Below the pieces are notes generated by a model. That model worked only from the letters and a program-made list of their open reading frames with translations, did no database searches and was not told the origin of the DNA. DNA of 64,000 bases. It comes from Pseudarthrobacter sp. NIBRBAC000502772 (GTDB taxonomy: Bacteria > Actinomycetota > Actinomycetes > Actinomycetales > Micrococcaceae). The DNA is taken from contig NZ_CP041188.1 of assembly GCF_006517235.1 (NCBI RefSeq), positions 62,001-126,000 of the forward strand, in the 5' to 3' direction. Shown here piece after piece: positions 1-64,000 of the stretch. A program made the position numbers and the translations under genes. Each line of letters begins with the position of its first letter. Within the stretch, counting starts at the first letter, position 1.

Positions 1-60
1 AAACAGCAACTCACCGCTGTGCCCTCCCAGGCACAAACCGCGGGCTAACCCCCTGAGTGC

Positions 61-2718
<2,658 letters not shown>

Positions 2719-2753
2719 AGAGAGCTCCTTCCGGGGATGCGCATTTTCGCTAA

Positions 2754-2774
2754 GTTGAGTCTACAACGCTCAAC
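2754..2774 (-). promoter_or_regulatory. HAIR-like HspR operator upstream of clpB
   Basis: GTTGAGT, seven bases, GCTCAAC. The HspR-associated inverted repeat is CTTGAGT-N7-ACTCAAG, so spacing is exact and 11 of 14 arm bases match. It lies 36 bases upstream of the clpB start. Assignment to HspR is inference from family knowledge. Confidence 0.65.
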
Positions 2775-2978
2775 TTTGAGGAGGTGCCCTCTATGCCCCA
2801 TGTTTGCCGATGGCGAACTGCCTGTCCAGAGCCGCACCACGCCTATGTGGAAATCCGGGTCCACGGACTGGTGTAGCCACAAGATGCTCGCGAAGTGTTG
2901 TGCGGAGCTATGGGCAATCGTTAGACTCCACTCACTGCGGTTGGGGCCGCCCGACAAAGAAGCGGAAGGACCCTAACC

Positions 2979-3374
2979 ATGAACCGTTTAACCCGCCTGG
3001 TCGTCGCCTCCGGCGCTGGCCTGGCTCTCGCCCTCACTGCCTCGCCGGCGCTGGCCGCGCCGCCGTCCGACCCGGGCAGCAACCGCGCCCAGGTGGAACA
3101 CACCGAATTCAGCACCCCTGATGGGTCATACACCTATGAGTTCCGCGGCGCGACCCGAAACGTCGACGGCCACTACACGACCAACACCCGCGATCAGACG
3201 ACTATCGGTCAGTCGTCGTTCGACTATGAAACGCACTACACCCTGACGGACAACGTGACAAAGCTGAGTAGCCAGAACACGTTTACCGAGGATGGCGTGA
3301 CGTGCCGCGCCAACTCCCAGGTTGTCCTCACGAACGGTGAGACGCGCACGGAGAAGACGCATTCGAGCTGCTAG
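2979..3374 (+). CDS. small secreted protein of unknown function
   Basis: 131-residue protein with a clear Sec signal peptide: MNRL, a hydrophobic stretch, then an ASPALA-A cleavage site near residue 27. The mature part (about 105 residues) is polar, rich in Thr/Ser/Asn, and looks beta-rich. It contains two Cys, near position 112 and at the very C-terminus, which could form a disulfide outside the cell. GGAAGGA lies upstream of the ATG. It stands alone, divergent from clpB. I do not recognise a family and assign no function. Confidence 0.75.
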   Translation: MNRLTRLVVASGAGLALALTASPALAAPPSDPGSNRAQVEHTEFSTPDGSYTYEFRGATRNVDGHYTTNTRDQTTIGQSSFDYETHYTLTDNVTKLSSQNTFTEDGVTCRANSQVVLTNGETRTEKTHSSC

Positions 3375-3491
3375 CACGGACTCCGGAGATCGCTAACTTC
3401 CGTAGCGACGATGCTGCACCACAGGTTTCCTCCTGCTGAGGGAAAACTGAGGCCGGCCCCTATGGGATGTAGCCAGCGGTCTGCGGGCGGT

Positions 3492-4166
3492 TTAGGGCTT
3501 TGCCGGATAGCCGGCCGCAGGCTTGGTTTCGATGTAGTTGATCACCAGGAACTCCCCCGCCGGGACGAGTTCCACGTACCAGCGGGTCGGTGTGTCCAGG
3601 TCCTCCCAGCTGCCCTGCCCGGCAACGGTGGGCCGGTAGACGGCGTCGAACTTCAGGAACGTGCCGCTGTCCGCGGCGCTCGAATCGATCTCCTGCAGCA
3701 GCTCAAACGTGCCGCGCCCGCCCGCCTCCGGCCCGGCAACGCGGACCGCCGCCAGGTTCTGCTGGTTCATCACCTTCACCGCCGCGAAGTATTCCTGCCA
3801 CGCGACGTCGCTGTGCGTGGTGAACAGCGTGCTCGAATAGGCTTCGGCGTTTCTTGCAGCGAGGTCTGCGACGCAGTTTTCCGGGACGGCCTTGCCCGGG
3901 CTCCAGGCCGTAACCAGCTCGGAGCCGGCGTTGAGCCAGCCGCTGTAGGCGTTCAGGACGCTGCCGATGGTTTCGCGCGGCGAGCCCTTGGGGATCCGGA
4001 CCGGCGACACGTCGTCACGGCCCACAAAGGGGCACTCCGGCGGCAGCACGGACGCGGGCGTTGCCGGGGCGATGTCCGGCAGCGGCGTCGGCAACGGGAA
4101 CAGGCTGCACCCGGACAGGCCCGCCAGCAGCGCCAGGACGGCAGCCGCCGTCGTAATTTTATTCAT
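3492..4166 (-). CDS. putative lipoprotein
   Basis: 224 residues starting at the ATG at 4166 (MNKITTAAAV). An upstream in-frame extension exists but would bury the signal peptide. The signal ends in a lipobox, LSGC, near residue 20, so the protein is probably lipid-anchored on the outer face of the membrane. A Pro-rich linker follows (FPLPTPLPDIAPATPAS), then a globular region with two further Cys, near ECPF and ENCV. The fold resembles actinobacterial lipoproteins with an NTF2-like shape, but that is only a guess. It lies just downstream of modC on the same strand (67 bases), so cotranscription is possible. Function unknown. Confidence 0.7.
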   Translation of the reverse strand: MNKITTAAAVLALLAGLSGCSLFPLPTPLPDIAPATPASVLPPECPFVGRDDVSPVRIPKGSPRETIGSVLNAYSGWLNAGSELVTAWSPGKAVPENCVADLAARNAEAYSSTLFTTHSDVAWQEYFAAVKVMNQQNLAAVRVAGPEAGGRGTFELLQEIDSSAADSGTFLKFDAVYRPTVAGQGSWEDLDTPTRWYVELVPAGEFLVINYIETKPAAGYPAKP

Positions 4167-4233
4167 GGTTCTCCCCCAATACCGCCGCCGCGTCCGGACG
4201 ACGCTGACCAGCCTACCCGCGCATTCCGCCTCT

Positions 4234-5295
4234 TCAGCCGGGGTAGATGGCCACGGCACCGGCCTTGATCACGAAATACACCTGCATGCCCGGCGCCAGC
4301 CCGAGATCTACAGAGGCAGCCGGCGTGATGTCCGCGCTCAGCTGCCCGCCCTCCCCGGCGCGGACCCGGATCCCGTCCCCGTGCGGCTCCAGGTCCGTGA
4401 TGGTCACGGCGAAGGAGTTCCGCGGGCTGCCATGCGCTTCGGTGAGGAAAACGGAAACGGCCGACGGCGGGAAGACAGCCACGCCCGGCTGCCCGGCAGG
4501 GAGCGGGGCGGCTGCGTCGTGGTGGCCATAGAGGTTCAGGGCACCGGCCCGCAGACCGTGTTCGGTCAGGTGGCCGGCCACAAAGTTGAGTCCGGCGAGT
4601 CCGGCCGCGAACCGGCTGCGCGGGCGCTGGAGGATGTCCCGCGTTGGGCCTTCCTCGCTGATCCGCCCGTTTTCGAGGATGACCACCCGGTCGGCCAGCA
4701 TCAGGGCGTCGAGGACGTCGTGGGTGATGATGATGGCCCTTCGGCCGGCCAGCACGCGCTTGAGCAGGCGCCGGAGCAGCGGCGCGGCATGGATATCCAG
4801 CGCGGCCATCGGCTCGTCCAGGAGGAGGAGCCCGGGGTCGGCGGCGAGCGCCCGCGCCACAGCTACGCGCTGCGCCTGGCCGCCGGAGAGCTCGGCCGGG
4901 CGGCGGGCCTGCAGCTCCGTCGCTTCGACTTCCGCGAGCCACCGCAGGGCGGACTCCCGCGCGGCCTGCTTCGAAGCCCCCGCACTCCGGGGCCCGAAGG
5001 CCACGTTCTCCAGCACGCTCAGGTGCGGGAAAAGCAGCGGTTCCTGGGCCAGGAGCGCTGTGCCCCGCCGGTGCGGAGCCGTCCACTGGCCGCGCCCGGC
5101 GGTGAGGTCAAACAGCCTCCTGCCGTCCAGTTCGGCCGTGCCAGAGTCCGGGTGCAGCAGGCCCGCAATGACGTTCAGCAGGGTGGATTTTCCCGCGCCG
5201 TTGGCTCCCATAATGGCCACCGTTTCGGCTGGCCCCACCGCGAGGGAGACGTCGAACCCGCGGCCGGCCACGGCGGCCTGAACCGAGAACGTCAC
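4234..5295 (-). CDS. modC: molybdate ABC transporter ATP-binding protein
   Basis: ATPase of the molybdate importer. Walker [10 protein letters not shown] lies near residue 30, the signature LSGGQAQR near 135, Walker B LLLLDEP near 156 and the H-loop (THD) near 190. The C-terminal third is a molybdate-binding TOBE/Mop region, as expected for ModC (about 350 residues). It overlaps the modB stop by four bases (ATGA), which points to translational coupling. Together with modB and modA upstream it forms a complete importer. The assignment to molybdate rather than sulfate or iron rests on the TOBE region and on the co-located HTH-TOBE regulator. Confidence 0.9.
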
Positions 5296-6155
5296 CGGAC
5301 CGCACCGCCCTCGGCGGGCGCCGTCGTCGTGCGTTCCCAGCTGCCGGACGCAGCCCGTTCGGCGGCGCGGGGACTGCGGTACGCGAGCGCCACCACGGCA
5401 ACCGCCACCCCCACGAGGACCAGGGCAAGCGCGACGGCGGCATCGGCGTCCGTTTCGCGCTGCAGGTAGATTTCCAGCGGCAGGGTCCGGGTCACGCCCT
5501 GCAGGCTTCCGGCGAACGTGAGCGTGGCGCCGAATTCACCCAGGCTGCGGGCGAAGGACAGCACCGCGCCGGACGCCAGTCCCGGCAGCACGAGCGGGAG
5601 GGTGACCCTGCGGAGCACCGTGGTGGGCCCGGCGCCGAGCGTCGCCGCCACCGCTTCGTACCGGTTCCCGGCGGTCCGCAGGGCACCCTCAAGGCTGACC
5701 ACCAGGAACGGCAGGGCCACAAACGTCTGGGCCAGGATGACCGCCGTCGTCGAAAAGGCGATCTGCAGGCCAGCCACTTCCAGCGTCCGGCCCAGCAGCC
5801 CCTGCCGCCCGAACGTGTACAGGAGTGCGATGCCGCCCACCACGGGCGGAAGCACCAGCGGGAGCAGGACCAGTGAGCGGAGGAAGCGCTGGCCGGGGAA
5901 GCTGCCGCGGGCCAGGACCAGGGCCAGCGGCACACCGAGCACGATGCACAGGAAAGTGCTGGCCGCGGACGTGCGCAGGCTCAGTCCCAGTGCCTGCAGC
6001 GACGCTTCCGACGTGATCAGCGGGATGAACTGGGCCCAGTTGACCTTGGCCACCATGGCCGCCAGCGGCAGCACCACGAACAGGCCACCGGCAGCCGCAA
6101 GGACGTAAATCCAGCGCGGGACGCCGCCGTATCCGCCGTTCCTGGCCTGTCTCAT
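5292..6155 (-). CDS. modB: molybdate ABC transporter permease
   Basis: 287-residue inner-membrane permease with about six membrane segments. The BPD-transport EAA loop is visible as [20 protein letters not shown] near residues 170-190, the contact site for ModC. It lies between modA (22 bases upstream) and modC (4-base overlap). The start at 6155 is ATG and carries a basic N-terminus before the first helix. Substrate assignment comes from the operon rather than from the permease alone. Confidence 0.9.
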
Positions 6156-6177
6156 GATCTCCTTGGGTGCGGCTTAC

Positions 6178-7005
6178 TTACGGGGCGCCGAAGCCGGCCG
6201 CGCTCAGGGTTTTCTGCCCGTCGACGCCGGTCATCATGGCGATGAAGGCTGCCGCCAGTTCCTTATTCCGGCTCGAGCCTACTGTGGCGATGGGATACGT
6301 GTTGACTGCCTTGCCGGATTCGTCGAACGGGATCCCTTTGACCTTGCCTCCGGCGCCTTTGACGTCGGTGACGTAGACCAGGCCGGCGTCGGCCTCGCCC
6401 GAGGTGACCTTGCCCAGGACGTCCGTCACCGATGACTCCTCGCTGACCGGCGAGAGGCTCACGCCCGCGGCCTTTTCCACCGTGTCCGCGGCCGCCCCGC
6501 ACGGAACCTGGCTGGCGCAGACGACCACCTTGACGCCTGGCTTGGCCAGGTCCGCGAAGGACGCGATCGACGCCGGATTGGACGGCGGGACGGCGATCTC
6601 CAGGACGTTGGTGGCGAAGTTCTTCGCGGTCCCGTCCAGGAGCTTGGCATCGGCCAGTTTGGTCATGTTTTTGGTGTCGGCGGAGGCAAAAACGTCGGCC
6701 GGTGCGCCCTGGGTGATCTGGGTGGCCAGGTCCGAAGAACCGGCGAAGCTCAACACGAGCTTGGTGCCGGGGTTCTTCGCCTCGAAGTCGCTGGCCAACT
6801 CTGTGAACGTGGCCTTGAGCGACGCGGCTGCGAAGACCGTGATGGTCCCGGACACCTGACCGGTGGCGTCCGGGGACTGAGAGGCCGGGGACTGCGCCGC
6901 GGCGGACTGCGTGGCCGTGGGCGTCGTAGCCGGTGCGCATGCGACGAGGCCCAGCATGAGGGCGGCTGAGATGATGGCGGGTGACCCGTGTTGGCGGGTG
7001 CTCAA
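6178..7005 (-). CDS. modA: molybdate-binding lipoprotein
   Basis: Periplasmic-type solute-binding protein, here a lipoprotein (275 residues) with lipobox LVAC near residue 22 followed by a Thr/Ala/Ser/Gln-rich linker. ModA-type features include ITVFAAASLKATF and FSFAGSSDLATQI-like segments (here LSFAGSSDLATQI), which hold the oxyanion through Ser residues. I chose the TTG start at 7005 because GGGAAAGAG sits upstream and because it leads directly into the signal peptide. This start overlaps the stop of the upstream regulator (TTGA), so the two are probably coupled. The longer in-frame extension to 7143 has no signal-peptide character and is rejected. Confidence 0.9.
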   Translation of the reverse strand: MSTRQHGSPAIISAALMLGLVACAPATTPTATQSAAAQSPASQSPDATGQVSGTITVFAAASLKATFTELASDFEAKNPGTKLVLSFAGSSDLATQITQGAPADVFASADTKNMTKLADAKLLDGTAKNFATNVLEIAVPPSNPASIASFADLAKPGVKVVVCASQVPCGAAADTVEKAAGVSLSPVSEESSVTDVLGKVTSGEADAGLVYVTDVKGAGGKVKGIPFDESGKAVNTYPIATVGSSRNKELAAAFIAMMTGVDGQKTLSAAGFGAP

Positions 7006-7412
7006 ATGATGCTCTTTCCCTGCGGCGTTTCGATGATGACTGTGGTTGCTTTGACCACCGCGGTGGCCACGGAGCCGAGTTCCAGGCCCAGGTCCCGGAC
7101 TGCTTCGCTGCTCATCAGCGACACCACCCGGAACGGCCCGCACTGAAGTTCCACCTGGGCCATGACCTTGTCCGCAGTGATACCCGTGACCAGGCCAACG
7201 AACCTGTTGCGCGCCGAACTCCCTGACCGGTGCGGGTCCTCGGGAAGCTGCGCGAGCTTCTGGGCGTGCCGGGCCAGTTCCAGTCCGTCCACGGCCAGCC
7301 GGCCGGCGTCGTCCTTGACGGGGGTGAGGCTGCCGTTCTCTGTCCAGCGCCGGACGGTGTCGTCACTGACGCCAAGGAACCGGGCGGCCTCGGATACGCG
7401 AATAGTGGGCAT
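7002..7412 (-). CDS. molybdenum-responsive HTH-TOBE regulator
   Basis: 136 residues. The N-terminal 50 are a MerR/excisionase-like helix-turn-helix (VSEAARFLGVSDDTVRRW). The C-terminal 65 are a single Mop/TOBE molybdate-binding domain (FVGLVTGITADKVMAQVEL). The arrangement matches a small one-component ModE-like regulator rather than E. coli ModE, which has a different HTH and two Mop repeats. It is first in the regulator-modA-modB-modC operon, so it probably autoregulates. A 12-base perfect palindrome lies 15 bases upstream of its ATG. Confidence 0.85.
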   Translation of the reverse strand: MPTIRVSEAARFLGVSDDTVRRWTENGSLTPVKDDAGRLAVDGLELARHAQKLAQLPEDPHRSGSSARNRFVGLVTGITADKVMAQVELQCGPFRVVSLMSSEAVRDLGLELGSVATAVVKATTVIIETPQGKSII

Positions 7413-7426
7413 TTCATGATTCTAGT

Positions 7427-7438
7427 CCGCATATGCGG
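7427..7438. promoter_or_regulatory. palindromic operator of the molybdate operon
   Basis: CCGCATATGCGG is a perfect 12-base palindrome directly upstream of the first gene of the mod operon. Its position and symmetry suit a binding site for the encoded HTH-TOBE regulator. The link to that regulator is inference. Confidence 0.5.
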
Positions 7439-7594
7439 TGTTTCTCAGTAGTTTCCACCGCGGATCCGAAGATGACTTTGCTCCTTCTTTCGCTCCCGCG
7501 CGAGGCTCCAGTTGGGCTTCCTCTGGAACGTCCCGGGCCGAAGTCCTACGCTATGGGGAAGGGGAGGGGCTGCAGTCGCTGAGGAGCGTTTGTG

Positions 7595-8929
7595 ATGAAG
7601 TGGATCAGGCCTGACAGCCCCGACTATGACCCGGCCCGGAAGGTCTTCAACGCCAGCATTGACCGGCGGCCGGCGGTGATTGCCCAGTGTTCAAATGACG
7701 CGGACGTGGCCGAAGCCCTGCGCTACGGCCGGCAGAATTCCCTCGCCGTTGCTGTCCGGGCCGGCGGCCACTCAGTGGCCGGAATGTCCATGAACAATGA
7801 CGGCCTGGTGATCGATGTCCGGCCCATGAAGTCGATCGATGTGGACCCGGAATCCAGCATCGTCACCGCCGGTGCGGGCCTGACGTGGGGCGAGTTCGAC
7901 CGCGCCACCCAGGAGCATGCCCTGGCGGTCACCGGCGGACGGGCCTCCACCACCGGTGTGGCCGGCTTTACCCTGGGCGGCGGATCCGGCTGGCTGGAGC
8001 GCTCCTTCGGGTTCGCGTGCGACAGTCTCGTCTCGGTGGACCTGGTGACGGCCGACGGCGAGCGTGTCACCGCGAGCGCCCGGGAAAACCCCGAACTCTT
8101 CTGGGCGCTCCATGGCGGCGGCGGCAATTTCGGCGTGGCCACGTCCTTCACATTCCAGGCGCACCGGCTCGGCCCCGTGGTGCACGCCGGGATATGGCTG
8201 TGGCCCGGTGAAGAGGCCCTGGACGTCTCCCGCGCGTACAGGGACCTGGCCCTCGCAGCCCCCGATGGCGTCGGGGTGGGGCTGCTGTACTTGACCGCTC
8301 CGCCCGAGCCGTTTGTGCCTGAGCATCTGGTGGGAAAAATGGCCGTCGCCATTGGCTATGTCTACGCGGGTGAGCCCGAGGAAGGCTCCGAACATGCCCG
8401 GCCGTTCCGCGAACTCGGACCCGCCGTCGACCTGGTGGGTGACACAGGCTATGCAGAGTTCAACGGCTCCCTGGATGATCCTCCGGACCATTACAACTAC
8501 TGGAGCGCGGACTACCACGACGAACTTCCCGATGCAGCTCTGGACCTCTTTGTTGAGTCGGCCCGGAACCTCCCCGATGCCACGTCCCAGCAGCTCATCG
8601 CCCGCTGGGGCGGCGCGGTCGGCGGAAGCGCGGGGGCGGCCACGCCCTTGATCAACCGGAATGCGGCCTGGGTGAGCCACCCCTACGGCATCTCCCCCAC
8701 CCCCGAGGAAGGCGAGCTGGCCAAGGCCTGGGTGAAGGACTTCCGCCAGAAAATTGCGCCCTATGCCTCGGGCGGGGTGTGGCTCAATTTCATCGGCAAC
8801 GAAGGCCAGGAGCGCATCCGTGCCGCGTTCGGCAACGGGAACTACGCCCGGCTGGCCAGGGTCAAGCGGGACTTCGATCCGCGGAACGTCTTCCAGGGCA
8901 ACCAGAACATCCTGCCAGCCGGCTCCTGA
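7595..8929 (+). CDS. FAD-binding oxidoreductase, berberine bridge enzyme-like
   Basis: About 444 residues. The N-terminal FAD-binding PCMH domain carries RAGGHSVAG near residue 57, whose His is the usual 8-alpha covalent FAD attachment site in this family, followed by GGGSGWLERSFG and the GGGGNFG loop. The C-terminal BBE motif (NYARLARVKRDFDPRNVF) is present. No second Cys attachment site is evident. Such enzymes oxidise sugars, alkaloids or other alcohols; the substrate here cannot be told. The start is ATG at 7595 with GAGGAG eight bases upstream; a GTG immediately before it is an alternative. There is no signal peptide and no operon partner. Confidence 0.85.
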   Translation: MKWIRPDSPDYDPARKVFNASIDRRPAVIAQCSNDADVAEALRYGRQNSLAVAVRAGGHSVAGMSMNNDGLVIDVRPMKSIDVDPESSIVTAGAGLTWGEFDRATQEHALAVTGGRASTTGVAGFTLGGGSGWLERSFGFACDSLVSVDLVTADGERVTASARENPELFWALHGGGGNFGVATSFTFQAHRLGPVVHAGIWLWPGEEALDVSRAYRDLALAAPDGVGVGLLYLTAPPEPFVPEHLVGKMAVAIGYVYAGEPEEGSEHARPFRELGPAVDLVGDTGYAEFNGSLDDPPDHYNYWSADYHDELPDAALDLFVESARNLPDATSQQLIARWGGAVGGSAGAATPLINRNAAWVSHPYGISPTPEEGELAKAWVKDFRQKIAPYASGGVWLNFIGNEGQERIRAAFGNGNYARLARVKRDFDPRNVFQGNQNILPAGS

Positions 8930-8987
8930 GCGGGCCTGCAGCGGTTGGCGGCCCCGGCGCAGACCACCGCCGCACTAGACTTCCCCC

Positions 8988-9857
8988 ATGGCGATTTACC
9001 TGGATCCGCCGCTCTGGCCCGCCCACGGCACACACTTTTCGCACCTCATCTCGGACACCTCGCTCCCGGAGCTGCACGCCTTCGCCGCCGCGGCCGGCAT
9101 CCCGGACCGGGCGTTCGACGGCGACCACTACGACGTTGCCGAGCGCCGGTTCGACGACCTCGTCGCCGCGGGCGCCATCGCCGTGGAAGCCCGGATCCTG
9201 GTGCGAAAGCTCATCGCCAGCGGGCTGCGCATCCCGGCCCGGCAGCGGAACAAGTCCCTCAAGGTCCCGTTGCTGAACCGCTGGGAAGCCATCATGCCGG
9301 GACACGACGCCCTCTTCCTGGACCTGCTGGACCGCTGGAGCGAGGACCACCGCCGGTATCACGGCTGCACGCACCTGCTGGCAGTCTTGGAGGCCATGGA
9401 CCTGCTCACCGACCCCGACGATCCGCCGCGGACCGTGCTGCTCGCAGCCTGGTTCCACGATGCCGTGTACCGCGGGATCGCCGGCCAGGACGAGGAGGAA
9501 TCGGCCCGCCTCGCCGAGGAGCGCCTCACGGATGCGGGGCTTCCGGCCGCCGAAGTCGAGGAGGTGGCGCGGCTGGTCAGGCTGACGTCGGACCACCGCC
9601 CGGAACCAGGGGACGACGACGGCGCCCTCCTCTGCGACGCGGACCTGTCAGTCCTCGGCGGCGAACCTGAGCCGTACGCCCGGTATGTGGCCGCCGTCCG
9701 GGAAGACTATGCGCACATCGGCGACGCCGACTTCGCGGCCGGCCGTGCCGCCGTCGTCCGTCATCTGCTGGAACTGGACCCCTTGTTCCACAGCGACCGC
9801 GCACGGGAACTGTGGCTCGATGCCGCCCGCCGGAACCTTCTGGGCGAGCTGGCCTGA
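8988..9857 (+). CDS. DUF4031-HD domain fusion protein
   Basis: 289 residues in two parts. Residues 1-85 match the short DUF4031 family (MAIYLDPPLWPAHGTHFSHL). Residues about 100-285 look like the predicted metal-dependent HD phosphohydrolase family (COG4339): RRYHGCTHL near 123-131, WFHDAVY with H157/D158, and a later DADLS segment with Asp. The two parts are often separate proteins, so this is a fusion. Substrate unknown. No Shine-Dalgarno is seen; TAGACT ends six bases before the ATG, so the message is probably leaderless. Confidence 0.75.
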   Translation: MAIYLDPPLWPAHGTHFSHLISDTSLPELHAFAAAAGIPDRAFDGDHYDVAERRFDDLVAAGAIAVEARILVRKLIASGLRIPARQRNKSLKVPLLNRWEAIMPGHDALFLDLLDRWSEDHRRYHGCTHLLAVLEAMDLLTDPDDPPRTVLLAAWFHDAVYRGIAGQDEEESARLAEERLTDAGLPAAEVEEVARLVRLTSDHRPEPGDDDGALLCDADLSVLGGEPEPYARYVAAVREDYAHIGDADFAAGRAAVVRHLLELDPLFHSDRARELWLDAARRNLLGELA

Positions 9858-9916
9858 CTCTTCGCGCAGCCGCCGGAAGCCTTTACGGGCGCCCCGGCCG
9901 GTGCAAGACTGCTCGG

Positions 9917-10351
9917 ATGAACCTGCGCATCCAATCTGTCAGCGTCGACTCCACAGACCCCAAAGTGCCCGCCGATTTCTGGGAGAAGGCCCTGGGCTGG
10001 CGCCGCACCTATGAGGTGGAAGACGAAATCGTACTGGAACCCCCTGCAGGCAGCCCGGCAGACGGCGTCAGCCCGGACCTGCTGTTCGTGAAGGTGCCGG
10101 AGCAGAAGGAGATCAAGAACAGGCTGCACCTGGACTTGCGTCCGGATGACCAGGCCGAGGAGGTGCAGCGGCTGGAAGCCCTTGGCGCGTCGCGCATTTC
10201 TATTGGGCAGGGGCCGGAGGTGACCTGGGTGGTCATGGCCGACCCGGACGGCAACGAATTCTGCGTGCTGCGGGCGCTCCGGTCAGAGGAGCTCGAAGCC
10301 CAGGGCCTGGTCCCCGGGTTTAGCGAAGCCCCGGGGAATGCCGCCGGCTAA
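9917..10351 (+). CDS. VOC family (glyoxalase-like) protein
   Basis: 144 residues with the paired beta-alpha-beta pattern of the vicinal oxygen chelate fold. MNLRIQSVSVDSTDPKVPADFW opens the first half, and VVMADPDGNEFCVLR closes the second; NEFCVL supplies the usual terminal Glu. Several small actinobacterial VOC proteins of this type (Glyoxalase_6) have no known substrate. The ATG at 9917 begins exactly at the conserved N-terminus; the longer upstream extension is rejected. The stop overlaps that of the convergent yccF by four bases. Confidence 0.8.
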   Translation: MNLRIQSVSVDSTDPKVPADFWEKALGWRRTYEVEDEIVLEPPAGSPADGVSPDLLFVKVPEQKEIKNRLHLDLRPDDQAEEVQRLEALGASRISIGQGPEVTWVVMADPDGNEFCVLRALRSEELEAQGLVPGFSEAPGNAAG

Positions 10352-10749
10352 CGGTACGCGGTAACGAACGGGCTGTTAGTGGGAACGATCTGCTTGCCCA
10401 GCGGCATCAGGCTGACCGGGATGAGCTTGAGGTTGGCGATGGCCAGCGGGATGCCGATGATGGTGACCGCCATGGCAAAAGCTGTGACCACGTGGCCGAT
10501 CGCGATCCAGATGCCCGCCACCACCAGCCAGATGACATTCCCCAGCAGCGGGAACACGCCCGTGCCGCCCGGTTTGTCCACCACCATGCGCCCGAACGGC
10601 CAGAGCGTGTACGCCGCAATGCGGAAAGACGCGATGCCCCACGGGATGGTGACGATGAGCAGGCAGCAGATGATGCCGGCCAGGAAGTAGCCCAGAGCGA
10701 GCCAGAGTCCACCGAATACCAGCCAGATGATGTTGAGCAGAGTCTTCAT
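10348..10749 (-). CDS. yccF: YccF domain membrane protein
   Basis: 133-residue integral membrane protein with two repeats of the YccF domain, each a hydrophobic hairpin: LLNIIWLVFGGLWLALGYF near 3-21 and LLGNVIWLVVAGIWIAIG near 70-87, each followed by the Ile/Pro-rich IPWGIASF or IPLAIANL motif. Length and repeat pattern match the family. Function is not established. The ATG at 10749 is at the conserved start; the ten-residue upstream extension was dropped. Confidence 0.88.
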   Translation of the reverse strand: MKTLLNIIWLVFGGLWLALGYFLAGIICCLLIVTIPWGIASFRIAAYTLWPFGRMVVDKPGGTGVFPLLGNVIWLVVAGIWIAIGHVVTAFAMAVTIIGIPLAIANLKLIPVSLMPLGKQIVPTNSPFVTAYR

Positions 10750-10867
10750 CTGTCCATTGTGCCCCGCGGGGTCTGACAAAAACGTAGGGGTCTGCCCTGA
10801 TTGGCCCCTGATCTTCGGCCATGGAACTTGGACCCTGGAACTTGGACCCAGAAACCTGGACCGGGCC

Positions 10868-11467
10868 TCAGCCCTTGGCGGCCTTCACGAAGGCGCGGAT
10901 CTTCGCCAGGTCCTTGACGCCACGGGAAACCTCGACGCCGGAGCTGACGTCCACGCCCCACGCACCTGAGGCGGCGGTGGCGTGCGCCACGGTGTCCTGG
11001 TTCAGCCCGCCGGCCAGCAGCCACTTGCGGTCCTGGAGCGCCGTCACATCCACCATGGAGGCGTAGTCCCAGGCCTCTCCGGACCCGGGCACTGCGGCAT
11101 CAATCAACAGCATTTCCTCGCCCCAGTTGGCGAACGCGTCCGCAGTGGCTGCCATGGTGACCGCCCTGATCAGCTTCATGCCGGCGTCGTGCACTGTTGT
11201 GACGTCCTCCGGGGTGAGGTCTGCATGGAGTTGGACCCACTCGAGTCCTGCGGCACGGGCGATGGCAATGGCATCGGCGACCGGTTCATGCCGGAAAACG
11301 CCGATGGCAAGTACCCCATCCGGCACATCGGCCAGAAGAGTGGAAACCTGCGACGGCGAGACCACCCGCGGGCTTGCGGTGAGGACAAAGCCGACGGCGT
11401 CCGCCCCGGCGTCTACTGCTTCACGGACGGATTCGGGCGTACTGAGTCCACACACTTTGACGAACAT
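10868..11467 (-). CDS. trpF: phosphoribosylanthranilate isomerase
   Basis: 199-residue TIM-barrel enzyme of tryptophan synthesis that isomerises N-(5-phosphoribosyl)anthranilate. The catalytic Cys is in MFVKVCGLSTPES (C7), and the later acid lies in LLIDAAVPGSGEAWDY. The C-terminal phosphate-binding loops LLAGGLNQDTV and GVDVSSGVEVSRGVKD are intact. GAAGGAG lies just upstream of the ATG at 11467. It is not beside other trp genes, which is common for actinobacterial trpF. Confidence 0.93.
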   Translation of the reverse strand: MFVKVCGLSTPESVREAVDAGADAVGFVLTASPRVVSPSQVSTLLADVPDGVLAIGVFRHEPVADAIAIARAAGLEWVQLHADLTPEDVTTVHDAGMKLIRAVTMAATADAFANWGEEMLLIDAAVPGSGEAWDYASMVDVTALQDRKWLLAGGLNQDTVAHATAASGAWGVDVSSGVEVSRGVKDLAKIRAFVKAAKG

Positions 11468-11555
11468 TCCGGCTCCTTCAGGCTGTCTACGCATAGTCCC
11501 CCGGGAGGAGACTAACAGGCAAGTACCCGCGGCGCCGATGTTGGCCGGTTCCATT

Positions 11556-12395
11556 TCAGAAGCCGGAGAGCATACGCTCCACCATGGTGCGGCCGGTCTG
11601 TTCGAAGGCGGCGTCGCCCAGCTGGTTGGCCCATACCACCGTGCCGATGGCCTGGTTCAGGTTCTCCAGCCGCCACACGTCAGTCTCGGCCGGGGCCACA
11701 GTCTTGCCGAGCCCCGCCTGGAACGCGTCCGCCAGGTCGGGCCTGCCAACGAACCGCTGATGGCTGAGCCGCACCAGATCGTGCACCCACGGACGCGGTT
11801 CAGCCCGGCCGAAGTCGATGACCTTGACCTGCCCGTTGTCCTGCAGCCAGTTCCTCGGCTGGTAATCGCCGTGCGTTGCCACCAGCAGCGCCACGCCCGG
11901 CCGCAGTTCATGGAGCGCCTGTTCAAAGCTGTCGAGCTGCGATTCGGGCAGCAGCCCGTGGGCACGGTCCATCCACGCACGGGTCTTGGCCGTGAGGGCT
12001 GTTGCATAGGTGGACGAGACCCCGGCGGGCCGGTGAATCCTCGCCAGCAGTGCCCCGGCCTGGCGGTACGTTTCCGGATCGTCCTCGGCCGGCGTCCCCT
12101 CCACCAACGTTCCCGGCAGGAATTCCGTCACCAGGATCCCGGCATCCGCCGAGGCATGCCGTAACGCCGGAATCCGCCCGTGAAGCCCCTCAAACCCGCC
12201 GGCGTGGGCGGCGATCTCGCGGTGGATATGGTGGCTTGTGGTGCTCGCCTTGACGATGAATTCGTCGCCCGACGGCGTGGCAACGTGGAGGACGTTCGTG
12301 TCCTGCAGGGGCCACGAGTAGTCCTTCACCACGCTGAATCCCCCGAGCCAGGACGTCAGCAGCCGGCTCTGTTCCTCGGTGATCCCCTGGCGCAT
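11556..12395 (-). CDS. aminoglycoside phosphotransferase family kinase
   Basis: 279 residues with the APH/choline kinase fold. The Brenner motif THGDYQPRNW near residue 184 supplies the catalytic Asp and metal-binding Asn, and VIDFGRAE near 203 is the DFG-like metal site. The N-lobe Lys lies in EFIVKAS. The family includes antibiotic, sugar and homoserine kinases, and the substrate is not deducible. Resistance should not be assumed. It lies 88 bases upstream of trpF on the same strand. The start at 12395 follows the conserved pattern. Confidence 0.8.
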   Translation of the reverse strand: MRQGITEEQSRLLTSWLGGFSVVKDYSWPLQDTNVLHVATPSGDEFIVKASTTSHHIHREIAAHAGGFEGLHGRIPALRHASADAGILVTEFLPGTLVEGTPAEDDPETYRQAGALLARIHRPAGVSSTYATALTAKTRAWMDRAHGLLPESQLDSFEQALHELRPGVALLVATHGDYQPRNWLQDNGQVKVIDFGRAEPRPWVHDLVRLSHQRFVGRPDLADAFQAGLGKTVAPAETDVWRLENLNQAIGTVVWANQLGDAAFEQTGRTMVERMLSGF

Positions 12396-12468
12396 TTGCC
12401 CAGCATGCCACGCGTGGCGGGGTCGCCCAAACACTGGAGAGGGCGCCCAAACAAACTAGGCTGGTCCG

Positions 12469-13137
<669 letters not shown>

Positions 13138-13221
13138 TCCAGCGCTGCAGGCTAGCCTCGCCTTCGTTATCTGAGCCTTCCCACACTGGTCAGCGAAACG
13201 CGGCCCTCCTAGACTCTGGCT

Positions 13222-13752
13222 ATGACTTCCACACCCTTCAATGCGCTCCTGTCCACCCAGATCGGCAACGAGTTCGCGGCCTCGCAGCAGTACATTGCCG
13301 TGGCCACGTGGTTCGCCAACCAGGACCTCCCCCAGCTGGCCCGCTACTTCTACCGGCAGGCCGTGGAGGAGCGGAACCACGCCATGATGATGGTGCAGTA
13401 CATGCTTGACCGCGACATTGAATTCACCATCCCGGGCGTCCCCACCGTGCGCAACGACTTCTCCTCCGTGACCGAGCCGCTGGCCCTGGCGCTGGAGCAG
13501 GAGAAGGAAGTGACGGCCGCGATCGAGGCCCTGTTCCGCGCCGCCCGTTCCGAGGACGACGCCCTGGGCGAGCAGTTTATGCTGTGGTTCCTCAAGGAGC
13601 AGGTGGAGGAGGTCGCCGCCATGACCACCCTCTATAACATCGCCGAGCGCGCGGACAACCTGTTCGACATCGAGAACTTCATCGCCCGCGAAACCGTGGG
13701 CAACGGGGGCCGCGACTCCTCCGCTCCGGAAACGGCCGGCGGCGCGCTCTAA
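13222..13752 (+). CDS. ferritin
   Basis: 176-residue non-heme ferritin that stores iron as a 24-subunit shell. The ferroxidase residues are visible: E17 and Y24 in the first helix, E50 and H53 in VEERNH, then Glu in ALEQEKEV near 94 and Gln/Glu in LKEQVEEVA near 127-131. The Met-rich heme-binding pattern of bacterioferritin is absent, so this is the Ftn type. A TAGACT hexamer ends six bases before the ATG, suggesting a leaderless message. I saw no clear iron-box operator. Confidence 0.93.
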   Translation: MTSTPFNALLSTQIGNEFAASQQYIAVATWFANQDLPQLARYFYRQAVEERNHAMMMVQYMLDRDIEFTIPGVPTVRNDFSSVTEPLALALEQEKEVTAAIEALFRAARSEDDALGEQFMLWFLKEQVEEVAAMTTLYNIAERADNLFDIENFIARETVGNGGRDSSAPETAGGAL

Positions 13753-13846
13753 AGGTCCCCCCACCCCCGCGGTGAGGTTGGCCACCAACCCGGCCACCCG
13801 CCGTCGGGCGTTGCTATGCTGGAAACAAGGCTCCGCACAGGACCCT

Positions 13847-13887
13847 CCGGACGACGGTTCAGTACCCGGCACGCGACAAGACTGGCC
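13847..13887 (+). ncRNA. guanidine-III (ykkC-III) riboswitch
   Basis: The 41-base segment begins CCGGACGA, continues through GTACCCGG and ends GACAAGACTGGCC. This matches the ykkC-III guanidine aptamer layout: CCGG (13847-13850) pairs with CCGG (13866-13869), and CAGT (near 13860-13863) pairs with ACTG (13881-13884) to form the pseudoknot. It ends 12 bases before the ATG of a small multidrug resistance gene, which is the classic partner. Guanidine binding should expose the ribosome site and raise exporter synthesis; that mechanism is family knowledge. Confidence 0.9.
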
Positions 13888-13899
13888 AAAGGATCTGTC

Positions 13900-14223
13900 A
13901 TGTCGTGGTTAATCCTCATTCTTTCCGGGGCGCTGGAGGCCGTCTGGGCCGCAGCCCTGCACCGGACATTCCAGGCCTCCGGCCGACGCCGGCTCGCGCC
14001 CGCCCTCCTCTTTCTGGTCTCCGTCCTCGCCAGCATGGCCGGCCTCGCAATCGCTATGCAGTCCATCCCCACCGGCACCGCGTACGCCGTGTGGGTGGGC
14101 GTGGGCGTGGTGCTGACGTCCGCCTACGCGATCATCACCAGGGCGGAACGTCCGACGACGGCGCGCCTGCTGCTGCTTACCGGCATCGCCGCGTGCGTGG
14201 TTGGCCTGAAGGTGGTGGCGTAA
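13900..14223 (+). CDS. SMR family guanidinium exporter subunit 1
   Basis: 107-residue, four-helix small multidrug resistance protein. The membrane-embedded Glu is in the first helix (SGALEAVWAAAL, E13), and the family motif GTAYAVWVGVG is near residues 58-69. SMR proteins linked to guanidine riboswitches export guanidinium (Gdx type). The ATG at 13900 is fixed by the riboswitch just upstream. Its TAA overlaps the ATG of the next gene by one base, so the two are translated as a pair and probably make a heterodimer, as in other two-gene Gdx pairs. Confidence 0.92.
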   Translation: MSWLILILSGALEAVWAAALHRTFQASGRRRLAPALLFLVSVLASMAGLAIAMQSIPTGTAYAVWVGVGVVLTSAYAIITRAERPTTARLLLLTGIAACVVGLKVVA

Positions 14224-14609
14224 TGAATAAACGTTCCGCTGCGTGGCTGATGCTGCTGGCCTCCGCCGTGCTGGAAGCCGTCTGGGCCACCGCCCTGGGC
14301 CAGTCCGACGGTTTCACCCGCCCCCTGCCCACTCTTGTCTTCACGGTGACGGCCACCCTGAGCATGATCGGCCTGGGCCTGGCCATCCGCAGCATCCCGC
14401 TCGGGACGGCCTACGCCGTCTGGGTGGGGATCGGCGCTGCCCTGACGGTGGGCTGGGCGATGGCCACCGGCGTCGAACCCTACAGCGTCCTGAAGGTGCT
14501 GTTCATCGCCGGGATTGTGGGCTGCGCGGCCGGGTTGAAATCCCTGCCTGCTGGCAGGAACAATGAGCCAGCCACCGAGGACACGCCGGCGTCTGCCACC
14601 TTCGAATAG
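14223..14609 (+). CDS. SMR family guanidinium exporter subunit 2
   Basis: 128-residue four-helix SMR protein, partner of the preceding gene. It keeps the first-helix Glu (SAVLEAVWATALG) and the GTAYAVWVGIGAAL motif. The fourth helix (VLKVLFIAGIVGCAAGL) is intact, followed by a polar tail of about 20 residues. It is convergent with the tauE-like gene, 12 bases away. The body of this gene is nearly identical to the right-hand chimera at 29930, showing a recent duplication. Confidence 0.92.
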   Translation: MNKRSAAWLMLLASAVLEAVWATALGQSDGFTRPLPTLVFTVTATLSMIGLGLAIRSIPLGTAYAVWVGIGAALTVGWAMATGVEPYSVLKVLFIAGIVGCAAGLKSLPAGRNNEPATEDTPASATFE

Positions 14610-14621
14610 CCACCGTGCCCG

Positions 14622-15350
14622 TCAGGCCAGAGCGCCTTTGATGAGCAGGCTCACCCCGGCAACCAGACACAGGCTGAGGGCCGCGGGACGGAGGGCGGCG
14701 GCGGAAATCCGCTTCACCACCGGCCGCGATGCCAGCGCCCCGAGGGCAACGCCCGGCAGCAGCCAGCCGGTGAGCAGCAGCTCCTCCGTGCCGAAGGAAC
14801 CGGCGCCCGCCAGGGCGAGCAACGAGACCAACGACGAAACCAGAAAAAACAGGGAGAGGTTGGCACGGTACCGGGCCGGGTCTTCGCTCCGGTAAACCAC
14901 CACAAGCGGCGGCCCTGAGGTGGAGGCAACCGTACCCAGGACTCCGCCGAGCAGGCCGGCCGTGAACAGGGAGAAGCGGTCTTGCGGGATGCGGAACCCT
15001 GTGAGTCCGGTGAGCACGCTGGCCACCACCAGCCCGCCCACAATCATACCGGTCCATTTGCCGTTCAGCAGGGGCAGCACACACAGTCCGGCAACGGCAC
15101 CGGGCAGGCACCCGGCAATGGCCAGCTTGAGATCCACGTGCCGCAGCCCCCTCCGGTTCTGCCAGCTCACGAACAGCATGACCACCACCGACACGAGAAG
15201 CAGCGGGCCGGGCACCAGCTGCGGGCTGATCATCAGCAGCAGCGGCGAGGAGACGATGCCGAATCCGGACCCGGTGCCGGCCTGTGCCACCACAGCGACG
15301 GCAACTATGAGAGCCGCGATGATGAGTTCCGTGGTGGTCATGGTGTCCAT
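14622..15350 (-). CDS. tauE: TauE/SafE family sulfite exporter
   Basis: 242-residue membrane protein with about eight hydrophobic segments in two similar halves. Family features are AGTGSGFGIVSSPLLL near residues 23-38 and TSGPPLVVVY near 148. TauE/SafE proteins move sulfonates or sulfite across the membrane. Two bases separate it from the yeiH-like stop, and it ends the tpa-pta-yeiH-tauE transcription unit. This context makes export of sulfite released by Xsc the likely job. Direction and substrate are inferred from context. Confidence 0.85.
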   Translation of the reverse strand: MDTMTTTELIIAALIVAVAVVAQAGTGSGFGIVSSPLLLMISPQLVPGPLLLVSVVVMLFVSWQNRRGLRHVDLKLAIAGCLPGAVAGLCVLPLLNGKWTGMIVGGLVVASVLTGLTGFRIPQDRFSLFTAGLLGGVLGTVASTSGPPLVVVYRSEDPARYRANLSLFFLVSSLVSLLALAGAGSFGTEELLLTGWLLPGVALGALASRPVVKRISAAALRPAALSLCLVAGVSLLIKGALA

Positions 15351-15352
15351 TC

Positions 15353-16465
15353 CTAGATGAATTGCACTCCCACGTAGGCGAGTACACCGATGAGGCCCCA
15401 GGAGAGCATGGCGACGACGACCGCCCTGCCGCTGGTGTGAAGAATTGACCGTATTTGCACGGACGCTCCCAGCCCGAACAGCGCCGCAGCGAGCAGAAGG
15501 TCCTGCGCGAGCGCAGCACCTTCCAGGACCGCATGCGGCAGGATTCCCAGCGTCCGCAACACGATCATCGCCATGAACCCGGCCACGAACAGCGGGATCA
15601 GGGGTGGGAATTTGAGCTTGCCTTCTTCGATGCCGGCGGCCGCCTTGCTGTGCTGGGAACGCTTGCGCCGGGAACGGTTGCGGCAGCGCTGCACCAAAGC
15701 GGCAGCGGTGACCATCGGGGCGAGCATCAGGACACGGGTGAGCTTGATGACCAGGGCCCCGGCCAGGGCCGCGGTGCCTGCCGTCTGTGCCGTCGCGACA
15801 ACCTGCCCCACGTCATGGACGCTGGCCCCCACCCAATGCCCGAACTGCACCCCGTCCAGGCCGAGAGGACCCTTGAGGGCCGGCAGCACAGCGATGGCAA
15901 GGGTTCCGCACAGGGTCACGAGCGCGATGGGCACCACGGTCCCGCGGTGATCCGTCCTGGTCACTCCGCTCATGGCCCCGATAGCGGAGGCGCCGCAGAT
16001 GGAAAAGCCTGCGGCCAGGAGCAAAGGCTGGTCTCCCGGAAGCCTGAAAGCCTTGCCCAGCAGCAAGGTGCCCACGAAGGTCAGCAGCACGATGCCCACC
16101 ACGATCCCCAGTGTCGCCCAACCGAGGGCCGCGACGTCTATGAGGCTCAGCTTCAGTCCGAGCAGCACGATTCCGAGCCTCATGAACCTCTTGGCGGCCA
16201 GCACCAGCCCGGGCTGCATGACTCCTTCGACTGCCGGGCCGATCCCGGGCAGGTTGGCGGAAAGGATGCCCAGGATGACGGCCACCGTGAGGAAGGGGAG
16301 CACCGGGACGGCCGCGTGGACAAGCCAGGCGCCGGCCACCGCAGCGGCCGCCAGTGCGAGCCCGGGCAGCCGCCTGTCCCGCAGGCCTCGCGGGAGAAAT
16401 CCACGCTGTTTGCCGTTTCCTTCCGGCTTGTCGCTTCCTACGGGCGTGGCAACGTCTTGTGTCAT
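15353..16465 (-). CDS. YeiH/UPF0324 family putative sulfate or sulfite exporter
   Basis: 370-residue membrane protein with about ten hydrophobic segments. Typical YeiH features are the [15 protein letters not shown] segment near residue 95, [12 protein letters not shown] near 153 and the [15 protein letters not shown] segment near 215. The family is often annotated as putative sulfate exporter and occurs in sulfonate clusters. Its ATG overlaps the stop of the pta reading frame (ATGA), and the TauE-like gene follows two bases after its stop. A second exporter type in one operon is notable. Confidence 0.82.
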
Positions 16466-17555
16466 GGTCGTCTGCGATCCTCCCGGAGCGGGCTTGCGCC
16501 GTGCTCAGGCCGGATCTCCTTTCTTTCGAGTACGGAGAGCGATTGCATGGCGCTCAACAGGCCAACGGACGCGATGTCCCCGGCGCTGCAACCACGGGAC
16601 AGATCGTTCAGGGGCGCTGCCAGCCCCTGCAGGATCGGGCCCACGGCCACGGCTCCCCGAGCCGTTCGGTGATCTTGTAACCGATGTTTCCGGCGTCCAG
16701 GCTGGGGAACACCAGCACATTTGCCTGACCCGCCACGTCCGAGCCGGGTGCTTTCGCCGCCCCGATGGCGGGGACCAGCGCGGCATCAAACTGCAGCTCG
16801 CCGTCCACGTGCAGCAGCGGGTGGCGGGTCCGCAGGATTTCCATTGCGGACCTGACCTTGTCCACGTGCGAGTGCATGGCGCTGCCCCGGGTGCTGAAGG
16901 ACAGCATGGCCACCTTCGGCGGCTGCCCCGTCAGCGCCTGGTGCATGGCGGCTGCCGAGGCTGCGATGTCAGCCAACTGTTCGGCGGAAGGATCGGGAAC
17001 GACGGCGCAATCGCCGAACGTCAGTTCCCTTCCGTCGGGCAGCAGCATCAGGAACGAGCTGCTCAGGGTGGTGCATCCGGGGTCCAGGCCCACCACGCGC
17101 AGCGCGGCCCGGAGCACCAGGGCCGTGGGTGTCCCGGCACCGGCAACACAGGCGTCCAGATACCCGGCCCGCAACGCGGCAGCGGCAACATGGACCGGTT
17201 CCTGACTGGCGTGGGGCAGCTGCTCGGGTTTGCGGGCGTAAGCCTCCCCGATCAGCGCGGCGATGCTGCTGTCGCCGGCCAGCCCGCCGACGTCGAGGAT
17301 GGCGTCGCCGGGCAGCACACAGTCCAGTTCGGCCGCCACCCGCCGGATTTCAGGGCTGCGGCCAATGAGCCTGGGGCTGATGATTCCTTCCGCGGCCAGC
17401 GCACTGGCAGCGCGAACGGCACGCTTGTCCTCGCCGTCGGCGAATCCGACCACCCGGCCGCGGCCGGACAGCTCCTGGCGCCAGCGCTCAAACAGCGCGC
17501 TTCCCGCGGGCGGCGCTGCCTGCGGAATGCGCTTCTCAACAATCGCCGTCGCCAT
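16462..17555 (-). pseudogene. pta: phosphate acetyltransferase, frameshifted as read
   Basis: Converts acetyl phosphate from Xsc into acetyl-CoA. Residues 1-302 align well with class I Pta ([47 protein letters not shown]). After ERLGEP the frame runs into unrelated residues and stops at 16608. The normal tail ([19 protein letters not shown]) continues in the next frame, from about 16650 to a TGA at 16462-16464. One G is missing from the run at 16655-16658. The corrected gene would be about 364 residues and would overlap the yeiH ATG. The rest is undamaged, so this is either a very recent mutation or a base-calling error; I favour the latter two equally. Confidence 0.85.
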
Positions 17556-17577
17556 GGTTGTACCTCTTATCTCGAAC

Positions 17578-17633
17578 CTGCGGAGGCCACATCGGATCCT
17601 GCGAAGGCGTCCACGAGGGGGCGCCTCCGCAGG
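17578..17633 (-). terminator. inverted repeat between tpa and pta
   Basis: CCTGCGGAGGC at 17578-17588 pairs perfectly with GCCTCCGCAGG at 17623-17633. The loop is 34 bases and there is no T run. It lies 20 bases after the tpa stop, so it may attenuate transcription into pta or protect the 3' end. Confidence 0.5.
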
Positions 17634-17653
17634 CGAAGAATCGGATGCGGTGG

Positions 17654-19018
17654 TTAGGGCTGGATGGCCTTCTCGATGTCGGTGAGCATGCCGTCCACAC
17701 CATGCAGCAGCGCGGACAGGACCTCTGCGTCGGCCACTAGCGGCGGGGAGATCATGATCATGGTGGCACCGCGGTCGTCCCCGCGCAGGATCACCTTGGT
17801 CCGCTTGAAGGACTCAGGAAGGACTTCGCGAAGGACCTTCAGCGACTCGGCTTGGGTCAGTTCGCGGCCGCTGAAACTGTCCGCCATGAGTTCGATCGCG
17901 TAGAAGAAGCCCGTGCCCCGGACTGCCTTGACGCAGCGGTGCGAGTTCTTCAGGGATTCCAGGGCCTCCATGAGCTTCGGACCCTGTTCCTGGACGTTTC
18001 CCAGGACGTTTTCGTCCCGCATGGCGGTGATGTTGGCGACCGCGACGGCGGTGGAGACCGGGTGCCCGCCCCAGGTGGCCCCGTGCGTGAAGACGCCGCC
18101 CGTGGAGGAGTTGAACAGCTCCTGGACCAGCTGCTCGCGGACGATCAGGCCGCCCAGGGGTGCGTAGCCGGAAGTGGAACCCTTGGCGAACGTGACCAGG
18201 TCCGGGACCACGCCGGTGACGCCGTAGCCGAAGAAGTGGCCAAGCCGGCCGAAGGAGCAGATGACTTCATCGGAGACCAGGAGGATCCCGTACTTGTCGC
18301 ACAGTGCGCGCAGGGCCGGCCAGTAGCCCTCAGGTGCCACGAGGGCTCCGCGGCCGTTCTGGACCGGCTCGACAAAGATGGCCGCAACGGTTTCCGGGCC
18401 CTCTTCGAGGACCACCCGCTCAATGGCGCGGAAGCAGTCGAGCTCCGTGACCGGGCCGCAGTCGCCGGTGAAACCGAGGGTGTTCGGGACGCAGCGGATT
18501 CCCGGCAGGAGCTCGCCGAACGGTTCCTTGATCTTGGGCAGCTGCGTGATGGACAGGGCACCCATGGTGGTGCCGTGGTAGGCCATGTCGCGGCTGATGA
18601 CTTTGGTGCGCTGCGGCTGGCCCTGGCTGCGGAAGTACTGGCGGGCAAACTTCAGGGCCGTCTCCACGGCCTCGGAGCCGGAGTTGACGAAGAACGTGGT
18701 GCCCAGGTCGCCGGGGGCCAGATCCGCGATGAGCGCGGCGGCCTCAATGGCCGGCGGGTGTGCCGAGCCCCAGTTGGAGGCGTAGGCCAGGGTGCTGATC
18801 TGCTCACTGGCAGCCTTGGCGATGTCCTGGCGGCCGTGGCCCATGTTTACGCAGAAGAGCCCGGCGAGGCCGTCCAGGTAGCGGTCCCCTTCGGTGTCGA
18901 TGAGGTAGCTGCCTTCGCCCCGGACAAAAATCGGGAACTCGCTGTCCCAGGTGTCCTTGCGGGTGAAATGGGGTCCGAGGTGGCGCCGGGCCTGGGCCCG
19001 GAGTGTGGTGGCGTCCAA
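17654..19018 (-). CDS. tpa: taurine-pyruvate aminotransferase (class III)
   Basis: 454-residue PLP enzyme. It should transfer the amino group of taurine to pyruvate, giving sulfoacetaldehyde and alanine. Class III features: FFVNSGSEAVETALKFAR near 109-126, LLVSDEVICSFGR with D250, and the PLP Lys in FAKGSTSGYAPLG (K279). TTG at 19018 is the start: GAAGGAG lies seven bases upstream and no nearer ATG exists. It is divergent from alanine dehydrogenase and first in the tpa-pta-yeiH-tauE unit. The sequence alone allows other omega-amino donors; neighbouring xsc and ald make taurine most likely. Confidence 0.88.
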   Translation of the reverse strand: MDATTLRAQARRHLGPHFTRKDTWDSEFPIFVRGEGSYLIDTEGDRYLDGLAGLFCVNMGHGRQDIAKAASEQISTLAYASNWGSAHPPAIEAAALIADLAPGDLGTTFFVNSGSEAVETALKFARQYFRSQGQPQRTKVISRDMAYHGTTMGALSITQLPKIKEPFGELLPGIRCVPNTLGFTGDCGPVTELDCFRAIERVVLEEGPETVAAIFVEPVQNGRGALVAPEGYWPALRALCDKYGILLVSDEVICSFGRLGHFFGYGVTGVVPDLVTFAKGSTSGYAPLGGLIVREQLVQELFNSSTGGVFTHGATWGGHPVSTAVAVANITAMRDENVLGNVQEQGPKLMEALESLKNSHRCVKAVRGTGFFYAIELMADSFSGRELTQAESLKVLREVLPESFKRTKVILRGDDRGATMIMISPPLVADAEVLSALLHGVDGMLTDIEKAIQP

Positions 19019-19249
19019 AACTATCTCCTTCTTGTCGAGGTGAGTAGCGATGATCGAAGCCTAGGCTGGCGGCCACCCCGGGCATCAGTGCCACATCGTG
19101 CCCGGCTGATGGGTCCAGTTTGGTCCCGTCAGCCGACGCACATCTGGTGCTTCTGGTCCCATCCTGGACCGGAACATACTTCGATAACGCTGCGCAGCCC
19201 GCACGGCGGACTTATTTGCAGAGCACCCATCAACAACATGGAGGTCACA
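19019..19249. promoter_or_regulatory. tpa/ald divergent promoter region with TauR-like half sites
   Basis: The 231-base region holds GGTCCAG at 19112-19118, TGGTCCC at 19121-19127 and 19154-19160, and CTGGACC at 19164-19170. The last two form GGTCC-N6-GGACC. CTGGAC cores have been reported for the MocR-type regulator TauR in alphaproteobacteria, and a MocR gene lies next to ald. The binding assignment is inference. Confidence 0.45.
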
Positions 19250-20371
19250 ATGAAGATCGGCATCCCGAAGGAAATCAAGTCCCACGAATACCGAGTAGCC
19301 GTCACGCCGGCCGGCGTCCACGAGCTCGTCGCCCACGGGCACGATGTGTTTATTGAGGCCGGCGCCGGAGAAGGCTCGTCCATCTCCGATGACGCCTACA
19401 CGGTAGCGGGAGCCGCCATCCTTCAGACGGCCGACGAGGTCTGGGCCGCCGCCGATCTGCTGCTCAAGGTCAAGGAGCCGATCGCGCCGGAATACCACCG
19501 CATGCGGCCGGATCTGACGATCTTCACCTACTTGCACCTGGCCGCCGACGAGGCCTGCACCCGGGCCCTGCTCGACGCCGGCAGCACCTCCATTGCCTAC
19601 GAGACGGTCCAGCTCGAAGACGGCTCGCTGCCGCTGCTGTTCCCCATGAGCGAAGTGGCCGGCCGGCTGGCTCCCCTGGTGGGCGCACAGTGCCTGACCC
19701 GCCCCGAGGGTGGCCGCGGCGTGCTGATCGGCGGCGTCTCCGGTGTGGCACCGGCCCGCGTGGTCATCATCGGCGCCGGTGTGTCCGGCATGAACGCCGT
19801 TGCCGTGGCTGCCGGCATGTGGGCGGACGTGGTCCTCTTCGACAAGAACGTGGACAAGCTGCGCGCAGCGGACCGCATGTACCAGGGCCGGGTCCGCACC
19901 CTCGCCGCCAACCAGCTCGCCATCGAGCAGGAGGTCATCCAGGCCGACCTCGTCATCGGCGCCGTGCTGGTCCCCGGGGCCAAGGCGCCCAAGATCATCT
20001 CCAACGAACTGGTCTCCCGCATGAAGCCCGGCAGTGTCTTGGTGGACATCGCCATCGACCAGGGCGGCTGTTTCGAGGACTCGCACCCCACCACGCACCA
20101 GGAACCCACCTTCCGCGTCCACGGCTCGGTCTTCTATTGCGTGGCCAACATGCCGGGCGCCGTACCCCACACCTCCACCTACGCGCTGACCAACGTCACA
20201 CTGCCGTACGTGCTGCAGATCGCCGACAAGGGTGTGGAGCGGGCCGTGGCCGAGAACGCGGCACTGCGCGCAGGCCTGAGCACCCTGGGCGGGCGCCTGA
20301 CGAACGCGGCCGTCGGCGCAGCCCACAGCATCGACGTCGCTGATGCACTCGAATCTTTGGCCCGTAGCTAA
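19250..20371 (+). CDS. ald: alanine dehydrogenase
   Basis: 373-residue NAD-dependent enzyme. It oxidises alanine made by Tpa back to pyruvate and releases ammonium. Pyruvate-site residues R15, K75 and H96 sit in the expected places, and the NAD-binding loop IIGAGVSGMNAV lies near residue 170. The ATG at 19250 follows GGAG and begins the conserved MKIGIPKEIK. The frame stays open far upstream, antisense to tpa, but that part is not coding. A strong hairpin terminator follows. Pairing with tpa gives an amino-group cycle that needs only catalytic pyruvate. Confidence 0.95.
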   Translation: MKIGIPKEIKSHEYRVAVTPAGVHELVAHGHDVFIEAGAGEGSSISDDAYTVAGAAILQTADEVWAAADLLLKVKEPIAPEYHRMRPDLTIFTYLHLAADEACTRALLDAGSTSIAYETVQLEDGSLPLLFPMSEVAGRLAPLVGAQCLTRPEGGRGVLIGGVSGVAPARVVIIGAGVSGMNAVAVAAGMWADVVLFDKNVDKLRAADRMYQGRVRTLAANQLAIEQEVIQADLVIGAVLVPGAKAPKIISNELVSRMKPGSVLVDIAIDQGGCFEDSHPTTHQEPTFRVHGSVFYCVANMPGAVPHTSTYALTNVTLPYVLQIADKGVERAVAENAALRAGLSTLGGRLTNAAVGAAHSIDVADALESLARS

Positions 20372-20391
20372 AGTACAAGGAGTAATTCTTG

Positions 20392-20420
20392 GCGGGGGAG
20401 TTCATACTGAACTCCCCCGC
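20392..20420 (+). terminator. ald terminator hairpin
   Basis: GCGGGGGAGTTCA (20392-20404), loop TAC, then the perfect complement at 20408-20420, followed by TTCTTTC. A 13-bp stem directly after ald and before the MocR gene. Confidence 0.88.
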
Positions 20421-20465
20421 TTCTTTCGGTCCTGATACTTCATCGCGCTGCTTGGGAGGCGAAAC

Positions 20466-21932
20466 GTGCCACGGACACTCATAGAGATTGACCGCAGCTC
20501 CAGCGAGCCCCTGTACCGGCAGGTCCGCCGCGTCATCGAGCACGGCATCGCCGTGGGCATCTTCGATTCGCGCCGCAGGCTGCCCAGCTCCCGGGAACTG
20601 GCCGCCGAGCTCAAGGTTGCCCGCAACACCATCAACCTGGCGTACCAGGAACTCCTCACCGAGGGCCTGGTACTCAGCCACGAACGCAGCGGAATCTTCG
20701 TCAACCCGGAAATGCTGGCCGCGGCGGAAGCCGACGTGCCGGCCACGGATTCGATGATCGATTGGTCCTCCCGGATGCGCCGCTACGCGGACGAGGGCGT
20801 CCCGGAGGTGGAAAAGAACGCGGACTGGCACACATATCCGTACCCGTTCGTCGCCGGCCAGGTGGACGTCCACAGCTTCCCCGCCACGGCCTGGATACGG
20901 AGCCTGCGCGAAGCCCTGTATCAGCCCCACCGTTTCGCCAGCCTCCAGGACAGCGTGGGCGCCGACGACCCGATGCTGATCGAGATGATCCGCCGCCAGA
21001 TCCTGCCGGCACGCGGCATCGAGGCCGGTGCGGACGAAATTCTGATCACGGTCGGATCCCAGCAGGGACTGGACCTGCTGGCCAGGACACTGCTGGGCCC
21101 CCACCAGCGCGTGGGTATCGAGAACCCCGGCTATCTGGACGCTCGTCACATCTTCCTGCGCACCGGCGCACAGGTCTACGGGATCGACGTCGACCAGGAC
21201 GGGCTCTGCCTCCCCGGGACCCTCAGCGGCACCGCCTTGCTCTACGTCACCCCCAGCCACCACCACCCCACGAATGTCACGCTGAGCATGGAGCGCCGCC
21301 GTCGCCTGCTCAAGCTTGCCGCCGCGTCGGGAACGGTCCTCATCGAAGACGACTACGACAGCGAGTTCCGGTACGAAGGCAGCCCCAGCCCCGCGCTGAA
21401 GGCCCTGGATTCCACCGGCGACGTGCTGTACCTGGGCACGTTCTCCAAGTTCCTCTCCCCCGGGCTGCGGCTCGGGTTCCTGGTAGGACCCGCAGAACTG
21501 ATCACGGAACTGCGGCGCGTGCGGCGATACCAGGTGCGCCACCCTCCCGGGCACATGCAGCGCGCCCTCGCCCTGATGATCGACAGCGGCGATTACCACC
21601 GCGCCCTGCGCCGTCACCGGCGGCAGCTGAAGACGCGCTGGGAGACGGTCACCGAGATCTCCGCACTGTGCCTCCCCTGGGAGCAGGGCCCGTACCCGCC
21701 CGGTGGCGTCAGCCTCTGGATGGAGGGGCCGGCCCGGCTCGATGCCGTGGAGCTCGTGCGCCGTGCCGAAAAGCGCGGTGTGCTGATCGAGCGCGGGGAC
21801 GTCTTCTTCAGCCAGGAAAATGCGCCGCGGAACTGCTTCCGGATCGGCTTCGGCGCCATTCCCACGCGCTCCATCCCGGAGGGCCTGGCCCGCGTGGGCG
21901 AGGTGGCCACGAAGCTGCTCGCCGAGGGGTAG
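20466..21932 (+). CDS. tauR: MocR-type (GntR-aminotransferase) regulator, TauR-like
   Basis: 488 residues. Residues 10-80 form a GntR winged helix (PLYRQVRRVIEHGIAVG, RLPSSRELAAELKVARNTI). The rest is an aminotransferase-like domain that binds PLP, with the Lys in TFSKFLSPGLRLG (K328) and the Asp in IEDDYDSEFRY. MocR proteins sense an amino compound through PLP. Beside tpa, ald and xsc this is most likely the taurine-responsive activator TauR. The start is GTG at 20466, with GGGAGG six to ten bases upstream. Regulation of GABA or other amino-acid genes is the alternative role for such proteins. Confidence 0.83.
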   Translation: MPRTLIEIDRSSSEPLYRQVRRVIEHGIAVGIFDSRRRLPSSRELAAELKVARNTINLAYQELLTEGLVLSHERSGIFVNPEMLAAAEADVPATDSMIDWSSRMRRYADEGVPEVEKNADWHTYPYPFVAGQVDVHSFPATAWIRSLREALYQPHRFASLQDSVGADDPMLIEMIRRQILPARGIEAGADEILITVGSQQGLDLLARTLLGPHQRVGIENPGYLDARHIFLRTGAQVYGIDVDQDGLCLPGTLSGTALLYVTPSHHHPTNVTLSMERRRRLLKLAAASGTVLIEDDYDSEFRYEGSPSPALKALDSTGDVLYLGTFSKFLSPGLRLGFLVGPAELITELRRVRRYQVRHPPGHMQRALALMIDSGDYHRALRRHRRQLKTRWETVTEISALCLPWEQGPYPPGGVSLWMEGPARLDAVELVRRAEKRGVLIERGDVFFSQENAPRNCFRIGFGAIPTRSIPEGLARVGEVATKLLAEG

Positions 21933-21998
21933 TCCGGTCCCGTGGCGCTGGACCAGGCGCCGGTAACGGTCCGGCCTCTAAGCACCGGCAAAGCCAAA

Positions 21999-22028
21999 GA
22001 CTCCCCGGACCTTTCGGTCCGGGGAGTC
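21999..22028. terminator. bidirectional terminator between tauR and xsc
   Basis: GACTCCCCGGACC (21999-22011) pairs with GGTCCGGGGAGTC (22016-22028), a 13-bp perfect stem with a four-base loop between the convergent tauR and xsc stops. Confidence 0.88.
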
Positions 22029-22056
22029 ATGTGTCAGCTACGACCGGCTGTCCGGT

Positions 22057-23967
22057 CTACACGTAGTCCTTGTACTTCTCGAGCGTGCGGACCGGCTTCG
22101 CGAGGGCATCGCGGCGGAAGGGGTCTCCCAGTTCGCGGGTGCACATAATCTCGATGACCGTGGTCTTGCCCTCTTCCATCTGGGCGGCGAGCGCGCGCTT
22201 GAGCGCGGGGCCCACCTCGTCGAGCTGGTCGACCACGATGCCTTCGGCTCCCATGGTCTGGGCCATGGCGGCGAAGCTCTCGCCGTTGTCGAGTTCTCCG
22301 GCGATGAAGCGGCGGTTGTAGAACTCCACCTGGTTCTTCTTCTCCGCACCCCACTGGCGGTTGCGGAAGACGACGGCGGTAACCGGGATGTCGTGCCGCA
22401 CGGCGGTGAGGACTTCGCCCATGCTCATGGCCCAGGCACCGTCGCCGGCGTAGGCCACGGCGGGACGGTCCATGGCTGCAGCCTTGGCGCCAATCATGGT
22501 CGGCAGGGCGTAGCCGCAGTTGCCGAAGCTCATCGGGGCGAAGAAGCTGCGGGGTTTCTCGAAGCGCAGGTAGCTGTGGGCCACGGAGTTGATGTTGCCG
22601 ATGTCCGTGGAGATCATGACGTTCTCCGGCATCGCCTTCTCCAGCTCGCGGAGCACCTGGCGCGGGGACAGCCAGTTGCCGTCCTCGTTCTTGTGCTCCT
22701 CGAGCATATCGAGGCTGTACTCATCCTTTTCGTGCGTCCACGCGGTGAGTTCCTCTTCCCAGCTTTCCTTCTCCGCCTTGATGGTGGCGGCACGCCCGGC
22801 CTTCGTGGCGTCGCAGGCGAGGGTGAGCTGGTCCAGGCGCTTGCTCAGCTCGAGTGCCACGGCTTTGGCATCGCCGCAGATGCCCACGCTGATCTTCTTG
22901 ACCAGGCCCAGCATGGTGTGGTCGGCGTCGATCTGGATGATCTTCGCTTCGGTGGGCCAGTACGCCTGGCCGTACTGCGGCAGGGTGCCGAACGGGCCCA
23001 GGCGGGTGCCGAGGGCGATCACGACGTCGGCCTGGGAGATGAGCTTCATGCCTGCCTTGGATCCCTGGTAGCCCAGCGGACCGGCCCAGAGCGGGTGGCT
23101 GGCCGGGAAGGAGTCGTTGTGCTGGTAGCTGTTGACCACCGGGGCGCCCAGGCGTTCGGCCAGGGCTTTGCATTCCTCGACGCCGTCGGCCATGACCACA
23201 CCGCCGCCGGAGACAATCACGGGGAACTTGGCCGTGGCGAGCAGGGCTGCTGCCTCGTCCAGGCTCTTGGTACCGCCGGCGCCTCGATCCACGCGGCGCG
23301 GCTGCGGGATCTCGACAGTTATCTCCCCGTAGAAGTAGTCACGCGGGATGTTCAGCTGCGTGGGTCCGTTTTCAGACATGGCGCGGTCGAAGCAGCGGCC
23401 GGTGAATTCGGCCATGCGGGCCGGGTGGGTCACGTGGCCCTGGTATTTCGTGAATTCCTGGAACATGGGCAGCTGCTTGGCCTCCTGGAAGCCGCCGAGG
23501 CCGATGCCCGTGGTGCCGGCTTCCGGCGTCACGATGACCACGGGGCTATGCGCCCAGAATGCCGCGGCGATGCCGGTGACGCAGTTGCTGATGCCCGGTC
23601 CATTCTGGCCGATGACCACGCCGTGGCGTCCGCTGGCACGGGCATAACCGTCAGCCATGTGGGCTGCCCCCTGCTCGTGGACCACCGGAACCAGGCGGAT
23701 GCCTGCGGGGGCGAAGATGTCCATGGCGTCCATAAAGGCTGAACCCATGATGCCGAAAATGTCGGTGACGTCGTTGGCGACCATCGTCTCCACGAAGGCC
23801 TCCGACGGTGTCATTTTCTGCACGCCCTTGGCGACTTCGCGGGCGGCCTTGGCCGGTGCTGCCTGGGCCGGGGCGTCTTTGCCCTGCCCCGCGGATGAGT
23901 CGGTGACGAGCGCTTCTGCCGTGCCGTCGTTGGCAACGGATGAGAGTTCGACGGTGTCTTGGCTCAT
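22057..23967 (-). CDS. xsc: sulfoacetaldehyde acetyltransferase
   Basis: Thiamine diphosphate enzyme that splits sulfoacetaldehyde with phosphate into acetyl phosphate and sulfite, the desulfonation step. Key features: catalytic Glu E98 in VVHEQGAAHMADGYAR, the central nucleotide-like domain, and the ThDP/Mg motif GDGAWAMSMGEV at 508 ending in FRNRQWGAEKKNQVEFY, which is characteristic of Xsc. The 636-residue length includes about 51 extra N-terminal residues, rich in Ala, Lys and acids, before the usual start (MTPSEAF). GGAGGAGGAG precedes the ATG at 23967, favouring the long form. It is divergent from iclR and has inverted repeats in its promoter. Confidence 0.96.
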   Translation of the reverse strand: MSQDTVELSSVANDGTAEALVTDSSAGQGKDAPAQAAPAKAAREVAKGVQKMTPSEAFVETMVANDVTDIFGIMGSAFMDAMDIFAPAGIRLVPVVHEQGAAHMADGYARASGRHGVVIGQNGPGISNCVTGIAAAFWAHSPVVIVTPEAGTTGIGLGGFQEAKQLPMFQEFTKYQGHVTHPARMAEFTGRCFDRAMSENGPTQLNIPRDYFYGEITVEIPQPRRVDRGAGGTKSLDEAAALLATAKFPVIVSGGGVVMADGVEECKALAERLGAPVVNSYQHNDSFPASHPLWAGPLGYQGSKAGMKLISQADVVIALGTRLGPFGTLPQYGQAYWPTEAKIIQIDADHTMLGLVKKISVGICGDAKAVALELSKRLDQLTLACDATKAGRAATIKAEKESWEEELTAWTHEKDEYSLDMLEEHKNEDGNWLSPRQVLRELEKAMPENVMISTDIGNINSVAHSYLRFEKPRSFFAPMSFGNCGYALPTMIGAKAAAMDRPAVAYAGDGAWAMSMGEVLTAVRHDIPVTAVVFRNRQWGAEKKNQVEFYNRRFIAGELDNGESFAAMAQTMGAEGIVVDQLDEVGPALKRALAAQMEEGKTTVIEIMCTRELGDPFRRDALAKPVRTLEKYKDYV

Positions 23968-24020
23968 GATGATTGCTCCTCCTCCAGGATTTCACCTAGA
24001 TACGTTTGACTGTAAAAAAT

Positions 24021-24035
24021 GGAACGTAGCGTTCC
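24021..24035. promoter_or_regulatory. IclR-type operator in xsc/iclR intergenic region
   Basis: GGAACG-TAG-CGTTCC is a perfect inverted repeat 54 bases before xsc. A second, weaker copy, GGAACACTGCGTACG at 24102-24116, matches it at 10 of 15 positions and lies 57 bases before iclR. Their placement on both sides of a divergent promoter suits autoregulation by the IclR protein. Binding is inferred. Confidence 0.6.
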
Positions 24036-24172
24036 TGTTTTGGTGCTGATGCCGAGATTATGGCAAAAGAACAACAACGTCAACGGGTATTTCAATTATT
24101 CGGAACACTGCGTACGATATTCTTGAACCAGGCGCCAATTTCGGTGCGGCTTGATCACGTGGAGGACAAAAG

Positions 24173-25099
24173 ATGGCTGAGATTCACAGGCTGGGCGAGC
24201 CCGCCCTGCAGGCGCCGACGGAGCTGGCCGGGGACACCCCCACCATGCGGCTGTTCTCCCTGCTGGAACTCATCGCCACCAAGGACCAGCTCTTCACCCT
24301 TCAGGGGCTGGTGGAGGAAACCGGCACACCCAAGCCCACGCTGCACCGCATGCTGCATCAGCTGGAAAGCTCCGGCCTTCTGATCCGGGAGAACAATGGC
24401 CGGCACTACGGCACCGGGGTCCGGCTGCGGCGCATGGCGGAGAATCTGCTGATCAATGACATGCACCACGGCGCACGCCACGCGGTGCTGCGGAACCTGG
24501 TCGCGGAACTGGGCGAGAGCTGCAACGTGACGGCGGTGTCCGGCAGCGAAGTGGTCTACCTGGACCGCATCGAAACCTCCGAACCGCTGCGGATCACGCT
24601 CCAACCCGGCTCCCGGGTGCCGGTGCACTGCTCGGCCAGCGGGAAGATGATCCTCTCCCAGCTCAGCCCGGCACAGCGCAGGCGCCTCATTGCCGCCGCG
24701 CCGCTGGAACGCTACACGAACAAGACCGTGACGGACCCCGAGCTGATCGAGGAGGAACTCCAGCGCGTCCGCCGGGACGGCTACGCGATCGACGACGAGG
24801 AATTCCTCCCAGGCATGGTGTGCGTGGCCGTGCTGGTTCCCACAGCGAACACCGTGTCCAACCTTTGCGTCGCCGTCCAGGCGCCGATCATGCGGCTCAC
24901 CCCCGAGAAGGGACTGAAGCTGCTCCCGGCCCTGCAGCGTGCCGCAGCGGCGATCGGTCTGATCGAGGCCGAGGCCGGTTCCGGCACCGAGGAAGGAACC
25001 GCCGACCGCGGCAGCACGACCGGCGGCAGCACTGCCGGGGCGGCCGGGATCGACGCGGGCCGCACTGACGGCCTGGAGGACGAGTTGTGGACGAGCTGA
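24173..25099 (+). CDS. IclR family transcriptional regulator
   Basis: 308 residues: winged helix at about 24-85 (FTLQGLVEETGTPKPTLHRML) and the IclR effector domain at 100-265 (VVYLDRIE, VPVHCSASGKMILS, DDEEFLPGMVCVAVLVP). The C-terminus has an extra Gly/Ala/Thr-rich tail of about 40 residues. It is divergent from xsc, so it probably controls both xsc and its own operon, perhaps in response to a sulfonate or sulfoacetaldehyde. Its last 13 bases overlap the CobS-like gene, so the three genes iclR-cobS-cobT form one unit. Confidence 0.88.
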   Translation: MAEIHRLGEPALQAPTELAGDTPTMRLFSLLELIATKDQLFTLQGLVEETGTPKPTLHRMLHQLESSGLLIRENNGRHYGTGVRLRRMAENLLINDMHHGARHAVLRNLVAELGESCNVTAVSGSEVVYLDRIETSEPLRITLQPGSRVPVHCSASGKMILSQLSPAQRRRLIAAAPLERYTNKTVTDPELIEEELQRVRRDGYAIDDEEFLPGMVCVAVLVPTANTVSNLCVAVQAPIMRLTPEKGLKLLPALQRAAAAIGLIEAEAGSGTEEGTADRGSTTGGSTAGAAGIDAGRTDGLEDELWTS

Positions 25100-26109
25100 G
25101 CCGCCTGATGCCGGACGAGATGGTTTCAGTCCGCGAGGTGTTCAATCTCGATTCGGACCTCAAAGTGGCGGCCTTCCGGGAAGCCGACGAGCATGTCCCC
25201 GAGGTGGACCCCGCCTACCGTTTCAACCACGACGTCACCCTGGCCATCCTGGCCGCCTTCACCAGGAACCGGCGGATGCTGCTCCAGGGCCTGCACGGCA
25301 CAGGCAAGTCCACGCACATCGAGCAGGTGGCCGCGCGGCTGAACTGGCCCTGTGTGCGGGTGAACCTGGACGGCCACATCAGCCGCCTTGACCTGGTGGG
25401 CCGCGACACCGTGGTGTTGAAGGACGGCAAGCAGGTCACCGAGTTCCAGGAAGGGATTGTCCCCTGGGCCATCCAACGGCCGGTTGCCTTGATCCTGGAC
25501 GAGTACGACGCCGGCCGCCCGGACGTGATGTTCGTGATCCAGCGGCTCCTGGAACGCGACGGCAAGCTGACCCTGCTGGACCAGAACCGGGTCCTTGACG
25601 TGCACCCCGGGTTCCGGCTCTTTGCCACGGCCAACACCGTGGGACTGGGAAACCTCAACGGCATGTACCACGGCGTGCAGCGGCTCAACCATGCGCAAAT
25701 CGACCGCTGGAACATCGTCGCCGCCCTGAACCATCCTCCGGCGGAGGACGAGATCGGGATCGTGCTGGCGCGGGTCCCTGAGCTGGACGACGCAGCCGGC
25801 CGGAAACTGGTGGCGTCCATGGTGGCCGTGGCCAAGCTGACGCGGGACGGTTTCCGGGTGGGCGATCTGTCCACCCTGATGTCCCCGCGCACCGTCATCA
25901 CCTGGGCCGAGAACATCGGGATCTTCGGCGATCCCGGCAAGGCGTTCCAGCTGTCCTTCGTCAACAAGTGCGATGAAGCCGAGCAGCCGCTCATTGCCGA
26001 ATTCTTCCAGCGCTGCTTTGACCGGGAGCTGGAAGCGCCACGGACCTCGGGGTACCTGCCCGCCGAGCTGGCGCCAACCCGCGCCTTCGCTGCCGCCGCG
26101 GCCAGCTAA
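25087..26109 (+). CDS. CobS-like AAA+ ATPase
   Basis: 340 residues closely resembling CobS, the AAA+ subunit of aerobic cobaltochelatase. Walker A is GLHGTGKST at 68-76, Walker B LILDEYDAGRPDVM has D138/E139, and sensor 1 is in LFATANTVGLG. The segments HIEQVAARLNWPCVRVNL and VVLKDGKQVTEF are CobS hallmarks. GTG at 25087 is the start, with GGAGG about eight bases upstream; it overlaps the end of iclR. The CobT-like VWA protein follows nine bases downstream. No CobN or other corrin gene is near, so cobalt insertion is not supported here. A MoxR-type remodelling role for a sulfonate enzyme is an inference. Confidence 0.85.
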   Translation: MDELSRLMPDEMVSVREVFNLDSDLKVAAFREADEHVPEVDPAYRFNHDVTLAILAAFTRNRRMLLQGLHGTGKSTHIEQVAARLNWPCVRVNLDGHISRLDLVGRDTVVLKDGKQVTEFQEGIVPWAIQRPVALILDEYDAGRPDVMFVIQRLLERDGKLTLLDQNRVLDVHPGFRLFATANTVGLGNLNGMYHGVQRLNHAQIDRWNIVAALNHPPAEDEIGIVLARVPELDDAAGRKLVASMVAVAKLTRDGFRVGDLSTLMSPRTVITWAENIGIFGDPGKAFQLSFVNKCDEAEQPLIAEFFQRCFDRELEAPRTSGYLPAELAPTRAFAAAAAS

Positions 26110-26118
26110 GGGCCGCCC

Positions 26119-27918
26119 ATGGCCTCCCTGGCGGAACAGACGGAGCAGGCGGAGAGGGAACGGGCGGAGACCGCCTCCCGGCAGCTCGCAGCCACATCGC
26201 TGCGCCGCCGCAAGCAGACCCTTGAACTGTGCGCCGCAGCCATGCGCGGGCTCAGCGGGCAGGGCGGCCTGCACTTCCGCGGCCCCGCGCTGTACCGGGA
26301 GAGCACCCCGGTGGCCATGCCCGCACCCCATGTCCACCCGGGAACGGACGCCGTTACATTGGACGCCTTCCGCGGCGCGGCGGACGGCATGGCGCTGCGG
26401 CTGCAGCACAGCGATGCCGCTCTGCATGCGGAGTTCTGCCCCGCAACGCCGGCACGAATGCTGGTGTTTGAGATGCTCGAACAGTTCCGTACCGAGTCGC
26501 TGGCCGACGGCGCCATGCCGGGGGTCCGGGCCAACCTGAACCGCCGCTTCCAGCAATGGTCCCGGGATTTCGAGGCGTCCACGCTGGCGGACACGGACCT
26601 GGGACTCATCCTCTTCACCGTGGCCCAGGTCTGCCGGGCGAGGATCACCGCGGAGCCGATGTCCCCGGACTTCGAGGACCGGATTGAATCCACCCGGGCC
26701 GAGCTTGCCCCGCACGTCGGCACGCATCTGGCCGCCCTGCGGCTGGAACGGTTCTCCCAGCCGAGCTTCGGCCGCCATGCCCTCGCCATCGCGGAGACCG
26801 TCGCCGCCATCAGCGAGCACCTGGAAGCCCGGGAAGCGCGGCCCTCCCGTTCCGGCGGCCGCGTGCCGCAGTTCCAGCTGCTCTTCGATCAGGACAGCAA
26901 CGACGACGCCGTCCCCACCGCGGGGTATGGGCGCAGCGATGCGCTGGAAGCCGGAGGCGACGGCTACCGAAAGTTCACCACGGCCTATGACCGCGAGCTC
27001 CAAGCCACGGACCTGGTCCGCGCCGAACTGCTGCGCGGTTATCGGCAGCAGCTGGACGACGACATTGCCAGGCAGGGCATCAACGTGCCCCGGCTGGGCC
27101 GTGCCCTGGGCGCGGCGCTGTCCACGGCCGTCCACGACGGCTGGGACGGCGACGCCATTGAGGGCCGGCTCGACGGCAGCAGGATCGCCCGGCTGGTCAC
27201 GGCATCCGGGGACCGCAGGGTGTTCCGGACCGAACGAATCGAACTCCGGACCGACGCCACGGTGACGTTCCTGGTGGACTGCTCCGGTTCCATGAAGGAG
27301 CACAGCGCCGCCGTGGCCGCGCTGGTGGACGTCTACGCGCGCGCCCTGGAACTGGCGGGGGCCCGATGCGAAGTCCTGGGCTTCACCACAGCCGCCTGGA
27401 ACGGCGGCCGTGCCGGGAAGGACTGGATCCGTACCGGTAGGCCCCCGCATCCGGGGCGGCTCAACGAGGTGCGGCACCTGGTCTTCAAGGACGCAGACAC
27501 CCCGTGGCGGCGGGCCCGCCCGGCCATTGCCGGGCTCATGAAGAAGGACCTATTCCGTGAAGGAGTCGACGGCGAGGCGGTGGACTGGGCCTGCGCGAGG
27601 CTCGCCGATGCCGGGAACGGCACGGGGAACTGCGGCACGTCGAGCAACAGCTCCGAACGGCGGATCCTGCTGGTGGTGTCCGACGGGAGCCCGATGGACG
27701 GCGCCACCGCCCTGGCCAACGACGGCCACTACCTGGAACAGCATCTCCGGGATGTGGTGGCGGCGCACGAAGCCGCCGGCAACGCGGAGATCTTCGGACT
27801 CGGCGTGGGGCTGGATCTCTCGCCGTACTACCGCAGGAACATCACACTGGACCTCTCACGCGGAAGCAGTGCCGCCGTCGTCGGGCAGGTCCTGGCCATG
27901 CTTGCCGGACGCCGCTGA
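26119..27918 (+). CDS. CobT-like VWA domain protein
   Basis: 599 residues resembling CobT. The N-terminal half is alpha-helical and acidic-basic mixed. The C-terminal von Willebrand A domain has the MIDAS DCSGS at 387-391, then CEVLGFTTAAWNGG, PGRLNEVRHLVFK, DTPWRRARP, GVDGEAVDWA and VVSDGSPMDGAT, all close to CobT motifs. In cobaltochelatase, CobT joins CobS to form the ATP-driven chaperone for CobN; here CobN is missing. Pairing with the CobS-like gene and position beside xsc suggest a dedicated client in taurine metabolism. A hairpin terminator follows. Confidence 0.83.
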   Translation: MASLAEQTEQAERERAETASRQLAATSLRRRKQTLELCAAAMRGLSGQGGLHFRGPALYRESTPVAMPAPHVHPGTDAVTLDAFRGAADGMALRLQHSDAALHAEFCPATPARMLVFEMLEQFRTESLADGAMPGVRANLNRRFQQWSRDFEASTLADTDLGLILFTVAQVCRARITAEPMSPDFEDRIESTRAELAPHVGTHLAALRLERFSQPSFGRHALAIAETVAAISEHLEAREARPSRSGGRVPQFQLLFDQDSNDDAVPTAGYGRSDALEAGGDGYRKFTTAYDRELQATDLVRAELLRGYRQQLDDDIARQGINVPRLGRALGAALSTAVHDGWDGDAIEGRLDGSRIARLVTASGDRRVFRTERIELRTDATVTFLVDCSGSMKEHSAAVAALVDVYARALELAGARCEVLGFTTAAWNGGRAGKDWIRTGRPPHPGRLNEVRHLVFKDADTPWRRARPAIAGLMKKDLFREGVDGEAVDWACARLADAGNGTGNCGTSSNSSERRILLVVSDGSPMDGATALANDGHYLEQHLRDVVAAHEAAGNAEIFGLGVGLDLSPYYRRNITLDLSRGSSAAVVGQVLAMLAGRR

Positions 27919-27953
27919 CGCTACGCCCGTGCGGCGAAGCCGCTTAACGCAAG

Positions 27954-28003
27954 AGCCCGCCGCGGGGACGTGCCTCCATTGGCACTTCCCCGCGGCGGGC
28001 TTT
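27954..28003. terminator. bidirectional terminator after cobT-like gene
   Basis: AGCCCGCCGCGGGGA (27954-27968) pairs with TCCCCGCGGCGGGCT (27987-28001), with an inner TGCC/GGCA pairing. It lies between the convergent cobT-like and permease genes. Confidence 0.88.
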
Positions 28004-28032
28004 ACGGACCGGACGGACATCCGGCCTGAAGA

Positions 28033-29520
28033 TCAGGGGCGGGCCGCCACCGGCTGCTTGTCGGGCTCCTCCTCGAGCCCTTCAGCCGAGGGGTCCAAGG
28101 ACGGATCCCCCGGAAGGTCGGCGGCGTCGTTGCCGGCTTCTTCTCCTGGCTTGCGGCCGTAGCGCCGGCGTAGCTCGTAGCTGAGCAGGATGATCACGAG
28201 CGTCACGCCGCTCATCACGAACTGGGTCTGGGTGCTGGGCAGCAGGGCCATGGCGGCGATGACCAAGAGCATGAGCGCGATGGTTGCGTAGCTCAGCCAT
28301 GGAAACAGCCACATCTTAAGCTTCAGCGCCCCGGGGTCGTCGCGGTCCAGTCTCTTGCGCAGCACCACCTGTGACAGTGCGATCGCCAGGTAGACGAAGA
28401 GCGCCACGGCACCGTAGGAGTTCACCAGGAAGGCGAACACCACATCACCCCACACGTAGACACAGACCACCGAAACGTAGCCCACGGTGGTGCCCAGCAG
28501 GATGGCACGGCGCGGAACGCCGCTCCGTGACAGCTTGGTGAAGAACTTGGGGGCATCGCCGTTGCGGGTGAGCGCAAACAGCATGCGCGAGGTGGTGTAC
28601 AGGGCTGAGTTCAGGCACGAGAGCACTGCCGTGAGGACAATGAAGTTCATGATGGTGGACACCGCCGGGATACCCAGGACGTCCAGCACCGCCGCATAGG
28701 GGCTCACGCCGACGCTCTCGGCATCCCACCTCTGGATCGCCACCACCACGAAGATCGAGCCGACGTAGAAGGTCACCACCCGGGCCACGATGGAGCGCAT
28801 GGCCTTCTTGACCGAACGCTCGGGGTCTTCGGACTCGGCGGCCGCGATGGTGATGATTTCCGCGCCGGTATAGAAGGCCACACAGGGAACGACGGCGGCC
28901 AGCACGGCACCCCAGCCCAGCGGAGTGAACCCGCCGTGGTCAAACAGGTTGCCGATGCCCGGCGTCGACTCGGGCCACAGGCCGGTGATCCACAGTACGC
29001 CCAGCCCCAGGAACAAGACGATGGCCACCACTTTGATGGAGCTGAACCAGTATTCGAACTCGCCGAAGGAGCGGGCCGAAGCCATGTTCGTGGCGCTCAG
29101 TACCACCATCAGGCCCAGGCTGAGCATCCACAACGGAACCATGGGAAACCACAGCTGGATGATCCGGCCACCGGCAATCGCCTCGACTGCCACCACAATC
29201 ACAAAGAAGTACCAGTACATCCAGCCGGTGGCGAATCCGGCCCGCTGCCCCAGCGCCTGGCGTGCGTAGACATAAAAAGAGCCCACCACCGGACGCGCTA
29301 CGGCCATTTCGGCCAGCATCCGCATGAGGAGCAAGGTGATGACACCTGCGATCGCAAACGAGACGATGGCCGCCGGGCCGGTGCTGCTGATAACAACGCC
29401 ACTGCCGACGAACAACCCGGCACCGATGACGCCCCCAATGGCGATCAAATTCATGTGTCTGTTCTTGAGGCCCTTGCTAAGGCCGGCGTTGTCGGCCTGC
29501 CGGGGTTCGGCTTGATACAC
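28033..29520 (-). CDS. APC family amino acid permease, probable taurine uptake
   Basis: 495-residue transporter with twelve predicted membrane helices. The first helix has the APC substrate motif IGGVIGAGLFVGSG, and the ISSTGPAAIVSFAIAG segment follows. It resembles the AAT subgroup (GABA, asparagine, aromatic amino acids). I place the start at GTG 29520 because GGAGG lies four bases upstream; the extension to 29622 is basic and implausible. The C-terminal tail is acidic. It is the only amino acid carrier in the island, so taurine uptake is likely but not shown. A CRP-like palindrome lies about 110 bases upstream. Confidence 0.83.
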   Translation of the reverse strand: MYQAEPRQADNAGLSKGLKNRHMNLIAIGGVIGAGLFVGSGVVISSTGPAAIVSFAIAGVITLLLMRMLAEMAVARPVVGSFYVYARQALGQRAGFATGWMYWYFFVIVVAVEAIAGGRIIQLWFPMVPLWMLSLGLMVVLSATNMASARSFGEFEYWFSSIKVVAIVLFLGLGVLWITGLWPESTPGIGNLFDHGGFTPLGWGAVLAAVVPCVAFYTGAEIITIAAAESEDPERSVKKAMRSIVARVVTFYVGSIFVVVAIQRWDAESVGVSPYAAVLDVLGIPAVSTIMNFIVLTAVLSCLNSALYTTSRMLFALTRNGDAPKFFTKLSRSGVPRRAILLGTTVGYVSVVCVYVWGDVVFAFLVNSYGAVALFVYLAIALSQVVLRKRLDRDDPGALKLKMWLFPWLSYATIALMLLVIAAMALLPSTQTQFVMSGVTLVIILLSYELRRRYGRKPGEEAGNDAADLPGDPSLDPSAEGLEEEPDKQPVAARP

Positions 29521-29628
29521 GTTTCCTCCAAGATGCTCTGACGAAACCCGTTGAAGTGCACTTCGGTGCCCGCGCCACGAAGCGCGAAGCCAGGTCCACC
29601 GGAGGTTCGGACCGTACTGCAATCACTG

Positions 29629-29644
29629 AGTGATTCAGATCACT
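29629..29644. promoter_or_regulatory. CRP/GlxR-like palindrome upstream of the permease
   Basis: AGTGATTCAGATCACT reads GTGA-N6-TCAC, the CRP-family core, with matching outer bases. It overlaps a second palindrome, AATCACT-G-AGTGATT (29621-29635). It suggests carbon catabolite input on taurine uptake; inferred. Confidence 0.45.
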
Positions 29645-29800
29645 CCTCCTGGTGTAGCCATAAACCTACGGAGCCGACGTAGGGGGTGCACAGGGCCAGA
29701 TCAAGCGGAAAAGAGGGAGCCAGCGGTGAAAGCGTGGGTCCACGAAGTCTCTCATGGCTGCAGTCCGGTCCGAAGATGACTCTTGGGCTCGGACCCCGGC

Positions 29801-30179
29801 GGTGAGGTTGGCCACCAACCCGGCCACCCGCCGTCGGGCGTTGCCATGCTGGAAACAAGGCTCGGCACACGACCCTTCGGACGACGGTTCAGTACCCGGC
29901 ACTCGACAAGACTGGCCAAAGGATCTGTCATGTCGTGGTTAATTCTCATTCTTTCCGGGGTGCTGGAAGCCGTCTGGGCCACCGCGCTGGGCCAGTCCGA
30001 CGGTTTCACCCGCCCCCTGCCCACTCTTGTCTTCACGGTGACGGCCACCCGGAGCATGATCGGCCTGGGCCTGGCCATCCGCAGCATCCCGCTCGGGACG
30101 GCCTACGCCGTCTGGGTGGGGATCGGCGCTGCCCTGACGGTGGCCTGCGCGGCCGGGTTGAAATCCCTGCCTGCTGGCA
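29801..30179. repeat. right copy of guanidine-riboswitch/SMR direct repeat
   Basis: This is collinear with 13771 onward at an offset of exactly 16,030 bases, through the riboswitch and the first codons of SMR1. It then switches to the body of SMR2 at the shared LEAVWA coding sequence. It lacks about 69 bases of SMR2 and ends at GCTGGCA, where left-copy homology also stops (14556). Flanking DNA is unrelated. Confidence 0.9.
29877..29917 (+). ncRNA. guanidine-III riboswitch, second copy
   Basis: Same layout as the left copy. The first stem arm is TCGG instead of CCGG, so one closing pair becomes U-G. A T replaces G in the joining segment (ACTCGACAAG for ACGCGACAAG). The pseudoknot bases CAGT/ACTG are kept. 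It still precedes an SMR reading frame by 12 bases, but that frame is truncated, so the element may be a relic. Confidence 0.8.
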
Positions 30180-30214
30180 AATCCGCGAGCGCTACGCCTC
30201 GCTCTTCTCCGTAA
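29930..30214 (+). pseudogene. chimeric truncated SMR transporter gene
   Basis: The open frame is 94 codons. Codons 1-11 follow SMR1 (MSWLILILSG) and the rest follow SMR2 (TALGQSDGF onward). After GTAYAVWVGIGAALTV the frame jumps directly to ACAAGLKSLPAG. A 69-base in-frame deletion between two GTGGGCTG repeats removed the loop and nearly all of the fourth helix, which SMR dimers need. A Leu-to-Arg change (TATRSMIG) lies in the third helix. The 3' end runs past the homology and overlaps the end of the ABC permease gene. It is very likely non-functional. Confidence 0.8.
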
Positions 30215-30959
30215 TCCACCAGCCGATACCGAGGGGAATCAGGTACCAGAGGGTTAGGGACGACGCCACTTCCAGCGCCGTGGGTGCATCCGGTCCGCCC
30301 AGCAGTGCACCGACGGCCGTGATCGTGCTGAGGTAGCCACTGGCATCCGGGAGGAGGCTGAGGATAAGGCCGTTTCCCACCAGGCTGACCAGGATGACGG
30401 TGGTGATTGCCAAGGCGGTCCGGCGGATCGCTGCGGCAATGGCCACCCCGAACATGGTGCTCAGGAGGCACGATGCCAGCCCGTCCCACAGTTCCTGCCC
30501 CGCACCGTCGAATGCTCCAGCCCCGCCGCCCAAGGCTGCCGCCACCACGGCCGAGAGCAGGAACACGAAGAACTGCAGAGCGGCGGCAAGGAGGGCAGCA
30601 GCCAGGACCTTGGCCCAGAATTGCCCGGCCCGCCCCCGCAACAGGGGGTAGTAGACCAGCGTGGTGCGGTGCGCCGTGTCGGAGGTCATTCCCATGATTC
30701 CGATGAGTGGCATCGCCAAGGTGGTGAAAAGACCGATGCTCCCGGCAAGGCTGGCGAACGTGACGGGGGTGCCCTGGTTTGTACTGATCACGGCGAATCC
30801 GACCACCAGAGCCAGGGCAATGAACGCGAGTACTGCGAAGATCGCCAGGGAACTGCGGGTGTCCGCCAGCTTGCGGATTTCGACGGCAACCAGGCGCGTA
30901 AAACCGACCTGCCGGGTGTTCTGGTGGAGGGGTGCCGGCTGGAGGGTGGACTGGCTCAT
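30192..30959 (-). CDS. ABC transporter permease
   Basis: 255-residue membrane protein with about six hydrophobic segments and a cytoplasmic N-terminus that includes TRLVAVEIRKLADTRSS, typical of ABC-2 type export permeases. It begins four bases inside the end of its ATPase gene (ATGA), so the two are coupled. Substrate unknown; such two-gene systems often export drugs, peptides or lipids. Its 3' end abuts the right-hand SMR repeat, which overlaps the last 23 bases. Confidence 0.83.
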   Translation of the reverse strand: MSQSTLQPAPLHQNTRQVGFTRLVAVEIRKLADTRSSLAIFAVLAFIALALVVGFAVISTNQGTPVTFASLAGSIGLFTTLAMPLIGIMGMTSDTAHRTTLVYYPLLRGRAGQFWAKVLAAALLAAALQFFVFLLSAVVAAALGGGAGAFDGAGQELWDGLASCLLSTMFGVAIAAAIRRTALAITTVILVSLVGNGLILSLLPDASGYLSTITAVGALLGGPDAPTALEVASSLTLWYLIPLGIGWWITEKSEA

Positions 30960-31891
30960 CGGATCTGCTCCAGGGTGTTGTTGCGGCTGTTGAATTCGCC
31001 GGAAGTCAACGCGAGGAACTTCTCCTCAAGCGCCGACTCCGTGATGTTGGACAGGTGCGTCAGCACCACGCCGTGCTCCAGGCAGGCCCGGCTGATCTCC
31101 TCGGGCGTCGCATCGATGAGAAAGTCCCTCCCCGAGAGATGGAAGGTCCACGCGCGCCTATTACAGACGTCCGCAAGGCGGTCCGGTTCGACGGCGGCGG
31201 CTTTGGTCCGGGAGCTGACGCTGAACTCCGCAGCGGTACCGGACGCTACGACCCGTCCGCGGTCAATCATGACGATGTGATCGGCCACGGCCTGCATGTC
31301 ACGGAGGAGGTGGCTCGAAAGCAGCACGGTGCCGCCCTGGGCGCTGAAGTGCTTTAGGTAGTTCCGGACCCAGAGGGCGCCGTCGGCGTCGAGTCCGTTG
31401 GTGGGCTCGTCCATGACCAAGAACTGCGGCCCGGCGAGGAGGGCCAGGCCCAGGACCAATCGCTGCCGCATCCCGAGGGACAGCGATCCCACACGCTTTT
31501 TCCGTACCGTGTCGAGGCCCGCAAGGCTGAGCGCCTCCGCGACGGCGGAATGCGGCAGATCCAGCAGCATCGCGTTCAGCTTCAGGGTCTCCTGCAGCGA
31601 GCGGCCGGGGTGGAGGGCCGTGGGGTCCAGCACGAAGCCGATGGTTCGTCCCGGACGTTCCAGGTCTTCGCGCCGTCGGCCGTTGAAAAGGACTTCTCCC
31701 GCGTCAGCACGGGTCAGGCCGGCCGCAATCCGCAGCGTCGTGGACTTGCCCGCACCGTTCGGCCCGAGGAACCCGGTAATGGATCCGGGCGGGCAAGCGA
31801 AGCTGACGGAGTCCACGACGTTCCGGCCCGCATATGCCTTGGTGACTCCCGCGAAGGAAATCCCTGAACCGGCCTCAGACGCAAACCCCAA
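30956..31891 (-). CDS. ABC transporter ATP-binding protein
   Basis: About 311 residues. Walker A GPNGAGKST near residue 43, signature LSLGMRQR near 137, Walker B FLVMDEPTNGLD near 158 and the H-loop SSH near 190 are all present. The DRA/BcrA-type C-terminal region follows. TTG at 31891 is chosen because GAAGGAG lies eight bases upstream; a GTG at 31912 gives a seven-residue extension without a ribosome site. It is followed by its permease. Confidence 0.87.
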   Translation of the reverse strand: MGFASEAGSGISFAGVTKAYAGRNVVDSVSFACPPGSITGFLGPNGAGKSTTLRIAAGLTRADAGEVLFNGRRREDLERPGRTIGFVLDPTALHPGRSLQETLKLNAMLLDLPHSAVAEALSLAGLDTVRKKRVGSLSLGMRQRLVLGLALLAGPQFLVMDEPTNGLDADGALWVRNYLKHFSAQGGTVLLSSHLLRDMQAVADHIVMIDRGRVVASGTAAEFSVSSRTKAAAVEPDRLADVCNRRAWTFHLSGRDFLIDATPEEISRACLEHGVVLTHLSNITESALEEKFLALTSGEFNSRNNTLEQIR

Positions 31892-31954
31892 TGGACAATC
31901 TCCTTCATACACGCAGGCGCATCCCCTATGGCCCCGTTGAAGGTACCACTAAAA

Positions 31955-31970
31955 CCGATTTATTAAACGG
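31955..31970. promoter_or_regulatory. AT-rich imperfect palindrome upstream of the ABC operon
   Basis: CCGATTTATTAAACGG has matching CCG/CGG ends and TTTA/TAAA cores. It lies about 65 bases upstream of the ABC ATPase start in an unusually AT-rich patch, suiting an operator for a small repressor; the regulator is not known. Confidence 0.3.
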
Positions 31971-32055
31971 AAATCCTATGACTTGACCGCCGCGCGCTCC
32001 TCCCCGCCGCCTGCCCGGGGCCGGGGAGAACCGGCTGCCGGTTTAGGCTTTTGCC

Positions 32056-32682
32056 ATGGACTCCCCCGAAGTACAGCAGGCACTCGACGCCCTGCAGCAC
32101 AGGCTCGACGGCGGCCGGCGGACGCTGCTGGGCATCACAGGCGCACCGGGCTCGGGAAAATCGACCTTTGCGGTCTGGCTCCAGCAGCAGTTCGGCGCCG
32201 AGCTGGCGGTCGTGGTGCCGATGGACGGCTTCCACCTGGGCAACGCGATCATTGAAGGCACGCCGCTGCGGCAGCGCAAGGGTGCCATGGACACGTTCGA
32301 CGTCGGCGGGTACCTGTCGCTGCTGCAGCGGCTGGTGCGGCGGGACGAGGCAGTGGTGTACGCGCCCGAGTTCCGGCGGACTTTGGACGAACCGGTGGCC
32401 GCGTCCATCGCAGTCCCCGCGTCCGTGCCGCTGGTGATCACCGAAGGAAACTACCTCCTGGCGGAGACGCCTGGGTGGAAGGATGTCGGGGCGCAGCTGG
32501 ATGAGGTCTGGTTCATGGATTCCCCTCCCGCGCTGCGGCTGGCCCGGCTGGCGGATCGGCACGTGGAGTTCGGTATGGAGCGGGCCGCAGCGGAGGCATG
32601 GGCGGCGGGCCCGGATGAGGCCAACGCACTGTTGATCGAGGCCACGCGGCAGCGAGCGGACCGGATCATCCCCTGGGGCTAG
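32056..32682 (+). CDS. nucleoside/fructose kinase-like P-loop protein
   Basis: 208 residues with Walker A GAPGSGKST near residue 29 and the PRK/uridine kinase-like VPMDGFHLGNAII near 54. The motifs KGAMDTFDVGGYL, PEFRRTLDEP and ITEGNYLLAE match the YggC/FrcK group, predicted kinases of sugars, pantothenate or nucleosides. Substrate not deducible. TAGGCT ends six bases before the ATG with no Shine-Dalgarno, suggesting a leaderless message. Confidence 0.8.
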   Translation: MDSPEVQQALDALQHRLDGGRRTLLGITGAPGSGKSTFAVWLQQQFGAELAVVVPMDGFHLGNAIIEGTPLRQRKGAMDTFDVGGYLSLLQRLVRRDEAVVYAPEFRRTLDEPVAASIAVPASVPLVITEGNYLLAETPGWKDVGAQLDEVWFMDSPPALRLARLADRHVEFGMERAAAEAWAAGPDEANALLIEATRQRADRIIPWG

Positions 32683-32755
32683 GAACCCGGAATAGTCCGG
32701 CCGAGACCGGGGTTCTTGGCTGGGACGAGAATCCACAAACAGATGGAGAGCACTC

Positions 32756-33751
32756 ATGACTGCACCATTGGTACACCTCGGCGACGGCCTAAACGTCAGC
32801 CCCCTCGGCTTCGGCGGCATGGCCCTCACCCCGGTCTACGGCGAGGTTGACCCGCACGAGGCCCTCAAAACCCTGCACCATGCGGTGGATGCCGGCGTCA
32901 GCTTCATTGACACCGCGGACATCTACGGCGGCGGCAGCAACGAGCAACTCATCGCGCAGCTGCTCAGGGACCGGCGGGGTGAAGTGCAGCTCGCCACCAA
33001 GTTTTCCCTGGTGGGCTCGCCGGCTGATGGCTACACGGATGTCCGGGGAGATGCCGCCTACGTCCGGCAGGCCGTCGACGCCAGCCTGAAGCGGCTTGGC
33101 ACGGACGTGATCGACCTCTACTACATGCACCGCCGTGACCTCCGCGTTCCGATTGTGGAAACCGTGGAGGCCATGGCGGGGCTGGTGCAGCAGGGCAAGG
33201 TCAAGCACCTTGGCCTGTCAGAGGTGACCGCGCAGGAGCTGGCCGAAGCCCACTCCGTGCACCCCATCGCCGCGGTCCAAAGCGAATGGTCCATCTGGAG
33301 CCGCGACGTGGAACGCAACGTGGTTCCGGCCGCGGCCAGCCTGGGCGTGGGCTTTGTGCCGTATTCGCCACTGGGCCGGGGATTCCTCACCGGCACGGTG
33401 GACGCTTCGAGTTTGGGAGCCAACGACTTCCGACGCCGGATCCCCCGGTTCGCCGCGGACGCCTTTGACGCGAACCAGGGAGTCGTGGCGGCCGTGCGGT
33501 CGGTCGCGGCCGAGCTGTCCGCTACGCCCGCCCAGGTTGCACTCGCGTGGCTGCTGGAGCAGGGCAAACGGCGGGGACTGGCCGTGGTCCCCATCCCCGG
33601 CACGCGCAAGACGCACCGGATCGACGAAAACCTGGGCGGACTGTCCCTGGACCTGACCCCGGCGCAACTGGAGGCGCTGGACCAGGCCGCGGACGCCGTC
33701 GTCGGCTCCCGCTCGGCGGACCCCAACTGGGTGTCCCAGGGCCGTGAATAG
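32756..33751 (+). CDS. aldo/keto reductase
   Basis: 331-residue TIM-barrel NADPH-dependent oxidoreductase. The catalytic tetrad appears as D52/Y57 (FIDTADIYGGG), K82 (LATKFS) and H114 (LYYMHRRD). The phosphate-binding segment is near VVPIPGTRKTHRIDENLG. It resembles the AKR13/YajO-like group. The following MBL-fold gene starts about ten bases downstream, so the two probably form a transcription unit, perhaps for carbonyl detoxification. Confidence 0.9.
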   Translation: MTAPLVHLGDGLNVSPLGFGGMALTPVYGEVDPHEALKTLHHAVDAGVSFIDTADIYGGGSNEQLIAQLLRDRRGEVQLATKFSLVGSPADGYTDVRGDAAYVRQAVDASLKRLGTDVIDLYYMHRRDLRVPIVETVEAMAGLVQQGKVKHLGLSEVTAQELAEAHSVHPIAAVQSEWSIWSRDVERNVVPAAASLGVGFVPYSPLGRGFLTGTVDASSLGANDFRRRIPRFAADAFDANQGVVAAVRSVAAELSATPAQVALAWLLEQGKRRGLAVVPIPGTRKTHRIDENLGGLSLDLTPAQLEALDQAADAVVGSRSADPNWVSQGRE

Positions 33752-33761
33752 ACTGAAGCCC

Positions 33762-34412
33762 ATGGACACGCTCATTCACGACCTACGCGACATCACCATC
33801 CGCAGCATCTCCGTCAGCGAGATGAACAACAACGTGTACCTGCTGACCGCGAAGGCCAGTGGCGCGCAGCTGCTGATTGATGCCGCAGAAGACCTTCCGG
33901 CCATCCAGGCGATGCTGCGGGACGCCGCTGCGGATACCGCGGCCACAACCAGACTGGCGCAGATTGCAACGACGCACCAGCATTGGGACCACGTCCGGGC
34001 ACTGCCGGCGTTGGTGGAAGCGACCGGCGCCCCAACCGTTGCCGGAAAGGACGACGCCGAGGCGCTGCCGGTACCCGTGGACCGGGCCCTGGAGCATGGG
34101 GACACCTGCGCCGTGGACGGCTTCGAGCTCACCGCCGTGCACCTGCGCGGCCATACTCCGGGATCAATCGCGTTTGTGTATCAGGACCCGGAAGGTCCTG
34201 CCCACCTTTTCAGCGGGGATTCGTTGTTCCCGGGCGGCGTGGGCAACACCCAGAATGATCCTGAGCGGTTCACGTCGCTGCTGGACGATGTCACCGCGCG
34301 GTTGTTCGAGGCCTACCCGGACGACACCGTGGTGCACCCGGGCCACGGCAGCCCCACCACCCTCGGCGCGGAACGCCCGCATCTTGAGGAGTGGCGCGCC
34401 CGCGGCTGGTAG
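33762..34412 (+). CDS. MBL-fold metallohydrolase
   Basis: 216 residues. The metal ligands are in TTHQHWDHVRA near residue 72 (variant of HxHxDH, with Q in the second position region), HLRGHTPGS near 128, FSGDSLFPGG near 153 and VHPGHGSPTT near 198, as in glyoxalase II-like hydrolases. The ATG at 33762 is preferred; a GTG at 33744 overlaps the reductase stop. TAGACT lies seven bases before this ATG. Substrate unknown; a thioester or lactone is typical. Confidence 0.85.
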   Translation: MDTLIHDLRDITIRSISVSEMNNNVYLLTAKASGAQLLIDAAEDLPAIQAMLRDAAADTAATTRLAQIATTHQHWDHVRALPALVEATGAPTVAGKDDAEALPVPVDRALEHGDTCAVDGFELTAVHLRGHTPGSIAFVYQDPEGPAHLFSGDSLFPGGVGNTQNDPERFTSLLDDVTARLFEAYPDDTVVHPGHGSPTTLGAERPHLEEWRARGW

Positions 34413-34421
34413 GGCTTAACT

Positions 34422-34483
34422 CATCGAGTGCTCCATTACTGCCGTTATGAACCTTCTAAACGGCGGTTACGGAGCACTCGATG
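34422..34483. repeat. long imperfect hairpin between convergent genes
   Basis: CATCGAGTGCTCC (34422-34434) pairs perfectly with GGAGCACTCGATG (34471-34483). The inner arms ATTACTGCCGTT and AACGGCGGTTAC continue the stem with three mismatches, leaving a short loop. It lies between the MBL and helicase stops. It may act as a bidirectional terminator, although there is no T run. Confidence 0.7.
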
Positions 34484-34497
34484 GCGGTTAAGGCTGG

Positions 34498-36438
34498 CTA
34501 GCGGCTGCGGCGTTCGTTGGAGGCCGGGGCCGACGCGCGGCGGGGACCGCTGCGTGCCGGACGGCCACTGCCGCCACCGTTGCCGCCACCGTTACCGGCG
34601 TACGAGCCACCGGACGTGCCGCCGGTGTTGGAGGACCAAACAGCCTTGTTCCCGGCGTTGCCGCCGTTGGCTGCACCAGCACCTGCAGAGCGCTGGCCTC
34701 CGCCTGTCCGAGCACCTGCACCTGCAGCGGCGCCCGCAGTGCGGGCCCCGGCTGCGCGCTGGCCCGTTGCCGGACGTCCGCCGCGCTGTCCGCCGGTGGT
34801 AGCCGGGCGGCCCGTGCCGCCACGGGGGGCATCGCTGCGGGTAACGCGTGAATCAGAACGGCCGTCTGAACCGCGGCCGGCCGCTGCACGGCCACCTGCT
34901 GCGGGGACGTCGTTGCGGTGCGTGGAGCCTGTGGCGCCGTGGCCGCGGGAATTGCGGCGAGCAGCAGCTGCTGCAATGGCGCGGTCCTCGTTCTGCTCAG
35001 CTACCCGGTCAAATGCTGCCCGTGCCTCGGTGCGGCCTTCGTAGGCAACAGCGCGGCGCTCGGCCCGCGGAAGATCGGTGCGGGTCGGCTCAGCGGAGAC
35101 GCGTCCGCGTCCACCACGGCCGCCACGGCCACCGGCGGTGGGGCCTTCCTGGCTGCGGCGGGCGCGCTTGCGCTCGGCGTTGGCCCCCGTGGAGGTGCCG
35201 CCACCCTGCGTTGCGGACTTCTTGGCGAGAAGAGCGGCGCGGGTGCGCGGATCGATCTTGTCGGCCATTTCGCCCACGAGCTCAGCAACCAGCGGGGAGT
35301 TGGCGGTGACGCGCTCGAAGTTGACCTCGACGCCGGCAGCCTTCATCAGCTTCTTGACGTCGGACTGCTGCTCCGGGAGGGTCAGCGTGACAACGGTGCC
35401 GTCCGAACCTGCGCGGGCCGTACGGCCTGAGCGGTGGAGGTACGCCTTGTGCTCTGTGGGCGGATCCACGTGGATCACGAGTTCGACGTCGTCCACGTGG
35501 ACGCCGCGGGCTGCGACGTCGGTGGCCACCAGGACGCGGACGTCACCGGAGGAAAACTCGGCCAGGTTGCGGTCACGGGCGTTCTGCGAGAGGTTGCCGT
35601 GCAGGTCGACGGCGGGGATCCCGGCGTCGGTCAGGGTCTTGGCCAGCTTGCGGGCGTGGTGCTTGGTCCGCATAAAGAGGACGCGGCGGCCGGCACCCGA
35701 GGCGAGCTCAACGATCAGCTGCTTCTTGACGGTCTGGTCATTGACCACCAGGACGTGGTGCTCCATGGTGGTCACCGCGGCCTGTGATTCGTCCACGGCG
35801 TGGGTCAGCGGGTTGGACAGGTAGCGCTGGACGATCTTGTCCACGCCGTTGTCCAGGGTCGCGGAGAACAGCAGGCGCTGGCCCTGGCTGGGGGTCATGT
35901 CCATGAGCTTCTTGACCACCGGGAGGAAGCCGAGGTCGGCCATGTGGTCGGCCTCGTCCAGCACGGTGATCTCGACGCCTTCGAGGGTCAGGATGCGCTG
36001 GCGGATCAGGTCCTCCAGGCGGCCCGGGCAGGCGATGACGATGTCGACGCCGGCGCGCAGTGCCTTTTCCTGGCGGGCCTGGGAGATGCCGCCGTAGATC
36101 ACGGTGGTGGTCAGGCCCATGGCCTTGGCCATCGGCTCGATGGTGGCGTTGATCTGGGTGGCGAGCTCGCGTGTCGGTGCGAGGACCAGGCCCATGGGGC
36201 GGCCGGGCTTGCGGAAGTGCTTGGCTTCCCGCTCAGCGAGTCGTGCTACAAGCGGGATGGCGAAAGCGATGGTCTTGCCGGAGCCGGTGCGGCCGCGGCC
36301 CAGGACGTCGCGTCCGGCCAGGGTGTCCGGGAGGGTCTTGACCTGGATGGGGAACGGCTCAACAATTCCCTGGGCGGTGAGGGTGTCGGCAAGTTCTTTG
36401 GGCGTGCCGAGGGCAGCAAAAGTAGTCATATATTTCAT
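34498..36438 (-). CDS. DEAD-box RNA helicase
   Basis: 646 residues. The Q motif is FPIQVKTLP, motif I GRTGSGKT at 49-56, motif Ia PTRELATQ, motif II DEAD at 161-164, motif III SAT, and motif VI HRSGRTARAG. The helicase core ends near residue 400. The remaining 240 residues are a low-complexity, Arg/Gly/Ala-rich tail likely to bind RNA without defined structure. Such enzymes remodel ribosomal and mRNA structures, often in cold. The 5' leader is more than 200 bases long, which suits cold-shock style control, although I see no defined element. Confidence 0.93.
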   Translation of the reverse strand: MKYMTTFAALGTPKELADTLTAQGIVEPFPIQVKTLPDTLAGRDVLGRGRTGSGKTIAFAIPLVARLAEREAKHFRKPGRPMGLVLAPTRELATQINATIEPMAKAMGLTTTVIYGGISQARQEKALRAGVDIVIACPGRLEDLIRQRILTLEGVEITVLDEADHMADLGFLPVVKKLMDMTPSQGQRLLFSATLDNGVDKIVQRYLSNPLTHAVDESQAAVTTMEHHVLVVNDQTVKKQLIVELASGAGRRVLFMRTKHHARKLAKTLTDAGIPAVDLHGNLSQNARDRNLAEFSSGDVRVLVATDVAARGVHVDDVELVIHVDPPTEHKAYLHRSGRTARAGSDGTVVTLTLPEQQSDVKKLMKAAGVEVNFERVTANSPLVAELVGEMADKIDPRTRAALLAKKSATQGGGTSTGANAERKRARRSQEGPTAGGRGGRGGRGRVSAEPTRTDLPRAERRAVAYEGRTEARAAFDRVAEQNEDRAIAAAAARRNSRGHGATGSTHRNDVPAAGGRAAAGRGSDGRSDSRVTRSDAPRGGTGRPATTGGQRGGRPATGQRAAGARTAGAAAGAGARTGGGQRSAGAGAANGGNAGNKAVWSSNTGGTSGGSYAGNGGGNGGGSGRPARSGPRRASAPASNERRSR

Positions 36439-36658
36439 GGTCTTTCAGGCGGTATCCGTGCGGATATCGGCCCCCGATGCCGGTTGGCTCAAGGGTTTCG
36501 CCGAAGAAAAGTCAGGTGATCAACCGTGCTGCTGCCCAATTCAGGGCGGCGGCTGGGACCAAATGGAACGCGTTCATCGACGCAGGATGTGCCTCTCACA
36601 TGAAAAAACCCGCTTCCCAAATCAAGGGACGAGCGGGCATCACTGCACATCAAGTCCC
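36439..36658 (-). other. leader region of the DEAD-box gene
   Basis: The 220 bases before the helicase ATG hold no convincing gene. They include a leftward intrinsic terminator at 36603-36637 that would end any transcript started further upstream. The helicase promoter therefore probably lies between 36440 and 36600. Confidence 0.4.
36603..36637 (-). terminator. intrinsic terminator, leftward
   Basis: On the minus strand, CCCGCT and AGCGGG form the stem with inner TCCC/GGGA pairs, and six T residues follow directly. It is the only classical T-run terminator seen in this part of the window. It ends an upstream leftward transcript, or attenuates the helicase leader. Confidence 0.8.
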
Positions 36659-36757
36659 CTAAGCGTACCATCCCCGCGCCTCGGCCTCTTTCAAGCACGT
36701 GGTGCAGGTGGTGCGGGCGTTGCCTTTGGGTGCCCGGCAGGCGCAGGCTTGAGGCAT
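36659..36757 (-). CDS. possible 32-residue Cys-rich peptide
   Basis: The small frame MPQACACRAPKGNARTTCTT, continuing CLKEAEARGWYA, has four Cys as CxC and CxxC, which could bind a metal. Its stop is 21 bases before a T-run terminator on the same strand. That supports a real short transcript. Against it, no ribosome site is visible, and its ATG overlaps the oppositely oriented ATG of the methyltransferase. Function unknown. Confidence 0.4.
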   Translation of the reverse strand: MPQACACRAPKGNARTTCTTCLKEAEARGWYA

Positions 36758-37481
36758 GACTGAACAGGGTGCCGACCACCACCACTCAACGGACGACGGC
36801 GACACGCGGCTGGGGGATGCACCGCAGCGCAGTGCCGCCGAGGCGTGGGACGAAACGTACCGGACCAAGCCGAAATTCTGGAGCGGGAAACCCAACCCGC
36901 AACTGGTCCGCGAAGGCGCCGGGCTGAAGCCGGGCAAGGCTCTGGACCTGGGCTGCGGCGAAGGGGCCGACGCCATCTGGCTGGCCCAGCAGGGCTGGAC
37001 CGTCACCGCCGTCGATGTGTCCGCCGTCGCGCTGGAACGGGCGCTCGGCCACGAAAAGGCGGCCCTGGACCGCGAGAGTGTGCACGCGCAGGGAGCCGGT
37101 GAAATTCCCAGCCGCATCCACTGGGAACAGTGTGACCTGGAGGAGTGGCAGCCCGCGGCCACCTACGATCTGGTGTCTTCGCAGTTCCTGCATTCGCCGC
37201 ACCTGGCGTGGCAAGGTCCGCTGCGGATGGCGGCTGCGGCGGTCAAGCCGGGCGGCACGCTGCTGATCGTGGGCCACCATCCGGACCACCTGCCGCCGTG
37301 GGGAAACCACACGAGGCCGGAGATGTTCTACACCCCGGCGCAGCTCGTGGCGGAGCTCGGCCTGGACTCGCCGGACTGGCAGCTGGAAGTCAACACCACA
37401 CGGGAGCGCACGGCTTCGGGTCCGGACGGCGAGGAAGCCATCATCGGCGACACCGTGCTCCGCGCCACCCGGCTGGCTTGA
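36756..37481 (+). CDS. class I SAM-dependent methyltransferase
   Basis: 241 residues. SAM-binding motif I is ALDLGCGEGADAIWLA near residue 62, motif II TVTAVDVSAVALE, and a later VKPGGTLLIVGHH. The overall pattern resembles TehB/UbiE-like small-molecule methyltransferases, including those acting on tellurite or thiols. The N-terminus is polar and variable. Substrate unknown. A long inverted repeat begins at the base after the stop. Confidence 0.85.
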   Translation: MTEQGADHHHSTDDGDTRLGDAPQRSAAEAWDETYRTKPKFWSGKPNPQLVREGAGLKPGKALDLGCGEGADAIWLAQQGWTVTAVDVSAVALERALGHEKAALDRESVHAQGAGEIPSRIHWEQCDLEEWQPAATYDLVSSQFLHSPHLAWQGPLRMAAAAVKPGGTLLIVGHHPDHLPPWGNHTRPEMFYTPAQLVAELGLDSPDWQLEVNTTRERTASGPDGEEAIIGDTVLRATRLA

Positions 37482-37540
37482 GTTCTTGTCCAGATAAAGC
37501 GCCTTCCCGGGCGTGCAACTCGGATTATCTGGACAAAAAC
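37482..37540. terminator. long-loop inverted repeat between convergent genes
   Basis: GTTCTTGTCCAGATAA (37482-37497) pairs with TTATCTGGACAAAAAC (37525-37540), one mismatch, around a 27-base loop with an inner CGCC/GGCG hairpin. It lies between the methyltransferase and MFS stops and probably works as a terminator in both directions. Confidence 0.7.
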
Positions 37541-37548
37541 TCCGGGGG

Positions 37549-38931
37549 TTAGCGGGAAACCCGCGGCGCCACCGCAACCGCGGCGAGGGCCACAACCGCC
37601 GTCAGTGCGAAGACCCCCGCGAACGATTCCGCCGTCGTCGTAAATGCCGCGAACACGATGCCCGTGGCGGCGAGCGCCAGCGCCCCGCCCAGCGAGTCCG
37701 AGATGGACATCGCCGAGCTGTTGAAGCCTTCGTTTTCCTTGGTGGACAGGGCGAGCGTCATCACGCTGAGCCGCGGATACAGCAACCCCATGCCGCCGCC
37801 GGCGAAGAGCCAGCCGGCAATCGCGACGGCGGCCGGCCAGTGGAGCGCCGACGTCGCCAACGTGAGGAGAATGGCTCCCAGCACCAGCGCTGAGCCGATG
37901 CGCACCGCCACCCGGTGCTGCAGCCGGGTGCCGAGGCGGCCCTGGATGGCGGCAGCGGCTGCCCACGACAACGCGCCTCCGGTGAGCGCCAGGCCGGCGA
38001 ACGTCGGCGGGAACTGGTACTCCTCGATCAGCAGGTACGGCAGGTAGACCTCGGCACCGAAGAATGCGGCAGACGCCAGGCCGCGGGTCAGGATCACGCT
38101 GGGCAGGCCGCGGCGCGCGAGCAGCGTTCCACGGGGAACCAGGGGCCGCACGGCCAAGAGGGCAATCACGACGGCGGCCGCGGCCACGAGTGCCGGGGCT
38201 GCGGGAACGCCCGCGATAGTGACTCCGGCGGAGAGGTTCAGCCCCAGCACAGCGAGCGCGGCGAGCGCCGCCCAGGCCAGGCGGCCCAGCGCCCAGGGCG
38301 GGACCGTGGCCTGCTCAGAAGGCCGGTCGATGCCGCGGAGCACCGGAACAATCATCACCACGGCGGGCACCACCAGGCCCACCACGCCCAGGAACACCCA
38401 GTGCCAGCTCAGGACCTCCGCCACGATGCCGGCTGCGAACGGGCCCACCAGTGACGGGATCACCCATGCGGCCGAGAAGGCGGCAAAAATCCCGGGGTGC
38501 AGGACGGCCGGGTAGACGCGGGCCACCACCACGTAGAGCGCAACCGTCAGCGCGCCGCCGCCAAGCCCCTGCACCAGGCGGCCGGCAACCAGCATGGGCA
38601 TGGACACGGCCGTGCCCGCGATGATCAGGCCCAGCACGAACAACGCCACGGAGGCGTACAGCGGGACTGTTGGGCCGCGGCGGTCCGACCAGTTGCCGGC
38701 CGCCACCATCCCGATCACGCCGGTGGCCAGCGGCCCGGCGAAGGCCAGCGCGTACAGGCTTGCGCCGTCGAGTTCGCGGCTGACGACAGGCATGATGGTG
38801 GTCACGGCGAGCGATTCGAAGGCCGCGAGGAACACCAGGGCACATGCGCCGACGGTCACCCACAGGTACGGTCGCTGCAGGATCCCGGCGGTGGCGGCGG
38901 AATGCGTGGCCGGCAGGGCGGGTTCCTGCAC
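37549..38931 (-). CDS. MFS transporter, DHA2-like drug exporter family
   Basis: 460 residues, about 14 hydrophobic segments. The loop 2-3 motif GNWSDRRGPTVPLY is the MFS motif A, and motif C-like GPFAAGIVAE lies near residue 155, which marks antiporter-type exporters. It starts with GTG at 38931, one base after the stop of the upstream CynX-like gene, so the two are co-transcribed. Substrate unknown. Confidence 0.85.
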   Translation of the reverse strand: MQEPALPATHSAATAGILQRPYLWVTVGACALVFLAAFESLAVTTIMPVVSRELDGASLYALAFAGPLATGVIGMVAAGNWSDRRGPTVPLYASVALFVLGLIIAGTAVSMPMLVAGRLVQGLGGGALTVALYVVVARVYPAVLHPGIFAAFSAAWVIPSLVGPFAAGIVAEVLSWHWVFLGVVGLVVPAVVMIVPVLRGIDRPSEQATVPPWALGRLAWAALAALAVLGLNLSAGVTIAGVPAAPALVAAAAVVIALLAVRPLVPRGTLLARRGLPSVILTRGLASAAFFGAEVYLPYLLIEEYQFPPTFAGLALTGGALSWAAAAAIQGRLGTRLQHRVAVRIGSALVLGAILLTLATSALHWPAAVAIAGWLFAGGGMGLLYPRLSVMTLALSTKENEGFNSSAMSISDSLGGALALAATGIVFAAFTTTAESFAGVFALTAVVALAAVAVAPRVSR

Positions 38932-38932
38932 G

Positions 38933-40273
38933 CTAGTGGCCCGACCGGCTGGAGCCGCCGATGTAGCGGTTCCGGCCCGCGCGGTAACCGAACACCGCGG
39001 CCAGCGAACCGACCACCAGGAACAGCACCCCGGCGGCCGTGAACGATCCCGTGGCCTGGTGCAGCTGGCCCACCATCAGCGTGCCGGTGGAACCCAGCCC
39101 GTAGCCCACGCCCTGCATCATCCCGGACAGGTGCGCGGCGGTGTGCCCGTCGCGGGTCCGCAGCATGATCATGGTCAGGGCCACCGCGGTGAGGCTTCCC
39201 TGGCCCAGGCCCAGCAGCGAGGTCCACACCCAGATGAGTTCCAGGGGTCCGAAGATGCTCAGCGCAAACCCGCCGCCGGTCATCAGCGCCACCACCACAG
39301 CGATGGCCCGCTGGTCACGGAACCTCGCCGCCAGTGCAGGGGCAAACAACGAACCCGTCATCTGGAGCACGATCGAAACAGAGACCATCAGGCCGGCCGT
39401 GCCGCCGTCCACGCCGCGTTCGCGCAGGATCGGCGCCAGCCAGGCAAAGACGCTGAAGGACATCATGGCCTGCAGCACCATAAAGATGGTCACCTGCCAT
39501 GCCACCGCCGAACGCCACACGTTGACGCCGAGGTTGGCGGCCTGGTGCCGGACGGGGTGCTGGCGCAGCGCCACCGGGAGGAACAGCAAAAGTACGACGG
39601 CGGCAGGAACGGCCCAGAACCACAGCGCCGAGGTCCACTCCCCCGTCGCCGTGAAGACCGGGTAGGTAAAGCCGGCTCCGAGGGCGGCCGACGCGCAGAT
39701 CGCCGTGGTGTACAGGCCGCCCATGAGGCCCAGCCGGTGCGGGAAGTCGCGCTTCACCAGCCCTGGCAGCAACACGTTGCACAGGGCGATGGCGGCACCG
39801 CAGGCAGCGGTTCCCGCCATCAAGGTAGGCAGGTGGCCGGCACCGGGCACCAGGCCGCCGATGTCCGCGGGCCGCAGCAGCAGCCCAGCTGTGAGCACTG
39901 CCATGGCGCCGAGCAGGACGCGTTCGGCGCCGAACCGGCGGGCCAGGACAGGGGCCAGCGGTGCGAAGACACCCAGGAGCGTCACGGGCACGGTGGTGAG
40001 CACCACGACGGCCCAGCCCGGTATGCCGGCGTCGGACGTGATCTCCGGAAGAACTGCAGCGAAACTGGAGAACACCGTGCGGAGGTTCAGCCCGATGAGC
40101 ACCAGGCAGAGGCCTAGGTACACGAGCGCGCGTCGGCTGCCCTGCGGGCTCTCCGGACCGCCGCCCGACTGGCCCGGAAGGCGCGTGGGGGCTGCTGGGG
40201 GGATGTCGTCGATTTCGGCGTCGACCAGCAGTCCAGGCACTTCAACGTTGTCAGCACGGGTCACGGGACCCAT
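38933..40273 (-). CDS. MFS transporter, CynX/NimT family
   Basis: 446 residues with about twelve membrane segments. CynX/NimT features are LIGLNLRTVFSSFAAVLP near the start of helix 1 and the LLGVFAPLAPVLARRFG loop. The family includes cyanate and 2-nitroimidazole transporters, but substrate is not predictable. I start at ATG 40273 rather than at the upstream extension; a GTG four codons later is possible. The N-terminal 45 residues are polar and Pro-rich. It heads a two-gene unit with the next exporter. Confidence 0.83.
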   Translation of the reverse strand: MGPVTRADNVEVPGLLVDAEIDDIPPAAPTRLPGQSGGGPESPQGSRRALVYLGLCLVLIGLNLRTVFSSFAAVLPEITSDAGIPGWAVVVLTTVPVTLLGVFAPLAPVLARRFGAERVLLGAMAVLTAGLLLRPADIGGLVPGAGHLPTLMAGTAACGAAIALCNVLLPGLVKRDFPHRLGLMGGLYTTAICASAALGAGFTYPVFTATGEWTSALWFWAVPAAVVLLLFLPVALRQHPVRHQAANLGVNVWRSAVAWQVTIFMVLQAMMSFSVFAWLAPILRERGVDGGTAGLMVSVSIVLQMTGSLFAPALAARFRDQRAIAVVVALMTGGGFALSIFGPLELIWVWTSLLGLGQGSLTAVALTMIMLRTRDGHTAAHLSGMMQGVGYGLGSTGTLMVGQLHQATGSFTAAGVLFLVVGSLAAVFGYRAGRNRYIGGSSRSGH

Positions 40274-40437
40274 TCTGTCATTGCGCGTCCTTGAGCCCTG
40301 ACGCCCGGACTTGCCTTGGCGCCAGCCGGCCCTTGCGAAGTTATCCACATAGGCCAGAAAGGGCCTGGTGACCCGCCTGGAGCGAACCTAGTTTGGGATC
40401 AGCAAGCGGTATCCAGCCACAGCATTCGGGAGAAACC

Positions 40438-40833
40438 ATGAGCCTCGCACCGTTGCACGATCCGTCCATTGCGCCAGCCCCGGCCTCGCCGAAGGCCCAC
40501 GGCAGCGGCGAAGGGACAGCCAGCCTCGCCTTCAGCCTCATTGCGCCCGCCAGCATGTATTTGACTGGGCCTCTCAGCCTATTGGCGGCCCTCTTCACGA
40601 GGCCTTCCGAGGGCCCTGGGCGGCTGGACTGGGTTGCACCGTTGGTGCTGTGGAGCTATCCGGCGCTGTTTGGCCTGCTCGCAGTGACGCTCGGCATTGT
40701 TTCGCTCCGCGTATTTGTGCGTCGGTCAAACGGTTGGCGGGCTGGTGTGGCTGCGTTGTGGATATCGGCGGCCGAGGTTGCAGTGGGCCTGGTGCTCGTG
40801 CTCAGGGACGGGGACTTTATGATCCTCTTCTGA
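40438..40833 (+). CDS. small membrane protein
   Basis: 131 residues. A polar, Pro/Ala-rich N-terminus (about 35 residues) precedes three hydrophobic segments: FSLIAPASMYLTGPLSLLAA, LVLWSYPALFGLLAVTLGIV and GVAALWISAAEVAVGLVLVL. GGGAGA lies before the ATG at 40438. No family is recognised, though DUF4190-like actinobacterial proteins look similar. Stands alone. Confidence 0.7.
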   Translation: MSLAPLHDPSIAPAPASPKAHGSGEGTASLAFSLIAPASMYLTGPLSLLAALFTRPSEGPGRLDWVAPLVLWSYPALFGLLAVTLGIVSLRVFVRRSNGWRAGVAALWISAAEVAVGLVLVLRDGDFMILF

Positions 40834-40943
40834 GATTTCATGTCTGCCTTGCAGAGCGGCCATTTCGAATTTCCGTCGCGTCCCGTTCGTGGCTCAGGTG
40901 AGTTCCCAAGCCGTGCGCGTGGGCCCCGGGTATTCTGGAAGGG

Positions 40944-41867
40944 ATGAGTGAATCCCCAGAATCTCCCCAGCCTCCGCATGTCCCGCGCCCGGTAACGCCC
41001 GGTACCCAGGCGTCTTTCGGCACGTACGGCGGCAGGCCGGTGAGCTTTGTGCGCCGCGGAACCCGCCTCCAGGGGCGCCGCCAGACGGCGTGGGAAGAGC
41101 ACTCGGACCGGTGGGCGCTGGACGTGCCCCGGCACATCGCGAACACGTCGGTCCACCCGGACTACACTTTCGACGCCGAGGCCGAGTTCGGCCGCAAGGC
41201 ACCGCTGATTGTGGAGATCGGTTCGGGGCTGGGCGATGCCATCTGCCACGCGGCCGAGGAGAACCCGGACACGGACTTCCTGGCGGTCGAGGTCTATACA
41301 CCGGGGCTGGCCAACACCATCATCAAAATCAACAGCCGCGGGCTGAACAACGTCCGGGTGGTGGAAGCCAACGCGCCCGAGGTCCTCGCCACCATGCTGC
41401 CGGCAGGATCCGTCAGCGAGCTGTGGGTGTTCTTCCCCGATCCCTGGCACAAGTCACGGCACCACAAGCGCCGCCTCATCCAGCCGGAGTTCGCCGAGCT
41501 GGCGGCACGGGCACTCACCAAGGGCGGACTCTGGCGGGTCGCCACGGACTGGTCCAACTACGCTGTCCACGTCCGCGACGTCCTCGCGGACTCGCCGGAC
41601 TTCGAAAACCTCCACACCGGCGAGCGCCACGGCCCGGAAAGCCCGCTCACCCAAGTGTGGCAATCCGGCGTCGAAACCCTGGTGGGCGGCGCGCCCGTCC
41701 GCGAAGGCCGGGCGCCGGTGAGTACCGCGCATACAGGCCCCAACGAGGGTGTTGATGAAACGGGCGGCTGGGCGCCACGCTTCGAAGGCCGGATCCGCAC
41801 GAGTTTCGAGGCGAAGGCCCACGAAGCAGGCCGGCTGATCTTCGACCTCTGCTACCGCCGGCGCTGA
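40944..41867 (+). CDS. trmB: tRNA (guanine-N7-)-methyltransferase
   Basis: 307 residues. It makes m7G46 in tRNA. SAM motif IVEIGSGLGDAI near residue 89, NTIIKINSRGLNNVRVVEANA near 130, and the TrmB signature VFFPDPWHKSRHHKRRLIQ near 164 are all clear. It is about 70 residues longer than E. coli TrmB, from a polar N-terminal extension and an insert near residues 230-270. GGAAGGG precedes the ATG. Confidence 0.93.
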   Translation: MSESPESPQPPHVPRPVTPGTQASFGTYGGRPVSFVRRGTRLQGRRQTAWEEHSDRWALDVPRHIANTSVHPDYTFDAEAEFGRKAPLIVEIGSGLGDAICHAAEENPDTDFLAVEVYTPGLANTIIKINSRGLNNVRVVEANAPEVLATMLPAGSVSELWVFFPDPWHKSRHHKRRLIQPEFAELAARALTKGGLWRVATDWSNYAVHVRDVLADSPDFENLHTGERHGPESPLTQVWQSGVETLVGGAPVREGRAPVSTAHTGPNEGVDETGGWAPRFEGRIRTSFEAKAHEAGRLIFDLCYRRR

Positions 41868-41939
41868 GCCACGGAAACCGGGTAGCAGCAGGTGCCGTTT
41901 TGAGCCGTCATTACGACACTTAGTGCTAGTTAGTTGGGG

Positions 41940-42386
41940 TCAGTTCACGCTGATGGAGGCGACGATCTCCTTGAGCATCCCCAGCCGCGGCTCGACCTCC
42001 GGGTTCACGTACGGCCAGATCACCACAACACCGATGAAGCGGCTGTTCTCCCAAACACCCACAGTGGCCGCGACCCTCGCCTCGCCTGCCGGATCCGTGT
42101 ATCCAACCACGACGGCGTACGAGGACTTACCGGGTACGTTCAGTTCGCCTTCGGTGAGGATGGTCCCGGCCCGGTCTTCAAGGTAGAAGCCTGACATCAG
42201 GTGCGCCCAGCCGTTAGCCTGCGCGGCGCCGGTCACGGAGGTGTCGTCCTTGATGACCGTCACCAGGACACCGCCCAGCAGGCCATACTGCTCGGTGTTT
42301 GGCCCGGCGGCGGAGTCCTCCAGAACCTGGGTGTGCTCGGGGAAGTCTGCCGTGAATCCCAGCGGGGACTCGATATGAACTGACAT
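41940..42386 (-). CDS. small partner protein of the WXG100-like gene
   Basis: 148 residues, no signal peptide and no membrane segment. The predicted beta-alpha pattern resembles the LpqN/DcrB-like (MOG1-like) fold, as in actinobacterial proteins found near type VII secretion substrates. It lies 63 bases downstream of the WXG100-like gene on the same strand. It could be a chaperone or a neutralising partner of that protein. No family is certain. Confidence 0.6.
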   Translation of the reverse strand: MSVHIESPLGFTADFPEHTQVLEDSAAGPNTEQYGLLGGVLVTVIKDDTSVTGAAQANGWAHLMSGFYLEDRAGTILTEGELNVPGKSSYAVVVGYTDPAGEARVAATVGVWENSRFIGVVVIWPYVNPEVEPRLGMLKEIVASISVN

Positions 42387-42449
42387 GGTTGCTCCTTAGC
42401 GGTAAGTCTTGGCTGGGCTGGCTGGAACGTGCTGATCCGGCACGGGTCG

Positions 42450-44039
42450 TCAGAGCTTCTCGAGCTTGGTGTCGTTCGGGACCTTATAGTACGTGGACAC
42501 GTTGGTGGTTGCCTTGTTCTCGGTTTTGACCTCCACCTCGCCGGCCTTGAGGTCAACGCCGAACTCGTTGGACGCTGTCACCACACTGTTCACCTGGACT
42601 GTGGCGGAACCTGCCGCGTAGAGCTTGGCGGCGTCGTGGCCGGCCGCAACCGTGTCTCCCAACGCCATATTGCGCATGTAGCTATCGATCACAGGCGCGT
42701 TCTCCGGCGAGTACTCAACGTCGATCTTCACGGTGCCCTGAGTGCCCACTGTCACGCTGGACTCAGCCTTTGCGCCCTGGAGGTCGGCACCCGCGCTGGC
42801 GCCCTCCGCAACCGTGCCCTCCATGGATACGGCGACCGATTCCATGTTGCCGTTCTTATCCAGGTTCACTTCCAGGCCGCCCTTGCCCGAGGCCTCGAAC
42901 ACCTTGCCGTCAAGGTCCAGCTTGCCCTGGGCCGACACCTCGGCGCTGGCGGTGGCCGTGCCGTCCGTCAGGTTCCGCTCGTAGGCAAGATCCAGCTTCG
43001 CCGAGCCCGAAGCCGGGCCGGATTCACCTTTGGCTTCGAGGGAGAGGGTTCCCTTGGCTTTGTCGTCGTGGCCGGTGGAGCCGTTGTCGTCCGCAGCATC
43101 GTTGATGGTCTCCAGAATGTAGCCGGGCGGGTTGCCCGCCGCGTCCTTGATCTCACCGACGCTGTCCGGCGGGAGATCCGTATAAATCTGGTTGCGGGCG
43201 GCCATGGCCTCTTCCAGGCTGCCGAATTTGTATTCGCGCGAGGCCTCTCCGTTCAGCGTGACCCCTGCCGTGCCGGTGGTGTCGTTCACCCCTACGCCCA
43301 CGTTCCCGTGGACCTTCATGGTGGCCGAACCGTCTGCATTCTCTACGACGACGGTGCCCACCTCCGCGCCGGCGTGGAACCAGGCAACCCGGGCATCAAG
43401 GGAGGCCTTGCCAGACTCCGTGTATACAGGAGTTTCCGTCTTGGCGAGTTCCCGGAGGTGGGCGCTCGCCTGATCCTGGGCGGACTGGGGAATCCCGCCG
43501 TCCATCCTCATGAGGTCCTCGGCGAACGGGCCGTTCTCGTCTTCGCCTTCGATCAGGTATTTCCGGTCCGCCTCGGACAGGCTGGCCCACCACTTGGCTT
43601 GCTCTTCCGGGCTGGCCTTGAGCATGTCATCCATGCCCTGCATCAGCTCCTGGCGATGGGCCTCAGCCGCTGCCGCCTTCGCTACCTGTTCCTCCAGCCA
43701 GTTCTGGGCGCGGCTGCCCAGGTCCTTGATTTTGTCCAGGACGCGGGTCCCGCCACCGCCACTGCCGCCGCCGGTCGCGGCAGAGGACTGTTCCTGTTCG
43801 TTTGCGTGCTGCAGGAGCAGCTTGGAGTTGTGGCGGAGGCTGGATGCCACCCGCTCCAGGCTGGGGCGGTGGTTGCCGGACCAGTCCTGCCGGAACAGCT
43901 CGCCGTCGGCACCCTTCCATGGCGCGGACTGGATCTGGCCCTGCAGGGAGCTGGCCCGGCTGCTGAGCAGCGCGGCCGCCTTGTCAACGGCCCTCGCCAG
44001 CTCCCGCAGCTGGCTGACGTCCGCGCCGTAAAAAGTCAT
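42450..44039 (-). CDS. WXG100-like type VII secretion candidate
   Basis: 529 residues. Residues 1-85 are a helical hairpin of WXG100 type with W41-K-G43 in the turn and W53 following (PWKGADGELFRQDWSG). A Gly/Ser linker follows, then helices to about 200 and a long Gly/Ala/Thr-rich, beta-repeat region with many Lys/Glu/Asp strands (EAKGESGPASGSAKLDL-like). No Sec signal is present, so secretion would need a type VII system. No toxin domain is recognisable at the C-terminus. The small downstream gene is probably its partner. Confidence 0.7.
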   Translation of the reverse strand: MTFYGADVSQLRELARAVDKAAALLSSRASSLQGQIQSAPWKGADGELFRQDWSGNHRPSLERVASSLRHNSKLLLQHANEQEQSSAATGGGSGGGGTRVLDKIKDLGSRAQNWLEEQVAKAAAAEAHRQELMQGMDDMLKASPEEQAKWWASLSEADRKYLIEGEDENGPFAEDLMRMDGGIPQSAQDQASAHLRELAKTETPVYTESGKASLDARVAWFHAGAEVGTVVVENADGSATMKVHGNVGVGVNDTTGTAGVTLNGEASREYKFGSLEEAMAARNQIYTDLPPDSVGEIKDAAGNPPGYILETINDAADDNGSTGHDDKAKGTLSLEAKGESGPASGSAKLDLAYERNLTDGTATASAEVSAQGKLDLDGKVFEASGKGGLEVNLDKNGNMESVAVSMEGTVAEGASAGADLQGAKAESSVTVGTQGTVKIDVEYSPENAPVIDSYMRNMALGDTVAAGHDAAKLYAAGSATVQVNSVVTASNEFGVDLKAGEVEVKTENKATTNVSTYYKVPNDTKLEKL

Positions 44040-44111
44040 GGTGTCTCCCCCGGAGAGTATTAAGAGTTAGTTCTATCGCTGGACATATCGTCGCATGGTG
44101 GCAATTCTCCC

Positions 44112-44135
44112 GCGATGGGGAACACTCCCCATCGC
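44112..44135. promoter_or_regulatory. perfect inverted repeat between divergent genes
   Basis: GCGATGGGGA-ACAC-TCCCCATCGC, a 10-bp perfect palindrome 72 bases upstream of the WXG100-like gene and upstream of the DUF1206 gene. Its place between divergent genes suits an operator; it could also fold as an RNA hairpin. Confidence 0.5.
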
Positions 44136-44225
44136 CGGGCACACCAACGCACACGCAGTTAATGTCGGTCCGCGGTGCGCAAAGTTGGTACTGTTCGCGG
44201 CCGGCGCCGCGTGGCACGATTGGGG

Positions 44226-45107
44226 TTGTGCGGGGGGGCACACAAATCTGCGCCCGTGCGGCGCTGGCCCGAAGGAAGCGCCATCAAAAGAGAACTCAAA
44301 GACGCCGCAGGCGCGGCGGAGGACGTCACCAACTCGCGGGCCCTGGAATTGCTGGCGAGGGTCGGTTTCGCGGTAAGCGGCCTATTGCACTTTCTGGTGG
44401 GCGCCATCGCAATCCGCCTTGCCATGGGCGGTTCAGGGAATGCTGACTTCAGCGGGGCTGTTTCCGAACTGGCCAGCCAGCCCGCCGGGCCGTTCCTCCT
44501 GTGGGCAAGCTTTGCCGCCTGCGCGTCCCTTGCCGTCTGGCAGGCCAGCGACGCCGTCTTCGACTACAACCGACTGCCCACCAAGGACAAAGTCGGTAAG
44601 AAGGCCAAAGCGGCAGCGCAGGCCGTGGTGTTTGCCGGGCTCGCCGCGACCCTGGCCAGCTTCGCCATGGGCACGGGGTCCGGAGGCGACAACCAGCAAT
44701 CGGCGAGCGACCTCACCGTCGCCGTCATGAAGGCCCCCGGCGGCGTAGCACTGCTGGTCCTCGTGGGTCTGGGCATGGCCATCACCGGGATCATCTACGG
44801 CATCCGCGGCATCAAGAAGACCTTCGAGAAACACCTCACGATGCCCGTTTCCCGCCCTGCCCGGACGGCCGTCTCCACCTTGGGCGTGACCGGCTACGTC
44901 GCCAAAGGCATAGTCCTGCTGCTGACCGGAATGCTCATCACCATCGCCACCCTGCAGGCCCATCCGGGTGAATCCACGGGCCTGGACGGTGGGCTCAGGG
45001 CCCTTCGCGACCAGCCCTTCGGCGTTTACCTGCTGGCCGCCGTGGGCGCCGGCCTCATCTGCTACGGCGTGTACATGGTGGTCCGGGCTCGCCTGGCCAA
45101 AATGTAG
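44226..45107 (+). CDS. DUF1206 membrane protein
   Basis: About 290 residues with six membrane segments, arranged as three DUF1206 repeats (LLARVGFAVSGLLHFLVGAIA; AAAQAVVFAGLAATLASFA; LGVTGYVAKGIVLLLTGML). Function unknown. The start is uncertain. The family normally begins a few residues before KRELKDAAG, and a good ribosome site (GAAGGAAG) there is followed by ATC at 44283, not ATG. I give the nearest conventional codon upstream, TTG 44226. Confidence 0.75.
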   Translation: MCGGAHKSAPVRRWPEGSAIKRELKDAAGAAEDVTNSRALELLARVGFAVSGLLHFLVGAIAIRLAMGGSGNADFSGAVSELASQPAGPFLLWASFAACASLAVWQASDAVFDYNRLPTKDKVGKKAKAAAQAVVFAGLAATLASFAMGTGSGGDNQQSASDLTVAVMKAPGGVALLVLVGLGMAITGIIYGIRGIKKTFEKHLTMPVSRPARTAVSTLGVTGYVAKGIVLLLTGMLITIATLQAHPGESTGLDGGLRALRDQPFGVYLLAAVGAGLICYGVYMVVRARLAKM

Positions 45108-45182
45108 GGGGCGCCATCACCGGGCCCCACCTGGAACACCCGGCCCAGCGCGGAACACCCGACCTCCGGTTAGGGTGGGTCC

Positions 45183-45665
45183 ATGCCCCAGGTACGCGCC
45201 GAACGCCTCATCCGCCTCGATCCGGAGACAGTTTTTTCCCTCTCCCAGACCACGGGTGCGTTCCGGCTCCAGTGGGACCCGTTCATCTCCTCCCAAGGAT
45301 TCCTGGACGGCGCAACGTCCGCCGGAAAGGGCGTCCGGACACGGACCGTGTCCCGCCTGGGCCTGGTGATGGTGAGCGAGTACGTTTCCTATGCGCCACC
45401 CAGGAACGTGGGTATGACCATGGTGTCCGGACCGTGGTTCTTCGGGAATTTCGGCGGCGGCTGGCGTTTCACCGCGGACGACGGCGGCACGCGCGCCGTC
45501 TGGAAGTACACCTTTTCGTGCCGCCCGGCCTGGTTGCGGCCGGTGGCGGAGCGGTTGGGCGCCTGGCTCCTGGGCCGTGAGATCAATATGAGGATCGAAG
45601 CGTTTGCCCGCGCCTGCGAAAACCCAGCTCTGGTGGCCGAGCTCCGCGCCCTCCAAGCGCCGTAA
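45183..45665 (+). CDS. SRPBCC/polyketide cyclase-like protein
   Basis: 160 residues with the START/SRPBCC-type alternation: N-terminal strand (VRAERLIRLDPETVFSL), a long loop WDPFISSQGFLDG, antiparallel strands, and a long C-terminal amphipathic helix. Such proteins bind hydrophobic ligands. Ligand unknown. TAGGGT ends six bases before the ATG. The stop lies in the first unit of a 14-base tandem repeat. Confidence 0.75.
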   Translation: MPQVRAERLIRLDPETVFSLSQTTGAFRLQWDPFISSQGFLDGATSAGKGVRTRTVSRLGLVMVSEYVSYAPPRNVGMTMVSGPWFFGNFGGGWRFTADDGGTRAVWKYTFSCRPAWLRPVAERLGAWLLGREINMRIEAFARACENPALVAELRALQAP

Positions 45666-45782
45666 CCACAGAGCCGTAACCACAGCGCCGTGACCACAGA
45701 GCAGTAACCAAAGAGCCGTGATCACAGAGCCGTAATCTCCGGCAAAGAGATCACGGCAAAGAGATCACGGCACCGTAATCAC
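45661..45782. repeat. 14-base tandem repeat across two convergent stop codons
   Basis: About nine units of 14 bases. The first five follow CGTAACCACAGAGC with one to three changes. Later ones drift to GGCAAAGAGATCAC, which occurs twice in tandem (45741-45768). Both the SRPBCC stop (45663) and the anti-sigma stop (45765) lie inside. Confidence 0.85.
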
Positions 45783-46430
45783 AGCCACGGCGTGCTGGGT
45801 TTCGTCCCGCAGTTCCAGGCTGGCGATGCTGGCCAGCTGAACGGGAGTGGCGCCCATGACCTTCACCCTCCCGCTCGGCGTCGCGGTCCAGGCACATGCC
45901 CGGTCCTCGCCGCCGTCCCGGTCCCGGATCCAGAGCGAGAGGGTTCCGTCCAGCGGCAGTTTGCTGCCGTTCACGGCCAGCTCGGTGCCCCATGTTTTCC
46001 GGGCAAGGTCGATGCTGAACTGCAGGCCGTTGCCGGACTGGACCGAGTAGCTGGCGTCCGGCTCCGGCGGCTGGCTGAGCAGCGGGGCCGCGGCCACCCC
46101 CAAGGCGAGGGACGCCGCGGCGACGGCGCCCACCACGGCCGCCCACCGCCGTCGTAATTTACGACGCCGGGTGGCCAGTTCATCCAGGACCCTGCGCGGC
46201 ACGGAGCTGGCTGGCTCGGGCGCCACCCCGGGGCGGGCGCTCCCGGTGAGCGCCACCGCGTCCGGGACGGGAAGCGCATCCAGCAGGGCCGGCAGGCTTT
46301 CAAGCTCGGCGAGTTCGGTCCGGCAGTCCGCGCAGTCCTTGAGGTGGGCTTCGAAACGTTGCGAATCCGCGGGGTCAAGCCCGCCGAGCACGTAGGCGCC
46401 CAGCAACTGGTGCAGCTCAGAGGCGTTCAC
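45765..46430 (-). CDS. zinc-finger anti-sigma factor (RskA-like)
   Basis: 221 residues. The N-terminal anti-sigma domain has the zinc motif HLKDCADC near residues 29-36. One membrane helix follows near 95-117 (WAAVVGAVAAASLALGVAAA), then an extracytoplasmic RskA-type domain with a beta fold (GTELAVNGSKLPLDGTLSLW). It holds its sigma factor at the membrane until regulated proteolysis. Its ATG overlaps the sigma stop (ATGA), showing coupling. The last codons are inside a tandem repeat. Confidence 0.9.
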   Translation of the reverse strand: MNASELHQLLGAYVLGGLDPADSQRFEAHLKDCADCRTELAELESLPALLDALPVPDAVALTGSARPGVAPEPASSVPRRVLDELATRRRKLRRRWAAVVGAVAAASLALGVAAAPLLSQPPEPDASYSVQSGNGLQFSIDLARKTWGTELAVNGSKLPLDGTLSLWIRDRDGGEDRACAWTATPSGRVKVMGATPVQLASIASLELRDETQHAVAVITVP

Positions 46431-46927
46431 CGCTCCACCCCCATCTCATCGAGGATGGTCCGCAGCGCCCTAACGGCGTAATAGGCCCGGGACTTCACGG
46501 TTCCGCTGGGGATGTTCAGCTGCACGGCGGCCTCGTTGACGGTGAAACGGCGGTAGTGGAGGGCGACGAGGACATCGCGGTGTTCGGTACTGAGCCGCAG
46601 CAGCGCCTCTTCCATCAGCACGCGGTTCAGGAGTTCATCCACGCGTTCCACGGCCTCGGCGGGATCGGCGAGTTCGCGTTCCATCACTTCGGCGGGGCGC
46701 CTTTGGGCTTTGCGGTAGTTGTCGATCATGATGTTCCGCGCTGTACGGAACAGGTAGCTGCGGAGGCTCCCGGTGATGTCCGGGGCCTGCTGCCAGACGC
46801 GCAGCACGGTCTCCTGGACCACGTCCTCTGCCAGCTGTGGGTCGCGGGAGGCGCTGAGCACAAAACGGCGGAGGGCGGAGCCGTGTTCGCGGTAGATCGC
46901 AGCCACCACGTCCTCGTCCAGCGGCAT
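46427..46927 (-). CDS. ECF sigma factor, SigK/SigL-like
   Basis: 166 residues. Region 2 is RRFVLSASRDPQLAEDVVQETVLRVW with YLFRTARNIMIDNYR; region 4 is LSTEHRDVLVALHYRRFTVNEAAVQLNIPSGTVKSR. The pair with an RskA-like anti-sigma and a nearby secreted lipoprotein suits an envelope or oxidative stress regulon. A 19-base perfect tandem duplication lies 30 bases upstream. Confidence 0.93.
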   Translation of the reverse strand: MPLDEDVVAAIYREHGSALRRFVLSASRDPQLAEDVVQETVLRVWQQAPDITGSLRSYLFRTARNIMIDNYRKAQRRPAEVMERELADPAEAVERVDELLNRVLMEEALLRLSTEHRDVLVALHYRRFTVNEAAVQLNIPSGTVKSRAYYAVRALRTILDEMGVER

Positions 46928-46957
46928 GCCGCCCTCCTGTCCCTGATCCTGTCTGCG

Positions 46958-46995
46958 GTTACAAATGCGCGACTACGTTACAAATGCGCGACTAC
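46958..46995. repeat. 19-base perfect tandem duplication upstream of ECF sigma gene
   Basis: Two identical copies of GTTACAAATGCGCGACTAC. On the minus strand each carries TGTAAC, a -35-like ECF element. The copies lie between the divergent sigma and lipoprotein genes and could serve either. Confidence 0.8.
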
Positions 46996-47136
46996 AACGA
47001 CGCTGAAGCTCCGTGCACTCATGCGATATAACGTCGGCGGACGGAAAACGGTTCACTTTGAACCATTCTTCACCCTGGTGCGTCGTACGGGTTAGCGTCC
47101 GGTGACCTACGCCGGGCCCCAGCCGAGGAGCATCCC

Positions 47137-47664
47137 ATGAAACAGCATTTGTGCACAGGTCTTGCCGCAGCGGCTCTCATAGCCGCACTTTCCGGCTGCG
47201 GCGGCAGCCCCGGAACCACCGCAACCACTCCGGCGGCCACCAGCCCGGCCACCACGTCCGCCGCCCCGACCACCGGCTCCCCCACCGCAGCGGCCGCCGT
47301 CGACCTCAAGACAGCATCCTCCAGCGCCGGCAACATCGTGGTGGACGCCGCGGGCATGAGCGTCTATTTCTTCACCAAGGACGTGAAGGATTCCGGTACC
47401 AGCGCCTGCACGGGAGCGTGCCTGACCGCGTGGCCACCGGTCCTCACCACCGCGGCCAAGCCTGCCGCCGAAGGCGTCACCGGCACGCTGGGGACAATCA
47501 CGACGCCGGACGGGGCCAAGCAGGTGACCCTGAATGGACTGCCGCTGTACTACTTCGCGCAGGACAAGAAGCCCGGCGACGTGCTGGGGCAGGGCGTCAA
47601 CGGCGTCTGGTACCTGGCCTCGCCGGCCGGGGAAATGATCCGGACAGCGGCGTCAGGCTACTGA
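47137..47664 (+). CDS. COG4315-type lipoprotein
   Basis: 175 residues. Lipobox LSGC near residue 21, then a Thr/Ala/Ser/Pro linker of about 35 residues. Two repeats of the lipoprotein_15 motif follow: GMSVYFFTKDVKDSGTSACTG with CLTAWPP, and LPLYYFAQDKKPGD with GVWYLASP. Function unknown. It is divergent from the ECF sigma gene, so it may be part of that regulon. Confidence 0.83.
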   Translation: MKQHLCTGLAAAALIAALSGCGGSPGTTATTPAATSPATTSAAPTTGSPTAAAAVDLKTASSSAGNIVVDAAGMSVYFFTKDVKDSGTSACTGACLTAWPPVLTTAAKPAAEGVTGTLGTITTPDGAKQVTLNGLPLYYFAQDKKPGDVLGQGVNGVWYLASPAGEMIRTAASGY

Positions 47665-47770
47665 TAGTTCTGGCTACTTGACGGTTCCGGCTACTGGCGG
47701 TTCTGGCTACTGGCGGTTGTGGCGCTTACGGATCGACCGCCCACGGACGAACCGCCTACCGATTGACCGC

Positions 47771-48622
47771 TTAAGGGTGGAGGCCCGGCAGCGGGACTGG
47801 AGGCGTGGCCGGCAGGGGCAGAGCCGGGGGCTGTCCCTGGCCGTTCAGCGGCCCACCCGGCATACCCGGTGTGACGTTTTCGGGGAGGGGAAGGTCTGGC
47901 AGGGGCACTGCCGGCGCTGAACCTGAAGGGGCCGGAGCGGGCTCCGTGGCCTGGCTGGAACCGGATCCCGGTACGGCCGGAACTGGCACAGTGTCAGCCG
48001 TCCCGGTGGGTCCTACGGCAGGGACGGCGGGCTGGCCCGGTCCCGGAGCCGGGGTCTCCACCGGCGCGGGCGCAGGCCCGCCGCCAACGGTGGACACGAA
48101 GGATGTAACTGCGTGGTTGACCTGGCCGAGGGAATCCCGGATCCCCTGGTCGGAGGCCACAGCAACGGCGCCGCCGGCCGCCAGCGAGACGGCCACGGAC
48201 AGGGTGGTGAAGGTGATCCTGCGCTTGGCACGACGGCGGGCGGCAAGCTCGTCGGTGGCCGCCGTGACCTGGCCGGTTGCCTCGGCGGGGGCTACGGCGG
48301 GCTCTGATTGAGGGGATGCCGCCACCGCCAGGTGACGGGTCGGTGCCGCGTGGCTCGGTGCAGGCGTCGGGACAACAGTCTGTGCCACGACAGGAGTCTG
48401 TGTCACCGCAGGAGTTTGTGTCACCGCAGGAGTTTGTGTCACTGCAGGCCTCATAAGCGCGGCAACCGCCTCGGAAGGTACCGGCTGCTCGGCTGCGAGC
48501 GCCCGGAGCTCCAGCAGAACGGGGCGGAGGCCGCCGTCGTCGTCCAGCCCTGCCTCCAGCAGCAACCGGTCAACAGACGCGTCCTCGCGGGAACCGTTGC
48601 GTGAGCCTGCGGTGTCACTCAT
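47771..48622 (-). CDS. membrane anti-sigma-like protein with Pro-rich tail
   Basis: 283 residues. The N-terminal cytoplasmic part (about 40 residues of acidic helix, then TQTPAV repeats) lacks a zinc-finger CxxC. A membrane helix lies near 145-165 (ITFTTLSVAVSLAAGGAVAV). The remaining 115 residues are an extracellular Pro/Ala/Gly-rich tail. The ATG at 48622 overlaps the sigma gene by eight bases, the layout of a sigma/anti-sigma pair. The longer upstream frame is a shadow of the sigma gene. Confidence 0.75.
   Translation of the reverse strand: MSDTAGSRNGSREDASVDRLLLEAGLDDDGGLRPVLLELRALAAEQPVPSEAVAALMRPAVTQTPAVTQTPAVTQTPVVAQTVVPTPAPSHAAPTRHLAVAASPQSEPAVAPAEATGQVTAATDELAARRRAKRRITFTTLSVAVSLAAGGAVAVASDQGIRDSLGQVNHAVTSFVSTVGGGPAPAPVETPAPGPGQPAVPAVGPTGTADTVPVPAVPGSGSSQATEPAPAPSGSAPAVPLPDLPLPENVTPGMPGGPLNGQGQPPALPLPATPPVPLPGLHP
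48381..48452. repeat. 18-base tandem repeat encoding TQTPAV units
   Basis: Four 18-base units; the middle two are identical. In frame, they encode Ala-Val-Thr-Gln-Thr-Pro steps in the anti-sigma-like protein. Length change would keep the frame. Confidence 0.85.
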
Positions 48623-49193
48623 GATCTGCCTGGTTTCTTCTAAGAGTCTGGTCCTTGAGGTTTTGCAGCGCCCTGCGTTGGAGCTGCTTGATGGCACCCT
48701 GGGACTTGCCCATGATGCCGGCCACCTGTTCGATGGAAAGGTCGGCCACCACCCGCAGTGCCAGCACCTCGCGGTGTTCATCGGCGAGGCCTTCAAGCAG
48801 GGCAGCCGCGCCGCCGCTGTGGCCCAGGGCGTGGTCCTCCGCGGACGCCGTGCTGCGCCCGTCCTGCAGGGGGTCGTACGGAGTGAAGTCCGGCCGGCGT
48901 TCAACCCGCCGGTAGTAATCCACCATCCGGGCGTGGGCGATGGAGAACACCAACGACTTGGCGCCCTGAAGGCCGCCAGTCAGCTCACCAATCTTGGGGA
49001 AAAACGCCAGGAACACATCCTGGGTGACAGCCTCGGGATCATCCACGCCACGGGCCTTGAGGTAACCCAGGACCGCTCCGGACAAGGTTCGATAGACAGC
49101 GCCGAAGAGCACAGCCGGATCAGCACCGGCTGTGTCTGCAAAAGTATCTATGTCTTCTTCGGCCAAAGTGTCTAGCACCAGTGGCTCCTCCAT
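48615..49193 (-). CDS. ECF-type sigma factor
   Basis: 192 residues. Region 2 is near GAVLGYLKARGVDDPEAVTQDVFLAFF and SLVFSIAHARMVDYYRR; region 4 is LADEHREVLALRVVADLSIEQVAGIMGKSQGAIKQLQRRAL. It overlaps the following membrane gene by eight bases. A Pro-rich surface-protein gene lies upstream beyond a terminator. Signal and regulon unknown. Confidence 0.9.
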   Translation of the reverse strand: MEEPLVLDTLAEEDIDTFADTAGADPAVLFGAVYRTLSGAVLGYLKARGVDDPEAVTQDVFLAFFPKIGELTGGLQGAKSLVFSIAHARMVDYYRRVERRPDFTPYDPLQDGRSTASAEDHALGHSGGAAALLEGLADEHREVLALRVVADLSIEQVAGIMGKSQGAIKQLQRRALQNLKDQTLRRNQADHE

Positions 49194-49283
49194 CCCGGGC
49201 AGCGTAGTCGCTCATCCCGGTATTCGGCGCGGCGTGCTCCGCTGCTGTCGGTCAGCTGCGGTCGGTCAGCTATCTGGCTGCCA

Positions 49284-49333
49284 TGTGGACTGCGGGAATC
49301 CGGTCCGTCCTGAGCCGGTTCCCGCAGTCCACA
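49284..49333 (-). terminator. long-stem terminator after the VPA-repeat gene
   Basis: TGTGGACTGCGGGAA (49284-49298) pairs perfectly with TTCCCGCAGTCCACA (49319-49333), with an inner CCGG/CCGG pairing. It follows the stop at 49349 of the leftward gene. Confidence 0.8.
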
Positions 49334-49348
49334 CTAGCTGAGCAGGTC

Positions 49349-49993
49349 CTAGTGGCCGGAAACGGCGGGAACGTCTACAACGTCGCCCGGTACGGCGGGA
49401 ACAGCAGGAACGGCGGGAACGGAAGGCTCGCCGTCGACACCCGGAACTGCCGGTACGGCGGGGACTGCTGGCACTGCGGGCAGTTCGGGGCGCTCAGCCT
49501 TTACGGCGGCGGAACCCTCGCCGGAAGCGTCGGCGTCAGCGGAACCGGCACCCTTCGCAACAACATCAGCGCAGAAGGCGTCAACGTTGGTTTCGCCCTC
49601 AGCGGCGATGACCAGCGAGGAGAAACCCTCGGAGGCTTCGTTCAGTCCACCGTGGGTGAAAGCGGTGCAGAGGCCAAAGGCTGCGGCGCCAGCTGCGTCC
49701 ACTGCGGTGCCGGCAGCGGCGGAGGCGTTGGCCTCGGCTGCGACCTCATCGTCGGAGACGGCTGCTTCGCCGGTTACTGCTGCATCGCCGGAAGCGTTTG
49801 CGGAAGCCGACTCGGTGGCGTCAGCGGCCAGCTTGGGGGCGGGGGCGCCGAGCAGTTCGTGGGCGGTCTGCTGTGCATCGGCCGGGAGGACGCCGGAAGC
49901 AGCTGCGACGCCGGTTCCACCGACGGCCAGGGTGCCCGCGGCGAGTACTCCGGCGGCGATTTTGCTGGTGGCGAGAACAGTGAACAACGACAT
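49349..49993 (-). CDS. Ala-rich secreted or membrane protein with VPA repeats
   Basis: 214 residues. The N-terminal segment (VLATSKIAAGVLAAGTLAVGG) is hydrophobic and could be a signal anchor. The middle is Ala/Glu/Asp-rich with two Cys about 18 residues apart. The C-terminus has VPAVPAVPAVPG repeats in two blocks, suitable for spanning the wall. It is next to an ECF sigma operon on the same strand. No family recognised. Confidence 0.65.
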   Translation of the reverse strand: MSLFTVLATSKIAAGVLAAGTLAVGGTGVAAASGVLPADAQQTAHELLGAPAPKLAADATESASANASGDAAVTGEAAVSDDEVAAEANASAAAGTAVDAAGAAAFGLCTAFTHGGLNEASEGFSSLVIAAEGETNVDAFCADVVAKGAGSADADASGEGSAAVKAERPELPAVPAVPAVPAVPGVDGEPSVPAVPAVPAVPGDVVDVPAVSGH

Positions 49994-50137
49994 ATGACAC
50001 TCCAAAACCTAGAGAACAATTCAGATCCGGCTCCGTGAGGAACCCTTCACCCCCTTCATCGCTGGCCGGACCGGGAAAGTTACGGCTGCCCCAAAATTCC
50101 TTCAACAGGTGCCCCAGTCCGCCACTACGATCGAAGC

Positions 50138-50746
50138 ATGCCCAACACCCAGGGACCCCGGAAATCGGCCAAGACCTGGCAGACCATGGTGGACAGCAAC
50201 AAAGCCCTGCTCCTTCGAAAGACGGGGCACGACGTCGGGTACTGGGCCGAGCAGGCACGCTCCGCAGGCTTGAGGAACGACGCCGAGCTATGCCACTGGA
50301 TGCGCGACGAGCACGGCGTCACAGGCTATGCGCAGTACGCCGTCTCGTGGGAGCTGTTCGGCTACCCGGAATTTATGCTGCGCGACGCCGACGAGCTCAT
50401 CGACGGCCAGTACATCAACCACCCGGAGCTGCGGCCCATCGCCGACGCGCTCCTGGCGTGGGCGGCGGCCACCGAGGGCGTGGAGATCCAGATGCGGAAG
50501 GGCTACGTCTCGCTCCACAGCCCACGACGGAAGTTCGCCCAGGTCACCCGGACCACCAACACCGCCGTGGACGTCGCGCTGCGCCTGGACACACTCCGCC
50601 TCGACGCAGCCGCCGGAGGGCGTTTGGAAGCCCTGAAGGCCCGGGCCGATGATCCCTTCGACCGCCGCGTCCGGCTCACGTCTGTGGACCAGGTAGATGA
50701 GGAATTGCTGGAAATCCTCGCCAGGGCGCTGGACCAGAACACCTAA
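50138..50746 (+). CDS. DUF4287/DUF5655 domain protein
   Basis: 202 residues. N-terminal DUF4287 (TWQTMVDSNKALLLRKTGHDVGYW, then LCHWMRDEHGVTGYAQYAV) and a C-terminal DUF5655-like part (GVEIQMRKGYVSLHSPRRKF). Both are small domains of unknown function in soil bacteria. TACGAT ends six bases before the ATG. A strong hairpin follows the stop. Confidence 0.8.
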   Translation: MPNTQGPRKSAKTWQTMVDSNKALLLRKTGHDVGYWAEQARSAGLRNDAELCHWMRDEHGVTGYAQYAVSWELFGYPEFMLRDADELIDGQYINHPELRPIADALLAWAAATEGVEIQMRKGYVSLHSPRRKFAQVTRTTNTAVDVALRLDTLRLDAAAGGRLEALKARADDPFDRRVRLTSVDQVDEELLEILARALDQNT

Positions 50747-50760
50747 CAGCCGGAACGACG

Positions 50761-50801
50761 GCGGGCCGGGTCGCCGGAAACTTCCGACGAACCCGGCCCG
50801 C
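50761..50801. terminator. bidirectional terminator
   Basis: GCGGGCCGGGT (50761-50771) pairs with ACCCGGCCCGC (50791-50801) around a 19-base loop, between the convergent DUF4287 and DMP19-like genes. Confidence 0.8.
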
Positions 50802-50817
50802 AGCCGTGGTGAGGGTC

Positions 50818-51669
50818 CTACGCGTCGATCATCTCGTCGTCGTCCGATTCCTCGAACTCAACGGCGGCGACGATTTCCTGGGTCTCCGGGTTGATCATGA
50901 ACGCCTCGTCGTCGTCCTCGACCATGATGAAGTCGCCGTGGTCCGTGGTGAAGTGCCAGGCCAGCGTCTTCTCGCCGTCGTGCATGTAGTTGGGGTCGCC
51001 CATGGTGATCTTCTGCAGCGCATAGCCGGCGATGTCGCACAGTTCGCGGATAATGACCTCGAAGTCCGGGGCGTCCTCCAGCGCTTCCTCGTCGGCCGCG
51101 GCCTGGCGTTCCTCCAGGTTGGGGATGAGCGCAACCTGACGCTCGATGTACGCGTCGAGCTCTTCTTCGTCGAGCACCAGCAGGCCCTCCTGGGACAGGA
51201 GCCAGGCGGCGTTGAGCGCCGTGATGTTTTCGGTTTCGAACAGTTCCTCGAACTCGCCGTCGAGCTCTTCAATGGTGCGAACGGCGTCGTTGGACTCTTC
51301 CTCGGTGTCCAGGTCGCCGTCGAGGTAGCGCTCTTCGTCTTCGTCGGACAAGGCATCAAACGCCGCAACGGTCCGGTTGAAGAGTTCCAGGTGGGCGTTT
51401 GCGCCCATGCCGGCGAGGCCCTCGCGGATGAGCGGGTCCACTTCGTCGCGGTCCGCGGTGAACACGTACTGGGCGAAGCCGCCCTCCAAGGACTGCGTGA
51501 CGTAGAAGTCAACGTAGTAGCTGCCGAGCGCCGCGGGCGCGATCTCGCCGGCGTCGAGCAGTTTCCCGTACATGGCGTTCACCACATAAACGTTGGCATC
51601 TACGACCTCCTCGCTGCCTGCATCGATGCTGGCCTTGGTCAGGACGACAGGGTTCTGGCTCATGGTCAT
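50818..51669 (-). CDS. acidic DMP19-like (DUF4375) protein
   Basis: 283 residues, very acidic, with many Glu/Asp runs (DEDEERYLDGDLDTEEE; EESDDDEMIDA). The N-terminal third has the DUF4375 pattern: NVYVVNAMYGKLLDAGE, YYVDFYVTQSLEGGFAQYVF. DMP19 of Neisseria is a DNA mimic that blocks a repressor. The acidity here suits mimicry, but the partner is unknown. I start at ATG 51669 with GAGGA upstream. It is divergent from the SNF2 helicase. Confidence 0.75.
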   Translation of the reverse strand: MTMSQNPVVLTKASIDAGSEEVVDANVYVVNAMYGKLLDAGEIAPAALGSYYVDFYVTQSLEGGFAQYVFTADRDEVDPLIREGLAGMGANAHLELFNRTVAAFDALSDEDEERYLDGDLDTEEESNDAVRTIEELDGEFEELFETENITALNAAWLLSQEGLLVLDEEELDAYIERQVALIPNLEERQAAADEEALEDAPDFEVIIRELCDIAGYALQKITMGDPNYMHDGEKTLAWHFTTDHGDFIMVEDDDEAFMINPETQEIVAAVEFEESDDDEMIDA

Positions 51670-51798
51670 GGGATTCCTCACTGCTGAATGCTTCGGTGCT
51701 GCTCAGGACACTTTCACGCTACGTCGGCGGGGGCGGCGCCGTGTTGAGGCGGAAGTGAACGTCAGGCGAAGTTTCAGGCTCCCTCCGGGCGAACTAAG

Positions 51799-54700
51799 AT
51801 GAAGCAGATAACCTCCGATCGGACACGGCACCCCCGTGGCCAGCTGAAAGTAGCGCGCACCATGCCATCCCAACCGGACGAGAGTGCGGCACTGGCAATA
51901 CAGACCCCCGCCATTAACGACCGCTCCCTCGCGGCCGGGTTGGCGTATGCCATGGGAAGCCGGGTTTCCGGAATGTCGTTCGACGCCGCCACCGGGCTGA
52001 TGCTGGGCAAGGTCCGGGGAGGTGCCGACGTCCCGTACTCCACCACGGCCAAGCTGGTGCGGAAATCGGGCGGCTGGAGCTGCACCGTGGGTGTCTGCAG
52101 CTGCCCCGTCCGCAAGGACTGCAAGCACGTGGCCGCGCTGCTGTTCGCCGCCGAGGACAACCCGGCCATCCGCGTCCAGCTCCTGGCCCCCGCTGAAGTG
52201 TCCCGGCTTTCCCGCCAACCCGCCAACCTGGACCTGGCCGACTGGGAGCAGGCCCTCAGCCCGCTCATTTCGCAGCCGGGCATCACGCAGTCCATCAGCG
52301 GCATCCCGCTGGCCCTCCAGTTCGAGATCGAGGAACCGGCGCCGCACTTCTCCTACACAGGCCGCCGCGACCCGCTCCGCAGCGTCCGCCAGCTCAAGGC
52401 CCGGCCCGTGATCATGGGCGCCAAGGGCAAGTGGATCCGCGGCGACGTCTCCTGGAACACGCTGAGCTACCTGAACTTCCGCCGCGAATGCAACGAGGCT
52501 CACATCGAGTGGATGCAGGCGTTCCTGGCCGCCCACACCGCCGCCGCCAACCGGGTTCATAACTCCTCCGCGCTGTGGCTGGGCCTGAACACGTTCGCCG
52601 GGAAGAACATGTGGAGCCTGCTCACCGACGCCAAAAAGATCGGCCTCGCCCTGGTGCACAGCCGCGGCACCGAGCCGGTGCGGCTCGCGGAGTCCCCCGC
52701 CGCCGTCGGGCTTAATTTGAGCCGTTACGGCTCGCCCGTGGGTGGGGACGCAGCGGCTCCCGGCGCAACGCACGACGACGGCGGGCTGGAGCTCGCGCCC
52801 ACCATCACCGTTGAGGGGGAAGACGTTGATCCGGCGTCGGTGGGGACCATTGGCCGCCCCGCGCACGGCATTTTCCTGACCACGGGCGGGGAGGCGCTGC
52901 CCGGTGTTTCCGCGGACAACGTGATCACGCTGGCCCCGCTGGAAAACGGGCTGAGCGAGGAACTGCTGACGTTCGTCACGGCCGGCAGCACCCTGCACAT
53001 TCCGGCGAAGGATGAGACGCGCTTCCTCACCGGCTTCTACCCGAAGCTCAAGCAGGCTGCCCGGGTCACGGCGACGGATGAGTCGGTGGCGCTGCCCGCC
53101 CTGGCCCTCCCCACCCTTTCCCTGCTGGCCAACTACGGCGCGGACCACCGGGTCCGGCTGCATTGGGAATGGCACTACAAGTCCGGAACCCTGGTCACGG
53201 CCCAACCGCTGTGGCGGCACCCCGGCGACCACGGCTACCGCGACGACACCGCCGAGGCCCGCATCCTGGAGGGCATCGGCCAGCCGTGGAACGTTGTTCC
53301 GGCCATGGGCGAATCGGCCACCGGCGGCTGGGGCACGCCCCGCCTGTCCGCGTCCGCCGAACTGGGCGGCCTGGACACCCTGGCCTTCACCGAGGACGTC
53401 CTGCCCGAGCTCCGGAACGCGCCGGACGTATCAGTGGACACTGCCGGGGACATCGCCGACTACCGCGAGGCCGAGGAAGCTCCGGTCGTTTCCATCTCCA
53501 CCAAGGCCACCGAACAGCGCGACTGGTTCGATCTTGGCATCCAGATTTCTTTGGAGGGGCAGCCGGTTTCTTTTGCCGCCGTATTCTCCGCACTGGCCGC
53601 GGGCCAAACCAAGATGCTCCTGCCCAGCGGCGCCTACTTCTCGCTGGACCTGCCGGAACTGCACCAGCTGCGCGCCCTCATCGAGGAGGCCCGCTCGCTG
53701 CAGGACAACAAGGACGCCCCGCTGCAGATCAGCCGTTTCCAGGCCGGGCTCTGGGACGAGCTCGCGCAGCTTGGCATTGTCGATGAGCAGGCCGCCGCCT
53801 GGCGTGAGGCCGTGGGCGGGCTGCTCGAAGGCGGGATCAACGGGCTGCCGCTGCCTCCCTCGCTCAATGCCGAGCTGCGGCCCTACCAGCTGGAGGGCTA
53901 CAACTGGCTCAGCTTCCTGTACCGGCACAGCCTCGGCGGGATCCTCGCCGACGACATGGGCCTCGGCAAGACCGTCCAGACGCTCGCCCTGATGTGCGCC
54001 GCGAAGGAGCAGGCTGCTGAGCTTGCGGCGGCTGGCACGGCTTCGGCGACAACAGACGGTGCGCCGGCTCACGTCGCAGCGCCCGGCGTTCCGGCGCCCG
54101 ACGGCGTGACTCCCTTTTTGGTGGTGGCCCCCACCAGCGTCGTGGGCAACTGGGCGGCGGAAGCCGCACGCTTCGCTCCCGGCCTCACGGTCCGTATCGT
54201 GAGCGAAACCTTTGCCAAAAACAGCCAGGACGCGGCCGTTGAACTCGCCGGCGCGGACATCGTGATCACGTCCTACGCGCTGTTCCGGATCGACTACGAC
54301 TCCTACGCCTCCAAAACCTGGGCCGGGCTGGTGCTCGATGAGGCCCAGTTTGTGAAGAACCACCAGTCCAAGGCCTACCAGTGCGCCCGGAAGCTGCCCG
54401 CGGCGTTCAAGCTGGCCATCACCGGCACCCCGCTGGAGAACAACCTCATGGAGTTCTGGGCGCTGACGTCCATCGTGGCGCCGGGCCTGTTCTCCAGTCC
54501 CAAACGGTTCGCCGAGTACTACCAAAAGCCTGTGGAAAAGAACGGCGACAAGGGGCAGTTGGACAAGCTCCGCCGTCGCGTCCGTCCGCTGATGATGCGC
54601 CGCACCAAGGACCAGGTCATCCAGGACCTGCCGCCCAAGCAGGAGCAGATCCTTGAGGTGGTGCTGAACCCGCGCCACCAGAAGGTCTACCAGACACACC

Positions 54701-55347
54701 TGCAGCGCGAGCGGCAGAAGATCCTGGGCCTGATCGAGGACGTGAACAAGAACCGGTTCACCATCTTCCAGTCACTGACCCTGCTGCGTCAGCTCAGCCT
54801 GGACGCGTCGCTGGTCGATCCGTCGCTGTCCGGCGTCCGCTCTTCGAAGCTGGACGTGCTGTTTGAGCAACTGGAGGATCTGGTCGCGGAGGGCCACCGG
54901 GCGCTGATCTTCAGCCAGTTCACCGGTTTCCTCGGCAAGGTCCGCGAGCGGCTTGTGGAGGAGAAGATCGAGTTCTGCTATCTCGACGGCGGCACCCGGA
55001 ACCGTACCGACGTCGTCAATGAATTCAAGAACGGCAGCGCGCCGGTGTTCCTGATTTCGCTGAAGGCCGGCGGCTTTGGCCTGAACCTGACCGAGGCCGA
55101 CTACGTTTTCCTGTTGGATCCCTGGTGGAACCCCGCGTCCGAGGCGCAGGCCGTGGACCGGACGCACCGGATCGGGCAGGCCCGGAATGTGATGGTCTAC
55201 CGGCTGGTGGCCAAGGACACGATCGAGGAAAAGGTCATGGCCCTGAAAGCGCGGAAGTCGCAGCTGTTCGCGGATGTGATGGAAGGCGACGCCCTGTCCA
55301 GCGGGTCGATTACGGCAGAGGACCTCGCGGGCCTGTTCAAGGACTGA
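51799..55347 (+). CDS. SWIM zinc finger SNF2 family helicase
   Basis: 1182 residues. A SWIM zinc finger (C100-x-C102, C108-x-H110) is followed by a long linker domain. The SNF2 motor starts near residue 690: motif I DDMGLGKT with K724, motif II DEAQ at 847, and HELICc with FSQFTGFLGK and motif VI QAVDRTHRIGQ. Such DNA translocases remodel protein-DNA complexes; the bacterial role is little known. The first ATG (51799) has no clear ribosome site; an ATG at 51862 is an alternative. Confidence 0.9.
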   Translation: MKQITSDRTRHPRGQLKVARTMPSQPDESAALAIQTPAINDRSLAAGLAYAMGSRVSGMSFDAATGLMLGKVRGGADVPYSTTAKLVRKSGGWSCTVGVCSCPVRKDCKHVAALLFAAEDNPAIRVQLLAPAEVSRLSRQPANLDLADWEQALSPLISQPGITQSISGIPLALQFEIEEPAPHFSYTGRRDPLRSVRQLKARPVIMGAKGKWIRGDVSWNTLSYLNFRRECNEAHIEWMQAFLAAHTAAANRVHNSSALWLGLNTFAGKNMWSLLTDAKKIGLALVHSRGTEPVRLAESPAAVGLNLSRYGSPVGGDAAAPGATHDDGGLELAPTITVEGEDVDPASVGTIGRPAHGIFLTTGGEALPGVSADNVITLAPLENGLSEELLTFVTAGSTLHIPAKDETRFLTGFYPKLKQAARVTATDESVALPALALPTLSLLANYGADHRVRLHWEWHYKSGTLVTAQPLWRHPGDHGYRDDTAEARILEGIGQPWNVVPAMGESATGGWGTPRLSASAELGGLDTLAFTEDVLPELRNAPDVSVDTAGDIADYREAEEAPVVSISTKATEQRDWFDLGIQISLEGQPVSFAAVFSALAAGQTKMLLPSGAYFSLDLPELHQLRALIEEARSLQDNKDAPLQISRFQAGLWDELAQLGIVDEQAAAWREAVGGLLEGGINGLPLPPSLNAELRPYQLEGYNWLSFLYRHSLGGILADDMGLGKTVQTLALMCAAKEQAAELAAAGTASATTDGAPAHVAAPGVPAPDGVTPFLVVAPTSVVGNWAAEAARFAPGLTVRIVSETFAKNSQDAAVELAGADIVITSYALFRIDYDSYASKTWAGLVLDEAQFVKNHQSKAYQCARKLPAAFKLAITGTPLENNLMEFWALTSIVAPGLFSSPKRFAEYYQKPVEKNGDKGQLDKLRRRVRPLMMRRTKDQVIQDLPPKQEQILEVVLNPRHQKVYQTHLQRERQKILGLIEDVNKNRFTIFQSLTLLRQLSLDASLVDPSLSGVRSSKLDVLFEQLEDLVAEGHRALIFSQFTGFLGKVRERLVEEKIEFCYLDGGTRNRTDVVNEFKNGSAPVFLISLKAGGFGLNLTEADYVFLLDPWWNPASEAQAVDRTHRIGQARNVMVYRLVAKDTIEEKVMALKARKSQLFADVMEGDALSSGSITAEDLAGLFKD

Positions 55348-55372
55348 GCTCTCGTTCGCGTCCCGGGGCCGT

Positions 55373-56161
55373 CTAACTGCAGGCTGCCAGGATACCTGCC
55401 ATCGCGTCCCGCTCGGCCTGGGTGACCCACAGGCTGTAGTTGGCCTTCACGGCGGTCTGGCGGGCTACGTATTCGCACCGGAACGCCTTGTTGGGCGGGA
55501 GCCAGGTGGCCGCATCCTTGTCGCCCTTGGCGCTGTTGGTGGGCCCGTCGGCAGCCATGAGGTTCAGGGGATCGTTGGCCAACTGCCTGCGCTGTTCGGC
55601 GCTGAGCTGCTGGGCACCCTTCTGCCAGGCGTCGCTGAGGGCAACCAGGTGGTCGATCTGGACGGCGGAGCTGGTGGTGTTGCCACGGACAAAGTCGATG
55701 GTTGTGCCTGTGTATTTGTCGGCCAGTGTACCGGTCATAACGACGCAGTTCTGCGTGCCGGGCTTGAACGTCTCGCCGTCGAGGTCCCTGGCGAGGATGT
55801 CGTTTCGGGTATCGCAGCCGTTTCGGTCGACGTCCGCCCACGCGGGGCCGAATTCCTCGCGGGTGTAGCCGGTCTTGGGTGCGCGCCCCTTCACCGGGAT
55901 AGTCTCCAGCTGGGCGAGGGCCGTTGCCACGTCGGCTGGGCTCACAGATGATTCGCCGGAGTTGCCCGACGGCGGTGCTTCCCTGACCGCTTCGGCCACC
56001 TTGTTTGCGGCGTGCGTTGCGGCCTGGGCTGCGGCGTCACAACCGGTGAGGGCGCTGGTGAGGACGCCGGCGAGAAGCAGCGTGGTGAACAGCGTCAGTG
56101 CTTTGGTGGCGGCGGAGCGGTTGATCGTTATGTCCTTTAGGAGTACGGCGGAGGTGAACAC
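55373..56161 (-). CDS. lipoprotein HNH nuclease (DUF1524/GmrSD C-type)
   Basis: 262 residues. Signal with lipobox LTGC near residue 40 predicts an outer-face lipoprotein. The nuclease domain has CDTRNDILARDL, then VQIDHLVALSDAWQKGA (the DH of the HNH), LANDPLNLMAADGPTNSAKGD and a C-terminal KANYSLW. Secreted enzymes of this group are probably nutritional or competition DNases. The start is a GTG at 56161; nearer alternatives lack a legal codon. Confidence 0.85.
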   Translation of the reverse strand: MFTSAVLLKDITINRSAATKALTLFTTLLLAGVLTSALTGCDAAAQAATHAANKVAEAVREAPPSGNSGESSVSPADVATALAQLETIPVKGRAPKTGYTREEFGPAWADVDRNGCDTRNDILARDLDGETFKPGTQNCVVMTGTLADKYTGTTIDFVRGNTTSSAVQIDHLVALSDAWQKGAQQLSAEQRRQLANDPLNLMAADGPTNSAKGDKDAATWLPPNKAFRCEYVARQTAVKANYSLWVTQAERDAMAGILAACS

Positions 56162-56248
56162 GCTACTAGCGCGGGGCGTTCTGACCTGTCATGCCGGGTG
56201 TGGAGTCTGTCACCCTAAAATGTCGTACCCCCTCGACATGATGGAGGT

Positions 56249-57871
56249 ATGGACAACACGGCAGCGGCAGAGATTCTGGAGACCATCGCGGCCTCTGCTC
56301 TGCAGATGGCCGGTGTGCTTCGTGGGGCGGCCGTGGATCCAGCAGCCAGCCCGGCTGCAACTGGTCCGGCTGATTGCCCTTCAGCACCTGGTCCGTCCGC
56401 GATGTGTGGGGACCTGGCTCGCTGGCAGGCTGAGCTTTGCCTTACCGTCCTGTCGGGGACCGTGGGGATGGAAGCCATGTTCGCTGCCGTGAAGGTCCAT
56501 GCCGCCAGCGGTTACGACGACGCCGCCCAGGCCGTCGCGGGCCGTATCACTTCCCCTCAGGAGCAGACCGCCCAGGACATGGGCATCGTGGCCGAGGTCG
56601 CCTGCGCCCTGACCGTCAGCGAACGCACGGGTGACGCGCTGCTGGGCGAGGCACACCGCCTGACCACGGCTCTGCCTTTGACCCTCGCCGCCCTGGAGGC
56701 AGGGACCATTTCGTGGCAGCACGCCCGGATCATGGTTGACGAGTCCATTAACCTGAATCCCGCTGCCGCGCACGTGTTGGAGGCGCACTTCCTGGACCCG
56801 GACGCGCCCAATCCGGCACGGGGTGGCCCGGCCGGAGAAATGGTCCCGTCCCGGTTCCGTCACAAGGCCCGGACCTGGCGCGAACGCCATCACCCGGACA
56901 GCATCGAAAAACGCCACACCCGCAGCGCGGCAGACCGGCGGCTTGAGTACTCCCCGGACCGGGACGGCATGGCCTGGCTCTCCGCCTACCTCCCGGCCGA
57001 TCAGGCCTCCGGGATCTGGGACCGCGCCACCACCGCCGCCCGCGCCCTGCAGGGCCCCACCGAGTCCAGGACCCTCACCCAACTCCGCGCCGACAGAGCC
57101 GCGGCCTGGCTTCTGGGCGGGCAGGCCGATCTGATCCCGTCACCCAAGGCCCAAGTCCTCGTGACCGTGCCGGTGTTTGCGCTGATGGGCCTGACCGATG
57201 AACCCGCGATGCTCGACGGGTACGGGCCCATCCCGCCGTCCATGGCGCGGACCCTCGTCGCCGACGGCGCCGATTCGTTCCACCGTGTCCTGACCGACGC
57301 GCGCGACGGAGCACCACTGGAAATCGGCCGTGACAGCTACCGGATCCCCAAAGCGATGCGCCAATGGCTTAGATTGCGGGACGGGAAGTGCCCGTTCCCC
57401 GGCTGCAACAACCAGTCCCTGGACAACGAAGCCAACCACCTCCTCGCCTGGCACCAGGGCGGAACCACCGGGATCAGCAATCTCGGTCAGCCTTGCCCCA
57501 AGCACCACCGGCTCAAACACACCACACCCTGGAAACCCACCACGGCGAGTTCCACCGAACCACCCGGCTGGATTTCACCCACAGGCCGCCACTACGCCAG
57601 CGAACACCCCGACTGGGAACCACCATTCTGGCCAAACCAGATAATGGACCAACTCCCCCATAAGGAACCTGGCACTGCCCTGCCCGAATGCCATCTACCG
57701 GCAGACCCAGAGCCGGAGCGGCAGTGGCTGCGCCGCCTCCAAGAACCAGAGCCCGTACCTTACCCCTCCGTACCCGACTTCCTCTGGCTGACACAGCAGC
57801 CTGGGGCCGGTGCGGCACCTCCAGCTGGGGCCGGTGCGGCCCCTCCAGGCCCCTGCGCTAACACCGGCTGA
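56249..57871 (+). CDS. DUF222/HNH endonuclease family protein
   Basis: 540 residues. DUF222 occupies about residues 60-340, and the HNH domain follows near 385-425: CPFPGCNN, then NEANHLLAWHQGG, TGISNLGQPCPKHHRLKH. In most relatives the second motif reads as DH; here it is NH (Asn for Asp). Such genes are numerous in actinobacterial genomes and are often mobile; the role is unknown. The C-terminus has a 27-base repeat encoding GAGAAPP. Confidence 0.88.
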   Translation: MDNTAAAEILETIAASALQMAGVLRGAAVDPAASPAATGPADCPSAPGPSAMCGDLARWQAELCLTVLSGTVGMEAMFAAVKVHAASGYDDAAQAVAGRITSPQEQTAQDMGIVAEVACALTVSERTGDALLGEAHRLTTALPLTLAALEAGTISWQHARIMVDESINLNPAAAHVLEAHFLDPDAPNPARGGPAGEMVPSRFRHKARTWRERHHPDSIEKRHTRSAADRRLEYSPDRDGMAWLSAYLPADQASGIWDRATTAARALQGPTESRTLTQLRADRAAAWLLGGQADLIPSPKAQVLVTVPVFALMGLTDEPAMLDGYGPIPPSMARTLVADGADSFHRVLTDARDGAPLEIGRDSYRIPKAMRQWLRLRDGKCPFPGCNNQSLDNEANHLLAWHQGGTTGISNLGQPCPKHHRLKHTTPWKPTTASSTEPPGWISPTGRHYASEHPDWEPPFWPNQIMDQLPHKEPGTALPECHLPADPEPERQWLRRLQEPEPVPYPSVPDFLWLTQQPGAGAAPPAGAGAAPPGPCANTG

Positions 57872-57963
57872 GCCCTGTCACGCAGCCGGGAAGCAGCAGC
57901 GGGAAAGCACTTTCCCGCATATGCTGTACGGAATTCCGACTACGCAGCCACCTGGAGATTCCC

Positions 57964-58986
57964 GTGCGCACCGAAGCCACCGCTTCAGATTCAATCCGTG
58001 AACCTGCAGCATCCAGCGTCTCGCCACTCAGGGCTGATGCCTTCAGGACTCCCTACCGGGATCCCATCTGGGACGGCCCCACAGATCCCGTCCTGGTGCC
58101 CGACCACCTGACCGGCGACTGGGTGCTTTTCTACACGCAGCGACGGCCCACGGAAACCGGGCTGACCGGCGTCGAGTGGGTCCACGGCACGGCAATCGGA
58201 GTGGCCCGCTCGTCCGACGGCGGACTCAACTGGCAGTATCAGGGCACGCTGGACGGACTGGTCCCGCCAGGAACTGAACTGCCCGCCACACTGTGGGCCC
58301 CCGACGTCGTCCGAATCGGCGATCAGTGGATCATGTACCTCACAGTCCTCGGCGGAGTCCGGACTGACTGGACCGGCAACGCCTCGATCGTCCAATTGAC
58401 CAGCCCGGACCTGGTCACGTGGGAGTTCCTCGGTTCCATCGAATTGGAGTCTCCGCGGGTCATCGACGCGGCAGTGGCCCTTTGCGGAGACGGTCTGCAC
58501 CGGCTCTGGTACAAGGATGAATCCCGGGGATCAAACACGTACAGTGCGGTAAGCAGGACCCCGGCAGATCCGTCGTCGTGGGTTCTTGAAGGCCTGACCA
58601 TCGCCGGGCGACCGCACGAAGGACCCAAAGTCTTCAAGCTCGACGGGCAGTTCTGGATGATCGTGGACGAATGGCGTGGCCAGGCGATCTACCGGTCCGA
58701 GGACGCCTCAGGCGGCTGGACGCGGCAGGAGAATTCTGACGGGCTCATCCTGACGGCTCCTGAAACGGCCGACGGCGGTCCAGTAGTAGGACGGCACGCG
58801 GACGTAGTGCCGCTGGAGGCCCCGGCAGACGGCAAGGAACGTGCGCTCATCGTGTACTTCACCCATCCGCACTGGAACGGCGAGGATATCGACGGCATGA
58901 CAGCGGACCCCAAGAGCCACCTCAGCCACATTCGGGCCGCAGTGCTGGAAGTGCAGGACGGCACCTTGCTCTGCTCCCACAGCTGA
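57964..58986 (+). CDS. glycoside hydrolase family 43-like protein
   Basis: 340 residues with a five-bladed beta-propeller repeat pattern. DPIWDGPTDPVLVPD and LWAPDVVRIGDQWIMYLT match typical GH43/GH32 strand pairs, with Asp and Glu (RPHEGPKVFKLDGQFWMI) as candidate acids. No signal peptide, so it acts inside the cell or is exported by another route. The start is GTG at 57964 with GGAG upstream. No transporter or regulator adjoins it. Confidence 0.78.
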   Translation: MRTEATASDSIREPAASSVSPLRADAFRTPYRDPIWDGPTDPVLVPDHLTGDWVLFYTQRRPTETGLTGVEWVHGTAIGVARSSDGGLNWQYQGTLDGLVPPGTELPATLWAPDVVRIGDQWIMYLTVLGGVRTDWTGNASIVQLTSPDLVTWEFLGSIELESPRVIDAAVALCGDGLHRLWYKDESRGSNTYSAVSRTPADPSSWVLEGLTIAGRPHEGPKVFKLDGQFWMIVDEWRGQAIYRSEDASGGWTRQENSDGLILTAPETADGGPVVGRHADVVPLEAPADGKERALIVYFTHPHWNGEDIDGMTADPKSHLSHIRAAVLEVQDGTLLCSHS

Positions 58987-59040
58987 CGCCGGAGCATCCG
59001 AAGCCAGGGCTGAGAACAGGGTATCGGGGCCGGCACGACA

Positions 59041-59102
59041 AAGGGCCGAACTCCGGAACTATAAGCCAGCGACTGCTGACACCGGTCCGATGTTCGGCCC
59101 TT
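59041..59102. terminator. long-loop inverted repeat between GH43-like gene and amt
   Basis: AAGGGCCGAAC (59041-59051) pairs perfectly with GTTCGGCCCTT (59092-59102), with inner TCCGG/CCGG complement. It lies between convergent genes. Confidence 0.7.
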
Positions 59103-59185
59103 AGCCGGGCTCGCGCCGGGCGTCGGCAATGGGCGCCGATGGCACCGCCCGGGCATATCTATGTGAGTTCAGGTCCCACTGGTTA

Positions 59186-60475
<1,290 letters not shown>

Positions 60476-60768
60476 GGAAAACCCCTTTCGTGATGCGAAG
60501 AGAGAACGGAAATTGCCCGTCAGAGCCGCTCCGGAGGAGGGACGCGGAGTCAGTCCACGTTTGTCGGAGGGCAGCTATTGCCGTCTGGTTCCAACTGTAT
60601 GGCTGCAGTTCCGCGGTGGGTTTCTGGCCGGTTAAATCAACGTTTCAGTCACGGGCAAGCGAGTTTCACAGGTCACTCAAACGAACTTTGTATTCAGGAA
60701 TTCCGGGACCACGGCCGAGCAGGAGTGAGTCGCCCGTTTCCATGGTGAATTCGCGTGCTGAGCGTGCG
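60476..60768 (-). promoter_or_regulatory. amt upstream region
   Basis: No gene is seen. It contains GTTTC-A-GTCAC at 60642-60652 and GTTTC-N4-GTCAC at 60663-60676. On the minus strand these read GTGAC...GAAAC, the elements of a GlnR box, but the spacing (1 and 4) differs from the usual six, so the assignment is weak. Confidence 0.35.
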
Positions 60769-62121
<1,353 letters not shown>

Positions 62122-62192
62122 TCAACAGTTATTCCATGCAATGGTAGCAAAATTTCATTTTGCGGAATCTATTGCGACGAATATCCTGCTCT

Positions 62193-63011
62193 TCAACGGC
62201 TGACCGGCTGCTGAAGCCAGGGCCTTGTGGGTGTTTGGCCCAGCCTGTCGTTGAATTCCTGGGCTTCCCGGTAGTAGTCCAGCAGGCTCAACTGCGAAGC
62301 TGCTCCCGGGTCCAGGATGACCACGGCCCTGCGGTGCAGCTGCAGCACCGACGCGGGGCAGTGGGCGCTGACCGGCCCTTCCACCATGGCCCGGACAGCG
62401 GCGGCCTTGTTCTCCCCCATCGCCACCAGCATTGCCAGCTTGGCTTCGCGGATGGTCCCGAGACCCTGCGTCAGGCACAGCCGCGGAACATCGCCGTCGC
62501 AAAAGAACCGCGCGTTGTCAGCCCGCGTGGCCCCGGCGAGGGTCTTCACCCTCGTGCGGGAAGCCAGTGATGACGTCGGCTCGTTGAAGCCAATGTGGCC
62601 GTTGGCGCCGATGCCAAGGATCTGAATGTCCACACCCCCGCCGGCGGCGATGGCTGCGTCATAACGGTCAGCTTCGGCCACCAGGTCCGGCGCGTCCCCC
62701 TGCGGCGTAAAGAGCCGTTCCAGGGGCAGGTCCACATGGTCGACGAACTCCCGCCGGATGGTGGAGTAGTACGACTGCCCGTGTTCGGGCGGCAGACCCG
62801 CGTATTCGTCCAGCGTGAAGCCGGTGACTTTGCCGAAGCTGAGTTGTTCCTCTCGGTGCCGCCGGATGAGCTCCTGGTAGGTGGATCGCGGGGAGCCGCC
62901 GGTCGCCAGCCCCAGCACGGCAGGACCCTGGCGGACCCTGGCCTCGATAATGTCCGCCGCCCGGGCTCCTACGTGATCGACGGACTCACACAGAACTATC
63001 TGCACGGTCAT
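62193..63011 (-). CDS. nagB: glucosamine-6-phosphate deaminase
   Basis: 272 residues. It converts glucosamine-6-phosphate to fructose-6-phosphate and ammonium. LGLATGGSPRSTYQELI near 34, FTLDEYAGLP with the catalytic Asp near 67, and GIGANGHIGFNEP near 128 are typical. ATG 63011 opens the conserved frame with GGAAAGGA upstream. It overlaps the end of nagA by 26 bases, giving a nagA-nagB operon. Confidence 0.95.
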   Translation of the reverse strand: MTVQIVLCESVDHVGARAADIIEARVRQGPAVLGLATGGSPRSTYQELIRRHREEQLSFGKVTGFTLDEYAGLPPEHGQSYYSTIRREFVDHVDLPLERLFTPQGDAPDLVAEADRYDAAIAAGGGVDIQILGIGANGHIGFNEPTSSLASRTRVKTLAGATRADNARFFCDGDVPRLCLTQGLGTIREAKLAMLVAMGENKAAAVRAMVEGPVSAHCPASVLQLHRRAVVILDPGAASQLSLLDYYREAQEFNDRLGQTPTRPWLQQPVSR

Positions 63012-64000
63012 TCCTTTCCTGCGTTTGTGGTGCGCCGGCGCGGTAGGCCTGCACGAGTTCAAGTTCTTCGGTGGTCACCAGTACGTCCGCCCGGTAACCC
63101 TGCGCAATGGCGCCCACCCGGTTGGGGCCAGGCCGGTCCAGGCCCATCAGCCGCGCCGGCGTTGAGGTAGCCGCCATGACCGCATCGGCCAGGGGAACGC
63201 CCCAATCAACGCAGCGGCGGACGTTCTCCAGCAGGTGGCTGGTCGCGCCGGCGATCGCCCCGGGACCGGCGTCGGCGGTGCCGGCCAGCCGTGCCACCCG
63301 GTCCTGGACCAGCACGTCCAGGCTGCCGAGAGTGTAATGGCCGTCGGACATGCCCGCTGCTGCCATCGCATCCGTAATGAGCGCTATGGAGCGGGGTCCC
63401 ACCAGCCCGAAGACCATACGGACGATCTCCGGGTCCAGGTGCACGCCGTCGGCAATCAGTTCCAGCACCATCTGCCCGGGCGACTGCTCGGCCGCCTGCA
63501 GCAGGACCGCGATGGGTCCGGGCGTGCGGTGGCCCAGCGGGGGCATCCGGTTGAACAGATGCGTGGCCGACCACGGGCCGCCAACCCCACTGTTTGCGCC
63601 GCCCAGGACTTCCCGGGTGCGGGAAGCCGTAGCGGCGGTGTGGCCAAGGGAAGGCACGACGCCGTGATCCCGGCAGAGCTGCACCAGCTCGGCAAAGTGC
63701 GGGGTTTCGGGGGCAAGAGTCATTGACCGCACGGTCCCGCGTCCCGCCTCAAGCCACTGCTGCAGGAGCGCCGGGTCGCCGTCAATGATGGCTGCCGGGT
63801 CCTGGGCCCCGCACATGCTTTTGGTGATGAACGGCCCTTCCAGGTGCAGGCCGGCCAGGCTACCGTCCTGCACCAGGTCCCGCAGCACAGCGATCTGTTC
63901 CAGCAGCACCTGCGACGGCGCCGAGACCAGCGAGGCGAGTACCGACGTCGTGCCCTGCGCTGCATGGTGGCCGGCAGCCAGGCGTGCGCCGTCCGCATCC
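62986..64000 (-). CDS. nagA: N-acetylglucosamine-6-phosphate deacetylase (5' end outside the window)
   Basis: At least 338 residues are visible; the start lies beyond base 64000. The frame holds HHAAQGTTS near the edge, HLEGPFITK (metal-binding Glu), SLGHTAAT and ATHLFNRMPPLGHR (His ligands), and LITDAMAAAG with the catalytic Asp. It removes the acetyl group before NagB. The C-terminus is the usual amidohydrolase beta sandwich (GYRADVLVTTEELELVQAY). Confidence 0.93.
   Translation of the reverse strand, partial: DADGARLAAGHHAAQGTTSVLASLVSAPSQVLLEQIAVLRDLVQDGSLAGLHLEGPFITKSMCGAQDPAAIIDGDPALLQQWLEAGRGTVRSMTLAPETPHFAELVQLCRDHGVVPSLGHTAATASRTREVLGGANSGVGGPWSATHLFNRMPPLGHRTPGPIAVLLQAAEQSPGQMVLELIADGVHLDPEIVRMVFGLVGPRSIALITDAMAAAGMSDGHYTLGSLDVLVQDRVARLAGTADAGPGAIAGATSHLLENVRRCVDWGVPLADAVMAATSTPARLMGLDRPGPNRVGAIAQGYRADVLVTTEELELVQAYRAGAPQTQERNDRADSSV

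Follow-up and report, generated by a model that had tools for sequence, protein, structure and literature searches.

A cobaltochelatase-related AAA+/VWA gene pair beside xsc that probably keeps sulfoacetaldehyde acetyltransferase working rather than aiding B12 synthesis

The window (the whole stretch of 64,000 nucleotides analysed here) carries, divergently from an xsc gene, an iclR-type gene followed by two genes whose products resemble the cobaltochelatase subunits CobS and CobT (Table 1). As first described, both ORFs lie downstream of iclR, and the Walker and MIDAS motifs of their products are intact. The iclR gene ends at 25099 and the cobS ORF begins at 25087, an overlap of 13 nt if the GTG start is correct, and 9 nt separate the cobS and cobT ORFs of the window. 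The window Xsc scores 1037.1 bits against TIGR03457, over the cut-off of 676.4; the enzyme releases sulfite from small sulfonates, taurine among them. Among the 58 loci in which cobT is flanked by 7 kb or more on either side (fully flanked loci), relatives of the tpa-type aminotransferase, which is not constant, were found in 15, of ald in 9 and of the APC transporter in 13. For the aminotransferase at 17654-19018, NCBIfam gives a family name only.

Table 1. Features of the xsc-iclR-cobS-cobT region and its context, with positions in the window
Feature	Position	Strand	Basis
Class III aminotransferase, read as tpa (taurine catabolism), context	17654-19018	-	Aminotran_3
ald, alanine dehydrogenase, context	19250-20371	+	TIGR00518 523 bits, cut-off 392
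xsc, clade I sulfoacetaldehyde acetyltransferase, proposed client	22057-23967	-	TIGR03457, co-occurrence, synteny
Xsc C-terminal tail RTLEKYKDYV	22060-22089	-	clade I motif KYxD(Y/F)(V/L)-COOH
Xsc N-terminal tail motif REVAKGVQK, directly before MTPSEAF core	23815-23841	-	alignment columns
Palindrome GGAACNNNNNGTTCC, probable IclR operator	24021-24035		between divergent xsc and iclR-cobST
IclR-type regulator, first gene of a probable iclR-cobS-cobT operon	24173-25099	+	Pfam IclR_C 124 bits
CobS-like AAA+ ATPase (motor)	25087-26109	+	Pfam/NCBIfam profiles, match to solved CobS
CobT-like adaptor	26119-27918	+	Pfam profiles, MIDAS residues, VWA fold match (model)
APC-family (GABA-permease-like) transporter, candidate taurine importer, context	28033-29622	-	Pfam/NCBIfam

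The CobS-like protein matches Pfam CobS_N (53.3 bits) and AAA_5 (47.5 bits), and it aligns with the solved cobaltochelatase CobS 9ujv at 452.8 bits across 309 residues; against NCBIfam TIGR01650 it reaches 491.3 bits, under the cut-off of 558.55. It has a Walker A motif GLHGTGKST (residues 68-76), a Walker B motif LILDEYD and a sensor-1 N. Across 86 CobS-like sequences, the catalytic residues of the Walker and sensor motifs show 97-100% conservation, some small or hydrophobic positions between them being variable. The CobT-like protein matches PF11775 (154.2 bits) and PF06213 (78.5 bits), and its 280.8 bits against TIGR01651 are under the cut-off of 759.05. It is built of an N-domain, a low-confidence linker (about 239-280) and a C-terminal VWA domain, whose MIDAS residues (D387-S389-S391, T424 and D522) are invariant in 101 CobT-like sequences. 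Both conservation sets were cleared of duplicates, of rows below 0.8 or above 1.3 times the length of the window protein, and of rows under 66% (CobS) or 34% (CobT) identity. Two marks of a MoxR-type system are present: an AAA+ protein in which Walker A, Walker B and sensor 1 are intact (these 86 sequences) and a partner VWA with an intact DxSxS-T-D MIDAS (these 101 sequences), the two genes being adjacent in the window.

The nearest folds to the modelled VWA of the CobT-like protein are the NorD VWA and the Rea1 MIDAS; the solved CobT (9uka) is absent among the fold matches listed for the model, but this does not speak for a different fold. Segment 427-480 is conserved and 46% identical to canonical CobT (the pore-entering finger itself was not located), and the N-domain is 17% identical. 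In the CobT tree, a single 100/100 branch separates 44 xsc-type from 19 canonical sequences, the xsc-type label extending to six loci that themselves lack xsc (L066, L067, L068, L076, L081 and L085). The two proteins are clear relatives of the chelatase subunits by sequence, below both equivalog cut-offs.

We searched for CobN with the PF02514 (CobN/ChlH) profile. No match was found in the 4.80-Mb single-contig genome that holds the window, and 5 of the 14 control genomes were positive. A CobN elsewhere in this genome is ruled out in this way, as is a second CobT copy, since the genome holds one CobT_C only. The original prediction had noted the lack of any corrin gene and had named a CobN pairing with these two genes as a result that would contradict it; the former is borne out for CobN, which is what the search covered, and the genome holds no such CobN. 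No CobN was detected in the 12 other carriers of the window's family either, and among the 66 carriers searched a CobN-family gene is present in 33 and missing from 33. None of three marks of a cobaltochelatase (scores over the TIGR01650 and TIGR01651 equivalog cut-offs, CobN in the genome, grouping with canonical CobT) applies to the pair.

We then compared the distribution of the pair with that of Xsc in three samples. In the window's family (Micrococcaceae), 13 of the 149 genomes have CobT and 13 have a window-type Xsc, and they are the same genomes. In its class (Actinomycetes), 4 of the 345 genomes give strong CobT matches and the same 4 have a window-type Xsc; at least one genome is common to both samples (G000). 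From 398 Pseudomonadota genomes, 7 have a CobT of 141-172 bits, and these are the same 7 that have a clade I Xsc. Three genomes with other CobT types (G854, G781 and G844) have no Xsc.

At the level of the locus, xsc is present in 57 of the 58 fully flanked loci and in 77 of all 92, including one (L098) where it is split in two pieces. It lies downstream of cobT in 9 of the 76 xsc-holding loci, L098 not being counted. Many of the 92 loci are closely related (Variovorax, the window's family), so these counts are not independent events; moreover, the 80 loci of one set are the best 80 of at least 308 from a pattern scan, L016 and L106 are apparently one genome, and L023 lies within G496. A genome-wide search of 20 genomes, which also held L041 and L075 with xsc already in the locus, found Xsc in 6 of the 15 carriers without xsc in the locus. 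The two genes are about 28 kb apart in G787, about 21 kb apart in G860 and on separate contigs in G427. The other 9 loci (of 92) belong to genomes without an Xsc match at E<=1e-100, and in all 9 a contig end lies 0-2.2 kb upstream of cobT, at the usual position of xsc. Seven of them are labelled MAG; L068 and L076 are not, so Xsc may truly have been lost there. The distribution of the pair is patchy across two phyla, with a conserved gene order. Neighbours were counted in the 58 loci for a selected set of families; no cobS ORF exceeds the threshold in one of these loci (L036), and the upstream enzymes vary. Only a minority of loci has tpa/ald, and the same holds for tauX/DAO and for sauS/sauT-like genes, so that the pathway enzyme that the pair would serve narrows to Xsc. 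The original prediction of a dedicated machine for an enzyme of the pathway, with Xsc as the nearest client, is strongly supported as to the client by synteny and by the co-occurrence in three samples; its other proposed client, an unseen metal enzyme, has become unlikely, and the maturation or reactivation part still rests on analogy with the MoxR AAA+/VWA family. Close homologs with no link to xsc, which would have spoken against it, were not found, and the CobT tree that it called for sets the xsc-type proteins apart from canonical CobT.

Subgroups of Xsc have already been described. In our sample, clade I and clade II Xsc share 45-48% identity, and only clade I accompanies an xsc-type CobST pair. 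Clade II Xsc was found in 19 other genomes among the 398 Pseudomonadota, with no adjacent pair; the chemistry of Xsc itself therefore does not require the pair. A canonical CobT, distant or on another contig, is present in all 19, so help from CobST to clade II is conceivable. A C-terminal end KYxD(Y/F)(V/L) was found in 81 of 82 clade I Xsc sequences (the remaining one is cut by a contig end) and in none of the 19 of clade II. Clade I also has an N-tail, with G in 96%, R in 80% and Q in 79% of the respective columns, whereas clade II begins at the core. Two clade I sequences (L075 and L022) lack this N-tail; the window row (L107) is tallied as tail-less solely because the trimming rule removed its tail. 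In an alignment cleared of duplicates, of Xsc rows under 560 residues and of rows without the start motif, the first 40 residues of the window Xsc are not conserved and were rejected as a handle, conservation being limited to the stretch directly before the core. In the Xsc model, pLDDT is below 50 at 1-40 and 613-629, and the tails cannot be placed structurally. Eleven acidic positions occur in clade I only (E60, D80, E149, E199, D349, E399, E404, E441, E443, E548 and E630) and are candidate MIDAS ligands. Conservation of the tails may instead reflect catalysis or oligomerisation.

An iclR relative at 58% identity or more was found in 46 of the 58 fully flanked loci, the other 12 having no close iclR. 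From the 62 xsc-iclR intergenic regions with such an iclR and a gap of 60-600 bp, 23 contain GGAACNNNNNGTTCC exactly, and 20 rounds of order-1 random sequences gave none. The copy in the xsc-iclR gap is the sole exact one within the 64-kb window. This palindrome is probably a conserved IclR operator between the two transcription units.

Sequence comparison thus establishes that the ATPase and MIDAS motifs are intact, that these CobTs form a separate clade, that the pair occurs and lies together almost exclusively with one clade of Xsc, and that an operator-like site is conserved. Our main reading, to which we give a probability of about 0.66, is that the two proteins form a remodelling machine of the MoxR AAA+/VWA type, which descends from the CobST half of cobaltochelatase and has clade I Xsc as its client; taken by itself, the assignment of Xsc as client is the firmer part and seems quite likely. 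As in NorQD, the VWA finger of the CobT-like protein would sit in the pore of a CobS-like hexamer. Xsc would be gripped by the CobT N-domain and the MIDAS, probably at its C-terminal KYxDYV tail and at an acidic residue of the surface that is specific to the clade, and ATP-driven twisting would open the active site at the ThDP site. Such an opening might allow loading of ThDP/Mg or, slightly favoured, the expulsion of a cofactor that is dead or an intermediate that has stalled. Thiamine is chemically cleaved by sulfite, which Xsc produces, and for this reason we propose a repair role, perhaps the removal of ThDP that the released sulfite has damaged or trapped. Our search for literature on enzymes whose thiamine is cleaved by sulfite returned nothing usable. 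That the chelatase motor, without its tetrapyrrole partner, now repairs Xsc as the first AAA+/VWA activase of a ThDP enzyme is a tentative proposal.

Within the main reading, a lesser share goes to a maturase that would supply or verify a metal ion or ThDP when Xsc is first assembled, with no repair, which we consider rather unlikely. The only metal needed by Xsc is the Mg bound to ThDP, which related ThDP enzymes acquire unaided, and clade II has no adjacent pair; these points argue against it. In its favour, ancestral CobST drives cobalt insertion, and NorQD, the closest fold match of the VWA, is a maturase inserting iron in the available text of PMC13036017. Likewise, proteins of the COG523 family, which holds CobW-like metal chaperones (available part of PMC10206600), belong to TauR regulons in Comamonadaceae (available part of PMC5320631).

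Returning to Xsc as client, it is improbable that Xsc merely marks the pathway and that the pair acts on another C2-sulfonate protein (transporter, sulfite oxidation, upstream dehydrogenase). One locus (L066) points that way, its CobST lying beside aldehyde dehydrogenase, AMP-ligase and TauE genes with Xsc elsewhere in the genome, but no upstream enzyme or exporter is constant among the chosen families counted, genomes with clade II Xsc have no such pair, and the Xsc clade matches the presence of CobST exactly in the three samples. The patchy spread over two phyla in a conserved order would also suit a passenger with a general stress or regulatory role on a horizontally moving xsc-iclR-cobST cassette; the motifs remain intact, however, and the pair stays with xsc despite rearrangement (xsc downstream of cobT, loci without close iclR), which makes this very improbable. 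A service to B12 synthesis or to another tetrapyrrole chelatase with CobN/ChlH encoded elsewhere is hardly credible, despite the clear CobS/CobT homology and the CobN-family gene of half the carriers, since the other half, with the window's genome, where this reading is contradicted, and 12 family members, lack it, CobT forms a separate clade and the constant partner is xsc.

Compared with known systems, the pair shares both protein families with CobNST, including a related VWA with the conserved 427-480 segment, but differs in the 33 of 66 carriers without CobN, in scoring below both NCBIfam cut-offs, in its own CobT clade and in its linkage to xsc. The putative activase role recalls the Rubisco activase CbbQ/CbbO, in which an AAA+ protein and a VWA adaptor with a MIDAS accompany an enzyme of central metabolism, and whose client subclass has its own C-terminal motif (available part of PMC4660213), as does clade I Xsc; here, however, the client would be a ThDP enzyme and the motor is CobS-like, CbbQ-type chains reaching only 45-46 bits. 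NorQ/NorD, at a sequence identity of about 18%, has as its client a membrane-bound NO reductase receiving iron. CobS/CobT-like pairs without CobN occur in tailed viruses of archaea and bacteria (available part of PMC8651126). We found no link between Xsc and CobST among the papers searched, which came from a collection with few subscription journals. PMC4334477, PMC5997447, PMC2265553 and PMC3087415 mention both topics, in unrelated places of their available text; that of the TauR regulon paper contains no CobT, chelatase or IclR, and that of PMC3746432 no CobT or chelatase.

The pair therefore probably keeps Xsc working rather than aiding B12 synthesis. If this is true, a ThDP enzyme would be a new client class for the small set of AAA+/VWA systems, and the cobaltochelatase motor would be re-aimable through a change of adaptor. 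It would also account for "cobaltochelatase" genes in genomes without CobN, and annotation would need correcting, cobST alone being no marker of B12. Finally, it would become testable at the level of genes why one form of Xsc, an enzyme key to desulfonation in the taurine and sulfoacetate carbon cycle, is accompanied by a helper and the other is not.

The two genes lie at the positions and in the orientation given by the original prediction: iclR, cobS and cobT share one strand and xsc runs in the opposite direction. Pfam and NCBIfam profiles place the product of the first ORF among CobS-like AAA+ proteins; that of the second is CobT-like and carries a VWA domain at its C-terminal end. Both are full length with their motifs retained. 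In alignments, the CobS-like catalytic residues (Walker A, Walker B, sensor-1) are 97-100% conserved (n = 86) and the CobT-like MIDAS residues show no variation (n = 101). Neither protein reaches the NCBIfam equivalog cut-offs of genuine cobaltochelatase subunits.

Coordinates of the features discussed (window positions unless a locus or genome handle is given)
Feature	Position	Strand
TauE-like ORF (no NCBIfam match)	14622-15350	
YeiH-like membrane protein (PF03601)	15353-16465	
xsc	22057-23967	-
GGAACGTAGCGTTCC, within the 205-bp xsc-iclR gap	24021-24035	
iclR	24173-25099	+
cobS-like	25087-26109	+
cobT-like	26119-27918	+
APC-family (GABA-permease-like) transporter, adjoining cobT	28033-29622	
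CobST locus L066	L066:475-11686	
Clade I xsc of locus L075	L075:7015-8886	same as cobT
CobT_C of 94-104 bits, genome G854	G854:C2:587048-587677	
CobT_C of 94-104 bits, genome G781	G781:C77:178291-178923	

A profile search of the window's genome (single contig, 4.80 Mb) detected one copy of CobT_C and no CobN/ChlH-family gene, and hence no cobN elsewhere that could pair with these two genes. CobN is also missing in all 12 other carriers of the window's family, in 4 of 6 Pseudomonadota carriers and in 16 of 47 further carriers; overall, it is present in 33 and missing in 33 of 66 carrier handles. The pair is therefore not dependent on CobN.

The pair does occur in the same genomes as clade I Xsc; the original prediction named Xsc as the nearest client. 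Three genome samples were each searched both ways, for Xsc and for CobT_C. In the window's family, Micrococcaceae, each was found in 13 of 149 genomes (6 of 32 genera), and these are the same 13. In its class, Actinomycetes, the 4 of 345 genomes with Xsc are those with a strong CobT_C; three more carry partial CobT_C matches only (18.7-21.7 bits), close to the cut-off. In Pseudomonadota, Xsc was found in 26 of 398 genomes, 7 with clade I (79-80% identity) and 19 with clade II (45-48%). CobT_C was found in 139: 128 canonical copies (≥251 bits), 7 with 141-172 bits, 2 with 94-104 bits and 2 with roughly 20-26 bits. The seven genomes with 141-172 bits are exactly the seven with clade I Xsc. All 19 clade II genomes have a canonical CobT (336-393 bits), at least 112 kb away from xsc or on a different contig. 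Among 10 clade I genomes, the distance between CobT and xsc is at most about 3.5 kb in 7, and about 21 kb and 28 kb in two more; in the last, a fragmented assembly, they are on separate contigs. The two CobT_C of 94-104 bits, both from genomes without Xsc, make up a third class and possibly belong to another AAA+/VWA pair with another client.

Gene neighbourhoods were compared in the best 80 of 308 loci (one genome per species) plus 12 from family mates, 58 of which are fully flanked (at least 7 kb on either side of cobT). Among these 58, cobS (57) and clade I xsc (57) are near constant, which leaves the close homologs linked to xsc in all but one locus. The other neighbours vary: iclR (46), pta (24), sauS-like (18), sauT-like (18), tpa (15), APC permease (13), ald (9), tauX (8) and DAO (7). 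Thus, the pair tracks Xsc, whether sulfoacetaldehyde seems to derive from taurine or from sulfoacetate. The sole exception, L066, has its clade I Xsc elsewhere in the genome; its CobST genes lie near transport genes (TctA/TctC) and genes for an aldehyde dehydrogenase, an AMP-binding ligase and TauE, which together are probably a sulfoacetate cluster (sauS/sauT). As counter-evidence, 15 carriers among the 80 + 12 loci have no xsc in the locus; Xsc is present in the genome of 6 and absent from 9. In these nine (7 labelled MAG; L068 and L076 are not), the contig breaks off 0-2.2 kb upstream of cobT, the usual position of xsc; at L068 it ends downstream, just beyond pta, a side where some relatives keep xsc.

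The APC transporter may be a taurine importer, because it has relatives in those 13 loci and gabP is listed among TauR regulon members (PMC5320631). Ten of the same 58 loci hold a YeiH-like relative; the YeiH-like and TauE-like proteins close to the island are possible sulfite exporters.

An exact copy of the palindrome GGAACNNNNNGTTCC is present in 23 of 62 xsc-iclR gaps and in none of the order-1 random sequences of those gaps; with at most 2 mismatches, the palindrome occurs in 44 of 62, vs about 8 expected. Across the whole window, copies with at most 1 mismatch (5 vs 2.7 expected) show no excess over chance. Its natural reading, from sequence, is a putative shared IclR operator. It is also exact in relatives from a second phylum, e.g. 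Variovorax (locus L023).

Clade I Xsc differs from clade II at 77 diagnostic positions (82 vs 19 sequences). KYxD(Y/F)(V/L) forms the very C-terminus, with nothing after it, in 81 of 82 clade I sequences (the other is truncated by a contig end) and in 0 of 19 clade II sequences. By rule, 79 of 82 also have a short tail at the N-terminus, in which a G ahead of the core is conserved; the window's sequence fails only through trimming, and L022 and L075 lack the tail. Acidic residues exclusive to clade I also exist. Tsai et al. (PMC4660213) report a C-terminal motif in CbbQO-served Rubiscos that is absent from other Rubiscos; in their account, removing or lengthening this end abolishes activation, and an acidic surface residue is the probable binding site of the CbbO MIDAS. 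By analogy, the tail and the clade I-only acidic residues would be candidate counterparts in Xsc.

We estimate at about 0.8 the probability that Xsc is the client. CobST would be an ATP-driven machine remodelling clade I Xsc in the manner of NorQD or CbbQO, and remodelling of Xsc is probably its action. We slightly prefer repair of a dead active site to first-time cofactor loading; sulfite cleaves thiamine, and this may be the reason for such repair. PMC13036017 (NorQD), PMC9976466 and PMC4660213 (NorQD/CbbQO-type machines) provide the models for this mechanism. Two remarks in PMC5320631 point in either direction. The thiamine thiazole gene thiG belongs to TauR regulons of Actinobacteria, in keeping with loss of the cofactor; a COG523-family protein belongs to those of Comamonadaceae, in keeping with a step that involves metal.

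In the literature searched, which covers few subscription journals, no paper linking Xsc to CobS/CobT was found, although older taurine work may hold a remark; in the accessible parts of texts using both sets of words, these were unrelated. CobST pairs are already known from tailed viruses (PMC8651126). The fold and the motor are thus known; it is the client, Xsc in our reading, that would be new.
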